A stretch of DNA of 64,000 nucleotides. Source: Microvelia longipes (Eukaryota; Arthropoda; Insecta; Hemiptera; Veliidae). The stretch spans positions 18,588,082-18,652,081 of the forward strand of contig JACMZG010001913.1 of assembly GCA_018340805.1 (NCBI GenBank). The letters are read 5' to 3'. The notes below the pieces were generated by a model, which saw only the letters and a program-made list of their open reading frames with translations, was not told where the DNA came from and ran no database searches. The position numbers and the translations under genes are program-made. Of this stretch, positions 1-64,000 are shown piece by piece (the first letter of the stretch is position 1; each line of letters begins with the position of its first letter).

Positions 1-457
1 TTTATTACGTAATAAATTAATTCATAATACCATACATTTAAATTAAATTTATGTAAATCAGAGTGTAAATTTAGCATACATATTTTTATTACATTAATTT
101 TATTTTAATGTATAAATAATATAAATAAATTAGCAAAACATGTTCACAGATACATAAAAAACCTCGGGATTATTAAGTTTTATTAACATCTATATTAGTT
201 TAAGTTTTATTTGTCAAGTTATTTACTATTGATACAGACACATATCAGAATATATTATTTTCATTCCCTTCCACTCAGACCTGATATGAAATAATCGTCT
301 GCCACATTACTAAACCACATGCTATCCTAATTTCCTGATCCTATTTTAATCCTGACCAACCTCTATATTTCATTTCAAACCCTTGTGAGGTACCAATCAA
401 TGTCTCTCTTATTTACTACCAACATTAGTTTCTCCTTTCTTTTGCGTATTTTCGATT
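1..457. other. AT-rich sequence, no gene seen
   Basis: AT-rich sequence without a convincing reading frame, RNA gene or repeat that I can recognise. Confidence 0.5.
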
Positions 458-880
458 TTTAATTTTCCTCATTTATACCGTAGGTAAATAAGAAAACTAT
501 TGTGAGCCGTATCAGATATTTTTAAAACTTCCTGAGTAGTTTCCACGAAGTTGTCTGTCTGTATATGTATGTATGTGTTTGTCTGTTACCATCGTATCTT
601 CCTGAGTAGTTTCCACGAAGTTGTCTGTCTGTATATGTGTGTCTGTGTTTGTCTCTTATCATCGTATCTCCCTGAGTAGTTTACACGAAGTTGTCTGTCT
701 GTATATGTGTGTTGTGTTTGTCTGTTACATGTATCTTTCTGAGTAGTTTCACGAAGTTGTTGTCTGTGTATTGTTTGTCTGTTACCATCGTATCTTTCTG
801 AGTAGTTTCCACAAAGTTGTCTGTCTGTATGTGTGTATGTGTTTGTCTGTTACCATCGTATCTCCAGATATAAACGCACC
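458..880 (+). repeat. R1 interspersed repeat, partial copy with internal tandem expansion
   Basis: Begins with the R1 hallmark 'TTTATACCGTAGGTA' and contains the R1 module 'CCTGAGTAGTTTCCACGAAG' followed by TTGTCTGTCTGTAT, a TG-rich tract and TGTTACCATCGTATC. That module is repeated about five times in tandem (near 530, 600, 668, 735 and 797), with a period of about 60-70 bp and small indels. The first foldback element follows directly. The short reading frames on both strands here follow the repeat and are not genes. Confidence 0.75.
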
Positions 881-881
881 A

Positions 882-1310
882 GTGGAGTTGTTCATAATGA
901 AAGGAACGAAGAGAAGAGTCTCTCCACAAAACTATAAATTTATTCAAAGCGCTTTCAACCTAATATGAGGCCATCCTCAGTGCCAGATATAACAGAAAGA
1001 ATAAACGGCTAAGAGAAAGACATTAAAGGTAAATACAAGTCAAACTGTGGAATTCGCAGTTTTCCTTCTTTTCTTTTTCGACTCGACGATGTCGGTGAGT
1101 CGTGATAGACTCGTGATAGTGTCGAAAAAGAATAAGAGAAGGAAAACTGCGAATTCCACAGTTTGACTTGCATTTACCTTTAATGTCTTTCTCCTAGCCG
1201 TTTATTCTTTATGTTATACCTGGCACTGATGATGGCATCATGTTAGGTTGAAAGCGCTTTGAATAAGTTATTGTTTTGGAGAGAATCTCTTATTCGTTCC
1301 TTTAATCATT
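882..1310. mobile_element. Foldback/MITE element, copy 1 (near-perfect palindrome of about 410 bp)
   Basis: The left arm starts near 'ATGAAAGGAACGAAG' and runs through AAGCGCTTTCAACCTAATATGAGG, TAAACGGCTAAGAG and 'ACTGTGGAATTCGCAG'. The right arm is its reverse complement, ending TTCGTTCCTTTAATCAT. The arms are about 190 bp each around a short loop containing GACTCGACGATGTCGG. There is no coding capacity. A second copy lies at 2477-2900 with its loop inverted. This structure fits a foldback transposon or a long-terminal-inverted-repeat MITE that moves using proteins from elsewhere. Confidence 0.85.
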
Positions 1311-1911
1311 TAGTCATATTAGGCGATGTTTTTAATTAAATCTGGTATAAATCTTATACCATATGTATCTTATCATATGTATTTCGTTTTTGCCTTGAAT
1401 AAATAATAAGTTATTTTCAAAAAAATTGCTGAGGGGTGCCGGTACTTGGGGGGGGGGGGGAGCCGGGTACTGGTGCTTTTACCCTACGTTGTTACACACA
1501 CATACAGTCAGACAACGTAGTAAAACCCACTCCAGAAGTCTTAAAAACGCCCAAAATGGATTATTTTGGTGAAATCTTGGTTTTAGAATTTTATTGCAAA
1601 CCATACTTTTTCTGAATCACAAATATAAACGAGAAAAAGAAAAAGAACAAAATTAATCAGATACAACAAAAGTTTAGATCCTCTGATTCGAAATTTTATT
1701 TACTATTATTGAAATAGTGTGGAATATATTTAAATCAGGCCACAGCTCTCTGCTTCAGTGCTAAAATCGCATTCTAGTCCAAGAGCCAGGCCTAAAAATT
1801 ATGAATTATTTTGTACTACTTCAACAGTTACTACTTCTGCTACTGTTACAAACAAAAATTTTCTAAAAATATACCTTTAATAACGAAGGAAAAGCATAGT
1901 CTGCCTATCTA
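1311..1911. other. AT-rich spacer with a poly-G run
   Basis: Non-coding stretch. The only notable feature is a run of about 13 G near 1448, inside a GC-rich patch of about 50 bp. No gene seen. Confidence 0.5.
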
Positions 1912-2394
1912 GAGTGGAGCCCTTCATATAAATACGCTCGCTCAAAAATTTAGAAAATCGCTCAAGTTCCAGTTTTCTTGCAATAGGTAGTTCTCTGTAG
2001 GTCGTGTGCAAACATGAAGGGAACTTTTTTTAAAGCTGATACAATTTTCTATAAAACGAGAGTTTTTCGTCAAAATCGGATAAATAAAACTTAAGTTATG
2101 ACATTTGTTAAATGACCAAAAAATGCACAAAAATCCAATATTTTCCCAAAGAAATTCGCTGACTTTGCATAAATTAACCTTTTTTTGGTGTTTTTAAAAG
2201 GGTGATAACTTCGGTTGCAGCTATCCGATTTTAATGATTAAACACTCGTTTTATAGAACATTTTATCACCTTTAAAAAATGTTCTCTTTATGTTTTGCAC
2301 ACTACCCACAGGGAACCACTTATTTCAAGTAAATTCAAATTTGTGCATTTTTTTTTAATGTTAAGCAGGCGCAATCATATGAAGGGCTTCAGGT
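1912..2394. mobile_element. Imperfect long inverted-repeat element (about 480 bp)
   Basis: The left end 'AGCCCTTCATATAAAT' (about 1917) is mirrored by 'ATCATATGAAGGGCTTC' (about 2376). Further inside, 'TTCTATAAAACGAG' near 2048 is mirrored by 'CTCGTTTTATAGAACA' near 2247, and the GTGTGCAAA(A)CAT/AAG blocks also pair. The arms are diverged, so this is an older palindromic non-autonomous element than the flanking foldback copies. It lies between the two foldback copies. Confidence 0.7.
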
Positions 2395-2476
2395 TTTTCT
2401 TCGTAAAGGGGCATTTTTAGTTTATTGCTTTTACTTTATGTAACTTATTATTTTATATATTCAATACTTTCCTCTC

Positions 2477-2900
2477 ATGAAAGGAACGAAGAAAAGAGTC
2501 TCTCCACAAAACAATAATTTATTCAAAGCGCTTTCAACCTAACATGAGGCCATCATCAGTGCCAGATATAATAAAAAGAATAAACGGCTAAGAGAAAGAC
2601 ATCAAAGGTAAATATAAGTCAAACTGTGGAATTCGCAGTTTTCCTTCTCTTCTATTGAGTCTATTACGACTCACCGACATCGTCGAGTCGAAAAAAAATA
2701 GAAGAGAAGGAAAACTGCGAATTCCACAGTTCGACTTATATTTACCTTTAATGTCTTTCTCTTAGCCGTTTATTCTTTTTATTATATCTGGCACTGATGA
2801 TGGCCTCATGTTAGGTTGAAAGCGCTTTGAATAAATTATTGTTTTGTGGAGAGACTCTTTTCTTCGTTCCTTTCATTATGAACAACTCCACTAGTGCTCA
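2477..2900. mobile_element. Foldback/MITE element, copy 2
   Basis: Same family as 882-1310: the outer arms begin ATGAAAGGAACGAAGAAAAG and end CTTTTCTTCGTTCCTTTCAT. The central spacer (CTATTACGACTCACCGAC...) is the reverse complement of the copy 1 loop. The outer sequence TTCATTATGAACAACTCCACT on the right matches the left flank of copy 1, so the true termini probably extend to 'AGTGGAGTTGTTCATAATG'. Confidence 0.85.
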
Positions 2901-3239
2901 TTCAAATTCATACTTTCCTCTCACTTAAAATCAATACTTCGTAATAATAAAATTCTTAATCAACTCAACAGTTTACTTTTAACGTAATTAAACAAATTTT
3001 TTCCCTACGAAAACTAGCTAGGATTCTAAATTAATAAAAAAAACTTTTGTAATTAATGAAAAAATACTTGTGTTGGGGTATTCCAGTGCAACAATTTTTT
3101 TTTAATTTATCAAATAATTTGTTAATCAGAAAAGTTGAAAATAAAATTAAGCGTTTTTATTAAATAAACAACTTTTCGGAGATGAATTGCTTTTGGTATC
3201 TTGATAACATTCTTCTTACATTTTTTTAATTAAAAAAAT

Positions 3240-3490
3240 TAGGTACGGGCTATCTTGCAACTATTCTTCCCTGCTTCTGATTTGCTTCGCTCACCCTCAG
3301 AATATACAAATCGCCGAATTTATAAGGCAACACGTATTTGGAATCGATTCGTTCGTGCTCAGATATTGAATACATTTGCTTCATTTCCACTCGCTCGAGG
3401 CTCCTTACATTTTATGATCCAACAAAACCGTAGATATAGATATACTTGCTGCATGGAAGCAAAACTTACATTCATATTTACTACATAAAG
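3240..3490 (-). repeat. R1 interspersed repeat, partial copy
   Basis: Reverse-orientation copy of R1. It contains several diverged CTTCGCTCGTCCTCAGA-type modules (3287-3410) and ends in the segment 'GATCCAACAAAACCGTAGAT' followed by ATATACTTG, found in the other copies. The 77-codon frame here is an accident of the repeat. Confidence 0.6.
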
Positions 3491-3771
3491 GAAAATACGA
3501 GAGTAACAAATTAGAACTCAATCAAACTATTTTTTTTATTTTTAACAATTCTCAAATAACCTATAAGTATAACTACAAAGCTTTTTGGACTGCTATAAAT
3601 TGTAATTACAATTAAATTGATAGACTTCATGCCTTTTTATAAATTTATTTAAAATAAATTGATGAAAAGCTTTCGCTCAGGGATACTGAGTCAGTTCTTG
3701 AAATTGACAAATTAAAATGTTCGAAAATCAATAAAATGTTGAATGTTTTTTCATGTCACGTGTCTATTATT

Positions 3772-4145
3772 ATTATAGACCCCATTTGCACTGTAACTGA
3801 AAGTCTATTGTACAATTCCCCAATTGGTCCATGTCAGAATTATCCTTTTTCCCGGAGTAGGTCTAGGATCTTTTTTTTACCAGTGATTCATTGGTAGAGT
3901 CAAACTAAGTGAGAGTGCTGCTACCAAAGTTGGAAGTATGTGAGATGCAGTTTCGGTTTCCGATTCACAGAGCAACACACTGGGTTATCCTTAAAGATAC
4001 CAATGGTATGGAGATGTTTTCGGAGGTGACAGTGACCAGTCAACAGTCCAGGAGGTCCTCAGTTACTTTGTGACTGGGTTCTTTTAACATAAGTTTACTG
4101 TGCCTCATGCCAGAGGATTTGTTCTAGAGGTGGAGGTAATAAACT
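3772..4145 (-). pseudogene. 3' fragment of a non-LTR retrotransposon (same family as 23,930-24,880)
   Basis: The plus-strand sequence closely follows 23,936-24,362 but with internal deletions: TAGACCCCATTTGCACTG, the TTCATTGGTAGAGTCAAACT block, the CACTGGGTTATC block and AGGAGGTCCTCAGTTACTTTG are shared. Read on the minus strand it encodes broken pieces of the C-terminal region that follows RNase H in this family. A TAA-rich tail (TATTATTATTATAG on the plus strand) adjoins the 3' end, as in the second copy. It is dead: the frame is not maintained. Confidence 0.75.
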
Positions 4146-5309
4146 TGGTATGATTAATTTTGATGAATTATTGCTCCAAAGGTCAATTTTTAGCCTGTTA
4201 ATTTAAAACTGTAACACTATAATATATTAGCCTGGAAAATGGCGAAATCGGGACATTTGGTCAAATCAAGTACATAGCCGGATTGTCCTATCCATTACCT
4301 TTGCGACCATCCTGGTCCTATTAATTTAGCACCTCGATTTCGGCCCCAAATAATAAAACTTTATGCAAGGTAGAGAAAAAGAACGCGTTAGAGGTAGAAA
4401 TGTATACTCCCGCCGACATTGTTACTGAGAGATATAGGCCTGTAGAGTAAAATTAACCTACAAGAGTAATCCTGTAGGTTTCGGATTTTAGGGTGAAAAA
4501 GCTACTTTTTCTATATACCTTCAATAGCAGATGAAGAAAAATAAAAATTAATAAATGGATGAGTATGCATTTTTAACAAAACCTGGTATTAAAATCAAGT
4601 CATATGAGTGAAAAAAATTATCATATCTTGGGCCAAATCCATCTTTTTTGGCGTTTAAAAATGACAGCATCTTAATTTGTTTTCTAAAAAATAGCTTAAA
4701 GCGATCATAGTGACCCTAGTTTGAGGTTATTTATGATATAGTTTAAAATATAAGTTATGGAAGCCTAGTTCCGTAATGGACAACCTACTTTAGAAAGGCA
4801 TTAGAAACAGAGTTTTAAAATTTAAAGAAATTAAATTTCTCTTATTATAATGTCCTTTTGCTTTGTAACCTAAATTTCTGAGTATAAGAAACCTTAAAAA
4901 TTGGTCTAGAAAAGTTATTCTGTGACATGAAGTTAAAAAAAGGTTTAACCACAGGGTTGAACCAGTACAAGCCCATGGTTTCTACACAAAACTTTGTCCC
5001 ATAAAACAAAAACCGGCTAGAAGATGGCAAAATATACTCACTGGAGGAAAAAACTTAATATTTTCACCACTAACTTCCAACTCCATTTAAACTTGTGAAC
5101 TCAGTTATTAGCACTTTTTCTCTTTCTCTACTTTTAGTATAGGTTCTGGGCTCATAAAATGGGGAAAATTCGGAAACTTAAAAGCCTATTTTGAAGTTTA
5201 GAAGAAGTAGAGCTTTTATTTATTGTAGAATAAAAATATTAGGGCTTAAAATATTTTATGTTAAACTACATAGTATGTTAAAAGTTGTCCATTTTTATCG
5301 ACGTGTCTA
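4146..5309. other. Intergenic, nothing recognised
   Basis: AT-rich non-coding DNA with only short frames, no tandem structure and no family similarity that I could see. Confidence 0.45.
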
Positions 5310-5960
5310 AATTTTTACTTTTCCTTATTTATACCGTAGGTATATAGAGAAAGTATTGTGTTTGCAAAAAAATCCGAAACCGGGATGAAACAGGAATTAT
5401 CCGTTTCAGGGGTTTTTAAGGCCTCCTGAGTGGTTTTCACAAAGTTGTCTGTCTGTGTGTGTGTGTCTGGTATCATTGTAGCTCCCAGCGCATTAATGCT
5501 AGAGAGTTTAAACATCGTACAGAAATCACTCTACCGCTGTAGTTGTGCTTATCGGAAAATATTTTTTATGACGTCATTTACCCGCAATAATGACTCAGCG
5601 AATATTCCGACAAACCCATTATACGCGAAAAAATGATGCGATCGGATTGAGATTTGGCACGCATAAGACTAACATATGTGCCAAGTTGCATCTCATTATC
5701 TGAATTGTTTAATTTTTATTAAATGACTAGTGTACGTTTTTTAAAAAAAATGTGAAAGATTGAAAAATGGTCCGATTTACTTGAAATTTGGTACAAGTGT
5801 ATATTATTACCTAATAAATAAGTACACTAAGTTTTGTTTCAATTCGACAAGTATATCTATGATTTTTGTTGGACCATAAAAATTAGGGAGCATGGTCAGT
5901 GCTGTATGGTGCCAACTGAGAATGATACGGATGCATGTACTATCTAAAGACGTACAAAGC
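5310..5960 (+). repeat. R1 interspersed repeat, the most complete forward copy with 26,910-27,690
   Basis: Modules in order: 'ACTTTTCCTTATTTATACC' and GTAGGTATATAGAGAAAGTATTG; AATCCGAAACCGGGATGA; CCTGAGTGGTTTTCACAAAG with TTGTCTGTCTGTGTGTG; ATCATTGTAGCTCCCAG; 'TTTTTTATGACGTCATTTAC' with CCGCAATAATGACTCAG; GATGCGATCGGATTGAGATTTGG; AAATGACTAGTGTACG; and GGTCAGTGCTGTATGGTG with ATGATACGGATGCATG. The same order recurs at 26,910-27,690 and, reversed, at 43,330-44,020. No protein is encoded. It is a non-autonomous dispersed repeat of unknown class. Confidence 0.8.
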
Positions 5961-6029
5961 AAGTACAGTACACCTTAACTGTCTTTCTTTACACAAACCC
6001 ATACACACGTCTCAAACTTCAAAGCCTAA

Positions 6030-7720
6030 ACCTACAATTCGTAGTGCTGTGTACACAATCCCACATTCGTAATACTATGAACAAAAGCCCGCACTGTAAG
6101 CTTTATACACAACCCCACATTAGTAGTGCTGTGAACTCAATCCCAAACTTGTAGTGCTTTTGATACATACCCGCATTTGCGATGCTATAAACAAAAACCC
6201 GCATTGTGAGCTTTATTCACAAACCTCACTCGCTGTGCTCTGGACACAAATCCCACATTCGCGATACTATAAACAAATACCCTCACTCTGACCTTCATAC
6301 ACAAACCTCACTTGCAGTACTCTGGACACAAATCCCACATTCGCGATGCTATAAACAAATACCCTCACTCTGACCTTTATACACAAACTCACTCGCAGTG
6401 CTCTGGACACAAATCCCACATTCGCGATGCTATAAACAAAACCCTCACTCTGACCTTTATACACAAACCTCACTCGCAGTGCTTTGGGCACAAATCCCAC
6501 ATTCGCGATGCTATAAACAAATACCCTCACTCTGACCTTTATACACAAACCTCACTCGCAGTGCTATGGACACAAATCTCACATTCGCGATGCTATAAAC
6601 AAAAACCCTCTCTCTACCTTTATACACGAACCTCACTCGCAGTGCTCTGGACACAAATCCCACATTCGCGATGCTATAAACAAATACCCTCACTGTGACC
6701 TTTATACACAAATCTTACTCGCAGTGCTCTGGGCACAAATCCCACATTCGCGATGCTATAAACAAATACCCTCACTCTGACCTTCATACACAAACCTCAC
6801 TTGCAGTAATCTGGACACAAATCCCACATTCGCGATGCTATAAACAAATACCCTCACTCTGACCTTTATACACAAACTCACTCGCAGTGCTCTGGACACA
6901 AATCCCACATTCGCGATGCTATAAACAAAACCCCTCACTCTGACCTTTATACACAAACCTCACTCGCAGTGCTTTGGGCACAAATCCCACATTCGCGATG
7001 CTATAAACAAATACCCTCACTCTGACCTTCATACACAAACCTCACTTGCAGTAATCTGGACACAAATCCCACATTCGCGATGCTATAAACAAATACCCTC
7101 ACTCTGACCTTTATACACAAACTCACTCGCAGTGCTCTGGACACAAATCCCACATTCGCGATGCTACAATCAAAAACCCTCTCTCTGACCTTTATACACG
7201 AACCTCACTCGCAGTGCTCTGGACACAAATCCCACATTCGCGATGCTATAAACAAATACCCTCACTGTGACCTTTATACACAAATCTTACTCGCAGTGCT
7301 CTGGGCACAAATCCCACATTCGCGATGCTATAAACAAATACCCTTACTCTGACTTTTATACACAAACCTCACTCGCAGTGCTCTGGACACAAATCCCACA
7401 TTCGCGATGCTATAAACAAAAATCCTCACTCTGACCTTTATACACGAACCTCACTCGCAGTGCTCTGGACTAAAATCCCACATTCGCGATAATACAATCA
7501 AAAACCCTCACTCTGACCTTTATACACAAATCTCACTCGCAGTGCTTTGGACTCAAATCCCACATTCGCGATGCTATAAACAAAAACCTTCTCTCTGAAC
7601 TTTATACACAAACTCATTCGCAGTGCTCTAGACAGAAATCCCACATTCGCGATGCTTTGAACGAAAACCCTTACTCTGCGTTGTCGACACAAACTGATAA
7701 ACGTTGTGCTCTGAACACGA
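6030..7720. repeat. 82-bp tandem satellite, about 20 units, with higher-order structure
   Basis: The unit reads CTCACTCGCAGTGCTCTGGA-CACAAATCCCACATTCGCGA-TGCTATAAACAAATACCCTC-ACTCTGACCTTTATACACAA-AC. Units at the left edge (6030-6240) are diverged and those in the middle are nearly identical. Shared variants recur at regular distances: 'CTTGCAGTA(C/A)TCTGG' at about 6310, 6800 and 7043, that is six and three units apart. This indicates higher-order duplication. Because 82 is not a multiple of 3 and the unit lacks stops, long spurious frames appear on both strands. They are not genes. Confidence 0.92.
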
Positions 7721-8119
7721 GTTGTACTCAAAGTGCTTTCGACATAACCACACTAGATTAGCTGAGTGCTCTTGCAACACAAAACCATAATCGCTGAGTC
7801 CTTACAAATACTTAACTTCCACGTAAAGACAATGTTCTCCTATCCTGAATCCACTAACATTCATTGCCTACACAAGAATGGATGAATACGTTGAAGCACT
7901 GAAACAACATTTAAAACTTTCTCATCACCTCATCTGGCCTCTTTTTTATTTATTAGTTCTTAAACGCTATAACACCTAACACCATTATCTTTCAAAACAG
8001 TTTGCTTTTTTAGCCCTGGTATTGCATACTTAAGAAGAGTACTAATTTATCAAAATATTATATAACTTTATCAAAGCTGAACTAAATTTAAGTTAAAAAC
8101 AAGTTTAAATACATTATAC
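7721..8119. other. Spacer right of the 82-bp satellite
   Basis: Degenerate satellite edge up to about 7790, then AT-rich sequence with no feature that I recognise. Confidence 0.4.
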
Positions 8120-8500
8120 AAATTTTAATAAAAAATCAGGTACAGGGTACCTCAGGAATTTTTCTCACATCATCAGATTCACTGCGCTCATCCTCTCAAT
8201 GCAGATAATGAAATGAAATTTAGCACATATGTTGGTCTTATATTTGACGTCAAATTTCATATCGATTAAGATTAAAATATTTTTTTGCGTTGTATGAATT
8301 TCTGAAATTTTTGCTTAGTCATTATGTCATATGTAAAAAGTATTTTCCGGATAACAAAACCGGACCTAAAGATTGCTTTTTGTACTATGTTTCAACTCTC
8401 AAGCATCATTACGCTCAGAGTAAGGATGATAACAGACACACACACACATTAACACAGACAAATCTGTGAAAAACCACTAAGGTGGTTTTTCACATGTCTT
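8120..8500 (-). repeat. R1 interspersed repeat, reverse partial copy
   Basis: Starts near 'AATCAGGTACAGGGTACCTC' (R1 terminal segment, reversed), then diverged TCACTGCGCTCATCCTC and a reversed core. It ends in the reversed TG-rich tract (ACACACACACATTAACACAG) and CTGTGAAAAACCACTAAGG. The order is the mirror image of the 5310-5960 copy. Confidence 0.65.
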
Positions 8501-8610
8501 GTGTCTTAAAAACACCTGATACAGATAATTAATCTATCTTATGAAGGTAAAATAATATATCTATAATTTTAGCTAAATAACTGAAACCCCAAAATACGGT
8601 CAGTAGATAA

Positions 8611-8724
<114 letters not shown>

Positions 8725-8769
8725 TTATTATTTTGTTATATAATAATTCAACAAAATAGTTCTTTTAAA

Positions 8770-9025
8770 TTGAAGAATACAACGTAGAGTACCATTAAAT
8801 TGAAATAAAAATACAACGTAGAGGTACCATTAAATTTGAAATAAAAATACAACGTAGAGTACCATTAAATTAAAAATAAGAATACAAACGTAGAGTACCA
8901 TTAAATTAAAATAGGAATACATCGTAGAGTACCATTAAATTAAAATAAAAATACGATGTAGAGTACCATTAAATTAAAATAAGAATACAACGTAGAGTAC
9001 CATTAAATTAAAATAAGAATACAAA
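8770..9025. repeat. Minisatellite, about 36-bp unit, about 7 copies
   Basis: The unit 'ATACAACGTAGAGTACCATT' followed by AAATTAAAATAAAA repeats seven times with small indels and a few substitutions (ACATCG and ACGATG variants). Confidence 0.9.
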
Positions 9026-10124
9026 AATTATAATATGATTAATAAATGATAACTGATAGGTATTCATCGGAATAAAATTATCGACCAAATTATGCTCGAG
9101 TGTTAGGATTTCCGGTTTAAACCTAAGCTTCTGTGCGGATTCAAGTAATTAATAATGGTAATTAATTCCTGTAACCTACAAACTAGACGTCCTAGTACAA
9201 ATCTAATGTATTGATCAAGTACGGTCCCTATAAGAATGCCTAAATTTTCAAGAAACTAAATGATCGTTGTTTTATAAAATTATTTCTTCAAGTTTAAGAT
9301 AAAAAGGGATCGAATAAATATTTCGCGATTCTATTCTTTAAAGTGGCATGAACATTTTTTATAAAATAGAGGTGGTTTTACTCTCTTGAATCAAGCTATT
9401 TCCAACCATTTTTTACGCTTTTTGTCTAAACCCTGCTGGTTTTTTTTAATAGCAACGCCTTTTTAAAGTTATCTGAAGAAGATAAGTAAAAGTTTGTTGA
9501 GTACTATTGTTATTGCGGGTTCTGTTTACACTTGAGGCGAAGCCGAGAGGAAAACTTTGTTTTTCCCGAGAATTGTTGTTTAATGAAACAAAAAAACATT
9601 AAGGAATTCTCTTCCTTGAAGAGAATTGTTTAAAAGAAAATTAGAATAAAATTCAATTTTCTTAATAGATGGAGATTTTATTTCTATTAAAACTTTTTCT
9701 TTTTCTCGGCACTGAATTTTCTTGAGTGCGAATTTCTGTATACTTGAACACGTGGGGAGTAATTTTTATTGTTGTAATTAGTAATTAGGTTTGAACATAG
9801 TCTTGAGCATTTATATAATGCAAAGTAGAACAAAATTCTACTTAGTGCTTAGCCCTAGCGTGGAATAATTATTTATACCATATAATAATTATACTTAACC
9901 ATATAAACTTAACCATATAATTAACCATATAATTATTTATACTTATAACATTATTTAGTACTTTTAAACCGGTCTATAGAGGAGGTGTTGAATGATAAAA
10001 ATTTATGATATTTTTGAACTAATATAATAACTTTTTTTAAATATTTTATTTAGTAAATTGTACAATTTTAATTAAACAAATTAATAACATAAAATTAAAA
10101 AAAATTAACATGAATTAATAGTAA
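9026..10124. other. Intergenic, nothing recognised
   Basis: AT-rich sequence with short tandem-like ATAATTATACTTAACCATATAA blocks near 9870-9950. No coding region or named element is visible. Confidence 0.4.
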
Positions 10125-10480
10125 CGCGCGTCCTTAGCGTTCTGAGGACGCTTCGCTCGTCCTCAGAAATACACTTCGCCAAATTTATACTGAAACGTGC
10201 CTTTGGAAACGCTTCGCTCGTCTTCAGATAGTAAATGCATCCGTATCATTCTCAGTGGTCATCAGCACTGACCACTCCTTAATTTTTGTGATCCAGCAAA
10301 ATCCATGGATATACTTGTCGTATTGAAACTATACTTAGTGTACTTATTCATTAGGTAATAATATGCACTTGTGCCAAATTTCAACTCAATTGGACCATTT
10401 TTCAATCTTTACTTTTCCTCGTTTATATAGAAAAAGTATTGTTTGGAAAAAAATCCAAAATTGGGATGACACCGGAAGTC
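10125..10480 (-). repeat. R1 interspersed repeat, reverse copy with a forward piece at its right end
   Basis: Contains three CTTCGCTCGTCCTCAGA-type modules, GTAAATGCATCCGTATCATT, TCAGTGGTCATCAGCACTGA and GATCCAGCAAAATCC in reverse orientation. From about 10,412 it abuts a forward R1 start (TTTACTTTTCCTCGTTTATA). The junction makes it a head-on composite of two R1 fragments. Confidence 0.7.
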
Positions 10481-11929
10481 TTTTTTAAAGTTTTTACTAC
10501 TATAAAATTTAAAATCTTACAAAAAATAAAGCACAAATCGTAATTATTAGTATAACAGACAACTTAAGTAGTGAATAACATTTTAATTGTAATTTTATTA
10601 GGTATATTTTGTACATTCAGTAAATTTCTATACTTAATTAAATTTACTTAATATTTCCTTTCAACGAGAGAATTTTTTTAAAACAAAATTTGCCTATTGA
10701 GTAAAAAAACATCTAGTAAACATTTTGGAAACAAAAACAACCATGTTTGGGTCAAAATATATGTTTGCTAAATTTATGTAACTAGTGTATGTTTTATAAA
10801 CTCTTTGTCATTATGCCAAAAATGTTTCGTGTATGGTAGAAGAGTCGCTCTTTAGTTTTAGAAATTTCTGTTGTATTAGCATAATGTTCCTGTGGGAATT
10901 TTTGGAAAACTCTTGTAACTCTGCATTTTCACTCCTCTAACAATAAATCTCTTTTGGTTGAAAAATGTTCTGAATGTGGGTTGTAATAAAGCAGTTTAGA
11001 ACATCGATTTAATGAAGCACATACGTATACTGTGTGATTTATTTATCATTTTAAAACAATTAATGTATTCTGTAATGCTTTTTAAAGTAATTAAAAGACG
11101 TTGTAATTATATGGAGTAATTACACTTAGAAGGTATTGGAGGTTAGCAAACAAATGTATGCAAAGAATCCTCATAGAATTCATCTATACGTTTAGGCGCG
11201 TATTTTTTAACAATAGAAACGTCCGTTTATATTTTGAGCTAAAACTTGGGATATGCATGTTGTATGTTGCCAGAATTATATGCGTGTTTAAAAAAGAGAC
11301 CTTCGGCCCTATAGCCGCTTCGTAGTGCCGGCGCTGGGAACCGCTTGGCAGCCCCCACGCTTAACTGTGGCCGTAGGCGCCAGGTAAGCGACTAACGGAA
11401 TATCAGTTCGTCATATTAGTAGTTTATATAAGTGGCATATAAACGATGGTGGCACTTAACCACGCTTTAGTGGCCTTTATATAAATATCATGTTATAAGC
11501 GAATTTTCAAATGTATTAGTCAAAAAACTTGATTCGTTTACATTATGTTGTATATGTCAACCAATAACACCGTAACTAATACAGGTAATAAAATGTAACT
11601 TCGTTTTGTTAACCATGCATGGTAGTACATGTGTAAAAATCCAGACTGCAGTAAAATAAAGCCTTCTGTTTACTCATAGGTGATGACATCATAGCTAAGT
11701 TATTTGCCAGATGTCCCATTTAGGATTGTCCAATTGAGCTGAAACCTGTCTATCGTTTCAGAATGCCTTCTTAGAAGTACTCTAATAAAACCACTTCAGA
11801 GTACTTTTGTTTGTTTCAGTGGTGAGCAAACTAGTAATACCAAACACAAACCACTAAAGCTGTATTAGCTGAAATACATAAAACTATAATAGTTCGTTGT
11901 ATTACACAATGTCCAAAAAATGTCAAAAC
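10481..11929. other. Intergenic with a GC-rich patch at about 11,290-11,400
   Basis: Mostly AT-rich. The patch includes 'CGGCCCTATAGCCGCTTCGT', CCGGCGCTGGGAACCGC and GCCGTAGGCGCCAGG. It is far more GC-rich than its surroundings and partly self-complementary. It resembles no tRNA or rRNA that I can identify. No gene seen elsewhere in the interval. Confidence 0.4.
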
Positions 11930-12059
11930 GCTCACAGCTCCCGTCGGAGTGCAATCACTGGATGGTTTTGCCCTTTAATCCAAGAGGTTTGTAATAAAAT
12001 ACGTCACTCCATCAATTATTTCATATATTAAAGAGCTTGCTTTCGGCTGCATCCAGCCA

Positions 12060-13540
12060 TCTTCAGTCTAGACGAGTGTTTGGTAGCAGGAAGTACCCCT
12101 TTACTAGAAAAACTAATCTGAGGGAATCCATTCAGCTATCACTCAGAGGGGAAACTATTCATCTTTCTTCATCAGTAAAATATTTAGGGTGAATTTTTAG
12201 ATAGAAGATTAACATGGAATGAACACCTGAATGCAAAATTAGACAAAGCCATGACTGCTTTTTGGATTTGTCGTAGAGCAATAGGTCCTAACTGGGGGTT
12301 GAAACCAAAAGTTACACTATGGATTTACACCGCCATGGTCAGACCAATAAATCTCATATGCTTGTGTTGTTGGTGGCCCAAGCTTTCTCTCGAGTCCCAA
12401 CAAAAGAAACTGCAAAAATTCAAGGAGTAGCTTGCAGAAGTATACTAGGTGCAATGAAGGGAGCGCCTACGTTAGCTTTAGGGTGATACTTAACATCCCT
12501 CCCTTAATTTGTACCTAAAACATGAGGCCATGTTTGCAGCCTACGACTTCACACCATAGGAATGTGGCAGTTGCTTAGCATCGCTATTGGTCATGTTTCC
12601 ATTTGGTCAGTGTTACTAATCTCTTAACATCAGCTGAAATGCCGCAAGATCTAACAGTTCCCCAATGGAACTTGAGCGAAATTGGTCTACTCTATCCCAT
12701 CTAGGACCGAGTGGGAAAATATAAAATTTGGATACCAAAAGAGATTGTGAATTGTGGTTCACTGATGGTTCAAGGATTATAGACAGATCTGGAGCAGGCA
12801 TTTTTTGTGATGACCCCAGGCATGAAATCGGCATTAGCCTAGGAGCTTATGCTACTGTTTTTCAAGCAGAAGTATATGCAATTTGGGATGCGCTCAGGTT
12901 CTCTTAAGTGAATCAAGGTAGATAAAAATGTTATCTTATATTACAGACAGTCAGCAGCGTTAAAAGCCCTCACCAACCCTAAGAATAACTCTAAACTGGT
13001 ACCGAATGTAAGGTCCACTCTTAATAAACTGCCAAGCAATCATTTACAGTCATTTGGGTACCATGGGTCATGCGGAATTGAAGGCAATGAAAGCGCTGAC
13101 CGTCTGGCCCGTTTCAGGATCAAGCCAAATCCCAATATGCCCAGAGCCTGTTTATTGGGCATTCAAAATGCTTAAAAGAACCCAACTGAAAACAGTCTTT
13201 GAGAAATGCCTTTGAAGAAGAATGGGCGAAGCTCACCTGGGTGAGACAATCAAAGCTTATGCTTTCTGGCCCTTCTCTCAGGAACGCACTAAGCTCATTT
13301 TATCACTAAGCAAAGGAGCTTGCACGACTTGACTGGAATTCTTACAGGACATTGCAGACTCAATAGACATCTGGCATCTAATGGGTCTAGTGAATAGCCC
13401 GTTATGTAGATTTGCAAAGAGAGGATGAAAACACCAGTCATCTCATTGGGTCGTGTCCTGCTTTGAACCAACAACGTTGGCTGGATTTCAACTTATTTAT
13501 TTTAAACCAGACCAGTTAAAAGAAATAGAAACTGGATAAG
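12060..13540 (+). pseudogene. Degenerate non-LTR retrotransposon: C-terminal reverse transcriptase plus RNase H
   Basis: Short stretches in shifting plus-strand frames give the end of a reverse transcriptase (KYLG, then LDRRLTWNEHLNAKLDKA-type residues near 12,180-12,250). They then give an RNase H domain with 'WFTDGS', SGAGIF, 'YATVFQAEVYAIWDAL' (about 12,740-12,900) and a following 'TDSQAALKAL' block (about 12,950). Aspartates and glutamate of the RNase H active site are visible, but stops and frameshifts occur every 50-150 bp. The arrangement fits RNase H-bearing clades of the I/R1/LOA group, which insert by target-primed reverse transcription. It is a dead copy related to 23,930-24,880. 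Confidence 0.8.
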
Positions 13541-13654
13541 TTATTACGATTTTGTCGTTCTACTTCGATTTAAGAAAATGGAAGAACCCAGTGACTCTCC
13601 TTTAAATTTATTTCCTTTATCTCACTATCTACAACATTATCTTAAATATTATGT

Positions 13655-14065
13655 ATTCATTCTTACAATATATATATATGTATGTATATAAGTGTGGTGT
13701 GTGTATGTTTTGATATGTGTATATATGGTATATTATATGTATATTATATATATATATGTGTGTATATGTGTTGTGTATGTAATGTATGTGTGTGTATGTG
13801 TGTGTGTATGTGTATGTATATTTATATATGTGTGATATGTATATTGTATGTATGTATATATATGTGTATGTGTGTGTGTGTATGTAATGTATGTATATAT
13901 GTGTGTATGTATGTATGTGTGGTGTGTATATGTATATATATATATATATATTTTATTCTATCTATCTTCTCCGGATTCAGGTACAATGGACCCACATACG
14001 AGGTCTAAGTACCTAGGAAATTATTTCCTCCGGAATGTAAAAAAAAAAAAAAAAAAAAAAACGAA
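13655..14065. repeat. Compound TA/TG microsatellite and poly-A run
   Basis: About 300 bp of TATATG, TGTGTATG and TATATA repeats (13,660-13,950), then a short unique stretch and about 20 consecutive A at 14,040. The reading frames across it (Tyr/Ile/Cys/Val-rich) are repeat artefacts. Confidence 0.92.
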
Positions 14066-14759
14066 GTACCGATATCAGAGGACACAGGGATATATCAGCA
14101 CGCACAGAGTGTGCTGGTTACCTCTTATATCAGTAATCAGTACTTCCTCCAAAAGAAACTCCAATTTACCTTTCTTTAATAATTTTACTCTTTCTTAAAC
14201 TAAAGAATCATAATTCTTGACTAAAATCATCATAAAATTAGAATCTATATTTGTTTTTGAATTTTCTGGTTGCACTTTAATTGTATGAATAATTTATCAG
14301 TTGTTCATTTTTGATACTTTATATTCTATATATTTTTTCTTTATATTTCGTTTTTTTTCGAATTTATCTATTCATGTTGTGTATTTTATGTACTTTTAAA
14401 AAAAATGTTTTATTATTCAAATAATATAAAATGAAGTCTACATAAACTAAGTCAGAGGAAATAGGTATTATAGAGGGTTGAAGTTTTAATATTCCGCCCT
14501 TGATTATCCGTTTTCCGAAAGACCAGACAAGAGAGCGATTTGTTAGAACACAATATTAATCAAATAAAAAATTAAAAAATTAGAAGTATCCCAACTCATA
14601 TCATTAGGAGCATGAACTATAGTTGTCAAATTGATTCTCAGAACGCGCTAGTTTACACACTCAATGTTAAAATTGCTACGCGGCCTTGGACCTTAGACCC
14701 AACATCGTTGTTCTTTGTATATTTGTTGCTTTCTTACTATTAGATGTATATATAAATAA
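14066..14759. other. Spacer between microsatellites
   Basis: AT-rich, no gene or element recognised. Confidence 0.4.
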
Positions 14760-14940
<181 letters not shown>

Positions 14941-15315
14941 ACCAAAAAAACACATGCGTAAGTTCCCAGCTACGACTACGCAGCTAAAGGTAGTGCGGGT
15001 ACCAATCATCTTGTATAGAGTGTAGACATGCACTATAATAATATTCAGCCTATTTAATAAGCTTATTATGCATTTCTGTGTGTGCTACGTAATGGCCAAG
15101 TCACAAAGTGAAACTGCTAAGATCTCATATATTTAGCATTATTGGTAACCTACGACGGATTATTCAATTATCTCACAATTTTTTAAGCTAGACTTGGCTC
15201 TTTACACACGCATCAGTTTTTGTGGGTCTTTCATTCCTTTTTGTAAGCTTGAACATTATTCCGTACAAAATAAACCAAGAAATATTATTAAATAAAAATT
15301 ATTTTTATTTTCAGT
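14941..15315. other. Spacer
   Basis: No gene or repeat family recognised. Confidence 0.4.
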
Positions 15316-15445
15316 TCATCAAATGGGATTAGTCCTGGATGTTTAACCACGCCCCCAATTTCAAATTAGGCCAACCTTATTGGTCCCTCAACACTATTTT
15401 CCCACGGTGTCAGCTGATTTTAGCCGCGTGTCGAACTATAAATGC
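15316..15445. mobile_element. MITE-C, partial copy
   Basis: Carries the MITE-C core GGATTAGTCCTGGATG, TTAACCACGCCC and CAATTTCA. The right arm reads CCTCAACACTATTTTCCCAC, GGTGTCAGCTGATTTTAGCC, ending TCGAACTATA. The left arm is missing. See 36,505-36,670 and 40,333-40,497 for complete copies. Confidence 0.75.
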
Positions 15446-16092
15446 TTTAAAACTTTTTTGTAAACATTCCTTAAACATAAATATAATTTTTTTAGTGCCA
15501 ACTTGACAATATAAGAAAAAAAAGTAAAACAAAAAAAAAGAGATAAAGGGAATGATAAATGAACCCTGCGGTACCAGACTATCTTATTATTTTTTGCATT
15601 TTTATAATTTTTATTCTTTTATACGCGAAATTTTCTTTTAAAAAATCTTGATTATTATAAGATTTTTTACACTTTCTTCTTTAAGCAAAAAAGTACTGAT
15701 TTATGGTACAGTAAAATTATTTCTCCAATTCTTCTTTTTTTTATTCCTGTCAAGGGAGTATTTCTTTATTTTTTAAAAATACAAAGCTGAATTAAACTCT
15801 ACTTTAAAAGATATATATTATATTTGAATTAATAAGGAATGGAGTGAGTTTTAAAATTTATTTCTATTTTATTTATGAAATGGACGATATGAGAGTTATA
15901 GAGTAAAGTTTTTATTTATAAAGGAGATAGAATCTAAACATAGGAACATTTTTCTTTTTAAAATCGCAATTACAAGGCTATTTATAATTAGATTTAAAAA
16001 AATTATAAAAGTTATATCTTAATATAAGATTTCTTTTAATTAATGTAGCTTATCAAATGAATTCCTCTAACAAAGCGTTTATCAACAGCACC
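15446..16092. other. AT-rich spacer
   Basis: No gene seen. Confidence 0.4.
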
Positions 16093-16254
16093 AAGATTAT
16101 ATGTTTACAATGTTACAAAATAAGTATAAGTCTACTCTAAGTCAAGATTATATGTTTACAATGTTACAAAATAAGTATAAGTCTACTCTAAGTCAAGATT
16201 ATATGTTTACAATGTTACAAAATAAGTATAAGTCTACTCTAAGTCAAGATTATA
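16093..16254. repeat. 51-bp tandem repeat, three identical units
   Basis: Three perfect copies of AAGATTATATGTTTACAATG-TTACAAAATAAGTATAAGTC-TACTCTAAGTC. The length is a multiple of three, so a repetitive open frame arises by chance. Perfect identity points to very recent expansion or an assembly duplication. Confidence 0.95.
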
Positions 16255-16430
16255 GCTGGCTTTTAAAAAAAAAACATCAAAAAAATTCCTGATTCAAAAA
16301 TTTAATTCTTATTTTTACTGATTTTTTTTTTTTAAATTTTGCACTTTCAGGCAACCATGTTAATAACGTCACACAAACCTGGTTTTCTAAAGGGTTTGTG
16401 TCGTCTCAAAGATAAAAATATTATCCATTC

Positions 16431-16631
<201 letters not shown>

Positions 16632-16721
16632 CTGCGATATAGCCGTCTGCTGCCATCTACCCAACACTCTGATGTTCTATAAAATTTTCGAAAACATTTG
16701 AAGTATGCACGATTGCATCTG

Positions 16722-16885
16722 ACTGTGAGGAAAAATAATGCGAGGAAGCCAATGAGGTTAGTCCTAGGTGTTAAACCACACCTACAATTTCATATCAGGC
16801 TAACATCATTGGTTCCTCAACACTATTTTTCCTAAGCTGTCAACTGATTATAACCATATGTTATACTATAATAACATTATAAAAT
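16722..16885. mobile_element. MITE-C, near-complete diverged copy
   Basis: The left arm 'GCCAATGAGGTTAGTCCTAG' and core TGTTAAACCACACCTACAATTTCA are followed by a right arm CCTCAACACTATTTTTCCTA, AGCTGTCAACTGATTATAAC, ending TATACTATA. Confidence 0.8.
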
Positions 16886-19480
16886 AAGGTTTTCGATTAT
16901 TAACAACCTATTTACATAACCATTCTAATTATTCAAGATTAACAGTAAGAAAATTTTATGTCGAATAACTTAAAGTTTATTTATTCGTAACAAAAGTTTG
17001 TCAATTGTTAATTAAAATTTATTGAAGTTATCGAGCAAAATTAAAATTAAAAAAGAATAAAAATGAGTTATCTTAAGTATATGTCGGGTTGGGGTAGCCT
17101 TGCAGGTTTTCACACACACAGCTCGAACACAAGGCTTTAATAGTAGTTTTCACTCACACACACACACACAGCCTTGTAACGACAAGTGTGCATTGGTTGT
17201 AGCAAGGCAATCTCAGATATTTTCTTTCCATTTCTGTTATTACAATCTCTCTCCTATAACTTATTTTTTAAACTCCTTTATAAAACTCGGATGATTTATT
17301 AAAATGTTTACTACGGAATTCAAAGTTTTGCTTTAAGATATAACGGTTCTAGCAGTAGTGTAGTAAGTCGATGTTTTCTTGAAAGAACTAAAGGAAATTA
17401 GCTCTTGATTTTTATTTTAAATTGAAAATAATGTTCTGCAAGTCTTCAAAATGAAATACAATAAAGCTTTTTTACTAATCTAGTTTATGAATGTGTTCAA
17501 GATGTTAGCAATTTATAAGGTGATTCTATTCGATATAAACAAACCAAACGCATTCGGAGGTTATAAGTTTACTTATTTATGAATGAAGTGTGACGTCATT
17601 GCAGGAATCTGTATAGGCTGTCAACATTGAAAATTTACAGTTTATTCCTGCAGTAAATTGTTGTGCGATTCCGGGGTATAACCTAACATGTCAATGGATT
17701 CACCTTATAAATTCTTGCCACGTGATAGGTTAAATTTATAAGTAGAAATTATAAAAATCAGACATTTCTTTAAATAGTGTTGAAGTATCGGGTACAAGGT
17801 ACTTGATACTTGGTACTTGAAATTTGGAATCGCTTCGCTCGTCCTTTGAATGTAAGGGTGACTAACACCTTCAAGTCGTTGACCAACACTCATACTAAAA
17901 AGTTAACTCAACGTTTTGGGTGTCACTACTTTGGTCTCGCTAAACTCGATCTCAGAATCGTCACTTTCTTATCTTCTTTATCAACTGTAATTATTATTGG
18001 TAGCTTTGATTTAATAAAACATATTTGCAAATTTCCAAAGGAAATATAAGGTAATGAGGTAATAGTCATACAGTGGGAGAGGGAGGAGGTTTCTTTTTTA
18101 AAGTGATTCAAGTTTAAATAATGAGTGGAACATTTCAGATGTACCAATATTGAATCCTTAAAAATTAATATAAAACAAGGTCCCTAGTTTAGAAACAGAA
18201 GAAGATATTAATCAGGTAATTCATCATTTTCCATTGAAACTGAGACTTAATTTTAAATTATGATTTGCAAATGTTTTAAGTAAAATGGCTTGCAAAGCAA
18301 TCCTAAATAATAACTACAGCCCCTCCCGGTTTTTTATTCACACATAAAGCTTTTGACTTAAAAAGTCCTTATTGGTTCTAGAGAGAAAATAACATGAGTG
18401 GTTCTCAGTCATAAGAGATGAATACATAGATGTGTGTAAGTGGAACTTCATCTTCTTCTTTTAAAGAAAAAGAATCCCTGCCAGACATCCCTATAGTCTT
18501 TCGAAAAAGTCTCTGTCGAGTTTAAATTTAAAATTATTATTTTGGTTACTATCACCCAAATATGGTAATTACCAAATTACCATTTGTAACAACATTAAAT
18601 ATTTATTTTTTTGGACTACTTGGATCTTAGAGGTGGGTGGAACGCGAACTTAAAATGCTATCCCACGTCTCCCGCACGTCATTTTTAAGATAGAGAATAA
18701 GATAAAGAAAAAGATCATTTTTTTTTAAATTTAAAAATATTTAAATGCTTAAGAGTACCTAGTTTTTTTTTTTAATAAAGTGCGTACGCGCAAGTTAAAA
18801 TCAAAATTTTGATTTTGCACTTTAAATTAAAAAAATTGATTATCACGCCCTCTTTACAATATGACTCAGAACTCAAAAACAAAATTTCAACAAAAGTATT
18901 ACCATATTCCGGTGAATTTTTGTACCGTCTCTTGTTCGACATGAGGTTAGTGAAAATTCCCAACAAAATCTATAATATGGTCAAAGAATAGCTTAGCGAA
19001 AAATTACCTTAGTATCGAATATTTTAAATTTCAACGCAGTTTCCAAAGAAAGGCAATAGTTACTACGATTTTTTTAATAACTTTCCTTTATTTTACAAAG
19101 TACATATTACATACTTAAATATGGCATAAAGAATGAGTGCCACACTAGAACATTGCAAAATCCTGTGCTGTGTAGCGCTTACAAAAAAGTGGCAATTGCA
19201 CTTATTTGTACAAGTTAAGTGTACTTATTTGTAAGTTGACAATTGTATTATTTTATCCTACTAAAATAATTACTAAACGTGGTAACAAAATTTCCATGTT
19301 TGGGTCATAGTTACCGAAATAATACTGGCAATTTGAATAATTTAAACTCGAAAGAGTCAGATTGCTAGCCGTAGAGACCATTTACATCAAAAGTCTAAAA
19401 CTGACAGTCAGCCAATCGATTCAGATTGACTTCCTGGAACCAAACATATATGTACGAAAAAATGTATATGAGTGCATACA
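16886..19480. other. Intergenic, one R1-like fragment and a short CA run
   Basis: A (CA)n run at about 17,155-17,170. An R1-like reverse fragment near 17,785-17,960 contains GTATCGGGTACAAGGTACTT, 'GCTTCGCTCGTCC' and GTGACTAACACC. Otherwise AT-rich DNA without a credible gene. The 60-80-codon frames present overlap each other on opposite strands and show no domain. Confidence 0.45.
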
Positions 19481-21498
<2,018 letters not shown>

Positions 21499-21499
21499 A

Positions 21500-21790
21500 C
21501 TGAGTCCGATAGCTCAGTGGTAGAGAGCCTTTCGACCTGAAGGTTAAGAGTTCAAATCCAGCCGGGGGAGGACCTTAATGTTAGGTTAACCCTTGTACTG
21601 TACACTCGGGATGTTTTGAATTCAGGGCCGGCCAACCCAGGTAGAGTTTACGTGATTTCCTTGGCTGCTAATACGCAAATGCGGGGATGGTTCTTGTTTC
21701 GTTTGAGACAAGTCTGGATCCTCGTTTCCTTTGTCTCCAGCTTATGAAAAGTTAGGTTTCTGCAGGCAGATGGAGATGAAGGTCAGAAAG
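21500..21790 (+). mobile_element. tRNA-derived SINE (family A)
   Basis: The head 'GTCCGATAGCTCAGTGGTAG' with AGAGCC (A-box-like) and 'GAGTTCAAATCCAG' (B-box) at 21,507-21,570 is a degenerate tRNA. The acceptor arms pair only over GTCC/GGAC and the anticodon stem is imperfect, so it is not a functional tRNA gene. The body that follows (TTTCCTTGGCTGCTAATACG, CAAATGCGGGGATGGTTC) has the look of a conserved SINE central domain. RNA polymerase III would transcribe the head. The 3' end is unclear. Confidence 0.7.
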
Positions 21791-22365
21791 ATAAACTTAG
21801 CCTCCGCATATCCGAAAACTTAGTCAGTGAAAGTGAAGCCACGAATAACGTAAGTGACTAGGAACGGAGTGCTCGGTTCTTGAAAACAGACGTCTCCTTG
21901 AAGCACTGTGGAGCTGTGACTTTCAGGTCAGGGCTATGGAATGAATTCGCGCACAATGGCGTCGGGGTTGCTAGAGTTCTCTTTTTGTTGGCGCTGGACT
22001 AGCCAGAGTCTGGTGACTCTTGAGGACCTGATGGGATTGGTGAGACTGGTTAAACGAAGACTGGTTAAAGTGAGACTAATGTGATCAGAGAAGCTAGTAA
22101 AACTAGATGAACCAATCACACTGTGAACAAGGAGTCGGCGCTAGCCAGAGTCTAGCTGGTCTAGATGAACTAGGCACACTATGAACCAATCGCGGACACA
22201 AGCCAGAGCGGTGAGTTTGGATAGAGTCTGGGGCTAGATAAACTGGGTACGCTGTGGACTAGTCGCATGTGCCGCCATGTACGGAAAGTGTGCTTTCTAG
22301 ATTGTTAGGTGTGTACAAACTCTGGGGTGGATTAGTTAAGTGAGATTTGAGCTAGGGGAAACGCT
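21791..22365. other. Moderately GC-rich spacer with short direct repeats
   Basis: Contains repeated motifs such as GCCAGAGTC, GACTGGTTAAA, AGATGAACT and CTATGAACCAATC in direct order (about 21,990-22,260). This suggests a decayed local duplication. No gene seen. Confidence 0.4.
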
Positions 22366-22385
22366 AATCTGACACTATGGGTTTA
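22366..22385. repeat. Target-site duplication, left copy
   Basis: AATCTGACACTATGGGTTTA, identical to 22,641-22,660. It brackets the SINE-B insertion. Confidence 0.95.
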
Positions 22386-22640
22386 ATAATAATATTAATG
22401 TTGATGCCCGTTTAGAGCCTTGCGGCTCATCAGGGACAACCCCTGCGGGAACAACCTCAGGTGGTAATAGCAACCGTTACGCTCGAAGTGTATTCTAAAG
22501 TAGACGATAATTTATCTAAACAATAATCTTCTGTAAACTGAGAGCGTAACCTGGGATGCGAACCCCAGACCTCCGTGGGTTTCAAAGGTCTATGTAAAAA
22601 ATAACGCCTTAACGACATCGGCCACGGAGGTAGCTCTGAC
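22386..22640 (-). mobile_element. tRNA-Ser/Leu-type SINE (family B), reverse copy with intact target duplication
   Basis: Read on the minus strand, the head is 'CTACCTCCGTGGCCGATGTC' then GTTAAGGCG, as in tRNA-Ser/Leu genes, with B-box 'GGGGTTCGCATCCC'. After a short body (AGGTTGTTCCCGCAGGGG, AAGGCTCTAAACGGGCAT) it ends in a (ATT)n-like tail, here TAATAATAATATTAAT at 22,384-22,400. Flanked by a perfect 20-bp target duplication. Second copy at 25,022-25,266. Confidence 0.88.
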
Positions 22641-22660
22641 AATCTGACACTATGGGTTTA
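22641..22660. repeat. Target-site duplication, right copy
   Basis: AATCTGACACTATGGGTTTA, identical to 22,366-22,385. Confidence 0.95.
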
Positions 22661-23719
22661 AGCGTGAAAAAAGAAAAGATATTACTTTTTACTATTTGCT
22701 TATAACATTATAACCTTCTCAATTAGCAATTAATTGACCAGTTATGCCTTTACCATGTTCACAAGAAAAGAGAGAAACACTAATTCTTCGTTCACATACT
22801 TCTACGGAGACACCAACCTTTTTTTTATGTCCTGTTAGCATTAAAAAGTGGAAATTTATAGAAAAATTATGTGTTACATTTTTTCATGTTACAACGCATC
22901 CCCCTGCTATTGTAGGAAAAAGAGAAGCAACTCTAAGTTATGAGAGTTTTATAGGAATAATCTAAATTTTGTGAGTAATGCTACGTCAGAATTGTTTCAC
23001 AGTATAGTGGCCCTTCTACTTCTGGTTTTCTTGGCTCGTTCTTATTCGTTTTAGCATTCTCCTAGGTTAGCTCTGCAGTACTTGGTTTCTTTATATTAAG
23101 CAAAGTCTATACGCTACAAGAGTTTTCCATTTACTCCTTTTTATACATTTCAGGGCAACGGACTAGAGGGGAAGTGGAGGGGGAAACCAGAAACACCACA
23201 CTTCAAATTTCATTCTTCCAACCTCTTGATCCTTATATTGCTTCTAACTTTTTTTTTAATTCTGTGAAGGATAATATAAAAAGAAATATTTTTTAATTGT
23301 AAATCGAGCGAATTTTTTTCACTCGTAAGCTATTTTGTAATGTCTTGTTCCTCTTTCTTTATCCTAAAAATTTACGAAGCACTAGATACTACAAACTATC
23401 TAATAAAGTATAGTTAACAAACGGACGATAATCCGCTATATAGAGAATGAAAAAAAAATTAAATAAATCACTTTTTCAAAGTACTGGAGTCTTGAATAAT
23501 TTATGACTACAATTCGCTATTATTCAGAACGTTTAAAAGGGCGTAGTCGCTGACTTAGAATCATACATTCATTTGCGCTTCTTTGTCCTTGAACATTCTG
23601 GTTGAAACCACTTTCGGACCCAATTAATATTATGAGGTTGGACTCCTTTCATGAGCAAAAGCTAAGTTCATGTACAGGTTAGACTATATACCACACCGCT
23701 AAGTCGATTTCCCTTATAA
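22661..23719. other. Intergenic, nothing firm
   Basis: A 73-codon frame (22,744-22,965) has no recognisable domain, splice context or repeat origin. I do not count it as a gene. The rest is AT-rich. Confidence 0.35.
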
Positions 23720-23830
23720 AGACCATCCTCCATGGAGGGAGGATGTGCCATCCTCCATGGAGGGAGGATGTGCCATCCTCCATGGAGGGAGGATGTGCCA
23801 TCCTCCCACATGGGAGGATGGCATGTGGAA
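23720..23830. repeat. Palindromic 25-bp minisatellite, three units plus a variant
   Basis: Three units of CCATCCTCCATGGAGGGAGG followed by ATGTG, then CCATCCTCCCACATGGGAGG and ATGG. Each unit contains an inverted repeat (CCTCCATGGAGG), so one strand of the array could fold into successive hairpins. Confidence 0.9.
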
Positions 23831-23929
23831 GGGGGATTATGCAGAAGCAGTCCCCTTTAAACAATTTTAAAGGAGGCCTAACACATGCACACATTTATTA
23901 TTATTATTATTAAAGATTGGGGTTGGAGT

Positions 23930-24880
23930 CGAGGATAGACCCCATTTGCACTGCGACTGGAAGTCTATTGTACAATCCCCTCAATTGGTCCAGGTCAGAA
24001 TAATCCTTTTCCCCGGACTAGGTCTAGGATCTTTTTGACCAGCGATTCATTGGTAGAGTCAAACTTAGTGAGAATGCTGCTACCAAAGTTGGTGAACCTT
24101 TGAAAGGCTAGGGCTTCACATCTCAGAAGTACGTGAGATGCAGTTTCGGTTTCCGATTCACAAAGCCTACACACTGGGTTATCTTTAAAGATACCAATGG
24201 TATGGAGATGTTTTCGGAGGCGACAGTGACCAGTCAGTAGTCCAGTTACTGTTCTAAGGTCCCTTCTGCTGAGACTGAGGAGGTCCTCAGTTACTTTGAG
24301 ACTGGGTCCTTTTAACATAAGTTTGCTGTGCCTCATGCCAGAGGATTTGTTCCAGTGGTGCAGGTGATTGGTTAAGAGCCAATCTTTAATTACACCTTTA
24401 GCTATAGCTTTCGGTATGGCTACTATGGGTTCAGGGCCCACAGAGTGGTCTCAGACCCCTTTTTTGCAAGGATGTCTGCTGCTCATTACTTCAATTCCCT
24501 ATGCCAGGCACCCATCTGATTGCTACATCGTTGTTGAGTGAACAGGTCAGAAGGTTTTGTAAGCACTCCAGACAAGCTTGGAGTTGACTTTGTATGAACC
24601 AAGAGCTTTAATGGCAGCTTGGCTGTCAGTAAAAATATTTATAGAAGCTGATTAGGATTCTTTTTAATATTCTCTATTAGACAGGCATTAATAGCAAATA
24701 TTTCTGCCTGAAACACTGTGGCATACTTTCCTAAAGGAAATGAGGTTTTGATATTTGCATGAGCCTCATATATGCCACTCCCAGAGCCACAGTCCATCTT
24801 AGATCCATCTGTATACCATACAGTGTCATCAGAGGATTGAGGTGGTTCCCATTGAAACTATCACAACTGAGTGTGAGGGT
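23930..24880 (-). pseudogene. Non-LTR retrotransposon, C-terminal part with RNase H
   Basis: The longest frame (minus, 23,995-24,441, 148 codons) contains 'SRRDLRTVTGLLTGHCRL' and a CCHC-like block 'CRLCESETETASHVLLRC' (C-x2-C-x8-H-x4-C), typical of the region after RNase H in I/R1/LOA-type elements. Upstream, at higher coordinates, broken frames give RNase H pieces 'TDGSKMDCGSG' and 'YATVFQAEIFAINAC' (about 24,690-24,810). A (TAA)n tail, seen as TTATTATTATTATTATTA at 23,897-23,914, lies just beyond the 3' end. It is 5'-truncated and inactive. Same family as 3772-4145 and related to 12,060-13,540. Confidence 0.85.
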
Positions 24881-25021
24881 TTTTCATAGGAGTAGAGGGT
24901 GGTTTTCCAAGTGAGTATGGACCTACTATACTCACTACTACTCATGTGTATTCAGATTAAATACACATTTAATCTGTGCTCATGCTCAAGTGTATCTTTA
25001 CTTTATTTTAGTCGAATTATA

Positions 25022-25266
25022 TCTGCCTCCGTGGCCGTGATCGTATAAGCTCAATTTCACTCGATTTCAACACCGGATGTCCGAGGTTCGCTGCCCGGGC
25101 CATACTCTAAGATTAAATTAATAGTATTTGTATTAAAAAAAATTCGCCAACTTTAATTAATTCTTAGAGGATAGTAGATGCTACTCACCTGAGGTCGTTC
25201 CCGCAGGGGGAATACCCAGATGGTCCGAAAGGCCCTAAAACGGGCATTATTATTATTATTAGTGGG
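25022..25266 (+). mobile_element. tRNA-Ser/Leu-type SINE (family B), forward copy
   Basis: Head 'TGCCTCCGTGGCCGTGATCG' with TATAAGC, B-box-like GAGGTTCGCTGCCCGGG, body AGGTCGTTCCCGCAGGGGG and GGCCCTAAAACGGGCATT, tail (ATT)5. Flanked by a 9-bp direct repeat ATTATATCT at 25,016-25,024 and 25,267-25,275, the likely target duplication. Confidence 0.85.
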
Positions 25267-25275
25267 ATTATATCT

Positions 25276-25454
25276 TCGGACGTCCCACCATTTATAAGCC
25301 ACCGCAAAAATAAAAAGTAACTGAATTAAAGGACTTAGCTAAAAATGGGCGCTTGGTATTTTAGGGATATCTCATTAATATTTGTTGTTAAGGACCATTA
25401 TTTTGGATGATCAAAGTACTTAGGAGTTAACATCCTTACAAGCATTAAAATTCG
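25276..25454. other. Spacer
   Basis: No feature seen. Confidence 0.4.
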
Positions 25455-25600
25455 ACATAAACTTCATTAGGAATTTATTAAAATTACATTTAAAATTCAA
25501 AAGTACATTAGGAATTTATTAAAATTACTTTTAAAATTTAAAAGTACATTAGGAATTTATTAAAATTACATTTAAAATTCAAAAATACATTAGGAATTTA
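25455..25600. repeat. Minisatellite, about 42-bp unit, 3.5 copies
   Basis: The unit 'ACATTAGGAATTTATTAAAA' followed by TTACATTTAAAATTCAAAAGT recurs at about 25,461, 25,503, 25,546 and 25,589. Confidence 0.85.
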
Positions 25601-25769
25601 GCTAGCCAATACTAAACATTCTTTCAATTTAAGCAAATGTATTAGGTTTCAAAATTTCCTGCTGATTTCAAAATATGTTTATTGTTAAAACTTAAGGAAG
25701 AATTTATCCTAATAACTTTTAAAATGCAATAAATAAATTTTCTTGTCAGCCTATGAATAATACATTTTT

Positions 25770-26215
25770 ACTTTTCCTTATTTAAACCGTAGGTGTATTA
25801 GCAAAGTATTGTGTTTGCAAATAATCCGAAACCAAGATTTCACTTAAATAATCCGTTTCAGGTATTTATTCAAGACCTCCTCAGTGGTTTTCCCATACTT
25901 GTCTGTCTGTATGTGTGTGTGTCTGTTATCATCGTAGCTCCCAGAGTATTTAATCTAGACTCCTCAGTGGTTTTCCCATACTTGTCTGTCTGTATGTATG
26001 TGTGTCTGTTATCATCGTAGCTCCCAGAGTATTTAACCTAGACCTCCTCAGTGGTTTTCACATAGTTGTCTGTCTGTATGTGTGTGTGTCTGTTATCATC
26101 GTAGCTCCCAGAGTATTTAATCTAGACCTCCTCAGTGGTTTTCCCATACTTGTCTGTCTGTATGTATGTGTGTCTGTTATCATCGTAGCTCCATTCAGGA
26201 GATAAAAATGAAATA
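25770..26215 (+). repeat. R1 repeat, partial copy with four-fold tandem expansion
   Basis: R1 start (TTACTTTTCCTTATTTAAAC, CGTAGGTGTATTAG). Then four tandem units of about 85 bp: CCTCCTCAGTGGTTTTCCCA, TACTTGTCTGTCTGTATGTG, TGTGTCTGTTATCATCGTAG, CTCCCAGAGTATTTAATCTA. This is the same R1 segment that is expanded independently at 520-870. The frames here are repeat artefacts. Confidence 0.85.
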
Positions 26216-26909
26216 CAATCATTCAGGGGAAATCTTAGATTTCATAGGGAAAATTTCCCAGAGATTCAGAGAAAATATCAGTTTCAAACTCAATACTTTC
26301 CTATCGTTTTGTACTTCGGAATAAATACAAACAGATACCATCTTACCTTACTCTTACCCACTTTATTTAATCCTATTTGAAGTACGTTATAATCTCATAC
26401 GGTAAATTGCGTCCATTAAAATTCGGTATTTAATATAAAACCTTACAAAAGTGTAACCAACAAAGCATTTATTCCAGGGCCCTTTGATCCCATTCCACTT
26501 TATAGACTGAACAAGGGCTTTAACTACCATTTCCACTTAGCTTAATGCAATATATGTTTTTATTTTATGTAATATATAAAATTAAACTGCTGGCGAATAA
26601 AATATTAAATAACGTATCGCTCTAGGCTATGAAATCTGTCAAGTCATTACATTTTCCTTTTCCATTTTGATATGGTTTTCCTTCTTTAAAGAAGGTTTGT
26701 ATTTTCTTTTTATGCACGGACGAATTTGAATTAATTACGATAAAGGTTTTATTGTAATTTTTAATTTTTGTGAATATTAATAAATAATTTATTAATATTT
26801 TTTCAATGATTTTTAATTAAAATGTGGTGGAAAGAAAAACAATAGGTCTCTTAGGCGCTTTGCGGCTTCATTGATTACTAATTACAACATTAAGTACTAA
26901 TGCTGATCT
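26216..26909. other. AT-rich spacer
   Basis: No gene or repeat recognised. Confidence 0.4.
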
Positions 26910-27690
26910 TTTTTACTTTTCCTCATTTATACCGTAGGTATCTATATACCTACGGTATATAGATGAAAAGTATTGCGTTTTTAAGGCCTCCTGAGTGGTT
27001 TTAGCAAAGTTGTATGTCTGTATGTGTGTGTGTGTCTATGTTTGTGTGTTTGTTTGTAATCATCTTAGCACCTTGTTATTTATGCTAGAGAGTTGAAATT
27101 TTGTACAAAAATCAGTCTACCGCTGTGTTTTGTGCTATTCGAAAAACATTTTTTTTATGACGTCATTAACCCGCAATAATGACTCAGTGAAAGTTTCGAA
27201 AAATCATAAAACGCGGAAAACTGATGTGATCGGATTGAGATTTGGTACGCATTTGACTACGCATGAGACTAACAGTTATGCTAAGTTTCATCTCATTATC
27301 AGTATTAGTTCAATTTTTATCAAATGACTTGTGTACGTTTTTAAAAATTGGTTAATAGGGAAATGGTCCAAGTGGGTTGCAATTTGGTACAGTGTATATT
27401 ATTACATAATAAAAAAGTAAACTAACTTTCGTTTTAATACGACAAGTATATCTATTATTTTTATTGGATCATAAAAATTAAGGAGCATTGAGCGTGGTCA
27501 GTGCTGTATGGGTGACCGCTGAGAATGATACGGATGCATTTACTATTTGACGACGAGCGTAGCGAGTCTAAAGGCATAGTATAAATTTGGTGATCTGTAT
27601 TTCTAAGGACGAGCGAAGCGACTCTGAAGCAGGAAGGATGAGTGTAGCGAATATGATGTAATGAGGATAAGTTCCGAGGTACCCCATACC
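26910..27690 (+). repeat. R1 interspersed repeat, near full-length copy
   Basis: Starts 'TTTACTTTTCCTCATTTATA' with CCGTAGGTA, then CCTGAGTGGTTTTAGCAAAG, a TG tract, ATGACGTCATTAACCCGC, GTGATCGGATTGAGATTTGG, GTCAGTGCTGTATGGG, ATGATACGGATGCATTTACT, GACGAGCGTAGCGAGTC and GACGAGCGAAGCGACTC modules. It ends in 'GAGGTACCCCATACCCGATT'. It best defines both R1 ends: the terminal GGTACC-rich segment also ends the copies at 8140 and 35,530. Confidence 0.82.
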
Positions 27691-28429
27691 CGATTTTTTA
27701 AGCCATTTTGCTTGCCTTTTATTTTAGTCTATTTATTGTAGATTTCAGCTTGTACTAATACGTTTCAATTTTTCGTGAATTTTTCCTTGTTAAGGAAAAA
27801 GTGGAAACCGTGAATAGTTAGACAAGATTGCCGTGAATGAGGAACTAATAGTCCATGAGCCCGTTGCAAACTTCTTCTCCTTCAAGCCTCAAAGGTTTAG
27901 CACGCTGGATTGATTTCTTTTTGCTCTCTGATAAAGAATTAGGTTGTCTGCCATACCAAAATAGGAAATTTTTGGATCAGAGACTGAAATTCCCCGATTT
28001 GAAATGGCAGACAACGTGATCCTTTATCAGAGAGCCGAAATAAATCAATCTAACGGGTTATGCCATAAAAGAATTTTAACCGCAATTTTTAGGAAAATTA
28101 CCTTTTAGTGTAACTAAAAAAGAGCAAATGACAAATATTATTATAGTTATATTATTATTATTATATTATATATTATCGTATAATATTCATTCGATTCATA
28201 CAAATATGCCTAGGTAAAGTTAAGGCATATTATATTGATTGTTTGCAGACAGATGGAAGTGCAAATAGCGTTGATTTAGTGTAAATGATTGTGGTTAGTG
28301 TGGTTAGATGTGTAAACTAATCAAAGCTAATCAACGTCGTTTATTTAGCTACATAAACCTCATCCTTTATTCTATATTTATTCCCTTTATTCAGTATCTG
28401 TTAAAATGTTACGTACTTTGGTCGTAGTC
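27691..28429. other. Spacer with a long imperfect inverted repeat
   Basis: TTGCTCTCTGATAAAGAATT with GTCTGCCAT near 27,930 pairs with ATGGCAGACAACGTGATCCT and TTATCAGAGAGCC near 28,000-28,035. GGTTTAGCACGCTGGATTGATTT pairs with AATCAATCTAACGGGTTA outside it. This makes a palindromic element of about 170 bp at 27,885-28,060, probably a small MITE. The rest is unremarkable. Confidence 0.6.
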
Positions 28430-29095
28430 CTCATAAAATGGTATGGGGCGTTGTACCGGGACTTTTTCGTCATCGATTAAGTATGGGTACTTTACTTGAA
28501 TTTTTCCTCACTCATAGGGTATGGGTACTTTTCATCTTGGAACTTCCTCACCTCATAGGGTATGGGGTAAGTTTTTTTTTCTTTTATTTTGGACCTTTCC
28601 TCACCCTCAATAGGTATTGGGTAAACTTTATTGAACTTTTTCCTCCCTCATATGGGATGGGTCACTTTTTATTTGGAACTTTTCCTTAGCTCATTGGGTA
28701 TGGGGTACTTTTATTTGGAACTTTTCTTCACCTAATAGGGTAAATGGGGTACTTTTATTATGGAACTTTTCCTCACTCATAGGTAGGGTACTTTTAATTT
28801 GGAACTTTTCCTTAGCTTATTGGTATGGGGTAATGGTTGGTTATTTATATTTGGAACTTTTTTCTTCACCTAAATAGGTATGGGGTACTTTTATTTGGAA
28901 CTTTTCCTTAGCTTATTGGGTATAGGGTACTTTTATTTGGAATTTTTCCTCACCCTCATAGGGTATGGGTACTTTTATTTGGAACTTTTCCTTAGCTTAT
29001 TGGGTATGGGGTACTTTTATTTGGAACTTTTCCTTACCTTTATTGGGTATGGGTACTTCTACTCGAAACTTTTCTTCCTTATTGTTCGTCCTTCC
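28430..29095. repeat. Minisatellite, about 42-46-bp unit, about 14 copies
   Basis: The unit 'GGGTATGGGGTACTTTTATT' TGGAACTTTTCCTTAGCTTATT repeats with many one- or two-base indels. Phe/Leu/Gly/Tyr-rich frames through it are artefacts. Confidence 0.92.
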
Positions 29096-29142
29096 ATATA
29101 ACAGGGAATACGATTTGATTTACAAGTTAATCAATCCTTAGT

Positions 29143-29361
29143 CTAGTTTTGCTCATCCTGAGTAAAAATGTTTTTGGTATATATTTTTGTATTCTTTATG
29201 AGACGTCGGATAACTTTCATATATTGACCCACCCAAATATTGAGTAAATCCATAAAGCCCTGGAAATGAATTGGATCCACATTCGACTTTGAACAACTTA
29301 TTGCATTGAGTAGACCAACAAATGTGCCATAAGTCATCACAACCAAAATAGTGCCAAACAC
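29143..29361 (-). CDS. Possible isolated exon or gene remnant, unidentified
   Basis: A 72-codon minus-strand frame in otherwise non-repetitive DNA has a hydrophobic start (FGTILVVMTYGTFVGLLNAI) followed by a more polar, basic stretch (QYMKVIRRLIKNTKIY). On the minus strand a possible 3' splice site (TTATTGAG) precedes it in frame. A second frame on the same strand is also open over about 75 codons, which weakens the case. The composition would suit a membrane-protein fragment. I do not recognise the family and it may be chance. Confidence 0.2.
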   Translation of the reverse strand: MFGTILVVMTYGTFVGLLNAISCSKSNVDPIHFQGFMDLLNIWVGQYMKVIRRLIKNTKIYTKNIFTQDEQN

Positions 29362-29399
29362 AGCTCAATAAAGTATCCAATTCTAAATTTATAGTTATT

Positions 29400-30830
29400 T
29401 TTTAAATAATTGTCAAAATTAAAATATGTTCCAATTGTGTTGAAATTTGTTACAAAGGATCCTTTAGGTATAAATATAATTACTAACTAATTTATTTCAA
29501 AACAGCTAGTATATCTACGGGTTTTGTTGGTTTGCTAATGTTTGGTCCCTACTAGGAAAAAGCGGATGTTTTACGTAGCGAAGAAAGAGTCTTTGCAAGA
29601 CTCTCTTTTATATCAATTATAAGAGTATTTATCTTATATATTCTTGAGGCGTGCAAAGTCAAGTTTAAAGTAGTGAGATTCTTCCTTATTGCGTAGCTAA
29701 TCCCAATATAGAAGACCGAGGATTCCGAGATAATAATTGAGTGTCCGAAACGTGTTCACTCGATCAAAAATCTCTCTATATTTTCTCCATTACAAATTTG
29801 TAACAATTATTTTCGTTCTCATAAAAGAGAGAAAGAAACTAAGTTAAACCGTTTGTATGGGCGAATCCTTGTGGTATTTTACTGTTGAGAACATTAAACA
29901 CAGTAGTAGAAGGTAAGTGACGTCAGAGCCACCTAAATATCGACCTTTTGGAAGACTAGACCCTGTCTTCAATTAAGCAAACCATTTTATATCTATGTAT
30001 ACGAATATTCGGCCTATGCTTATGAAATACTTTAAAATAACTCCAAGACTTCATGGCTTTCTTGCTGCAGGACGACAGTATCGTTACTCTTATTAAGCTT
30101 ATCCGCAAAAATGTATGTATTACACAAAAATATATATAATTGGCAAAGTAAATGTATGATAGAATAAAAGATAATGGGCTCTAGTCTCTTATTAATTATT
30201 ATCATTACTAACTGTCATACTTGCACTAAATCATTGTAGATAAATAAACTCCTTACAGCTCTTAATATACTTTAGTGGTTCATTTTAAAAATTAAATAGA
30301 GTTCGCAATATAATTAGTAATAGAATTGTTAATTTAATTCTAATTGTTCATTATCTCATTTCCGCATTTATACCCTAGATAAATTGGAAAATTATAAAAA
30401 TTAAATTGTTAAATATGTTTTGTTTTTAATTAACCAAAATGCATAGAATTTTCACCTTTGAAATGTAATTAAATTTATAAATTAACAAAAATATTTGTTA
30501 ATAAATTATTATGAATGATTAAAGTTATAAAATAACAAATACTATCTATAAATTATAAGGAAAAACAAATAATGATGAAATATATAGCCGCGACAATCTA
30601 TAGCTTTATGCGGCTATTAAATAATTTATTATGTTCATAGTTTTCATTGCATATTCCATGTCAAATAGACTTATTATTATTATTATATTACTTATAAATG
30701 TTTTATGCTGATATTTATATTTCACTGTATGTATGCTTTTAAAATAATAAATAAATCTTAATCTTAATCTTATTGTGTTTTCAAAGATCCGAAACGGATG
30801 TGACCTAATTATACTTTTGTGTTATATAGA
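29400..30830. other. AT-rich spacer
   Basis: No gene or named repeat. A few TTATTATTA microsatellite runs near 30,675. Confidence 0.4.
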
Positions 30831-32205
30831 CATTAGTTCTAATTAGTGGTTAGAGGTGGTTGGAGGTTTCTTTCATAATTAGTGGTTAAGGTGTTAGAGT
30901 TATTAGAGTGTTAGAGGTTTTTTTATAATTAGTGGTTAGAGGTGGTTAGAGGTTTCATTATTAGGTTAAAGTGTTAGAGGTTTCATAATTAGTGGTAAGA
31001 GGTTATAATTAGTGGTTAGAGCCAATAATAGTGGTTAAAGGTGGTTAGAGGTTCATTAAGTGGTTAGAGGTGTTTAGAGGTTTCATAATTAGTGGTTAAG
31101 AGGTCATTATTAGTAGTTAGAGGTGGTTAGAGGTTTCATAATTAGTGGTTAGAGGTGGTTAGAGGTTTCATAGATTAGGTTGGTTAGAGGTGGTTAGAGG
31201 TTTCATAATTAGTGGTTAGAGGTGGTTAGAGGTTTCATAATTAGTGGTTAAAGGTGGTTAGAGGTTTCATAATGAGGTTAGAGGTGGTTAGAGGTTTCAT
31301 AATTAGTGGTTAGAGGTGGTTAGTGGTTTCATTATTAGTGGTCAGCGGTGGTTAGAGGTTTCATAATTAGTGGTAAGAGGTTTCATAATTAGTGGTAAGA
31401 GGTTTAAAGTGGTTAGAGTTAGGTTTCATAATTAGTGGTTAGAGGTGGGTTGGAGGTTTCATGAATAGTGGTTAGAGGTGGTTAGAGGTTATAATTAGTG
31501 GTAGAGGTTTCATAATTAGTGTTAGAGGTGTTAGAGGTTTCATAATAGTGGTTAGTATTAAAGGTTTCATAATTAGTGGTTAGAGGTGGTTAGAAGGTTT
31601 CATAATTAGTGGTTAGAGGTGGTTAGAGGTTTCATAATTAGTGGTTAGAGGTGGTTAGAGGTTTCATAATTAGTGGTTAGAGGTGGTTAGAGGTTTCATA
31701 ATTCGTGGTTAGAGGTGGTAGAGGTTTCATAATTAGTGGTTAGAGGTTTCATAATAAGGTGGGTTAGAGATGGTTAGAGGTTTCATTAGTGGTTAGAGGT
31801 GGTTAGAGGTTTTATAATTAGTGGTTAGAGGTGGTTAGAGGTTTCATTATTAGTGGTTAGAGGTGGTTTGAGGTTTCATAATTAGTGGTTAGAGGTTTCA
31901 ATAATTAGTGGTTAGAGATGGTTAGAGGTTTCATAATTAGTGGTTAGAGGTGGTTAGGTTTCAATAATTAGTGTTGGTTAGAGGTTTCATTAATAGTGTT
32001 AGGAGGTTTCCATAATTAGTGGTTAGAGGTGGTTAGAGGTTTCATAATTAGTGGTTAGAGGTTTGGGTTTAGAGGTTTCCATTATTAGTGGTTAGAGGTG
32101 GTTTGAGGTTTCATAATTAGTGGTTAGAGGTTTCTATAATTGGTTTATTAGAGGTTTCATAATTAGGGTTAGAGGGTTAGAGGTTTCATAATTAGAGGTT
32201 TTCAT
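30831..32205. repeat. 32-bp tandem array, about 40 units
   Basis: The unit 'TTAGTGGTTAGAGGTGGTTA' GAGGTTTCATAA is repeated over about 1.4 kb. Units differ mainly by dropped or added single bases rather than substitutions, most strongly at both ends, which looks like uncorrected long-read error. One strand is G-rich (GGTTAGAGGTGGTTAGAGG) but without GGG runs. Confidence 0.95.
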
Positions 32206-32579
32206 AGTTAAGCATTTTACCCCTGTTTTTGATTGTAGAAAATGTCTCTGAGCTCTGTCCGACAACCTGTAACATTGTTTGTTTACTCCTAATAACACTC
32301 TGGATTATTTTCTAAGACTTTACTAAGAATCAAGTGCATATTTCATGGAAAATTGTAATAAAATAATGCTATTAATTTTTAAAATTTTTATAACATTTTC
32401 AACAACACTAAATTTGTAGCTCTAAATATTAGTTTTCTAGTTGATACGACCGATCTATTAAAGGAGGGTACCAACACATACAAAAATTAACGAAATGCGT
32501 AATAGCAGCGAAACGCAAAACAACTAGGAATCGAAATAACAAAGGGGTACCTAAATTTTTTACGAATTGAGTCTAGAAT
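32206..32579. other. Spacer
   Basis: No feature seen. Confidence 0.4.
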
Positions 32580-32975
32580 CCCCTCCACTTTTTCTTTACC
32601 GGAATGTCACTGGCATTATCCGTTTCAAATGTTTTTAAGTCCTCCTTAGTGGTTATCACAAACTTGTCTGTGATAATGTGAGTGTGTCTGTTATCATCGT
32701 TGATCCCAGTGTATTTACGCCAGAGAATTGAAACTTAGTACAAAAATCAGTCTATAGGTGGAGTAGTGCTACCCCGAAATATTTTTTATGACGTCATTAA
32801 CCCCCAATAATGACTCAGTAACAGTTTTGAAAAATCATAATGCACAAAAAAAATATGCGATCGAATTAAGATTTGCCACGTATTTAATCATGTATTAGAC
32901 TAACATATGGCATATGTTTCATCTCATTAACAGAATTTGTTTTACTTTTTTTTAGATAACTTTTTATCAACTTTT
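32580..32975 (+). repeat. R1 interspersed repeat, partial copy
   Basis: Modules AATGTCACTGGCATTATCCG, TCCTTAGTGGTTATCACAAA, CTTGTCTGTGATAATG, TTATCATCGTTGATCCCAGT, 'TTTTATGACGTCATTAACCC' and TGCGATCGAATTAAGATTTG occur in R1 order. Confidence 0.75.
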
Positions 32976-34050
32976 TTTAAAAAATTTCAGAAAATCGGAA
33001 AATTAATTTGTAATGCCATATTTTTTAGTTTCTTAATTTATCAAATATTTTCTTGTAGCACTAATAAGAAAGATCAAATCGACAATTAGTAAACGCTGGA
33101 AAATAAACAATTTTAAATAAATTGATTGATTTTAATAATAAAAATTGATCACCCTTTCGTTTTCTCGCCATTGGTATTGCCAACCTAAACTTCTCTTTGA
33201 ATCGCGATTTATGCTTTTGTATGTAAGTAATTGGTAAAGAAAACGCATTTAAATATGGGCTTAAGTCTGTAATGTCATAAAATAATTTTTTAAGTATTTA
33301 CTTGGCTTCATTAAATTTATAAAATATTCTCTTGTAACTCTAATACAAAGATCAAATCTATAATTAGTAAACACACGGAAATAAACCATTTTCTTGTTTT
33401 TTCATTTTCAAGTTTTTTTTAAAAAACTATGTTATAAGACGTCGAGTATGTCTAGTAAAGACACTATCCAGTATTTTAAGTATCTTCTCAAGAGATAAAA
33501 AAAGAACCACTCTGGGGAAAGTTCTCAAATTTTTTTTCCTCCGACAAAAACTTGAAGAGTCATTAGCAAAAGAGAGAATTCTAAAATACACTGTTTCTCA
33601 TTCCGATTTTTTTTATTCCAACTGAAGCACAAAAAAATGTTTGCTTCTTTTTTAAGACGAAAAATAAAGAATAGTCAAATATTATTCTTTTACAAATAGA
33701 ATAAGACAAAAGGAATAAGGGGTAAAATCTTTAAAATGTTTCGCCCTCCGTCAGAATTACAAATTTTGTTACATTAAGAATACACTGGTTTTTATTTCCA
33801 GTGAAAAGCATTACGAAATTTTTATTTTATTTGTAAATCCATTTTCTTCCTTTTTTCAAGCGTTTTATGTTTAGTTTTGAATGTAACGTTTATTGTTTAA
33901 AATCAGAGTAACTTTATTTATAGATTTTTATAAAATTTTCTTGGTTTATTAGCTAGCTATATTTTATTTGTTAAATATATTATTATTGTGATGGCTAAGA
34001 AATGAAATTTTAACAGTTAGCTGTGTTCTCAGCTATATGCATTATTGGTT
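32976..34050. other. AT-rich spacer
   Basis: A direct duplication is visible: TTTATCAAATATTTTCTTGT...AAGATCAAATCGACAATTAG (about 33,036-33,090) recurs diverged at about 33,310-33,365. No gene. Confidence 0.45.
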
Positions 34051-34054
34051 CCCA

Positions 34055-34811
34055 TCATTACTTACTTCAGTGGCATCCCATTCTTACTTCAGAGTGTTCC
34101 CATATCATTAAACTTCAGCATTTTACCATCCTTTTTACTTCACGTTCCCTCCCATACTTATTCAGCAGTGTTCCCATCCATTAATTACTTCAGCAGTGTT
34201 CCCATCCATTAATCACTTTCAGCAGTGTTCCCCATCCATCATTTAATTCACTTCAGCATGTTCCATCCCATTATTACTTCAGCAGTGTTCCCCTCATTAA
34301 TCACTTCAGCAATGTTCCATCCCATTACTTACTTCAGCAGGTTCCCATCCATTAATCACTTCAGCAGTGTTCCCACCATCTCATTACATTACTTACTTAC
34401 AGTTGTTCCCCATTCATTAATCACTTCAGCAGTGTTCCCCATCCCATTACCTTCAGCGAGGTATTTCCCCTCATTAATCACTTCCCTTCAGCAATGTTTC
34501 CCCATCCCATTACTTACTTCAGCAGTGTTCCCTATCCCATTAATTATTTCAGCAGAGTTCCCCATTCCATTAATCACTTCAGCAGTGTTCCCCATCCAAT
34601 TACTTACTTCAGCAGTGTTCAACATCTTCCATTAATCATTCGCAGTGTTTTCCATCCATTACTTCTTCAGCAGTGTTCCCATCCATTACTTACTTCAGCA
34701 GTGTTCACCATCCCATTAATCACTTCAGCAGTGTTTCCCATCCCATTACTTACTTCTGAAGTGTTCCCCATCCAATTACTTACTTCAGCAGTATTCCCCA
34801 TCCCATTACTT
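34055..34811. repeat. Tandem array of about 29-bp units, first block
   Basis: Alternating units 'CCCATCCCATTACTTACTTC' AGCAGTGTT and CCATTAATCACTTCAGCAGTGTTCC, about 25 copies with many small indels. It ends in the flank 'AAGTAGGCAATGGAAATGTA'. Confidence 0.92.
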
Positions 34812-34832
34812 AAGTAGGCAATGGAAATGTAT

Positions 34833-34902
34833 TAGTGTGATATCTACAAATCTGTCTAAATAATTTAGTGCAAGCTTAAAAAGTGCTGAATATCACAAAA
34901 GT
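34833..34902. mobile_element. Mini-MITE (about 67 bp), copy inside the tandem array
   Basis: GTGTGATATCTACAAATCTG, TCTAAATAATTTAGTGCAAG, CTTAAAAAGTGCTGAATATC, ACAAAA. It is nearly identical to 41,867-41,935 in unrelated flanking DNA, and both ends carry inverted TGTGATAT-type sequence. It splits the array. Confidence 0.75.
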
Positions 34903-34909
34903 GTGTTCA

Positions 34910-35110
34910 ACATCCATTAATCACTTCAGCAGTGTTTCCCATCCCATTACTACTTCAGCATGTTTCCCATCCCATTACTTACTTCAGCAGTGTTCCCATC
35001 CCATTACTTACTTCAGCAGTGTTCACCATCCCATTAATCACTTCAGCAGTGTTTCCCATCCCATTACTTACTTCAGCAGTATTCCCCATCCCATTACTTA
35101 AGTAGCAATG
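34910..35110. repeat. Tandem array of about 29-bp units, second block
   Basis: The same units as the first block, about seven copies, again followed by the flank AAGTAGCAATGGAAATGTAT. Array plus flank therefore occurs twice, on either side of the mini-MITE. Confidence 0.9.
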
Positions 35111-35524
35111 GAAATGTATTATTTTTCCCCTATTAAAGACACTTCTGAATCCTAGCGGGAGATTGCACAAGGTAGAAATCAATGAAAGCTAAGTTAGCTT
35201 CTCATAGTCAACAGAATGAGTTGTCCAACTACTGCTCTTTTACATCATTTGTTTTGCATATAAATATTTTGAATCAGAGGGATAAGGCGTTTAAATATTA
35301 ACACACGCGTTTTAGGAGATAGAGAAATCGAAGCAAACTTATCTTTTTAGTAGATTGTAAAAATGATTATGTTACTATATTTTCGCGATTCTTATACTTT
35401 AAAAATTGTTATGTTCTCATTACGTTGTTATATTTATATACAGTATCTTTAACTACCTCTGTAATTTTTATTTCCCTCTTCAGGAAGGGTAAGTTGCAGT
35501 AAATTTATTTATATGCATACAAGA

Positions 35525-36010
35525 CAAAAATCGGGTACCTCAGAATTTTCCCTTACAACATTGAACTCGCTTCGCTCGTCCTCAGAATGGTATGATTATC
35601 TAATGCTTGAGGAATAATACTTCGATCTCATTACACTCAACCTTAGAAAAAAATGTTTATCTTAAGTATAGGATGTTATGAAATCGGACTTATTTTCCTA
35701 TTCCTCAGAATGTAATGAAAGTCTAAGGTGGTATAACGTCGACTCGCTGCGCTCGACCTCAGAACAAAGTGGTTATCTAAAGTGAAAAAGATTGATATTT
35801 ACTTTATTTATGTAAGGTTGGACGGTGTGATACTTTTGTCTGTTTAACCGACACCTTGACCCCTGACTTGAGGTAAACTTACCGTATAAATGTTGTTTTT
35901 TACTTTTCCTTGCCAACTACCGTAGGTATAAAATAAAGTAATCGTGTTCACACTAAAAATCCAAAACCGAAGTGCCATCAATATTATTCGTTTCAGGCAT
36001 TTATATGGCG
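35525..36010 (-). repeat. R1-related fragments
   Basis: Reverse R1 terminal part (AAAATCGGGTACCTCAGAAT, ACTCGCTTCGCTCGTCCTCA) and further 'TCGCTGCGCTCGACCTCAGA' modules to about 35,765. From about 35,900 a forward R1 start follows (TACTTTTCCTTGCCAACTAC, CGTAGGTATAAAATAAAG). Composite like 10,125-10,480. Confidence 0.65.
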
Positions 36011-36504
36011 TTCTGCCTGAGTCTTTCTGTATTACGCGAAGTCATACCACTAGCGTATGACTTAAGCTTTGAATAGTTATCACCAATCATAGAACCTACG
36101 TAAAGATGGTGTTACTAAACAATAACATTAGGGAACAATGGAAACGATTACAGCGCTGGGTGGCCACTATGGAAAAATTAGCAACTAACGAGTTAAATTT
36201 ACCCGATAATCCCGCCTTTTTTTAACCTGAACGCGGTTCAAACCGTTAAGAACAGGGAGTATTGCAGGACTGACGCATATTGCGGGGTTAGTGGGGCAAC
36301 TTTTACTAACAAAATTTATTTCCTGTTTATTATATCTTTGTTGTTATTGGTCGCATTTAGGTAATTATGATTTGACACTATCCTTAGATAGATTTACTAA
36401 TTAAACAAGGCAATTATTTAACAAAACATATATTGAATTTAATGGTATACACTATTTCTTATCTAAAAAATGAACAGATCACTCCACATTAACACTAAAA
36501 CACG
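36011..36504. other. Spacer
   Basis: No gene recognised. Confidence 0.4.
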
Positions 36505-36670
36505 GTTATAATCACTTGACAGCGTGGGAAAATAATGCGAAACCCAATGAGGTTAGTCCTGAATGTTAAACCACGCCCACAATTTCATTTTGGACCAACC
36601 TCGTTGATACCTCAACACTATTTCCCCACGCTGCCAACTGATTATAACAGTGTGATACATTAACACTAAT
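36505..36670. mobile_element. MITE-C, complete copy
   Basis: Inverted arms: left 'GGTTATAATCACTTGACAGC' GTGGGAAAATA with CCAATGAGGTTAG; right CCTCAACACTATTTCCCCAC with GCTGCCAACTGATTATAACA, GTGTGATACATTA. Core TTAAACCACGCCCACAATTT. About 170 bp, no coding capacity. Confidence 0.85.
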
Positions 36671-36954
36671 AATTGATTATTTCATTTACAACAGTAAATT
36701 TATTGTAACTTCTACAAAAAGTTTAATATCATTTTAACAATCAAGTTGTAAAAAAATTTCACGCTTAAGTAACTAATTAACTACAATTTTTATTTCATTT
36801 AAATTTATTGATTAAAATTTATAAGTAAAAAAAATTATTAAAAAAAAATTATAAGTACAAAAAATGAGATCCTGACTGTTTTCATCATTATTACCTCCTA
36901 AACTAATAGTACTGGTGCTTTGATATAATTTTTCTAGTCTCAGTTGATTACTTT
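36671..36954. other. AT-rich spacer
   Basis: Poly-A/T-rich sequence only. Confidence 0.4.
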
Positions 36955-37505
36955 TTTATTCTTTGGTCATGTTTTTATCTACTTTATTAGTAAAGTACAT
37001 TTTTGACCTCTTGATTGTGTTTTTATCTACTTTTTAGTAAAGTACATTTTTGACCTTTGATCTTGTTTTTTATCTACTATATTAGTAAAGTACATTTTTG
37101 ACCTGCTTTGATTATTTTTTATCTACTTTATCATAAAGTACATTTTTTGACCTGCTTTGATTATGTTTTTTATCTACTTTATCAGTAAAGTACATTTTTG
37201 ACCTGCTTTGATTATGTTTTTTATCTACTTTATTAGGAAAGTACATTTTTGACCTGCTTTGATTATGTTTTTTATCTACTACATTAGTAAAGTACATTTT
37301 TGACCTGCTTTGATTATGTTTTTTATCTACTATATTAGTAAATACATTTGTGACTGCTTTATTATGTTTTTTTATCTACTTTATCAGTACAATGTACAAT
37401 TTTTTATCTACTATTTATTTACGTTATTTAGTAAGTTTTTTTTCGCCTGCTTTGATTGTTTTTTAATCTATATTGATTTATTTTTATCTGCTTTGATCGA
37501 GTGTT
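36955..37505. repeat. Minisatellite, about 50-bp unit, about 10 copies
   Basis: The unit 'GATTATGTTTTTTATCTACT' TTATTAGTAAAGTACATTTTTGACCTGCTTT repeats with indels and degrades rightward. Confidence 0.92.
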
Positions 37506-37883
37506 AAATGAAAATTAATTGCATCAGGTTTTATAATAATTCTAATAATAATAATATTTCTACCAAGGTAATAGATTTGGCACTTACAGTTAACAAACAC
37601 TACTCACTACAATACTTCCAATGCAAAACAGACACCATTTGATTAAATGGTTGTAGTTTAGAATTAAGTAATTTGACGAGCAAGACAAGAACCAATAGAG
37701 AGGTCCTACACATTTTAAACCATGAAGTTCTTTTATTTATCTTACATATCAAAGTACCTAAACAAAGAAAATATTCAAACTAAGGTTAAATTTAATATAT
37801 TAAAAAGTAGAAAATTATAAAAAAAACAATTTAAAGTGAAGTACACAACATTTTTGGAGGGGTTATGTTTTATTTTAAGGAGT

Positions 37884-37888
<5 letters not shown>

Positions 37889-37934
<46 letters not shown>

Positions 37935-37950
37935 TATATATATATAATTA
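37889..37950. repeat. (TA)n microsatellite
   Basis: About 60 bp of TA. Confidence 0.93.
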
Positions 37951-39171
37951 TATTATTTTTATTTATTTATTACTGTTGATATATAAAAGCATATATAACT
38001 ATAACATAACTATATATTTAAGTTATTTAGATTATAGTTTAATAATTTATTTTGCTAGATTAGATCAAATGGTTATCTATTCCATACTTTTTATCAGGAA
38101 AATGAGTCATTACTTTAATATTTAAAAGGCAGGAAAGTAGCATTTCCCTTATATGGCTTATTTTCCTCAAATAAATACCCAGGCAGAGAGATAAAGAATA
38201 AACAGTTTGACCAACATAGGAAGATAAAAGTTCATTTCAAATACATGGAAATGCACTTAAAACTACCCAGGAGGAAAAGTACTATTTCCCAGAGTGTTTA
38301 AGTTAGATTTAAAATTATGGTTCATTATAACATTTCATTATAATAACATTTTAATTTTTGATCATTTAACTTATGCTTTTATTACTTTAATTTTAAATTA
38401 AAATTTTTCTAAAAAGTTTTAGAAATTTTTAAAAATAATAAGAGATAATATTTAACAAGCTGAAGCTCTATATTTATGAATTAAATGTTGAATGATGACT
38501 TGCATTTATTTTAGTCACATTGATTCACTTAGTTTAAATCCCAATTCGAGGGTGAGTAGATGGATTCATTGTAAGCTTCAGGGCAGGAAAGCTATTATTA
38601 CTGACACGTTTGGCAAATTGTTGATCTTTGACTCTGGAGGTAATTTCCTCCTTATTATAATTCAATTATAATAAGGCTGATAGTGTTTTAATATTTTTTT
38701 ACAAGACATATAACATATTTGGTCATAAAAAAATTGAAATAGAGTTCATATATTAACCATTATACTTTTTTGACAAAAAAAAACAAAACCAAAATCTGGC
38801 AGAAAATTGGGGGATAGAAAAAGCCCATTCTCAAAATAATAATAATAATAACACAACAACACTTAATTTAACTTATTTAAAATAAAAGAAAACAAATATT
38901 GCACTGAGAATTCCATGATATACTAATAATGGATGGAATTATAGGCCGGAAGAGATTGACTTAACATTAACAATAAAAAGAAGCTTATTTTGTTTAAATA
39001 TATTTAAAACTAATTTTAATAAAAAACATAATTAACAGTCAATTTATATAAGAAGAAAGTTGACAGCCTCTTCTTTTGAATGATGAGCTTTAATATTAAA
39101 AGACATTGAAAAGCATTTGAAACATGCACTGTCAAAATTGCATAAAATGTAACCATATTAGTATTTATTGC
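37951..39171. other. Intergenic, nothing recognised
   Basis: AT-rich. A partial TTATTATAATTCAATTATAATAAGG hairpin near 38,650-38,675. No gene. Confidence 0.4.
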
Positions 39172-40032
39172 ATAGGGTGGACTAAAAGCCCCCCCCCCCT
39201 CTTAAATATTGAACTGTTTGACACAAATTAATGAATTTTGGGATACTTTTTTGTAGTGGTGTAGATAACTTTGGGTGTCCTAAGCATCACCAAATTTTAC
39301 AAAAAAAATAGAAATTTTAGATGATAAATTTTGATTGGGCCTTTTGGGCTCTTAGAATGAATGCTAGACATTTTGCCTTCAGTAAATTTTGGACAAACTG
39401 TAAAAACTAGACATAATAATTCAAAATTGAAGCATAATAATTCAAAATGTAAATAAAACATAATATTCAAAATGCCTTCTTATTGACTGAAGATAAGAAT
39501 ACAAATCATTTATTGCATTTTTAACAAATTCCCTGAATTGAGTAGCATTATTGACTATAAATTCCTTAAAAATGAAGTTAAGGAAAAACTTATTTTTGTT
39601 AATAAACCAAAAGAAAGGCATTTTTACCCCTGGCAAATTATTTCTAATGTCAATACTTAAGCTTCAATTTGAGTTAAAATGTCCAATTTTTACAAATTGA
39701 GCACTTAATCCCCCCAAAATAGTAGCCTTATACAAAAATATGCAGGGGGCAAAATGTCTAGTAATTATCCCTAGAACCCAAAAAGCCCAATAAAAGTATA
39801 CCTCCTAATTCATTCTTATCTATTTTTTCAAAAATAGATATATATATTTTTCTATTTTATATTAACTTTGAAGGCCCTTGGTGTTACAAGGGCCTTCGAA
39901 GTTAACTACCCCCCCCCCTCTCCAAAAATAAGAATTACCCTTTACACAAAAAAGTACCCCAAATTTCATTAATTTATATCAAATGATTCAAAATTTAAGA
40001 GGGATAGAGGGAATTTTGGTCTACCCTGCATA
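39172..40032. mobile_element. Long-terminal-inverted-repeat element (about 860 bp)
   Basis: Left end 'GGGTGGACTAAAAGCCCCCC' ... CTCTTAAATATTGAACTG ... ACAAATTAATGAATTTTGGG ATACTTTTTTGT pairs with the right end ACAAAAAAGTACCCCAAATTTCATTAATTTATATCAAATGATTCAAAATTTAAGAGG ... TGGTCTACCCTGCAT over about 90 bp. Inner arms also pair (GACATTTTGCC / GGCAAAATGTC). Within it, 39,866-39,904 is a strong hairpin (GAAGGCCCTTG...CAAGGGCCTTC). No transposase is visible, so it is non-autonomous. A 64-codon minus-strand frame inside it is not convincing. Confidence 0.78.
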
Positions 40033-40332
40033 TATTAAGTGCTTAGTTTATAAGCTTGTGCTAAAATATGTAGCTGTCAGAATTTTTTCTTATAATAAAT
40101 TAATTATAATTACTTATCCCTAATATCAAAGTAAATTAAAAATTTATAGTTTTCTATTAAACGATAAAAATGAATTAATCAGTTAAATTCAACAAATAAA
40201 AAAATATAAATTATTTAAAAAATTAGATTAAAATAAGAACTAATACAGGAATAATTTAGAAGTAATAATTAAGTCTAAGGAAGATATATTTTTGTGTTGA
40301 AAAAACACAATTTTCTTTTAGTATAATTCATA

Positions 40333-40497
40333 GTATAACACACAGCTGTTATCAGTTGACAGCACGGGAAAAATGGAGTCAATGAGGTAAATACTGGATG
40401 TTAAACCACAGCCCACATATCAGATCAACCTCATTGGTTTCTCAACACTATTTCCTCACGCTGTCAACTGATTATAACCGGGTGTTACACTATAGCA
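40333..40497. mobile_element. MITE-C, complete copy with the best-preserved ends
   Basis: Left 'ATAGTATAACACACAGCTGT' TATCAGTTGACAGCACGGGAAAAA with CAATGAGGT. Right ATTGGTTTCTCAACACTATT, TCCTCACGCTGTCAACTGAT, TATAACCGGGTGTTACACTATA. The two arms are inverted repeats of about 60 bp. Confidence 0.87.
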
Positions 40498-40900
40498 CAG
40501 TTTAGTAGAGGATGCATTAAAATAGCAATACTAGACATAAAATATAAAATTGTAAGGGTAAAATATATTTTTGTCCATTCTTAAATAGTATGAATGAAGG
40601 TTGTGCAATAAGCTCAAAAGGTAATTAGAGAGAAAAATGTCCTCAATACATAGAAAAGGAGTGGAAAAGACAATGAATGCACTGGCTTAGTTATAAGGAA
40701 AGTTTTGATCAAAGTGGAAGCCTGACAAGTTTGTTTACATTGTTTTAAAACAATTAAGTGGGCTAGAGTTGCTTTAAAAATGAAAACCTGACAAGTTTGT
40801 TTACATTGTTTTTATTTATTTCAACGGACACATCTGTCATAAATAAAAATAAATGTGTTTTTACAACAGACTATATTTTGTCTGTATAGTCAAGGACTGT

Positions 40901-41692
40901 GTATAGTCAAGACCAGAGACTATAGATACTTAAACAGTAAGACAGTCGACTCAATGGTGGGAAAATTGGATTCGGTCGACGCTAGCGCTGTGCGGACCTA
41001 CCTTTCAATTGAGTGGGCGTGTCTTAATTTCCCGCTTTATGCCCACAGTCAGTTTGAAATTTAATTTTTATACATGTATAGTTACACTTCTAACTAACCT
41101 ACCACTTTAATCTTACATAAAACGCTTCTGATTACTTTCAAGTTTTTTATTCAAGTAATTTATTAATTTAATTGATTCAATCAGGTAATAATGAAATAGT
41201 GGCTAAAGTTTACACGTGGTAGAAGATAGATTTCGGTATTTAATGCAGCCTGCATTTTAATTACATCGGCAAGATGAGCACATGTAATTTAATGTAATTA
41301 CCTGATAAAATCGACTAAATCAATCAATTAATTAAATGAAATTTACACTTATCTGCCATCAGTAGCGTTCTCTGGAAGTTTTAAAAAAGCTTCTATTTAC
41401 TTTTAGTATCTGAATTTTTGAAATACAGAACATGCAACGGCGAACCGTTTTTGTGAAAAATACATACAGAAAACAATGATTTTATAATAATAATAAATGT
41501 AGCTGTCATAACCAAGAATTGTCATGGTATTCATAAATTTAAGTATAAAAATATAATCAGTCATTTTTGGAAAGCTATTGGGGTTAGTTCATGAGTTGTC
41601 CGCACCGGTCCGCCGCAGCGCTATTTTTAGTAGCTTGCGATAATCGAATCCAAACTTTTCCTCATTTAAGTTAACCCCCCCTGGTCAAGACT
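40901..41692. mobile_element. Inverted-repeat element (about 790 bp) with a second palindrome inside
   Basis: The left arm contains AGTCAAGACCAG, AATTGGATTCG and AGCGCTGTGCGGACC. The right arm contains the complements GGTCCGCCGCAGCGCT, CGAATCCAA and CTGGTCAAGACT in mirrored order. An inner inverted repeat (TTAATTGATTCAATCAGGTAAT at about 41,170 and ATTACCTGATAAAATCGACT...AATCAATTAATTAA at about 41,300) forms a nested palindrome. The 69-codon frame at 40,855-41,064 crosses the left arm and is not a gene. Confidence 0.65.
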
Positions 41693-41866
41693 CCAAATGA
41701 TTAAGTGCTTAATTTTTCATTTAAATTGATAGCTTACCCAATTAATAATTGTCTTTAATAGAAACCATATTTTTAATTTAAGACATTCAATTTGCTCTTA
41801 AAATTTATGGTTCTAGATACCAGTTACTTTATTATTGTTTTTAGAAATTTGTTATATTCCTAACAG

Positions 41867-41935
41867 TGTGATATCTACAAATTTGTCTAAATAATTTAGT
41901 GCAAGCTTAAAAAGTGCTGAATATCACAAAAACAC
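41867..41935. mobile_element. Mini-MITE (about 67 bp), second copy
   Basis: Nearly identical to 34,833-34,902 (GTGTGATATCTACAAATTTG ... AGTGCTGAATATCACAAAA) in different flanking sequence. Confidence 0.75.
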
Positions 41936-43329
41936 TTGGTATTATAATAAATACGAAATGATGAAAAAAAGTTCTGAGATACCAGTACCAAATTTTACAA
42001 TTTAAGCTTTAGTGATTTGTAATTTATTTTTTTACTAAACCAAGGATTTCTTTTACAAAATATAAGAATTTATGTAAATAAATATAAAATTTAAATAAAG
42101 ATTAGAGTTATAAAAAAAAATCTGATTTTTAAGTAAAATACTAAATAAGACACAAGTGTTCTTGCGACATTTTGAAAAAATATTTCAATAAAATTGATAA
42201 ATAATTTTAGAAATATTAAGCAAATTTAGCTTTAAATTTAATTACACTAGACGAACAGTGATAGAAGTCTTAGATCTAATTTTGACCTAGCGGGACAAAA
42301 TCAATTATTATTTAAAATATGCATGAAAATGAACATTTAAAATTATTTCAAGGCTTATATAATAAACAAAGAAAAATATAAATTTTAATAAAAAATTGCA
42401 CTGAACCCTAGAACATCTATCTATGTCAATTTTATGAACATGTATTGAAAACTGGGGTATCGCTCAAACCAATAATTTGTTTCCCCATATTCCAGGTAAT
42501 CTTTCTCTTTACTGAAAAATTTCCAACTGATATATGAAGAGTTAACATTTAAGTATTGTTAAATTTTCCCCCCGTTTTTTTTATGGTGTGATAAGTAATA
42601 AATGTAAGTTTTTTGTAATTGAGTAATTTGAGGGGTCTCTAAAAAGTATGCCTCCAAATGACCTTCGATAAGTTTATACCCACGCAACACATAATCCAAC
42701 TTTGAACTTTAATTTTACTTCTTATTTAATTTTAATATCAATTAAATTAATGAAGACTTTAGTCCTTTTTATTAAAATTTATTGAAAATAAATTGTTGAA
42801 GAGCGTTCGCCCAGGGATTTGTAATAGTCCAAAAAGCTCTAAAGTTATTATTTAATTTTAAGTCAAAACTTCTATTTACTTATGATTTCTTAATATCTGA
42901 TTTCGGTTTCGATTCTTAATTATTAGAACTGACAAAAGAATTGGAAAAATACTCTGATACCAAACAGATTAGCTATAGAGTAAAAATACTATACTCGTAT
43001 AATACTGTATTGAATTGATATTAGTGATTTATACAGGATGATAATATTTAATTATAGTTAAAACAAATCTAATATAAACCAGTCATTAATAATAAGAATA
43101 TTATTTATAAGACTAACTTGTGTCTCTAATTGTTTAAAAATATGCTTTATTACAATCAAAGTTTATGTTTTGTGAGATTGTTTGAATAATAACTGCTCTT
43201 TTTCTTATTTTAATTTAATTATTTTTTTAACCTTAATTACTTGGTAAATTTATTAATAATTTGGTGTACTTATTTATTACGTAAAGGTATACTATTGTGT
43301 TAACTTTTAACTCAATTGTATAATTTTCC
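41936..43329. other. AT-rich intergenic DNA
   Basis: Only a short block near 42,700-42,850 (AATTTATTGAAAATAAATTG, TTGAAGAGCGTTCGCCCAGG) resembles 3600-3700 (ATTTAAAATAAATTGATGAA, AAGCTTTCGCTCAGGGA), an unnamed dispersed repeat. No gene. Confidence 0.5.
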
Positions 43330-44020
43330 AATTTTTCCAATAATTTTCCAATTTTAAAAAAATAATCTTCAGGATAGCAAACCTACACTGAAAGATTGAT
43401 TTTTGTAAAAAGTTTCAACTCTCTAGCATAAATACACAAGCTGCAATGATAACAGACATACACACACACACACAGAAAATTATGGATATACTAGTTGTAT
43501 TAAAACGAAACTTGATGAACTTACTTATTACATAAAGCGCTATACACTTGTACCAAATCTTAACTCAATTGAATTTTTTTTTGATTTTTCAATATTTTAA
43601 AAAAACGTTTACAAGTCATTTGATAAAAATTGAACTAATGCTGATAATGAGATAAAACTTAGTACATAAGTTAGTCTTATACATGGCTAAATGCCTGCTA
43701 AATTTCAAATTAATCATAACATTTTTCCGTGTTTTATGATTTTTCAAAATGTTTGAATGACATAAAAAAATTATTTTCCAAACAGCACAGCTACAGCAAT
43801 AGACTCTTTTTCGTACAAAGCTTCAACTCTCTAGCATAAATACACTGGGAGCCACGACGATAACAAACACACACATACAGGTAGACAGACAACTTTGCAA
43901 AATCCACTCAGGTAGACAATAGAAAAACACCTGCAATAGATAATTTCGGTGACATCCCTGTTTTGGATTTGTTTGCAAACACTACATTTTTCTAATACGG
44001 TATGAATAAGAAAAAGAAAA
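43330..44020 (-). repeat. R1 interspersed repeat, reverse copies
   Basis: Reverse-order modules: ATACACACACACACACAGAA, GGATATACTAGTTGTATTAA, ACAAGTCATTTGATAAAAAT, CTCTCTAGCATAAATACACT with GGGAGCCACGACGATAAC, ACAGGTAGACAGACAACTTT with GCAAAATCCACTC. It ends in the reversed CAAACACTACATTTTTCTAA TACGGTATGAATAAG. Confidence 0.75.
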
Positions 44021-44367
44021 CAAATATATTATAACTTTTTAACAATGTACGTCAAATTGATATATGATGAGCAATAAAAAGTGTTTTTTATAGCTATAAG
44101 TGTTCTAGGGATAAAATGTGCTTCTATCACTGTTGCTCACTCTAGATCATTTTTGTTGAACCTAATTTTCTTTTTAACATGGTTTAGGTAAAAATACAGT
44201 TAATAATACCTACACTTAGAGGAACTATGTACCGAGACATTGCAAACACATACTATTAATAATACTTTCTTATTAACTTTCTACAATGATTCAAAATAAA
44301 AACTCCTCTTTAATCTATCTCCATTAGCTTGCACATAATAATAAACACATAAAAATACAACCTTTAA
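44021..44367. other. Spacer
   Basis: No feature seen. Confidence 0.4.
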
Positions 44368-44655
44368 CACTCAAGGACTCACCCACAATAGACTTAAGAT
44401 TTTATTTTTCCTAAGAGCTTAAGGTCTCACCCAGAATAGACTTACTTTTTTATTTTTCTTAAGAACTTAAGGACTCACCCACAATAGACTTACTATTTTA
44501 TTTTTCCTAAGAACTTAAGGATTCACCCACAATAGACTTACTATTTTATTTTTCCTAAGAACTTAAGGACTCATCCACAATAGACTTACTATTTTATTTT
44601 TCCTCAGAACTTAAGGACTCTCCCACAATAAACTTACAATTTTTTTTTCCTAAGA
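44368..44655. repeat. Minisatellite, about 48-bp unit, six copies
   Basis: The unit 'CTTAAGGACTCACCCACAAT' AGACTTACTATTTTATTTTTCCTAAGAA repeats six times with minor changes. Confidence 0.92.
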
Positions 44656-45826
44656 AAAATGCATATAATCATAAATATACAAATAACTTGAGAGGGCATA
44701 AACCATCTCCTATACATTGAGAGGCATGAAACTATGCTAGGTTATGAATTAAATCCTAAGCAACATCCCACTCCTAAACAATTGAGCTTCAAGCTGTGAT
44801 ATTTTATGAATATGTGAGATTTATCAATAATCTAGTCATAACATAAGTTATAAAAATAATAGTAATAAAAATATAAAAAATATAATCAATAAAATAAATA
44901 AACAAAAAAATCAATACCAAAAAATATTAAATAAAATAAAAATACTTTATTTATTGAATATAATATATTTATCCATACAAATTGAACTATAAATATAAAT
45001 ACTTCTAGATTCAAGATATTATTCAAAACAGCACTTAAAAAACTTACTTTAAGAAGAAAAAAAATTTTAAATAAATAAAAATATAAAATAATATTATTAT
45101 TTAAAAACAATATAAAATAATATAATTTAAAAATAGGTAAAAACCTAAAACTCAGAGATAAGAATTTATTAAAAAAATAATAATTAAATATAAAAAAAAA
45201 ATAAAGATCTTAACGTATACATAAAAAATGCTGCTTTTGTAAACAGGTTAGTGGACTCTAAAATTTTTAATGTATCCCTTTTCTTATTTGTACCAAAAAG
45301 GAATAATAAATAAATAATTAAAAAGACTAATAATAAGAAAAAAAAATAACTGCCTAATTATTAGAGGTCCATGGGTGGAGGAGCGGTCCTGCTAATAATT
45401 AAAGCAATTGCCAAAAGATGTCAAAGCAGTGCGCCTGGGAATAAAAAAAAATATCAACATTTATATACAGCCATAGTCATATGGGCCACTTTACGGGTCT
45501 GCTTGGATTGTCGTCATTAAGCCTCTTATTTTATTGAATGACAGAGATAATGAGCTAATTTGTGTAGAGGTTGAGGGTATTTTTCCTAACTAACTCCCCA
45601 CTCTATAGCGCCATTGAACTTAACAGATGTCATAGAGGTTATAAACAAAAAAGTTTTTGTACATGAATATGTATGTATGGTCCAATAGAGTTGAAACCGA
45701 TCTTAATCGTAAGCTATTGTGGGCGAACACTACATTTCTTAAATCAGTGATGAGATTTATTCAAAATAATTTCTATTTGATTATACTTTTATAAATATAC
45801 AAAAAAATCTAATTTGATGTTTTCAT
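44656..45826. other. AT-rich DNA left of the assembly gap
   Basis: Very A-rich from 44,820 to 45,350. A more balanced stretch at 45,360-45,700 has no recognisable gene. The left terminus of the Polinton may lie here or in the gap, but I could not identify terminal repeats. Confidence 0.4.
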
Positions 45827-46735
45827 NNNNNNNNNNNNNNNNNNNNNNNNNNNNNNNNNNNNNNNNNNNNNNNNNNNNNNNNNNNNNNNNNNNNNNNNNN
45901 NNNNNNNNNNNNNNNNNNNNNNNNNNNNNNNNNNNNNNNNNNNNNNNNNNNNNNNNNNNNNNNNNNNNNNNNNNNNNNNNNNNNNNNNNNNNNNNNNNNN
46001 NNNNNNNNNNNNNNNNNNNNNNNNNNNNNNNNNNNNNNNNNNNNNNNNNNNNNNNNNNNNNNNNNNNNNNNNNNNNNNNNNNNNNNNNNNNNNNNNNNNN
46101 NNNNNNNNNNNNNNNNNNNNNNNNNNNNNNNNNNNNNNNNNNNNNNNNNNNNNNNNNNNNNNNNNNNNNNNNNNNNNNNNNNNNNNNNNNNNNNNNNNNN
46201 NNNNNNNNNNNNNNNNNNNNNNNNNNNNNNNNNNNNNNNNNNNNNNNNNNNNNNNNNNNNNNNNNNNNNNNNNNNNNNNNNNNNNNNNNNNNNNNNNNNN
46301 NNNNNNNNNNNNNNNNNNNNNNNNNNNNNNNNNNNNNNNNNNNNNNNNNNNNNNNNNNNNNNNNNNNNNNNNNNNNNNNNNNNNNNNNNNNNNNNNNNNN
46401 NNNNNNNNNNNNNNNNNNNNNNNNNNNNNNNNNNNNNNNNNNNNNNNNNNNNNNNNNNNNNNNNNNNNNNNNNNNNNNNNNNNNNNNNNNNNNNNNNNNN
46501 NNNNNNNNNNNNNNNNNNNNNNNNNNNNNNNNNNNNNNNNNNNNNNNNNNNNNNNNNNNNNNNNNNNNNNNNNNNNNNNNNNNNNNNNNNNNNNNNNNNN
46601 NNNNNNNNNNNNNNNNNNNNNNNNNNNNNNNNNNNNNNNNNNNNNNNNNNNNNNNNNNNNNNNNNNNNNNNNNNNNNNNNNNNNNNNNNNNNNNNNNNNN
46701 NNNNNNNNNNNNNNNNNNNNNNNNNNNNNNNNNNN
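45827..46735. other. Assembly gap (909 N)
   Basis: Unbroken N. Apparent reading frames across it are meaningless. Confidence 1.
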
Positions 46736-46756
46736 GAAATACTTTCAAGCTAAAAT

Positions 46757-47165
46757 TTATTCAGTCAAGTTTAAAGATCTTTTATTTCCTTTCATATTTT
46801 CTTTAATTATCCTTTTCATTGAATCATAGCGGCAACTAGGACATTTATCATATCCACATGTCAAATCATCATCATAAAAGTCGTAAACTCTATCATTATT
46901 TCTTCCATGTCTAGTTTAGTTAACTTGTTGACATTTTCCCCAATAATCATTCTGCGACCAATGTTTTGACTTCTCCTCAAAATCTGGAAAATATCTTTTT
47001 TAATATATCTCTTAGATAATCTAGAATTAAATTAAAAATATTAATATGAATATTAAATCTCACCAAACATGTTCATGTCATCCTCTTCCAAGTATTCTCT
47101 AAGTATTTCATCAGTAACAGGAATCCTTCTTTTAAATGATACATTTTGAATTTTTTGCAAAGACT
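46757..47165 (-). pseudogene. Hypothetical Polinton gene with a cysteine cluster, spliced
   Basis: On the minus strand a first exon (about 47,165-47,064; residues such as 'RRIPVTDEILREYLEEDD') is followed by a 43-bp candidate intron (47,021-47,063, GTGAG...TTCTAG). A second exon runs to a stop at 46,757-46,759 and contains 'PDFEEKSKHWSQNDYW' and 'TCGYDKCPSC' (C-x4-C-x2-C), then a basic tail. The cysteines suggest zinc binding. One stop and one frameshift interrupt it. The frame before the first ATG is also open back to the shared leader. I do not recognise the family. It may be a Polinton accessory or regulatory protein. Confidence 0.55.
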
Positions 47166-47187
47166 ACAAACAGTGAATTTAAACAAA
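47148..47187 (-). promoter_or_regulatory. Shared leader/acceptor element, copy 1
   Basis: Plus-strand 'AGACTACAAACAGTGAATTT' AAACAAA (47,161-47,187) recurs with one mismatch at 48,698-48,724. The similarity continues into the minus-strand gene start (AGTCTT...TTCAAAATG). It may be a promoter or initiator, or, since it ends ...CACTGTTTGTAG, a 3' splice site preceding the first coding exon. Confidence 0.65.
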
Positions 47188-47343
47188 ATCTATTTAAATC
47201 AATTAGAATGAATTAATTTTTATTATTAATTTTAATACATTTGAAAATAATTAAATTAATTAATTTTAAATAATTAGAATGTTCTAGAATAAACATTTGT
47301 TTTACTGTATCAATTTCAATATTAGTACACACACGTTTCAGAA

Positions 47344-47352
47344 TATATAAAA
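47344..47352 (+). promoter_or_regulatory. TATA box of the 47,387 gene
   Basis: TATATAAAA about 35 bp upstream of the first ATG, in a good position for an RNA polymerase II core promoter. Confidence 0.5.
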
Positions 47353-47386
47353 GCTATAATCTTTAGTTTTTATCATTAATTTTAGA

Positions 47387-47762
47387 ATGGCTCCATTGAA
47401 ATTAACCAAAGATAATGCTTCAACATTGATTTTTAATGTGATAAGCCAACTAACTATTACAAGTATGAAATAGTTAACTTTAAGAAATCTATCGTGTACA
47501 CCTTTCAAGTAATTTTCATATTTTATTTACTTTATTTAATAATTTTTATTTAGGATCCAGTAAATTTCAAACAATGTTTGTATGGTGTTTTGATTTCAAA
47601 ATAAGTGACAATGACCTGAAAACTATAAATGATTTCCTTGTTAGAGTCAACAGCGACATGGAAATAGAAGAATCAACATTTATTAAATCAAGAGATGAAG
47701 TTAAAATTGAAAAAGGAAAGATTACCGTTGAAATTATGGATACAAAAGACTTGAAGATCTAG
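47387..47762 (+). pseudogene. Hypothetical small Polinton gene, spliced
   Basis: ATG at 47,387 opens a frame of about 26 codons (starts MAPLKLTKDN). After a probable frameshift it is followed by a 45-bp candidate intron (47,509-47,553, GTAATT...TTTAG) and a second exon of about 65 codons ending at 47,762. The second part contains 'WCFDFKISDNDLKTIND' and is rich in Lys, Glu and Asp. A TATA box lies upstream. I know of no match. It could be a Polinton accessory protein. Confidence 0.5.
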
Positions 47763-48018
47763 TGAGACCACTTTGGAAAATCAAAACAATATCAAGAATT
47801 TTTCATGAATAAATATTATCATCCATAATTATTTTGTCTTAGTTACTCTTTTTATGGTATTTTGTTACTTTTTAGTTGTTATAAACTTTTTATAATAAAA
47901 AACACACAAGTATCAAACAAAGATTATTCAATTGAAACGTATTTGATGATCCAATGATTGTTCTGTATGACATTTGGCATCTAATAATAAATTAATTAAA
48001 TAGATTACATCAAATAAA

Positions 48019-48681
48019 TTACTTAGTTTCATGATTTCTTTCAATTTTACATTGATGTTGTTTTCTCAATGCAATTGAAAGAGCAATAGTTTCATATTCA
48101 TTTGAATCTGGTTAATTGTTTCTGGACTGGAATAACTCAAATCCTTATTGAATTCATTAATTAAATCTCTCCTTGTCATTCTCATAAAACTCATTTGTTA
48201 CAGTTGGCAAATTAAGTTTATGAAAATTTACCAGATTATCCATTAGAAAACTCATATTTTCCAACATATCCAAATTAAATTTGAGTTTTGGTTTACATTC
48301 AACTTTCTGAGAATAACCAAACTATCGAGGAATTGAATCTGAATAAGAGCATGAAGACCTGATTGAAGAGTTTCTTCTAATTTATGACGGTACAGTATTA
48401 TTTCATTGTTTGATATTTCCTCCATGGCATCGATGAATGGTTCAACATTAAACATATTTGCTAGATTGTTGGCCACATCAACTTTGCATTGTCGAGGTAA
48501 TCTTCATAGTTCAATGTCAAACAATTATTTACAGTTGAAATAATTTTCGGAACATTTGTACTTTATGCCCACTTCATGAAGAAATTGTGAATTCATCATC
48601 ATCAAATAACATTATCTCGATTGTATATTTCAATTTCCTTCAACATCTCTTTTTGTTTTCAGACATGATTACATCATCCAT
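48019..48681 (-). pseudogene. Hypothetical Polinton gene, acidic, probably helical, frameshifted
   Basis: ATG on the minus strand at 48,681 (MDDVIMSENKKR) follows directly after the second shared leader. Coding potential continues through several frames to a stop at 48,019. The longest uninterrupted piece (48,252-48,476) holds 'NVEPFIDAMEEISNNEI' and 'LYRHKLEETLQSGLHAL'. A later piece holds 'NKDLSYSSPETINQIQMN'. Reconstructed length would be about 215-220 residues. The composition suggests an alpha-helical protein. Not recognised. Confidence 0.5.
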
Positions 48682-48697
48682 TTTGAAAAGTTTACAA

Positions 48698-48724
48698 GAC
48701 TGCAAACAGTGAATTTAAACAAAT
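48698..48724 (-). promoter_or_regulatory. Shared leader/acceptor element, copy 2
   Basis: 'AGACTGCAAACAGTGAATTT' AAACAAA on the plus strand, 26 of 27 bases identical to 47,161-47,187 and in the same position relative to the start of a minus-strand gene. Confidence 0.65.
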
Positions 48725-48729
48725 TTAAT

Positions 48730-49169
48730 TAAATTGTTAATTAATTTAATTAAATCTTTTAATATAGAATCCACTAATGATTTATAATTTAATTTTTTTT
48801 CCAAACAAGTACGACTTTCCCACTTGAAAATAATTTAACCAATTGGATTATATTTAGAAATACGTAACCTTGGGAAAATTTTCTGGTTCAAAAGCAGCAT
48901 TTTATTGTTTTGGCAAAATTATATAAAAAAAACCGTGATTCCCAAACTCGACAACTTACCGATTGAAGCTGTATGTTTTCAATATTATACTTTAAATCTT
49001 TGTTATTCAATGGTCTTTTACAACCCATTATTCTACATTTTCCTGATTGAAAGAAAACAAAGTATGCTTTTACATTTTTCCACAACTTGAGATGGTTTCC
49101 CAATTGGAAATTTCAATGACGGATAACTGATTGATCGACTTTTCCTTTGTAATTAATATTTGCAATCAT
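48730..49169 (-). pseudogene. TATA-binding-protein-like gene of the Polinton
   Basis: ATG on the minus strand at 49,169. The first part contains 'FFQSGKCRIMGCK' (about 49,018-49,054), which matches the F-SSGK-TGAK signature of the first TBP repeat. About 70 residues further on, minus-strand segments give 'EPENFPK' (48,869-48,889), KYNPIG and 'FSSGKVVLV' (48,804-48,830). In TBP the second repeat has exactly this order: EPELFP, then a proline-containing strand, then F-SGKVVLTGAK. The whole would be about 140 residues, a TBP core (normally about 180) without the N-terminal tail, and slightly short. The pieces lie in different frames, so the copy is broken, or the sequence has indels. GTAAGT at 48,955-48,960 (reverse) might be a splice donor, but reading through it also keeps the frame. 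It shares a 60-bp divergent promoter with the ATPase. Family assignment is my inference from motif order. Confidence 0.6.
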
Positions 49170-49229
49170 TTTAAAACGAAAAATTTGAATATATATAAAC
49201 AATATTAATTAAATTGATACGATTAAACA
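49170..49229. promoter_or_regulatory. Divergent promoter between TBP-like gene and ATPase
   Basis: Only 60 bp separate the two ATGs. 'GAATATATATAAAC' at about 49,187-49,200 provides a TATA-type box on both strands. Confidence 0.5.
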
Positions 49230-49819
49230 ATGGAATTAAGAAATGACGCTGTTTATCAAATTGTTGGACCGAGTGGAAGTGGAAAAAACCTTGTTTGTGT
49301 GTAAATTATTAAAATCAAAGTTATTTCAAATCAAAATTCAATAAAATATATTGGCATAGAGGAGCAGATGAGGAACATGGATTAACTCAATCCAGAATTT
49401 TGCAACATAAAAATGAAAATTATAATGGATTTGATGATAATTGGAGCAAAGATTAAGTAAAGGTGATGTTATTGTTTGTGATGATTTGTATCAGGAAGCA
49501 AACAAAGAAAAAGATTTAACAATTTATTCACAAAAATATCAAGACATTGTGGTGGACTGTGATATTCATTACACAAAATCTTTTTCCATCAAGTGGTGAT
49601 CATAGAACCGTAATTAAATGTACAATACCTAGTTATATTCAAAAATCCAAGAGATATGACGTTGTTGATTTCTAGCAAGACAAGCATATCCAAACAATAG
49701 ACAATTTTACTTAGATTCATTCAAAGATGCTACAGAAAAACCACATGGATATTTTTCTAGAACTTTATCAACAGTGTCCTGATGATCTTAGAGTTAGAAC
49801 TGATATTTTCAATTTCTAA
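49230..49819 (+). pseudogene. Polinton packaging ATPase (FtsK/HerA type), frameshifted
   Basis: The Walker A loop 'GPSGSGK' is at 49,266-49,286. An extra A in the following A-run shifts the frame after it. Walker B is 'VIVCDDL' with Asp-Asp at 49,480-49,485. A polar sensor segment 'ITQNLFPSSGDHRT' (about 49,568-49,610) and the conserved stretches 'FKNPRD' and 'ARQAYPN' follow. The C-terminus 'CPDDLRVRTDIFNF' ends at TAA 49,819. Length about 195 residues, near the usual 200-250. The family is thought to pump DNA into capsids. At least four frameshifts make it non-functional as written. Confidence 0.88.
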
Positions 49820-49866
49820 TGGAACAACAGTGTATAAACAAATAATAAGTATTGACTATTTTACAA

Positions 49867-50483
49867 ATGGCGAAATTTACTAAAGTTATTGTAGATCCTC
49901 AAAGTATCAATCCAATGTTGAACAAAACGGAATGATATCAAATCAATAAGAAATCTATCAAGAATCAATCAAGAGTACAATAAAAGAAACAATAAAGAAA
50001 GACAATAAAAAGAACAATCAAAGAAACAAATCAAGAAACAATCAAAAAGTCAATTAAAGTTTGATAATCTGATTGAGAAGATTGAAAAGAAAAATGAAAA
50101 TCAACAAAGAAGAATCCAAGACTACCGAAAAAGAACATTAAAGAAATGTTGAGCTATAAACATCTATTAAATTTATTAAATAATATTATGTCATATAAAA
50201 GAGTCTTCCGTTTTTTAATGCATTACTCAAGACCCAAAAGGTCGAGAGTTAGATTGTTACAATCATTTCCCAAGTTTGTTATTGATGATTTGATTGAAAT
50301 TATTGTGAATGTTGTTCGTGGTAATCTAGATTTAAATAAAGCTAAAAAGCAAACATTACTCAAACAAGAGATCGTTGTTGTCACTTGTAAAATACTAAAA
50401 ATAGAGATAATGAGACATGTAATATAATAAACAAAGTGGTGGTTCTAGGAGCATTAATACCAATTGTATTATCATATTATTGA
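49867..50483 (+). pseudogene. Polinton small basic protein with a hydrophobic C-terminus
   Basis: ATG at 49,867 (MAKFTKVIVDPQSI), then Lys/Gln/Asn-rich sequence with disrupted frame. From 50,146 a clean frame holds 'HYSRPKRSRVRLLQSFPK' and 'IIVNVVRGNLDLNKAKK'. A final shift leads to the hydrophobic end 'VVVLGALIPIVLSYY' at 50,481. A short protein with RVRLL..., a 'GN' motif, and a Gly-Ala-Leu hydrophobic tail next to the integrase is a recurrent Polinton gene. By analogy with adenovirus it may be a membrane-active or core protein, which is inference. Confidence 0.6.
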
Positions 50484-50551
50484 ATTTTCTATAAACTGAA
50501 AATTTAGGAGCATTATCAAGATTTTACATAAAATTCATATCAAATTGTGTA

Positions 50552-51579
50552 ATGGACAAAATGAAGAATATTTGGACAGACCCGAATCACCCAGCAGGGT
50601 TCAAAGGAGCGGAAAGTTGTGGAAAGAGAACAAAAAACTCAAAAAGCGAGACGAAAAAGTGGTTATCGAACAGTTAGCATACAGTCTGAACAAACCAATG
50701 TTGAAAAGATTTCCAACAAGACAGTATAAAAACTTTGGTATTGATGATTTATGGCAAATGGATTTAATGGAAATGATTCCATATTCGAGAATTAATAAAG
50801 GTTACAAGTATATTTTAACATGTTGATATATTTAGTCGATTTGCAAGAGTTGTCCAGTAAAATCCAAATCAGCAAGTGATATGGAAGCTGCAATCAAGTA
50901 ATGTTTAAAGATGGACATCCAGATAATTTGCAAACGATTTGGGTAAAGAATTCTACAATTCAAAAGTCAAAAGTGTCATTAATCACCTTGGAATTAATCA
51001 TTATTCAGTATTTTCACAGTATAAAGCAGCACATGTTGAAAGATTTAATCGAACATTGAGAGATGCAATGAAAAAGTACTTGTGTATACTGGAAATAAAA
51101 ACATGGATTACAGTTTTACCGAAACTAATTGATAGTTATAATCATACAGGTCACAAAGGAATAAATGGAGCAAGACCAGTTGATGTTTCATCTGATAATT
51201 CAATAAAGTTATGGTTAAGTAAACAACAAACAGGTCCAATCAAGAAACCAAAATATAAAGTTGGTGATCATGTAAGAATATCAAAGATATCAGCTTCTCC
51301 ATTCATCAAGAATTTCAATAGTAATTGGAGTGATGAAGTGTATCAAATATCGAAAATCAATATTAAGCAGAATCCAATCATGTATGTGATTAAAGATCAT
51401 GAAGATAATATCATTGCTGGAAAGTTTTATGAGCAGAATTACAAGTTATTGATCCACCAACAGTATTTAGAATAGAAAGAATTATAAAGTCAAAGGGTGT
51501 TGGTAAATATAAACAATTATATGTAAAGTGGCATGGTTATGAAAAACCTACTTGGATATCAGCATCTCAATTAGTATGA
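50552..51579 (+). pseudogene. Polinton integrase (retroviral-type, DDE, with chromodomain)
   Basis: ATG at 50,552. The N-terminal part ('DPNHPAGFKGAE' in one frame, 'YSLNKPMLKRFPTR' in the next) precedes the catalytic core. The first Asp is in 'DLWQMDLMEM' (50,761-50,763), the second Asp at 50,936-50,938 just before 'LGKEFYNSKV', and the Glu at 51,038-51,040 in 'AAHVERFNRTLRDAM'. About 33 residues separate the last two. After an SH3-like stretch ('YKVGDHVRISKI') a C-terminal chromodomain is visible ('QLYVKWHGYEKPTWI', about 51,520-51,560). This chromodomain is a known Polinton feature thought to guide target choice. The stop TGA (51,577-51,579) overlaps the next ATG. Frameshifts near 50,600, 50,825, 50,870, 50,932 and 51,440. 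Confidence 0.93.
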
Positions 51580-52603
51580 AGAATAATTTCTACACAGTTT
51601 TACCGAGCAATAGTTGCCACTTATTCATCCGAATAATAAAGCTAGTAATTTCATTGTCGATTTTGAAAATCCCATTATTTAGATGATCAGTGGGAAGTGG
51701 CGTTGATGGATTTCACCTTTATATATGACGCATTTCCAATCTATAGTAATGCAACTATTGAATTGTAACAGGAGCAACAGTAACGAAGGGATATGTAATT
51801 TTTATTCATAACAAAGAAAAAAGATTGTTTTGTAATGATGACATATCAGATAATAGGTGATAGTATATGGATGGTAAAGTTGAAATATGTTGAAAATGAT
51901 ATTGAATTTCAAAATATTGAAGATGCGAAAAATTTGGATATAATCAATTACAAAATTGATGCTGATGGTGGTCAAATATTTGAATATAAAAATAATTATA
52001 AAAATGATGAAACTGTGGAAACAGTGACTGTAAAATATAAGTATTCATTAGAAAATAAAGTTATTTTATTTTCATGAATGATTTATACATGAAAACCTAG
52101 AAGAATTTAGTGATTACATAACAAATAGATTGCATAGTATATTCAAAACTTTTACTTTAAATAAAAATGAAGTATTTCAATTTTCATTAGAAACACATAT
52201 TAGAAGTGTTACCTTGACAAATTACTAGTTAAAACATTAGGATTAGGTCAAGATACGTATACTCAAAGTAATCTTAACATTCAAGATGATGATTACATAT
52301 TCAAAGGAGTAAGAAAACCAAAACTATTCCTAATCCAAATCAAATGTTCATCTATAGTAATATTGTTGACCCTATTTATTGTAGGAATGTTAATGTTCCT
52401 CTCTTGAAATCTTATATGGTTGGACTCGTATGAAGATGATCAAGTAGTTCAAATAATTATCAAGAACCCAATGTATCTACCAGTATCTACATCTGTATAA
52501 ACAATATAGAAATCAATATACGCGATGACGTTGGAGAATTAATTAAATTTGCTCAAGACTCAAAACGCATTTAACATTACATTTTAGAAAAATAAATGTC
52601 TAA
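51576..52603 (+). pseudogene. Polinton minor capsid (penton-like) protein
   Basis: Starts at ATG 51,576 inside the integrase stop (ATGA overlap). N-terminal 'FYTVLPSNS' and 'WEVALMDFTF' match the usual penton start (YVTLPSN...GEWEVAL). The middle holds a clean 80-codon frame (51,835-52,077). Then 'FIYSNIVDPIYCRNVNVPLL' (about 52,346-52,405) and 'NNIEINIRDDVGELIKF' (about 52,500-52,550) correspond to the conserved 'Y-DIV-P--VG---PLL' and 'IEI-IRDD-G--V-F' blocks. It ends 'LTLHFRKINV' at TAA 52,603. Single-jelly-roll pentons cap the vertices of Polinton virions. Several frameshifts. Confidence 0.85.
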
Positions 52604-53000
52604 TCCAGATATTATTTCACTATATAGTACCAGTCAAGCGGTGGAGAATTACCATATTTTGTAGGAAAACAGTATGGTTCGGTTGGTTGCAAACAATTGG
52701 TAGATTTGCTTTACCTATTCTTAGACGTATTGGATTAATTGGAATGAAAACTGCTCAGGATGTAATATCAAATAATGCAAAAGTATTGCCAACATTGAAA
52801 TCAAACGCGTTATCTGAAATCAAGGATTTCATGTCATCAGATGAATTCTCAAAAATGATGCCAAAGAATACAAAGAATGAACAAATCTTAATGGTAACGG
52901 TTTTGTTCCAAAACATAATGGTTTAAAGCTTAATAGATAAAAACGTAATGGAATTAAACGTATTGGAACAAAACGTAAAGGTTCTATTTTTCAAGTATAA
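52596..53000 (+). pseudogene. Polinton small virion protein with Gly-rich start and basic tail
   Basis: ATG 52,596 overlaps the end of the penton gene by 8 bp. It contains 'GGELPYFVGKQYGS' followed by an amphipathic stretch 'WLQTIGRFALPILRRIG' and 'TAQDVISNN', and ends in the Lys/Arg-rich 'KRIGTKRKGSIFQV' at 53,000. This layout (GG-PYF-G-QYG-G, hydrophobic helix, KR-rich tail) recurs between the two capsid genes of Polintons and resembles adenovirus minor core or membrane-lytic peptides. Function is inferred from position. Two or three frameshifts. Confidence 0.7.
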
Positions 53001-53008
53001 ACAAACAA

Positions 53009-54265
53009 ATGAAAGGATATGGAACTATATTTGAAAAATGATTTGTGGAAAAACCGAATTATGTATTTTCGACCGTCCATCACCTCAAGGTGTTATTGAA
53101 TATGGTTCATTTGAAGACGTATATCCAACCAATGGTATAACAAGTAATACGTCAGAAATAGAATTTAATATAAATGGATCACAAACTGAATATTTGGATT
53201 TGAATGATACTCTATTGTATGTTAAAATAAAAGTAACTGATAAGATTGGAAAAGATTTGGCAGAAAAGATGATGTGATACCAAACAACTACATGTTTCAT
53301 TCACTATTTAGTGACGCTGTTCTTGCTTTGAATAAATTTAAAGTTGAAGGTGGAAATGATAAATATATTCAGAATCAATAATTGAAACTGTTTTGAATTA
53401 TAATGGAGATACCAAGAAAATATGTCTTAGTGCAATGGGATATGTGGTGAAACTTATAGAAGAGAATGCATCAGTAGATCACAACCATGGGCACTTTGTG
53501 GATCTTTACAACTAGATTTTTTGGATCAACCAAAATATCTCATTCCAGGTGTTAGTGTTCAGATTAAATTGAAAAAAGTCACAGTCTACCATGTGTTTGT
53601 ATTCTCTAAATGAAACAACCATCGGTAGAATTATTGGAGGCAAAATTGATGGTTAGACGAGTACGAGTTGAACCTTCTGTATTAGCTGGGCATCAACTTG
53701 GATTTAAACAAACAAAATGCTATTTATCCAATAAGAAACAGGGATATTGTAGCTTTCGGTATTGGTAAAGACAGTTTATCGTTTTATAAAGAGCAAATCT
53801 TTGGTGATCAACGAATGCCCAACTTCTTGTTGGTAACATTTCAAACCGGAGATCAATTTACTGGAACATTATAATTCATTAAGCACAAACTTTGAACACT
53901 TTAATGTAAAATCAATAACATTATCGAAAAACACAGATTTCAGAGAAACATATACTCAAGATTTTCTCAATAATAATTACAGCACATCGTATATGCAATC
54001 AATAGTTAGAAATATGGGATATCTAAACAAATATGAATTGTGGAATAACACTTGATGATTTTAAGAACAAGTATCCATTCTTTACATTTGTACTTGCTCC
54101 AGATTTCGATATTAATCAGCCAATTACCACAACAGGGTAATTTGAAATTAGATATTCAGTTTTCAACTAAAATTGAATGTTCCGGCATATGTAATAATAT
54201 ATGGAGTATTTGAAAAAGAAATCCAAATAAAAGCAAATCGAACTGTACTAGTTTTAATCTATTAA
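53009..54265 (+). pseudogene. Polinton major capsid protein (double jelly-roll; F54H12.2-like)
   Basis: ATG 53,009, 9 bp after the previous stop. The clean segment 53,038-53,277 includes 'SEIEFNINGSQTEYLDLND' followed by TLLYVKIKV. This matches the hallmark 'PIEF-V-GSG-DYLDL-NT-LYVK-K-' of the transposon-derived F54H12.2-like capsid family. Later segments: 'SQPWALCGSLQLDFLDQP', 'LIPGVSVQIKLKKS', 'VRRVRVEPSVLAGHQLG', 'KEQIFGDQRMPNFLLVTF', 'NKYPFFTFVLAPDFDINQP' and 'YVIIYGVFEKEIQIKANR', ending at TAA 54,265. Expected length about 410-430 residues. About ten frameshifts. Confidence 0.9.
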
Positions 54266-54309
54266 ACATTTCTGGTTAAACAATCTCATGTCATGGAAAC
54301 TTAAGCAAA

Positions 54310-54691
54310 ATGAAGTAAGTTTTATTAATTAAATTAATTTATTTAATTAGTTCAATTCAGATAAATCAAATCGGAAAAAAGTGGCTTGGAAACAGATTGG
54401 TTGGGGGTGTTTCCACTAGATAAAATTCCATACATACCAGAAAATAAAGCCTTAATAGTCAATACTCAATCATCGAATCTAGGAGGAGAACATTGGATTG
54501 CAGTTTACAATAAACCGACAAAAATAATGGCATTTGATCCATTCGGATTTTATTATCCATCATTACTGGTTACGTATCTATCAACATTATCAAAACCTAT
54601 CGAGTACAACAAAATTCAATATCAACAATGGTTTACAACAACTTGTGGTCAACATTGCCTGTTATGGTTGAAAAAACAACATGACGGCTGA
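54310..54691 (+). pseudogene. Polinton cysteine protease (adenain/Ulp1-like, C5/C48 clan)
   Basis: The catalytic triad is present in order: His in 'GGEHWIAVY' (54,491-54,493), Asp in 'AFDPFGFY' (54,536-54,538), and Cys in 'TTTCGQHCLLWL' (54,644-54,646) with Gln upstream. This type of protease matures virion proteins and is related to adenovirus protease and SUMO proteases. The start is probably ATG 54,310 followed by a 36-bp mini-intron (54,315-54,350, GTAAGT...TTAG). That gives the typical 'MNSIQI' opening before 'GVFPLDKIPYIP'. A frameshift lies near 54,405. The C-terminal part after the active-site Cys is cut short by a stop at 54,691. Confidence 0.9.
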
Positions 54692-55020
54692 AAATTTGTA
54701 TTGAATAAATTTTAGTATAAAAACATGTGTTTTCTTATTTAATTCTCGTGTTATCCTAATGGAACGAGTATTTTAATTTATTATTCACACGATAGAATTT
54801 AGAAATTTACTTTGAGATTTATACTTGGAGATTTGAGATCAAGGTAATAAATTAATATTCAGAAATTTAAATTAATTAATTAAATTATTATTGAAATAAT
54901 AAAATATTTACTTTTGTTTTAACGTTCCAATTATTCAAAATAGACTGCCATTTTTTGCCACAATTTAAATAATAAGAAATCGGTAAGGTATTTTTTAATT
55001 TAAAATTTAATTTCTTTTAT

Positions 55021-55300
55021 TTAGATTTAAATACTAAAAAATGAATAACAATAACAATAAAAAACAATTATTTGGATATGAATATGAATCAAGTAAATTT
55101 AGTTTTTAAAATTTTTGTTTATTTAATATTTAGGAAATAAATTCCTTATAAAATCCGTTATTGTCGAAAATGAATGCTCCAATTATTGTTCCAAAAATCA
55201 ATAAAATGCTCTATGTTAATTTCCAATTCCTGTTGCAAATCAACACATGAATGTTTCAATCCTTATTACAATCAAGATATATATGCTTTTAAAAATCAGG
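55021..55300 (+). pseudogene. Possible small spliced gene, unidentified
   Basis: ATG 55,041 (Asn/Lys-rich start, 'KKQLFGYEYES'), a 41-bp candidate intron (55,093-55,133, GTAAAT...TTTAG), then 'FLIKSVIVENECSNYC'. Near the end, 'STHECFNPYYNQDIYAF' is followed by GTAGG, a possible donor at about 55,300. Cysteines (C-x3-C and others) may bind zinc. It could be the 5' part of the gene continuing at 56,222. Weak case. Confidence 0.3.
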
Positions 55301-55504
55301 TAGGATTATTGATTTTATTTTTATTTTTATCATGAAATTTCAATTATTATTTAAATAATGTAATTTTTCATGTAATTTTTCCCCATGACATTAATGTTAA
55401 CCTTAGTGCACTGAGCTCTGAATCGAAGCTCTAAACTCAGAACTGAAGCTCTGAACTCAGAACTCGAAGCTTACTCAGTACTCTAAGATTACATAATTGT
55501 TTCT

Positions 55505-56060
55505 CGATGAAATTTTTTCCAATTATCATGATTATTTTGTTATTATCATTTTATTATTTATTATTATTATTATTTTATTTTATTATTATATTATTATTTT
55601 ATTATCATATTATTTTATTATTATTATCATTTTTTTATTATTATTAATTATTATTATTTATTATTTTTATTATATTATTATTATTATCATATTATTATTA
55701 TTATTATTATTATTACTATTATTATTATATTATTATTATTTTTATTATTTTATTAATATTATCATCATCATCATTGTTATTACTTCAATAAATTTAAATT
55801 TTTGCATTTCATGTAAACAATTAATTTAAACAAAAATTTTAATGCATTATCAGTAAAAAATTAATTAAATTTAATTTCATTCAAATTAAATGTAAAGTAT
55901 TTTTTAATTATTTAAATATCAAGTAATATTATATTATTATAATTATTAATATTATTATTATTACTATTTATTATTAATATTATTTTACTTTCTAAACCTA
56001 TTATTATTTTATTATTATTATTATTATATTATTATTATTATTATTATCATTTTTAGTATT
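55505..56060. repeat. (TTA)n-rich simple sequence
   Basis: Long runs of ATT/TTA and TTTATTA, with related patches to 56,060. The 110-codon Ile/Leu/Tyr frame is an artefact. Confidence 0.9.
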
Positions 56061-56221
56061 ATTGTCATAGAGGAACAATATTTTAATTAATTATTTTAAT
56101 TATTTTATCATGATTTAAATTTATTTATCATTTATTTTTCATCAATACTTTTATTACTTTTATTGACACTTTTATCATTTTTATAAGATTTAATAAGGTT
56201 AACATACATATTTTTATAGAA

Positions 56222-57060
56222 ATATGCCAATTTATCCAGCATATTGCACTAGTGCACAACATGATGCTTTCTGCCATGAGAATATGGAGAAATATTATGG
56301 TCATGTTTACTGGTCAAAAATATTATATATGTCCTACATGCAACACAATAGGATTAAGTACATATCAATCATTTTATAAAGGCATGCACACCATTTAAAT
56401 TTATTTACAATAAATAAGAAAAAATTATTATTAAATATTCTTAAAAAATCTGAAATATTCAATCTCCTCCTTCTAAGAAATTTAAATCTGAAGTTGTGGT
56501 TTTAAGTGATGATGATGAGATCAAACTTGAACCGGAGGTTACTGTTCCACTTGTTGCTCCAATTGTTTGTCCGGTTGTTGATCTGGCTGTTAATACAGTA
56601 TGTGATCCAACTGTTGATGGTATTTCTAGGTTAATAGGTTCTCTGAAATAGGTGATGAAGATGAGGTTCTTTTTAAATTTATAGATGAAAATGTACAAGT
56701 TGGTGGATCAATGATGAATCTATTGTTGAAACTGACTTGTATAAATGCCATCAAATATTAAAATTAGATGTTGCGAAATATAATATGACCGAAATTGTTT
56801 TGCCGGAATTCTTTGAAAAGAAAACTACATAAATTATAGCAGAAATGAAAAATGTGAAAATACAGTTCGGCATTCATGTTGAATTTAAAAAAGAGATGAA
56901 ATTAAGTCTTGCGAATTTCAAATAGCGCAGTTAAACTTAGTGATAATTTTTTTCGATGAGGGGATTAAAAAGTTGAATGAAAAAATAGTTGTTAGAAGCG
57001 AACTTGGAAGTAGCTGGGTTCTAAATAGGATATTAGAGATTAACTTTAAATTAACTAAAA
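56222..57060 (+). pseudogene. N-terminal extension of the Polinton polymerase, or a separate upstream gene
   Basis: ATG 56,222 opens 'YCTSAQHDAFCHENM' and then, after a shift, 'YICPTCNTIGL', a Cys/His set that looks zinc-binding. From about 56,464 the frame reads 'PPSKKFKSEVVVLSDDDEI' then KLEPEV. A nuclear-localisation-like basic patch (PSKKFK) is directly followed by a hydrophobic-acidic motif (VVVLSDDDE) and a psi-K-x-E site (IKLE). Later broken pieces include 'AKYNMTEIVLPEFFEKK' and 'NVKIQFGIHVEFKKEM'. Polinton polymerases often have long, variable N-termini. Whether this is one protein with the polymerase cannot be settled because of the frameshifts. Confidence 0.5.
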
Positions 57061-59365
57061 TTAGTGAAATCTGTCGTTATCGGAAGTAGTTATATCCCAA
57101 CACCTTTAAATCTTGCGAAAAAGCATGCTATTGTCAATGTTAAAAACAAAGACAACAAATGTTTCCTGTATAGTATTCTTGCTAAACTTAAAGAAAATAT
57201 TGTTAGAGTTAATAAAAGAGCGGGTATCACAATATAAAGATTTCTTACCTGGTCTCAAATTTGATGAGAGTGACTTTCCAATGAAGTTGTGTAACATCCC
57301 AAAGTTTGAAAAGAATAATCCTAACTTATCCATTAACGTCTTGTCTTGGAATTCGGTTTCGGTTGAGGATGAGGAAGAGGGTGACATTACTATGAAGCAT
57401 CCGAATGTTGATATTATTCATAGGAGTAAGGTTGTTGATGGGAAAAAATCTACTTGTTATTGCTTGAAGAAGGTGATAAATTCCACTATACTGCTGTCCC
57501 AAATTTGAATAGGTTGTTGAATAGAATATAGGAAATGGAAGTACACGCATTCGATCAAAATGGTGTCATAAATGTTTGAATGGTTTCAGGAATAACATTG
57601 CTTTGGATGCTCATGTAGCTGTTTGCGATAAGATCCAAACAACTACTTTATAAGATGCCTACTAATAAGGAATTAGTGTTTTCTGACTTTTCAAAGACGG
57701 TAACTCCACCTTTTGTTGTTTACGCTGATTTCGAATCAGTTTTAGAAAGGGATCCAATTCACTTATAAAGCATGTTCCAATTTCTGCTGGACTTTTATTG
57801 GTGAATAATTTTACTAATGAAGTAAAGTATCATCAATTTATAGGATACGAATGTATTGTTGAATTTTTATTAATGATTGAAACTATTACAAAAACTATTG
57901 TGCTACCATATTAATGAAAATAGTAAACATCAAATAATTATTACTTCTGCTGAGGAACATCAATTTAAACATTCTTCTGTTTGCTATCTTTGTAAGAAAT
58001 CCATTAAGAATCCTGTTAGAGACCATGATCACTTCACTGGGAAGTACTTGGGAGCTTCTTGTTCGATGTAACTTGAGTAGAAAAATCCGGTATGAATTAC
58101 CAGTTGTATTCATAATCTTCGTGGTTATGATTTACATCATATTTTGAAATACGGTCTTGATAAGTTTTCTTCTTGGGAAATTTCTTGCATTCCTACTTCA
58201 AGCGAAAAATTTTATGTTTAATTGCACGTATTTCAAAAGTAACAGTAAAATTTATTGACAGTCTACAATTTATTAATTCTTCTCTTGCTAATGCTGTTAA
58301 GACCATAAGTTCTACTCCTTTAACTTCAACAGAGTTTAATGATGATAGGATTGTTAAATCTAAGGGGATTTTCCCTTATGAATTCGCTTCAAGTTTACAA
58401 ATATTAGAGGAAACATATGAATTACCACCAAAATGGGGTGATGTTTCAGATGAATCTTATAATAAAGCTATTGAAATGTGGGAAATTACCGGGTGCGTTA
58501 ACTTGCTTGACTATATGATGATATATCTAAAACTCGATGTTTTCTTGTTGGCTGATTTCTTTCAGCAATTCCGTGCTAAATCCATTGCTCATAACAGACT
58601 CGAACCTTTGAATTTCTTTGGAATTCCCGGTATGTCATGGGCTTCTGCATTGATGACTTTGACTGATCCTATTGAGCTTTTGACTGACAATGACATGTAC
58701 ACTTTCTTTGAAGGTGGAATTCGAGGAGGTCTTACTTTTGTTAATAAACACCATGTTGTTTCTGATAAGGATACTGACTTGTTGTATATTGATTAATAAT
58801 CTTTACGGATGGCTCTTAGCCAGAAACTTCCATATAAGGATTTTGAGTGGGTTCATAGTGGATTGGATAATATTTTGAATGAATGTATGACTTTGGACTT
58901 GGAATCTCTTTCTTATGGTTATTGTGTTGAAGTTGATATTGAAATTCCGTCTGATCGCCATGATTACTTGAATGATTTGCCTGTTGCTGCTGAACACCAT
59001 TGTCCTCCAGAATCGAAAGTTAAGAAATTACTCTTAACTCATCACACTAAATATAATTACGTATTGCATTGGAGATTGTTGCAATTATTTTTGCAATTAG
59101 TGTAAATATCTTGAAAATTCATAGAGCTGTGAAATTCGGACAAGATTCAATATTTAAACAATATATTGATGAAAATACGAATCTTAGATCGCAGAGTACT
59201 AATGAATTAGATAAAAATTACTTTAAACTCTTGAACAACAGTCTTTACGGGAAATCTGTTGAAAATCTTAAAGAAACGTTTGAATTTGAGACTTTGGAAC
59301 TCTGCTAAAAACTGGTTACTGTATCTTCCAAAACCAGGATTCGTAAATCTATTAAAATTCAAATG
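57061..59365 (+). pseudogene. Protein-primed family B DNA polymerase of the Polinton, truncated after motif B
   Basis: Order of conserved pieces: 'YIPTPLNLAKKHAIVNVKN' then NKCFLYSILA (57,092-57,185); 'MKLCNIPKFEKNN'; exonuclease motif I 'VYADFESVLE' (57,718-57,747); zinc-binding 'CYLCKKSIKNPVRDHDHF' (about 57,985-58,035); 'FIDSLQFINSSLANAV' (58,254-58,301); 'KGIFPYEFASS'; 'YLKLDVFLLADFFQQFR'; 'MYTFFEGGIRGGLTF'; palm motif A around 'NNLYG' (58,797-58,811) with its preceding Asp one frameshift away; motif B 'YFKLLNNSLYGKSVEN' (59,219-59,266). The reading continues to about 59,360 and stops. The metal-binding motif C (DTDS) and the C-terminus are absent: a retrotransposon begins here and no polymerase sequence follows it. 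Non-functional. Confidence 0.92.
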
Positions 59366-60705
59366 ATTTGAATAGCAGTAAATGATTCTACGAGACTGGT
59401 ATAAAGCCATTGATGATAAGAAGATCATTATATGCCTGTTGTTAGATTTAAAGCGTGCATTTGAAACTGTGAATAGGAAAATTTTGTTACAAAAGCTGTG
59501 GGAGTATGGTATCAGAGGTGTGGTTTATGAGTGGTTTGTTAGTTACCTGAGTGATCGTAGACAGAGTCTACATAAATAAAAAATTATCAAAAGAAGTTAG
59601 CTGTGATATTGGGGTGCCTCAGGGCAGTGTTTTAGGTCCAATTTTATTCTTAATTTATATTAATGATGTTGTTAATTGTGTTAATATGTTGGGTGTGCAT
59701 GTTAGATTGTATGCAGACGATTCGTTAGTTTATGTTATTGGATGTGATGCAGTAAGTCTCATTAGGGCGGTAAATTTAGTTTTAGAAAGTATTTATTTAT
59801 GGTTATGTGTAAATAGATTAAAGTTGAATGTTAAGAAAACTAAGTGGATGTGTTTAGGCAGTAAGTTTTTCTGTGATAAAGTTATAGCTAGTAAGTTTAG
59901 TGTTAAGTTGAACTGTGATATTATAGATAGAGTTGATGAGTACAAGTACCTTGGTGTAGTTATAGATAAGAATCTTAGCTTTAATAGTTATGTAGATTAT
60001 TGTTGTAGAAAGATAGGTTCTAGGGTTGGTTTTTTGTTTCGATGTTCAAAATTTTTAAGTTCTCCTACCAAAGAATTAGTTTATAAGACTATTATAATGC
60101 CATATTATATTTATTGCAGTTCTGTGATATTTGGTATAAGTAAGCAAAATGTAAATAGATTACAAATTCTGCAGAATAAAGCTATGAGATGTATTTTAAG
60201 AAGACCGTTTAGGTCAAGCACTGAAAAATGTTAAAGGATTTAAATTGGTTAGATGTGAAGTACACAGTGAAATTTTATTCATTTGTATTTGTATATAAGC
60301 TTGTAAATAATTTGTTACCTAGTTATTTTAATGATGTTATTAGTCTTAAGGAGGATAGAAACCCTTATAATGTTCGCAGTAAAAATGAAATAGATACTCC
60401 GAGGGTAAACTCTGCATTATTACAGTCGACTGTTTTTATAAATGGAATTAGAGAATTTAATTGTTTGCCTGAGAATATTAAAAAAGAACAAAATATTAAA
60501 AGCTTTAAAAAGTTGTTGTATAGTCATTTAAGTAGTACTATGTTAACAGACTAGAAAGTAAGTTCCTTTTTAAGTTTTATTGTACTTTAGATTTACTAGT
60601 AGCTTTTTAAGCTAGTTATTATCATTATCATTATCACTATTAATACCTTGTTTTGATGATTGTAAAATGAGTTATGGAGTTTCAAAATAGGGAAAAAATA
60701 AAGAT
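59366..60705 (+). pseudogene. 5'-truncated non-LTR retrotransposon (Jockey/CR1/L2-like reverse transcriptase)
   Basis: Three long plus-strand frames (59,382-59,579; 59,551-60,234; 60,228-60,554) join across two single-base shifts into the C-terminal two-thirds of a reverse transcriptase. Visible are 'LLLDLKRAFETVNRKILL', 'GVPQGSVLGPILFLIYIND', catalytic 'LYADDS' (YADD at 59,710-59,721), 'WLCVNRLKLNVKKTKWM', 'EYKYLGVVIDKNL' and the thumb and C-terminal part ending at TAG 60,552-60,554. A 3' region with TTATCATTATCATTATCACT and AATAAAGATG ends near 60,705. The endonuclease and ORF1 are missing. It is much less damaged than the adjacent Polinton, so it is probably younger. Confidence 0.9.
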
Positions 60706-60718
60706 GTCACTTCACTTG

Positions 60719-60912
60719 GTATATATTTAATTGACAGAGCCAACTTTCAAATTTAATTTAATTAAGTTTGCTTTAATTTTGTATCTACTTATTTAGTGTA
60801 TTTATTATATTTTTGTTTTGAAGCTATTTATGTTTATTTGGTTTTTTACTTTATTGGTAGAAACTGTTAATGAACTAAGTTTGAAAGTCGGCTCTGTCAA
60901 TAAATATTTACT
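60719..60912. mobile_element. Small MITE (about 190 bp)
   Basis: 'ATTGACAGAGCCAACTTTCA' AA at 60,730-60,751 is mirrored by 'TTTGAAAGTCGGCTCTGTCA' AT at 60,880-60,901, with flanking TATATATTTA / TAAATATTTA extending the inverted repeat to about 35 bp. The interior is AT-rich and non-coding. It lies between the retrotransposon and the host exon. Confidence 0.75.
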
Positions 60913-60992
60913 GAGAGGAGAAACATTTTTCTTTTTTTCCCTACCTTGTTTTGAGTTTTGTCACCCTTTACACTTCATACTATTTATTCTAG

Positions 60993-61129
60993 CATTGTAA
61001 TGTGCCGCCTTATGGAGGAAGTTATGGTAAAAACGATGTAAATAATGTTGATACTATGTATAGAATTTTAGCTGACCATTCAAGAATGATAGCTGTTTCT
61101 TTATCTGACTACATCCTTCCAGATTACAG
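60993..61129 (+). CDS. AARS2: Mitochondrial alanine-tRNA ligase, internal exon
   Basis: After a 3' splice site (TTTATTCTAG) a frame runs to a donor (TTACAG|GTTTGA). It contains 'NVPPYGGSYGKNDVNNVD' then TMYRILADHSRMIAVSLSDY and ends PDY. This matches the tRNA-recognition segment after the catalytic core of alanyl-tRNA synthetases ('PPY-G-VG--D---DTAYR--ADH-R----SDG--P'). The lack of the bacterial/cytosolic 'GRGYVLRR' continuation and the form 'PDY-SH-SLRRV' across the next junction fit the mitochondrial enzyme of insects. The enzyme charges mitochondrial tRNA-Ala. The exon ends in phase 2 and joins in frame to 62,336. No upstream exon was found in the window. Confidence 0.82.
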
Positions 61130-62335
61130 GTTTGAATTATTTTCTTTTACTTTGGATATTTTCAAAATAAGCAAAGATTTAATTACTACCCCAAAGATCT
61201 TACACTTTCATTTTAATTTATTGAATTACTACATTAATGCAAATGTATTATATTAATAAATACAGTCATACCACCTTATTAAGAACTTCTGTACAATGAA
61301 AATACTCTTTCTGAGGTTTAAATAAAAACAAATATATTTCATGTCCTCTCCAATATACTATTGAAAAATGTTTCTATAACATCTGTCCTGTAAACTTTCT
61401 ATGAATTGATAAAAGCTGTGTTTGTTCTTTTATAAACTACTGGTACTATTTTTATTGATTCTTCATATATCTTATATTTTCCATGAAACTGGGATTAACA
61501 TTACATGGAAGAAAATTAATAAATAATCTTTTACTTTTTATTTAGGCTTTGGCCTGTTCAGTCCATAGGTAGTAGTAAGAGTGGGGAGGTAAAGCCTGGT
61601 GAGTAGACCACACCTTTGGGTCCTTTTCACCTCAAGTCCATTGGTAAAACATTTACCTACTGAAAATCACCTAAACTCAAAGTCCAAAGCCATCTAAGGA
61701 ATCTATTTTTGCTGCAATAAATACTCTGAGGCAAAGTTTGTCGTCAGAAGACAATGTTCCAGTAGATTTGTTAATTTACCTTAGTAAGTGCAACAATTAA
61801 TTTGAATAAATCATAAACAAATATTTGGCAAGGGCAAATACAGAGGTTTTTTAAATATTACTGTTTTCTAAAAATTTTATTGTAAGTTATTTTTTATTAA
61901 TATGTATAATTTTTTATTCAACATTTCATTATTATTTTTTCTGTACGTACGATTACAGCATTCATTATTAAACTAAACAATTCCGAGTTTGTTATTCAAA
62001 AATATTTATTCCTTTTACCAATTAACAAAATTACTTTGGTTTGTAATTCCATATAAAAAAATGTCTCTATTGCAAATTTTTTTTGTGCAGAACCCTTAAG
62101 TTCATTGTTTGGAGGTTCAACCTTATATTATATTAATTACATGATGTAATTAATATTAGGTAATAATGATTAAATGTATGTAACATAAAATTTAAAAAAT
62201 ATAAATTCCAACTTTTGAAACCTATTTATTATTATTGCATTGGTTATTATTTTATTCTGCAATTTGTTATTATTCTGCAATTTATTGTCTTCATTATTTT
62301 GCATTAGTATAATTTATTTTTCTTTATAATTTTAG
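61130..62335 (+). other. Intron of the alanine-tRNA ligase gene
   Basis: GT at 61,130 to AG at 62,334-62,335, about 1.2 kb, AT-rich. A more balanced block at about 61,545-61,690 (AGGCTTTGGCCTGTTCAGTC ... CTCAAAGTCCAAAGCCATCT) has loosely inverted ends and may be a decayed MITE. Confidence 0.7.
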
Positions 62336-62485
62336 TCACAGTCTCAGAAGAGTTATACGTAAATCCCTATTGGTTGCAAATTCACTTTCTCCAGACTCAG
62401 GCTTACCATTTTGCTTGAAGTTGTTAACAGTGCTTCAGAGAGTCTTAAAGATCATTTTCCTGATATTTATTCAAATATAGACCAG
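62336..62485 (+). CDS. AARS2: Mitochondrial alanine-tRNA ligase, next internal exon, with a frameshift
   Basis: Begins after TTTTAG and completes the split codon (AG|T = Ser), then HSLRRVIRKSLLVANSL, equivalent to 'LRR-LRKAL' of the family. The correct frame then shifts within about 62,385-62,410 and continues 'ILLEVVNSASESLKDHFPD' to YSNIDQ before the donor CAG|GTACTG. The expected family sequence here is a helical stretch with 'L----V-----LGD-YPEL', so both frames fit. The one-base shift in an otherwise conserved exon is either an assembly error or a sign of a pseudogene. The following exons are not in the window, or not recognisable. Confidence 0.75.
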
Positions 62486-63425
62486 GTACTGTGGCTATCA
62501 ATTTTATTTGTTATTTATAAATTACAAGTTGATTGCACCAGATTTTACTTCTGATATATCACCTTCTGTTAATTAATCTTTTTTTTAATTTCTAACTTTA
62601 TAGTCAACTATTTTAATAAAATGTTAAAAAATTAAATTTATTATAATAAGAGAAACTGCACAAAATATTTGTTTATCTTTTGTGGAGAGATAATCCTAAT
62701 TGTAAATGTATAATTTATTTGTATTTCATTTGTAAGTAAAGATTATTTTAAAAAAATGGAGGAATATACCAGCATTACCATACAAACTGCAAAATATCAG
62801 GGCTTCAATTAATTATTCTAGAAGACTGTATCTAGTACAGCAACTTCTGGAAGAAACATAACCTTCCTTCAGACATCAGAGGAGTTTTACAACACTACCT
62901 CTGAATAACCTTTGGAATTTGATCTGTGAATCCAAATTGGATGAAGAACATTTAATTTTATTGTAATTAATTTAAAAAACTGAATTTAGACAAAAGTATT
63001 CGACATCAGTGACTTTGTCATAAAATCACAACTCAGGGTTGAAACGTTGTCCCAAAACCTTCTTGAAACTTGAAACAAGTTTGATTTGGCTTTTGACTCA
63101 AAATAGTCTATTAAATATTAGTCCCTTTTGATTTATAAATTTAGATAGGCCGTGACAATGTACTTGAAGTAAACATGTCATTATTCTCTACTAGAATGCA
63201 CCGAGAGCTAACCAAGATAAGTTAGAGAATCATTTTTGATCAAGAAAAAGTGTTAATAAAAGCAGGATTTTAAACATCATCTAGTTTTACAAAAATTAAA
63301 TTAAAATCAGTTAGAAAACAAGGAAATAGTTTATAATATTTTTTTTCTCTTTAAATTAAAAAAAAATGATTTCTTGTTGTTCTAAAGCTATTCAACTCAT
63401 TACATGACATACTTAGTAAGTCAAT
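62486..63425. other. Probable intron sequence, no exon recognised
   Basis: AT-rich. A patch at 62,815-63,110 (AGACTGTATCTAGTACAGCA, ATCACAACTCAGGGTTGAAA CGTTGTCCC) has the look of a dispersed-repeat 3' end but gives no protein similarity. Confidence 0.45.
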
Positions 63426-63866
63426 CAAAGAGACTAATACTTAGAGGGAAAACTTAGGTAGAATAAAATAGGAGTCTGGAAGTGTGATAGTGTCTGTTAG
63501 GTACCATAACGGTACTTACTCCTATAAGAGCCTCACTAGAGAGAGACTAGGGATTTACAACCCCTATCTAAGCACATATTTATAACGTCCCCTTACAAAA
63601 CAGGCATTTTTCAGTGGCGTCACATTAAATCACATTATACAACACAGATATTTAAAGAATATTTGCAATAAATAGTTATTTTACTTAATTTTAGATAGAG
63701 ACAATTTTAGACTATATACAAAATAATCAAAAAATAATGTTATATCTACGTGAAACTAATTATGAAAAATGATACAGTTATAGTCACTAATGTACAGTTA
63801 TAGTACCAAGATACTCAGAGAATGATAAGAGCTGTAGTATCCTCCCTCTTAGTATTAGTCTCTTTG
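63426..63866. mobile_element. MITE with 23-bp terminal inverted repeats (441 bp)
   Basis: 'CAAAGAGACTAATACTTAGA' GGGA at 63,426-63,449 is mirrored by 'TCCCTCTTAGTATTAGTCTC' TTTG at 63,843-63,866 (one indel). No coding capacity. No clear target duplication. Confidence 0.78.
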
Positions 63867-64000
63867 TAGCAAGTAAACCCCAGCATTATGGAATTGTTAA
63901 TATTATGGAAACATTAGGGTTAATATCATCGTCTTTATGTAAATCGTCTTGACATGATATTCATCTTGGAAATATCTGTTAGAACTAGTAATTCTGAAAG

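Follow-up and report, generated by a model that had tools for sequence, protein, structure and literature searches.

A TATA-binding protein-like gene in a Polinton lineage of Microvelia longipes and the promoter box that it may read

A lineage of Polinton (Maverick) elements in the genome of Microvelia longipes carries a gene for a protein of the TATA-binding protein (TBP) family, and several other genes of these elements start shortly downstream of a common nine-letter box, TATAAACAA. In our estimate the probability is roughly 65% that this is a virus-type TBP of the Polinton lineage which acts through TATAAACAA on the element's own promoters. The gene was met first as a broken copy in the window, by which we mean the whole 64,000-nucleotide stretch of DNA analysed, i.e., C564:18,588,082-18,652,081 of a 664.6-Mb assembly of 1,470 contigs, which served for the genome-wide searches.

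The initial annotation recognized four TBP-like peptides on the minus strand of the window. All of them are present, though spread over three frames: FFQSGKCRIMGCK and FSSGKVVLV share one, and EPENFPK and KYNPIG lie in two others. The intact relative L005:1303-1740 (146 aa) aligned by tblastn in a single frame to window positions 49,166-48,795 (E=3.8e-12, 33% identity); for this query the runner-up within the window scored E=0.21. The 147-aa protein of another relative, L016, searched against the whole genome, retrieved C564:18,636,873-18,637,250, that is, window 48,792-49,169 (E=1.0e-18, 42% identity, two in-frame TGA codons). Both matches are significant, so that the TBP identity of the segment stands and a chance motif is excluded as the source of the likeness. 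The C-terminal helix LNYKSLVDSILKDLIKLINNLI is continued in a different frame as far as about 48,715, which bears out the extent originally given to the segment. With two in-frame stops and frame changes, the window copy is dead. Its start codon at 49,169 and that of the packaging ATPase at 49,230 are 60 bp apart, in agreement with the initial annotation.

The gene lies in a decayed Polinton that occupies 48-59 kb of the window (Table 1). The Polinton gene set (PolB, rve integrase, adenovirus-type protease and A32-type ATPase) is complete when the window and its relative L016 are combined; the L016 integrase matched PF00665 (1.7e-12) and its ATPase PF04665 (2e-6), while the window integrase by itself matched only rve_3 (E 0.048). 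The piece at 53035..53277 is presumed, from its place and likeness, to belong to a Polinton major capsid protein. It gave no Pfam match, its relatives in the genome gave neither Pfam nor PHROGs matches, and the ten environmental relatives of this candidate all lack an informative name. No inverted repeat of at least 28 nt that could form termini was found in window 46,800-63,800, the copy being decayed. In both of the subfamilies described below, an open reading frame adjoins TBP in the same orientation and is a possible partner of it; neither the window piece nor its counterpart L011:5347-5751 matched Pfam.

Table 1. Features of the decayed Polinton in the window (positions counted from the first letter of the window).
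Feature	Position	Strand	Remarks
ORF adjoining TBP, same strand	48252..48503	minus	counterparts beside TBP in L009, L010, L011, L021
Broken TBP-like gene	48715..49169	minus	two in-frame TGA and further frame changes; homology core 48792-49169
Divergent spacer, TBP start codon to ATPase start codon	49170..49229		60 bp
TATAAACAA box	49194..49202	plus	36 nt before ATPase start codon
Packaging ATPase	49230..49860, end approximate	plus	Pox_A32 type by intact relative; stops and frame changes
TATAAACAA box	49833..49841	plus	34 nt before ATG 49867 of the next gene, G2
ORF upstream of integrase	50098..50427	plus	no exact box before window copy
Retroviral-type integrase pieces	50500..51475	plus	rve in relative L016
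TATAAACAA box	52996..53004	plus	42 nt before ATG of putative major capsid protein
Putative major capsid protein piece	53035..53277	plus	named by place and likeness
Adenovirus-type cysteine protease, Peptidase_C5	54365..54691	plus	PF00770, 6e-6
Family B DNA polymerase piece, DNA_pol_B_2	58164..58796	plus	PF03175, 1.5e-9

The search of the genome with the Pfam TBP model gave 24 matches, seven of them in three loci resembling cellular TBP or TBP-related genes and 17 elsewhere. When 10 kb around each of these 17 was inspected, Polinton protein pieces of the window (the ORF next to TBP left out) matched near 12; L021 makes a thirteenth, matched only by the ORF next to TBP yet with an ATPase alongside, and no such piece matched near L012, L018, L019 and L022. 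The L016 protein found 73 matches, which merge into 47 loci (same strand, within 1 kb; 45 when merged within 10 kb), and the ATPase search found 137, which manual merging reduced to 66 loci. An ATPase lies within 15 kb of 28 of the 47 TBP loci (about 0.3% expected; 19 are without) and within 1.5 kb of 24, in all 24 in divergent orientation. As the initial annotation supposed, the gene is thus part of the element and recurs in other Polintons of the same genome, whereas host TBP exons gave no significant match; it belongs to the Polinton lineage. In subfamily B (window, L013-L016, L020, L021, L023-L025) TBP diverges from the ATPase; subfamily A comprises L009-L011, L017 and L019, and in its copy L011 some 7 kb separate the ATPase from the TBP gene downstream of it, which is divergent from another small gene. 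The 37 ATPase loci with no TBP match within 15 kb are tandem arrays, close relatives or members of a distinct Polinton family.

Several other arrangements were seen in these searches. Tandem ATPase copies of the TBP-Polinton type, about 4.2-4.8 kb apart, occur at C976:350-14743 (four) and C630:4183-22558 (five), arrays built from part of the element. At L012:6817-9729 there are five tandem units of about 707 bp, each including a segment similar to the C terminus of the Polinton TBP. Opposed pairs of polymerase B matches, 7-8 kb apart, were found at C558:14198503/14206502, C646:9583/17617, C1361:35694155/35702139, C510:45766520/45774073 and C565:15423209/15430978, as if both arms of some elements had a polymerase. 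On the host side, C629:26923059-26925290 holds a second, diverged TBP-like gene besides C707:19533597-19535258.

Five copies retain open reading frames of 137-150 aa, with a changed C-terminus in L015. The dN/dS values of 0.17-0.37 across all ten pairs of these copies demonstrate purifying selection, and hence the TBP protein was under selection during the active period of the elements. All three intact copies that were scanned exceed the cut-off of the Pfam TBP model (71.9, 54.9 and 41.1 bits; cut-off 22.9), and the predicted structure of an intact relative is the two-lobed TBP saddle, the outcome that the initial annotation had proposed as a check. Helices are predicted in the C-lobe (83-89 and 131-145), while the N-lobe has none of at least 4 residues, so the family trait of helices on the back of both lobes is lacking in the N-lobe. 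A profile of the five copies retrieved 785 proteins (E<=0.01) from a large protein collection, environmental relatives known as proteins alone; among the 120 listed, all have a TBP domain, lengths range from 107 to 224 aa, and nine are named TBP by their source. An invariant pattern is common to 50 aligned sequences (four from this genome and 46 from the 120 listed). Of the four intercalating phenylalanines, whose places were assigned by reading of the alignment, three are invariant in 50/50 and the fourth place holds F in 7/50. The TFIIB-contact glutamates of the C-lobe stirrup are retained as well (E95 in 49/50, E97 in 50/50). The N-lobe is strongly diverged and bears the pattern CR(I/V)MGC, and serine (S70) takes the place of the C-lobe asparagine; judged by sequence, the variable fourth phenylalanine and S70 could mean weaker or altered DNA binding. 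Viral contigs were scanned with alignments of TBP (two) and of the ATPase (one); these scans, which need short exact peptide patterns, returned no relatives, and in a viral structure library the best match to the Polinton TBP had E 3.7e-8, with 10%-19% identity in the 18 rows at E<=1e-3. A weak fold match (TM 0.39, E 0.029) was to BFVD A0A1Q3DLH5, the "putative TATA-box bind protein" of Chionoecetes opilio bacilliform virus, which we take to be a crab nudivirus.

The initial annotation expected a gene of this kind to go with TATA-type boxes ahead of the genes of the element; this is borne out, and a single box can now be specified. Comparison of the divergent spacers revealed TTGTTTATA/TATAAACAA in most of them. 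The 17 stretches around TBP loci (152,540 bases) contain 60 copies of TATAAACAA, against a first-order Markov expectation of 12.5 for the same bases (s.d. 3.3, maximum 20 in 30 simulations). In these stretches together with window 48-62 kb, 25 of 65 copies (38%) are followed 15-45 nt downstream by an ATG opening an ORF of at least 40 aa, compared with 4.7% of random positions having such an ATG at 20-45 nt, a range 5 nt narrower. A motif-free 9-mer test also brought out TATAAACAA among the leaders before ORF starts (10 of 90 windows versus 0.78). With gene starts located by peptide patterns written after seeing the copies, and with promoters of related copies not being independent, the box stands 20-60 nt before the ATPase (9/10), G2 (5/5) and putative capsid (6/6) starts, in relatives 32-44 nt ahead of the ATG of the ORF before the integrase (8/9) and, L033 added and the four classes pooled, 31-45 nt before 30 of 32 starts. 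The nine letters were fixed by the search, and the flanks vary. Within the window element the box precedes the ATPase, G2 and the putative capsid gene; two further boxes, at 51,508 and 52,496, lie inside apparent coding sequence, and coding-sequence boxes in relatives are 66-96 nt ahead of the next ORF. A satellite at window 6186-7575, unrelated to the element, contains the 9-mer about every 82 bp and raises raw box counts for the window.

The TBP gene itself is set apart: in its own direction, none of 16 TBP starts has the box within 110 nt, and that of L014 has TATAAACAT instead. Gene XF has the box in one of four cases, at 75 nt, and the sole clear B-type polymerase start (L026) shows TATATATAAATA and no box. 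In type A, the box at L030:3187 minus could act on the polymerase by way of a short first exon, and a clean early/late division of the genes is accordingly not claimed; matches of the PolB start pattern in L016 minus and L030 plus are not polymerase starts and were disregarded. TATAWAW precedes 7/16 TBP starts, but as it also precedes 5/10 ATPase starts it argues only weakly for a host-type TATA at TBP. In three type A copies (L011, L017 and L019) the divergent neighbour's box, reversed, sits just before TBP, which leaves room for TBP self-regulation.

The box is associated with TBP-bearing elements. In L028, L029, L031 and L032, which form a Polinton family of this genome without TBP, there is no box in 33,999 bases, where 14 would be expected at the rate of the TBP stretches (66 in 158,540 bases, L030 included) and about 3 at the Markov rate; the four loci being one family, this is one independent comparison. 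ATPase pieces of this family are 33%-43% identical to those of L016, and L029 was also matched for the integrase, protease and putative capsid protein. Two other candidate controls were set aside. L027, which has an intact polymerase and one box in 9,920 bases, matched nothing of the Polinton gene set beyond one polymerase-region piece, and that weakly. L033 holds eight boxes, and the 15 kb around it are free of TBP matches; it belongs to type A, its ATPase pieces being 59%-67% identical.

The Polinton TBP would bind TATAAACAA 31-45 nt before the starts of the ATPase, G2, the ORF before the integrase and the putative capsid gene, its phenylalanines bending the minor groove at the box. The intact EPE stirrup would recruit host TFIIB and through it host RNA polymerase II to the element's promoters. 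TFIIA, Mot1 and NC2 act partly on the N-lobe helices of TBP, and an N-lobe without helices might allow escape from regulators of host TBP. The TBP gene, having no box, would be made from another promoter, perhaps with a host-type TATA. We infer DNA binding, TFIIB recruitment and an order of expression, by which the element would direct its own transcription. As the DNA- and TFIIB-facing residues are kept and the shared box is missing before the TBP gene, a private promoter factor explains the data best. The fullest version, in which a stripped TBP with an altered N-lobe, carried by a small element where no RNA polymerase gene was noticed, reads TATAAACAA, recruits TFIIB and Pol II, bypasses TFIID, TFIIA and Mot1/NC2, and is itself triggered from a host-type promoter, is more tentative, its chances being somewhat below even.

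Other explanations have to be weighed against this one. TATAAACAA retains a TATAAA core and is close to an ordinary TATA box, so that it might be recognized by host TBP, and the Polinton protein, with its TFIIB motif retained, could instead compete, tying up TFIIB or occupying host promoters and so damping host transcription while the element replicates. We regard this as unlikely, for it accounts neither for the recurrence of one exact 9-mer in elements with TBP, combined with its absence from the family without, nor for the TBP gene having no box of its own. Less likely still is the reuse of the fold for DNA bending or architecture in replication, packaging or integration, the box belonging to an unrelated regulator. 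TBP-like folds do have other roles elsewhere, and the packaging ATPase is the neighbour in 24/47 loci; however, the protein has preserved three DNA-facing phenylalanines as well as its TFIIB stirrup, and a packaging protein has no need of an EPE motif.

It is improbable that these Polintons rely on a helper virus, in the manner of virophages and giant viruses, with TATAAACAA as the late promoter signal of that virus and TBP acquired from it: no helper of animal Polintons is known to us, and the Polinton TBP is unlike the viral TBPs of the structure library. What speaks for a helper is that large DNA viruses encode TBPs, as described in the sections available of two studies (PMC10132985; PMC11410667). 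A host TBP retrocopy that landed in the element by chance would suit the gene structures, with host TBP matches split among exons and each intact Polinton gene uninterrupted in one open frame, but it is refuted by host TBP/TRF exon pieces reaching E>=0.46 at best against the window segment, compared with 3.8e-12 for the Polinton relative, and by recurrence of the gene at 47 loci, in 24 of them divergent from the ATPase. The preferred reading, a Polinton TBP acting on its own box, would place Polintons among the viruses with their own TBP. A natural TBP that has lost the helices of one lobe would be useful for learning which TBP surfaces transcription requires, the box may aid the search of raw genomes for the genes of such elements and for copies that are still live, and the pairing of TBP with a matching box opens Polinton gene activation to a direct and cheap test.

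The Polinton/Maverick elements and adintoviruses described so far have PolB, rve integrase, adenovirus-type protease and A32-type ATPase in common with the element studied here. PMC11071308, PMC4642659 and PMC8097293 nowhere use the terms TATA, TBP or transcription factor, and the structure survey PMC11410667 nowhere uses the word polinton. The available portions of PMC10675990, PMC10132985, PMC11071308, PMC11071296, PMC12220804, PMC11410667, PMC4642659, PMC8097293, PMC11464507 and PMC12085832 contain no passage on a Polinton TBP. The literature searched (titles and abstract openings among the records listed, a scope outside which key Polinton and adintovirus papers fall, so that priority is unproven) held no report of one and no account of Polinton gene activation in animal cells. 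Viral TBPs are already known, and we could not find a precedent for a Polinton TBP with TATAAACAA.

The Polinton TBP shares the whole length of the two-lobed saddle with cellular and archaeal TBPs (PF00352; M. jannaschii 2z8u, human 1cdw), as well as the C-lobe sequence, the SGK strand motif and the EPE stirrup. It differs from them in its 137-150 aa, the absence of predicted N-lobe helices, one variable N-lobe phenylalanine, the N-lobe CR(I/V)MGC pattern and the serine in place of the C-lobe asparagine. ASFV B263R, mimivirus relatives, mirusviruses and CpV-BQ1 are also cases of a virus with its own TBP, but the fold matches of the viral library to the Polinton TBP are weak and the structural identity of these proteins to it is low. 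ASFV, as far as the consulted sections go, encodes its own RNA polymerase. TBP occurs in 59% of mirusvirus genomes and in 0% of Nucleocytoviricota in the gene clusters of one study (PMC10132985, in part), and the structure survey counts seven TBP-bearing families of large dsDNA viruses, three known earlier and four added (PMC11410667, in part). Closest in logic is the algal Chrysochromulina parva virus BQ1, which according to excerpts of PMC12085832 has no RNA polymerase II and possesses a TBP and two TFIIBs; unlike in the Polinton, TFIIB is described alongside TBP.

The late-gene mimics of herpesviruses, such as KSHV ORF24, likewise combine a virus-encoded TBP-like domain with an altered TATA box on a set of viral promoters. 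In the parts consulted of PMC12529657 and PMC13345323, ORF24 has extra domains, operates within a six-factor viral complex and is devoid of the TFIIB glutamates, whose importance in TBP is noted in the former. The Polinton protein, by contrast, is a bare TBP domain with the glutamates kept, and so does not share the ORF24-type loss of these residues or the extra DNA-binding C-terminal domain. Since late promoters with TATTWAA boxes are occupied by ORF24 in place of TBP (same sources), the scheme of a private TBP with its own box exists in nature.
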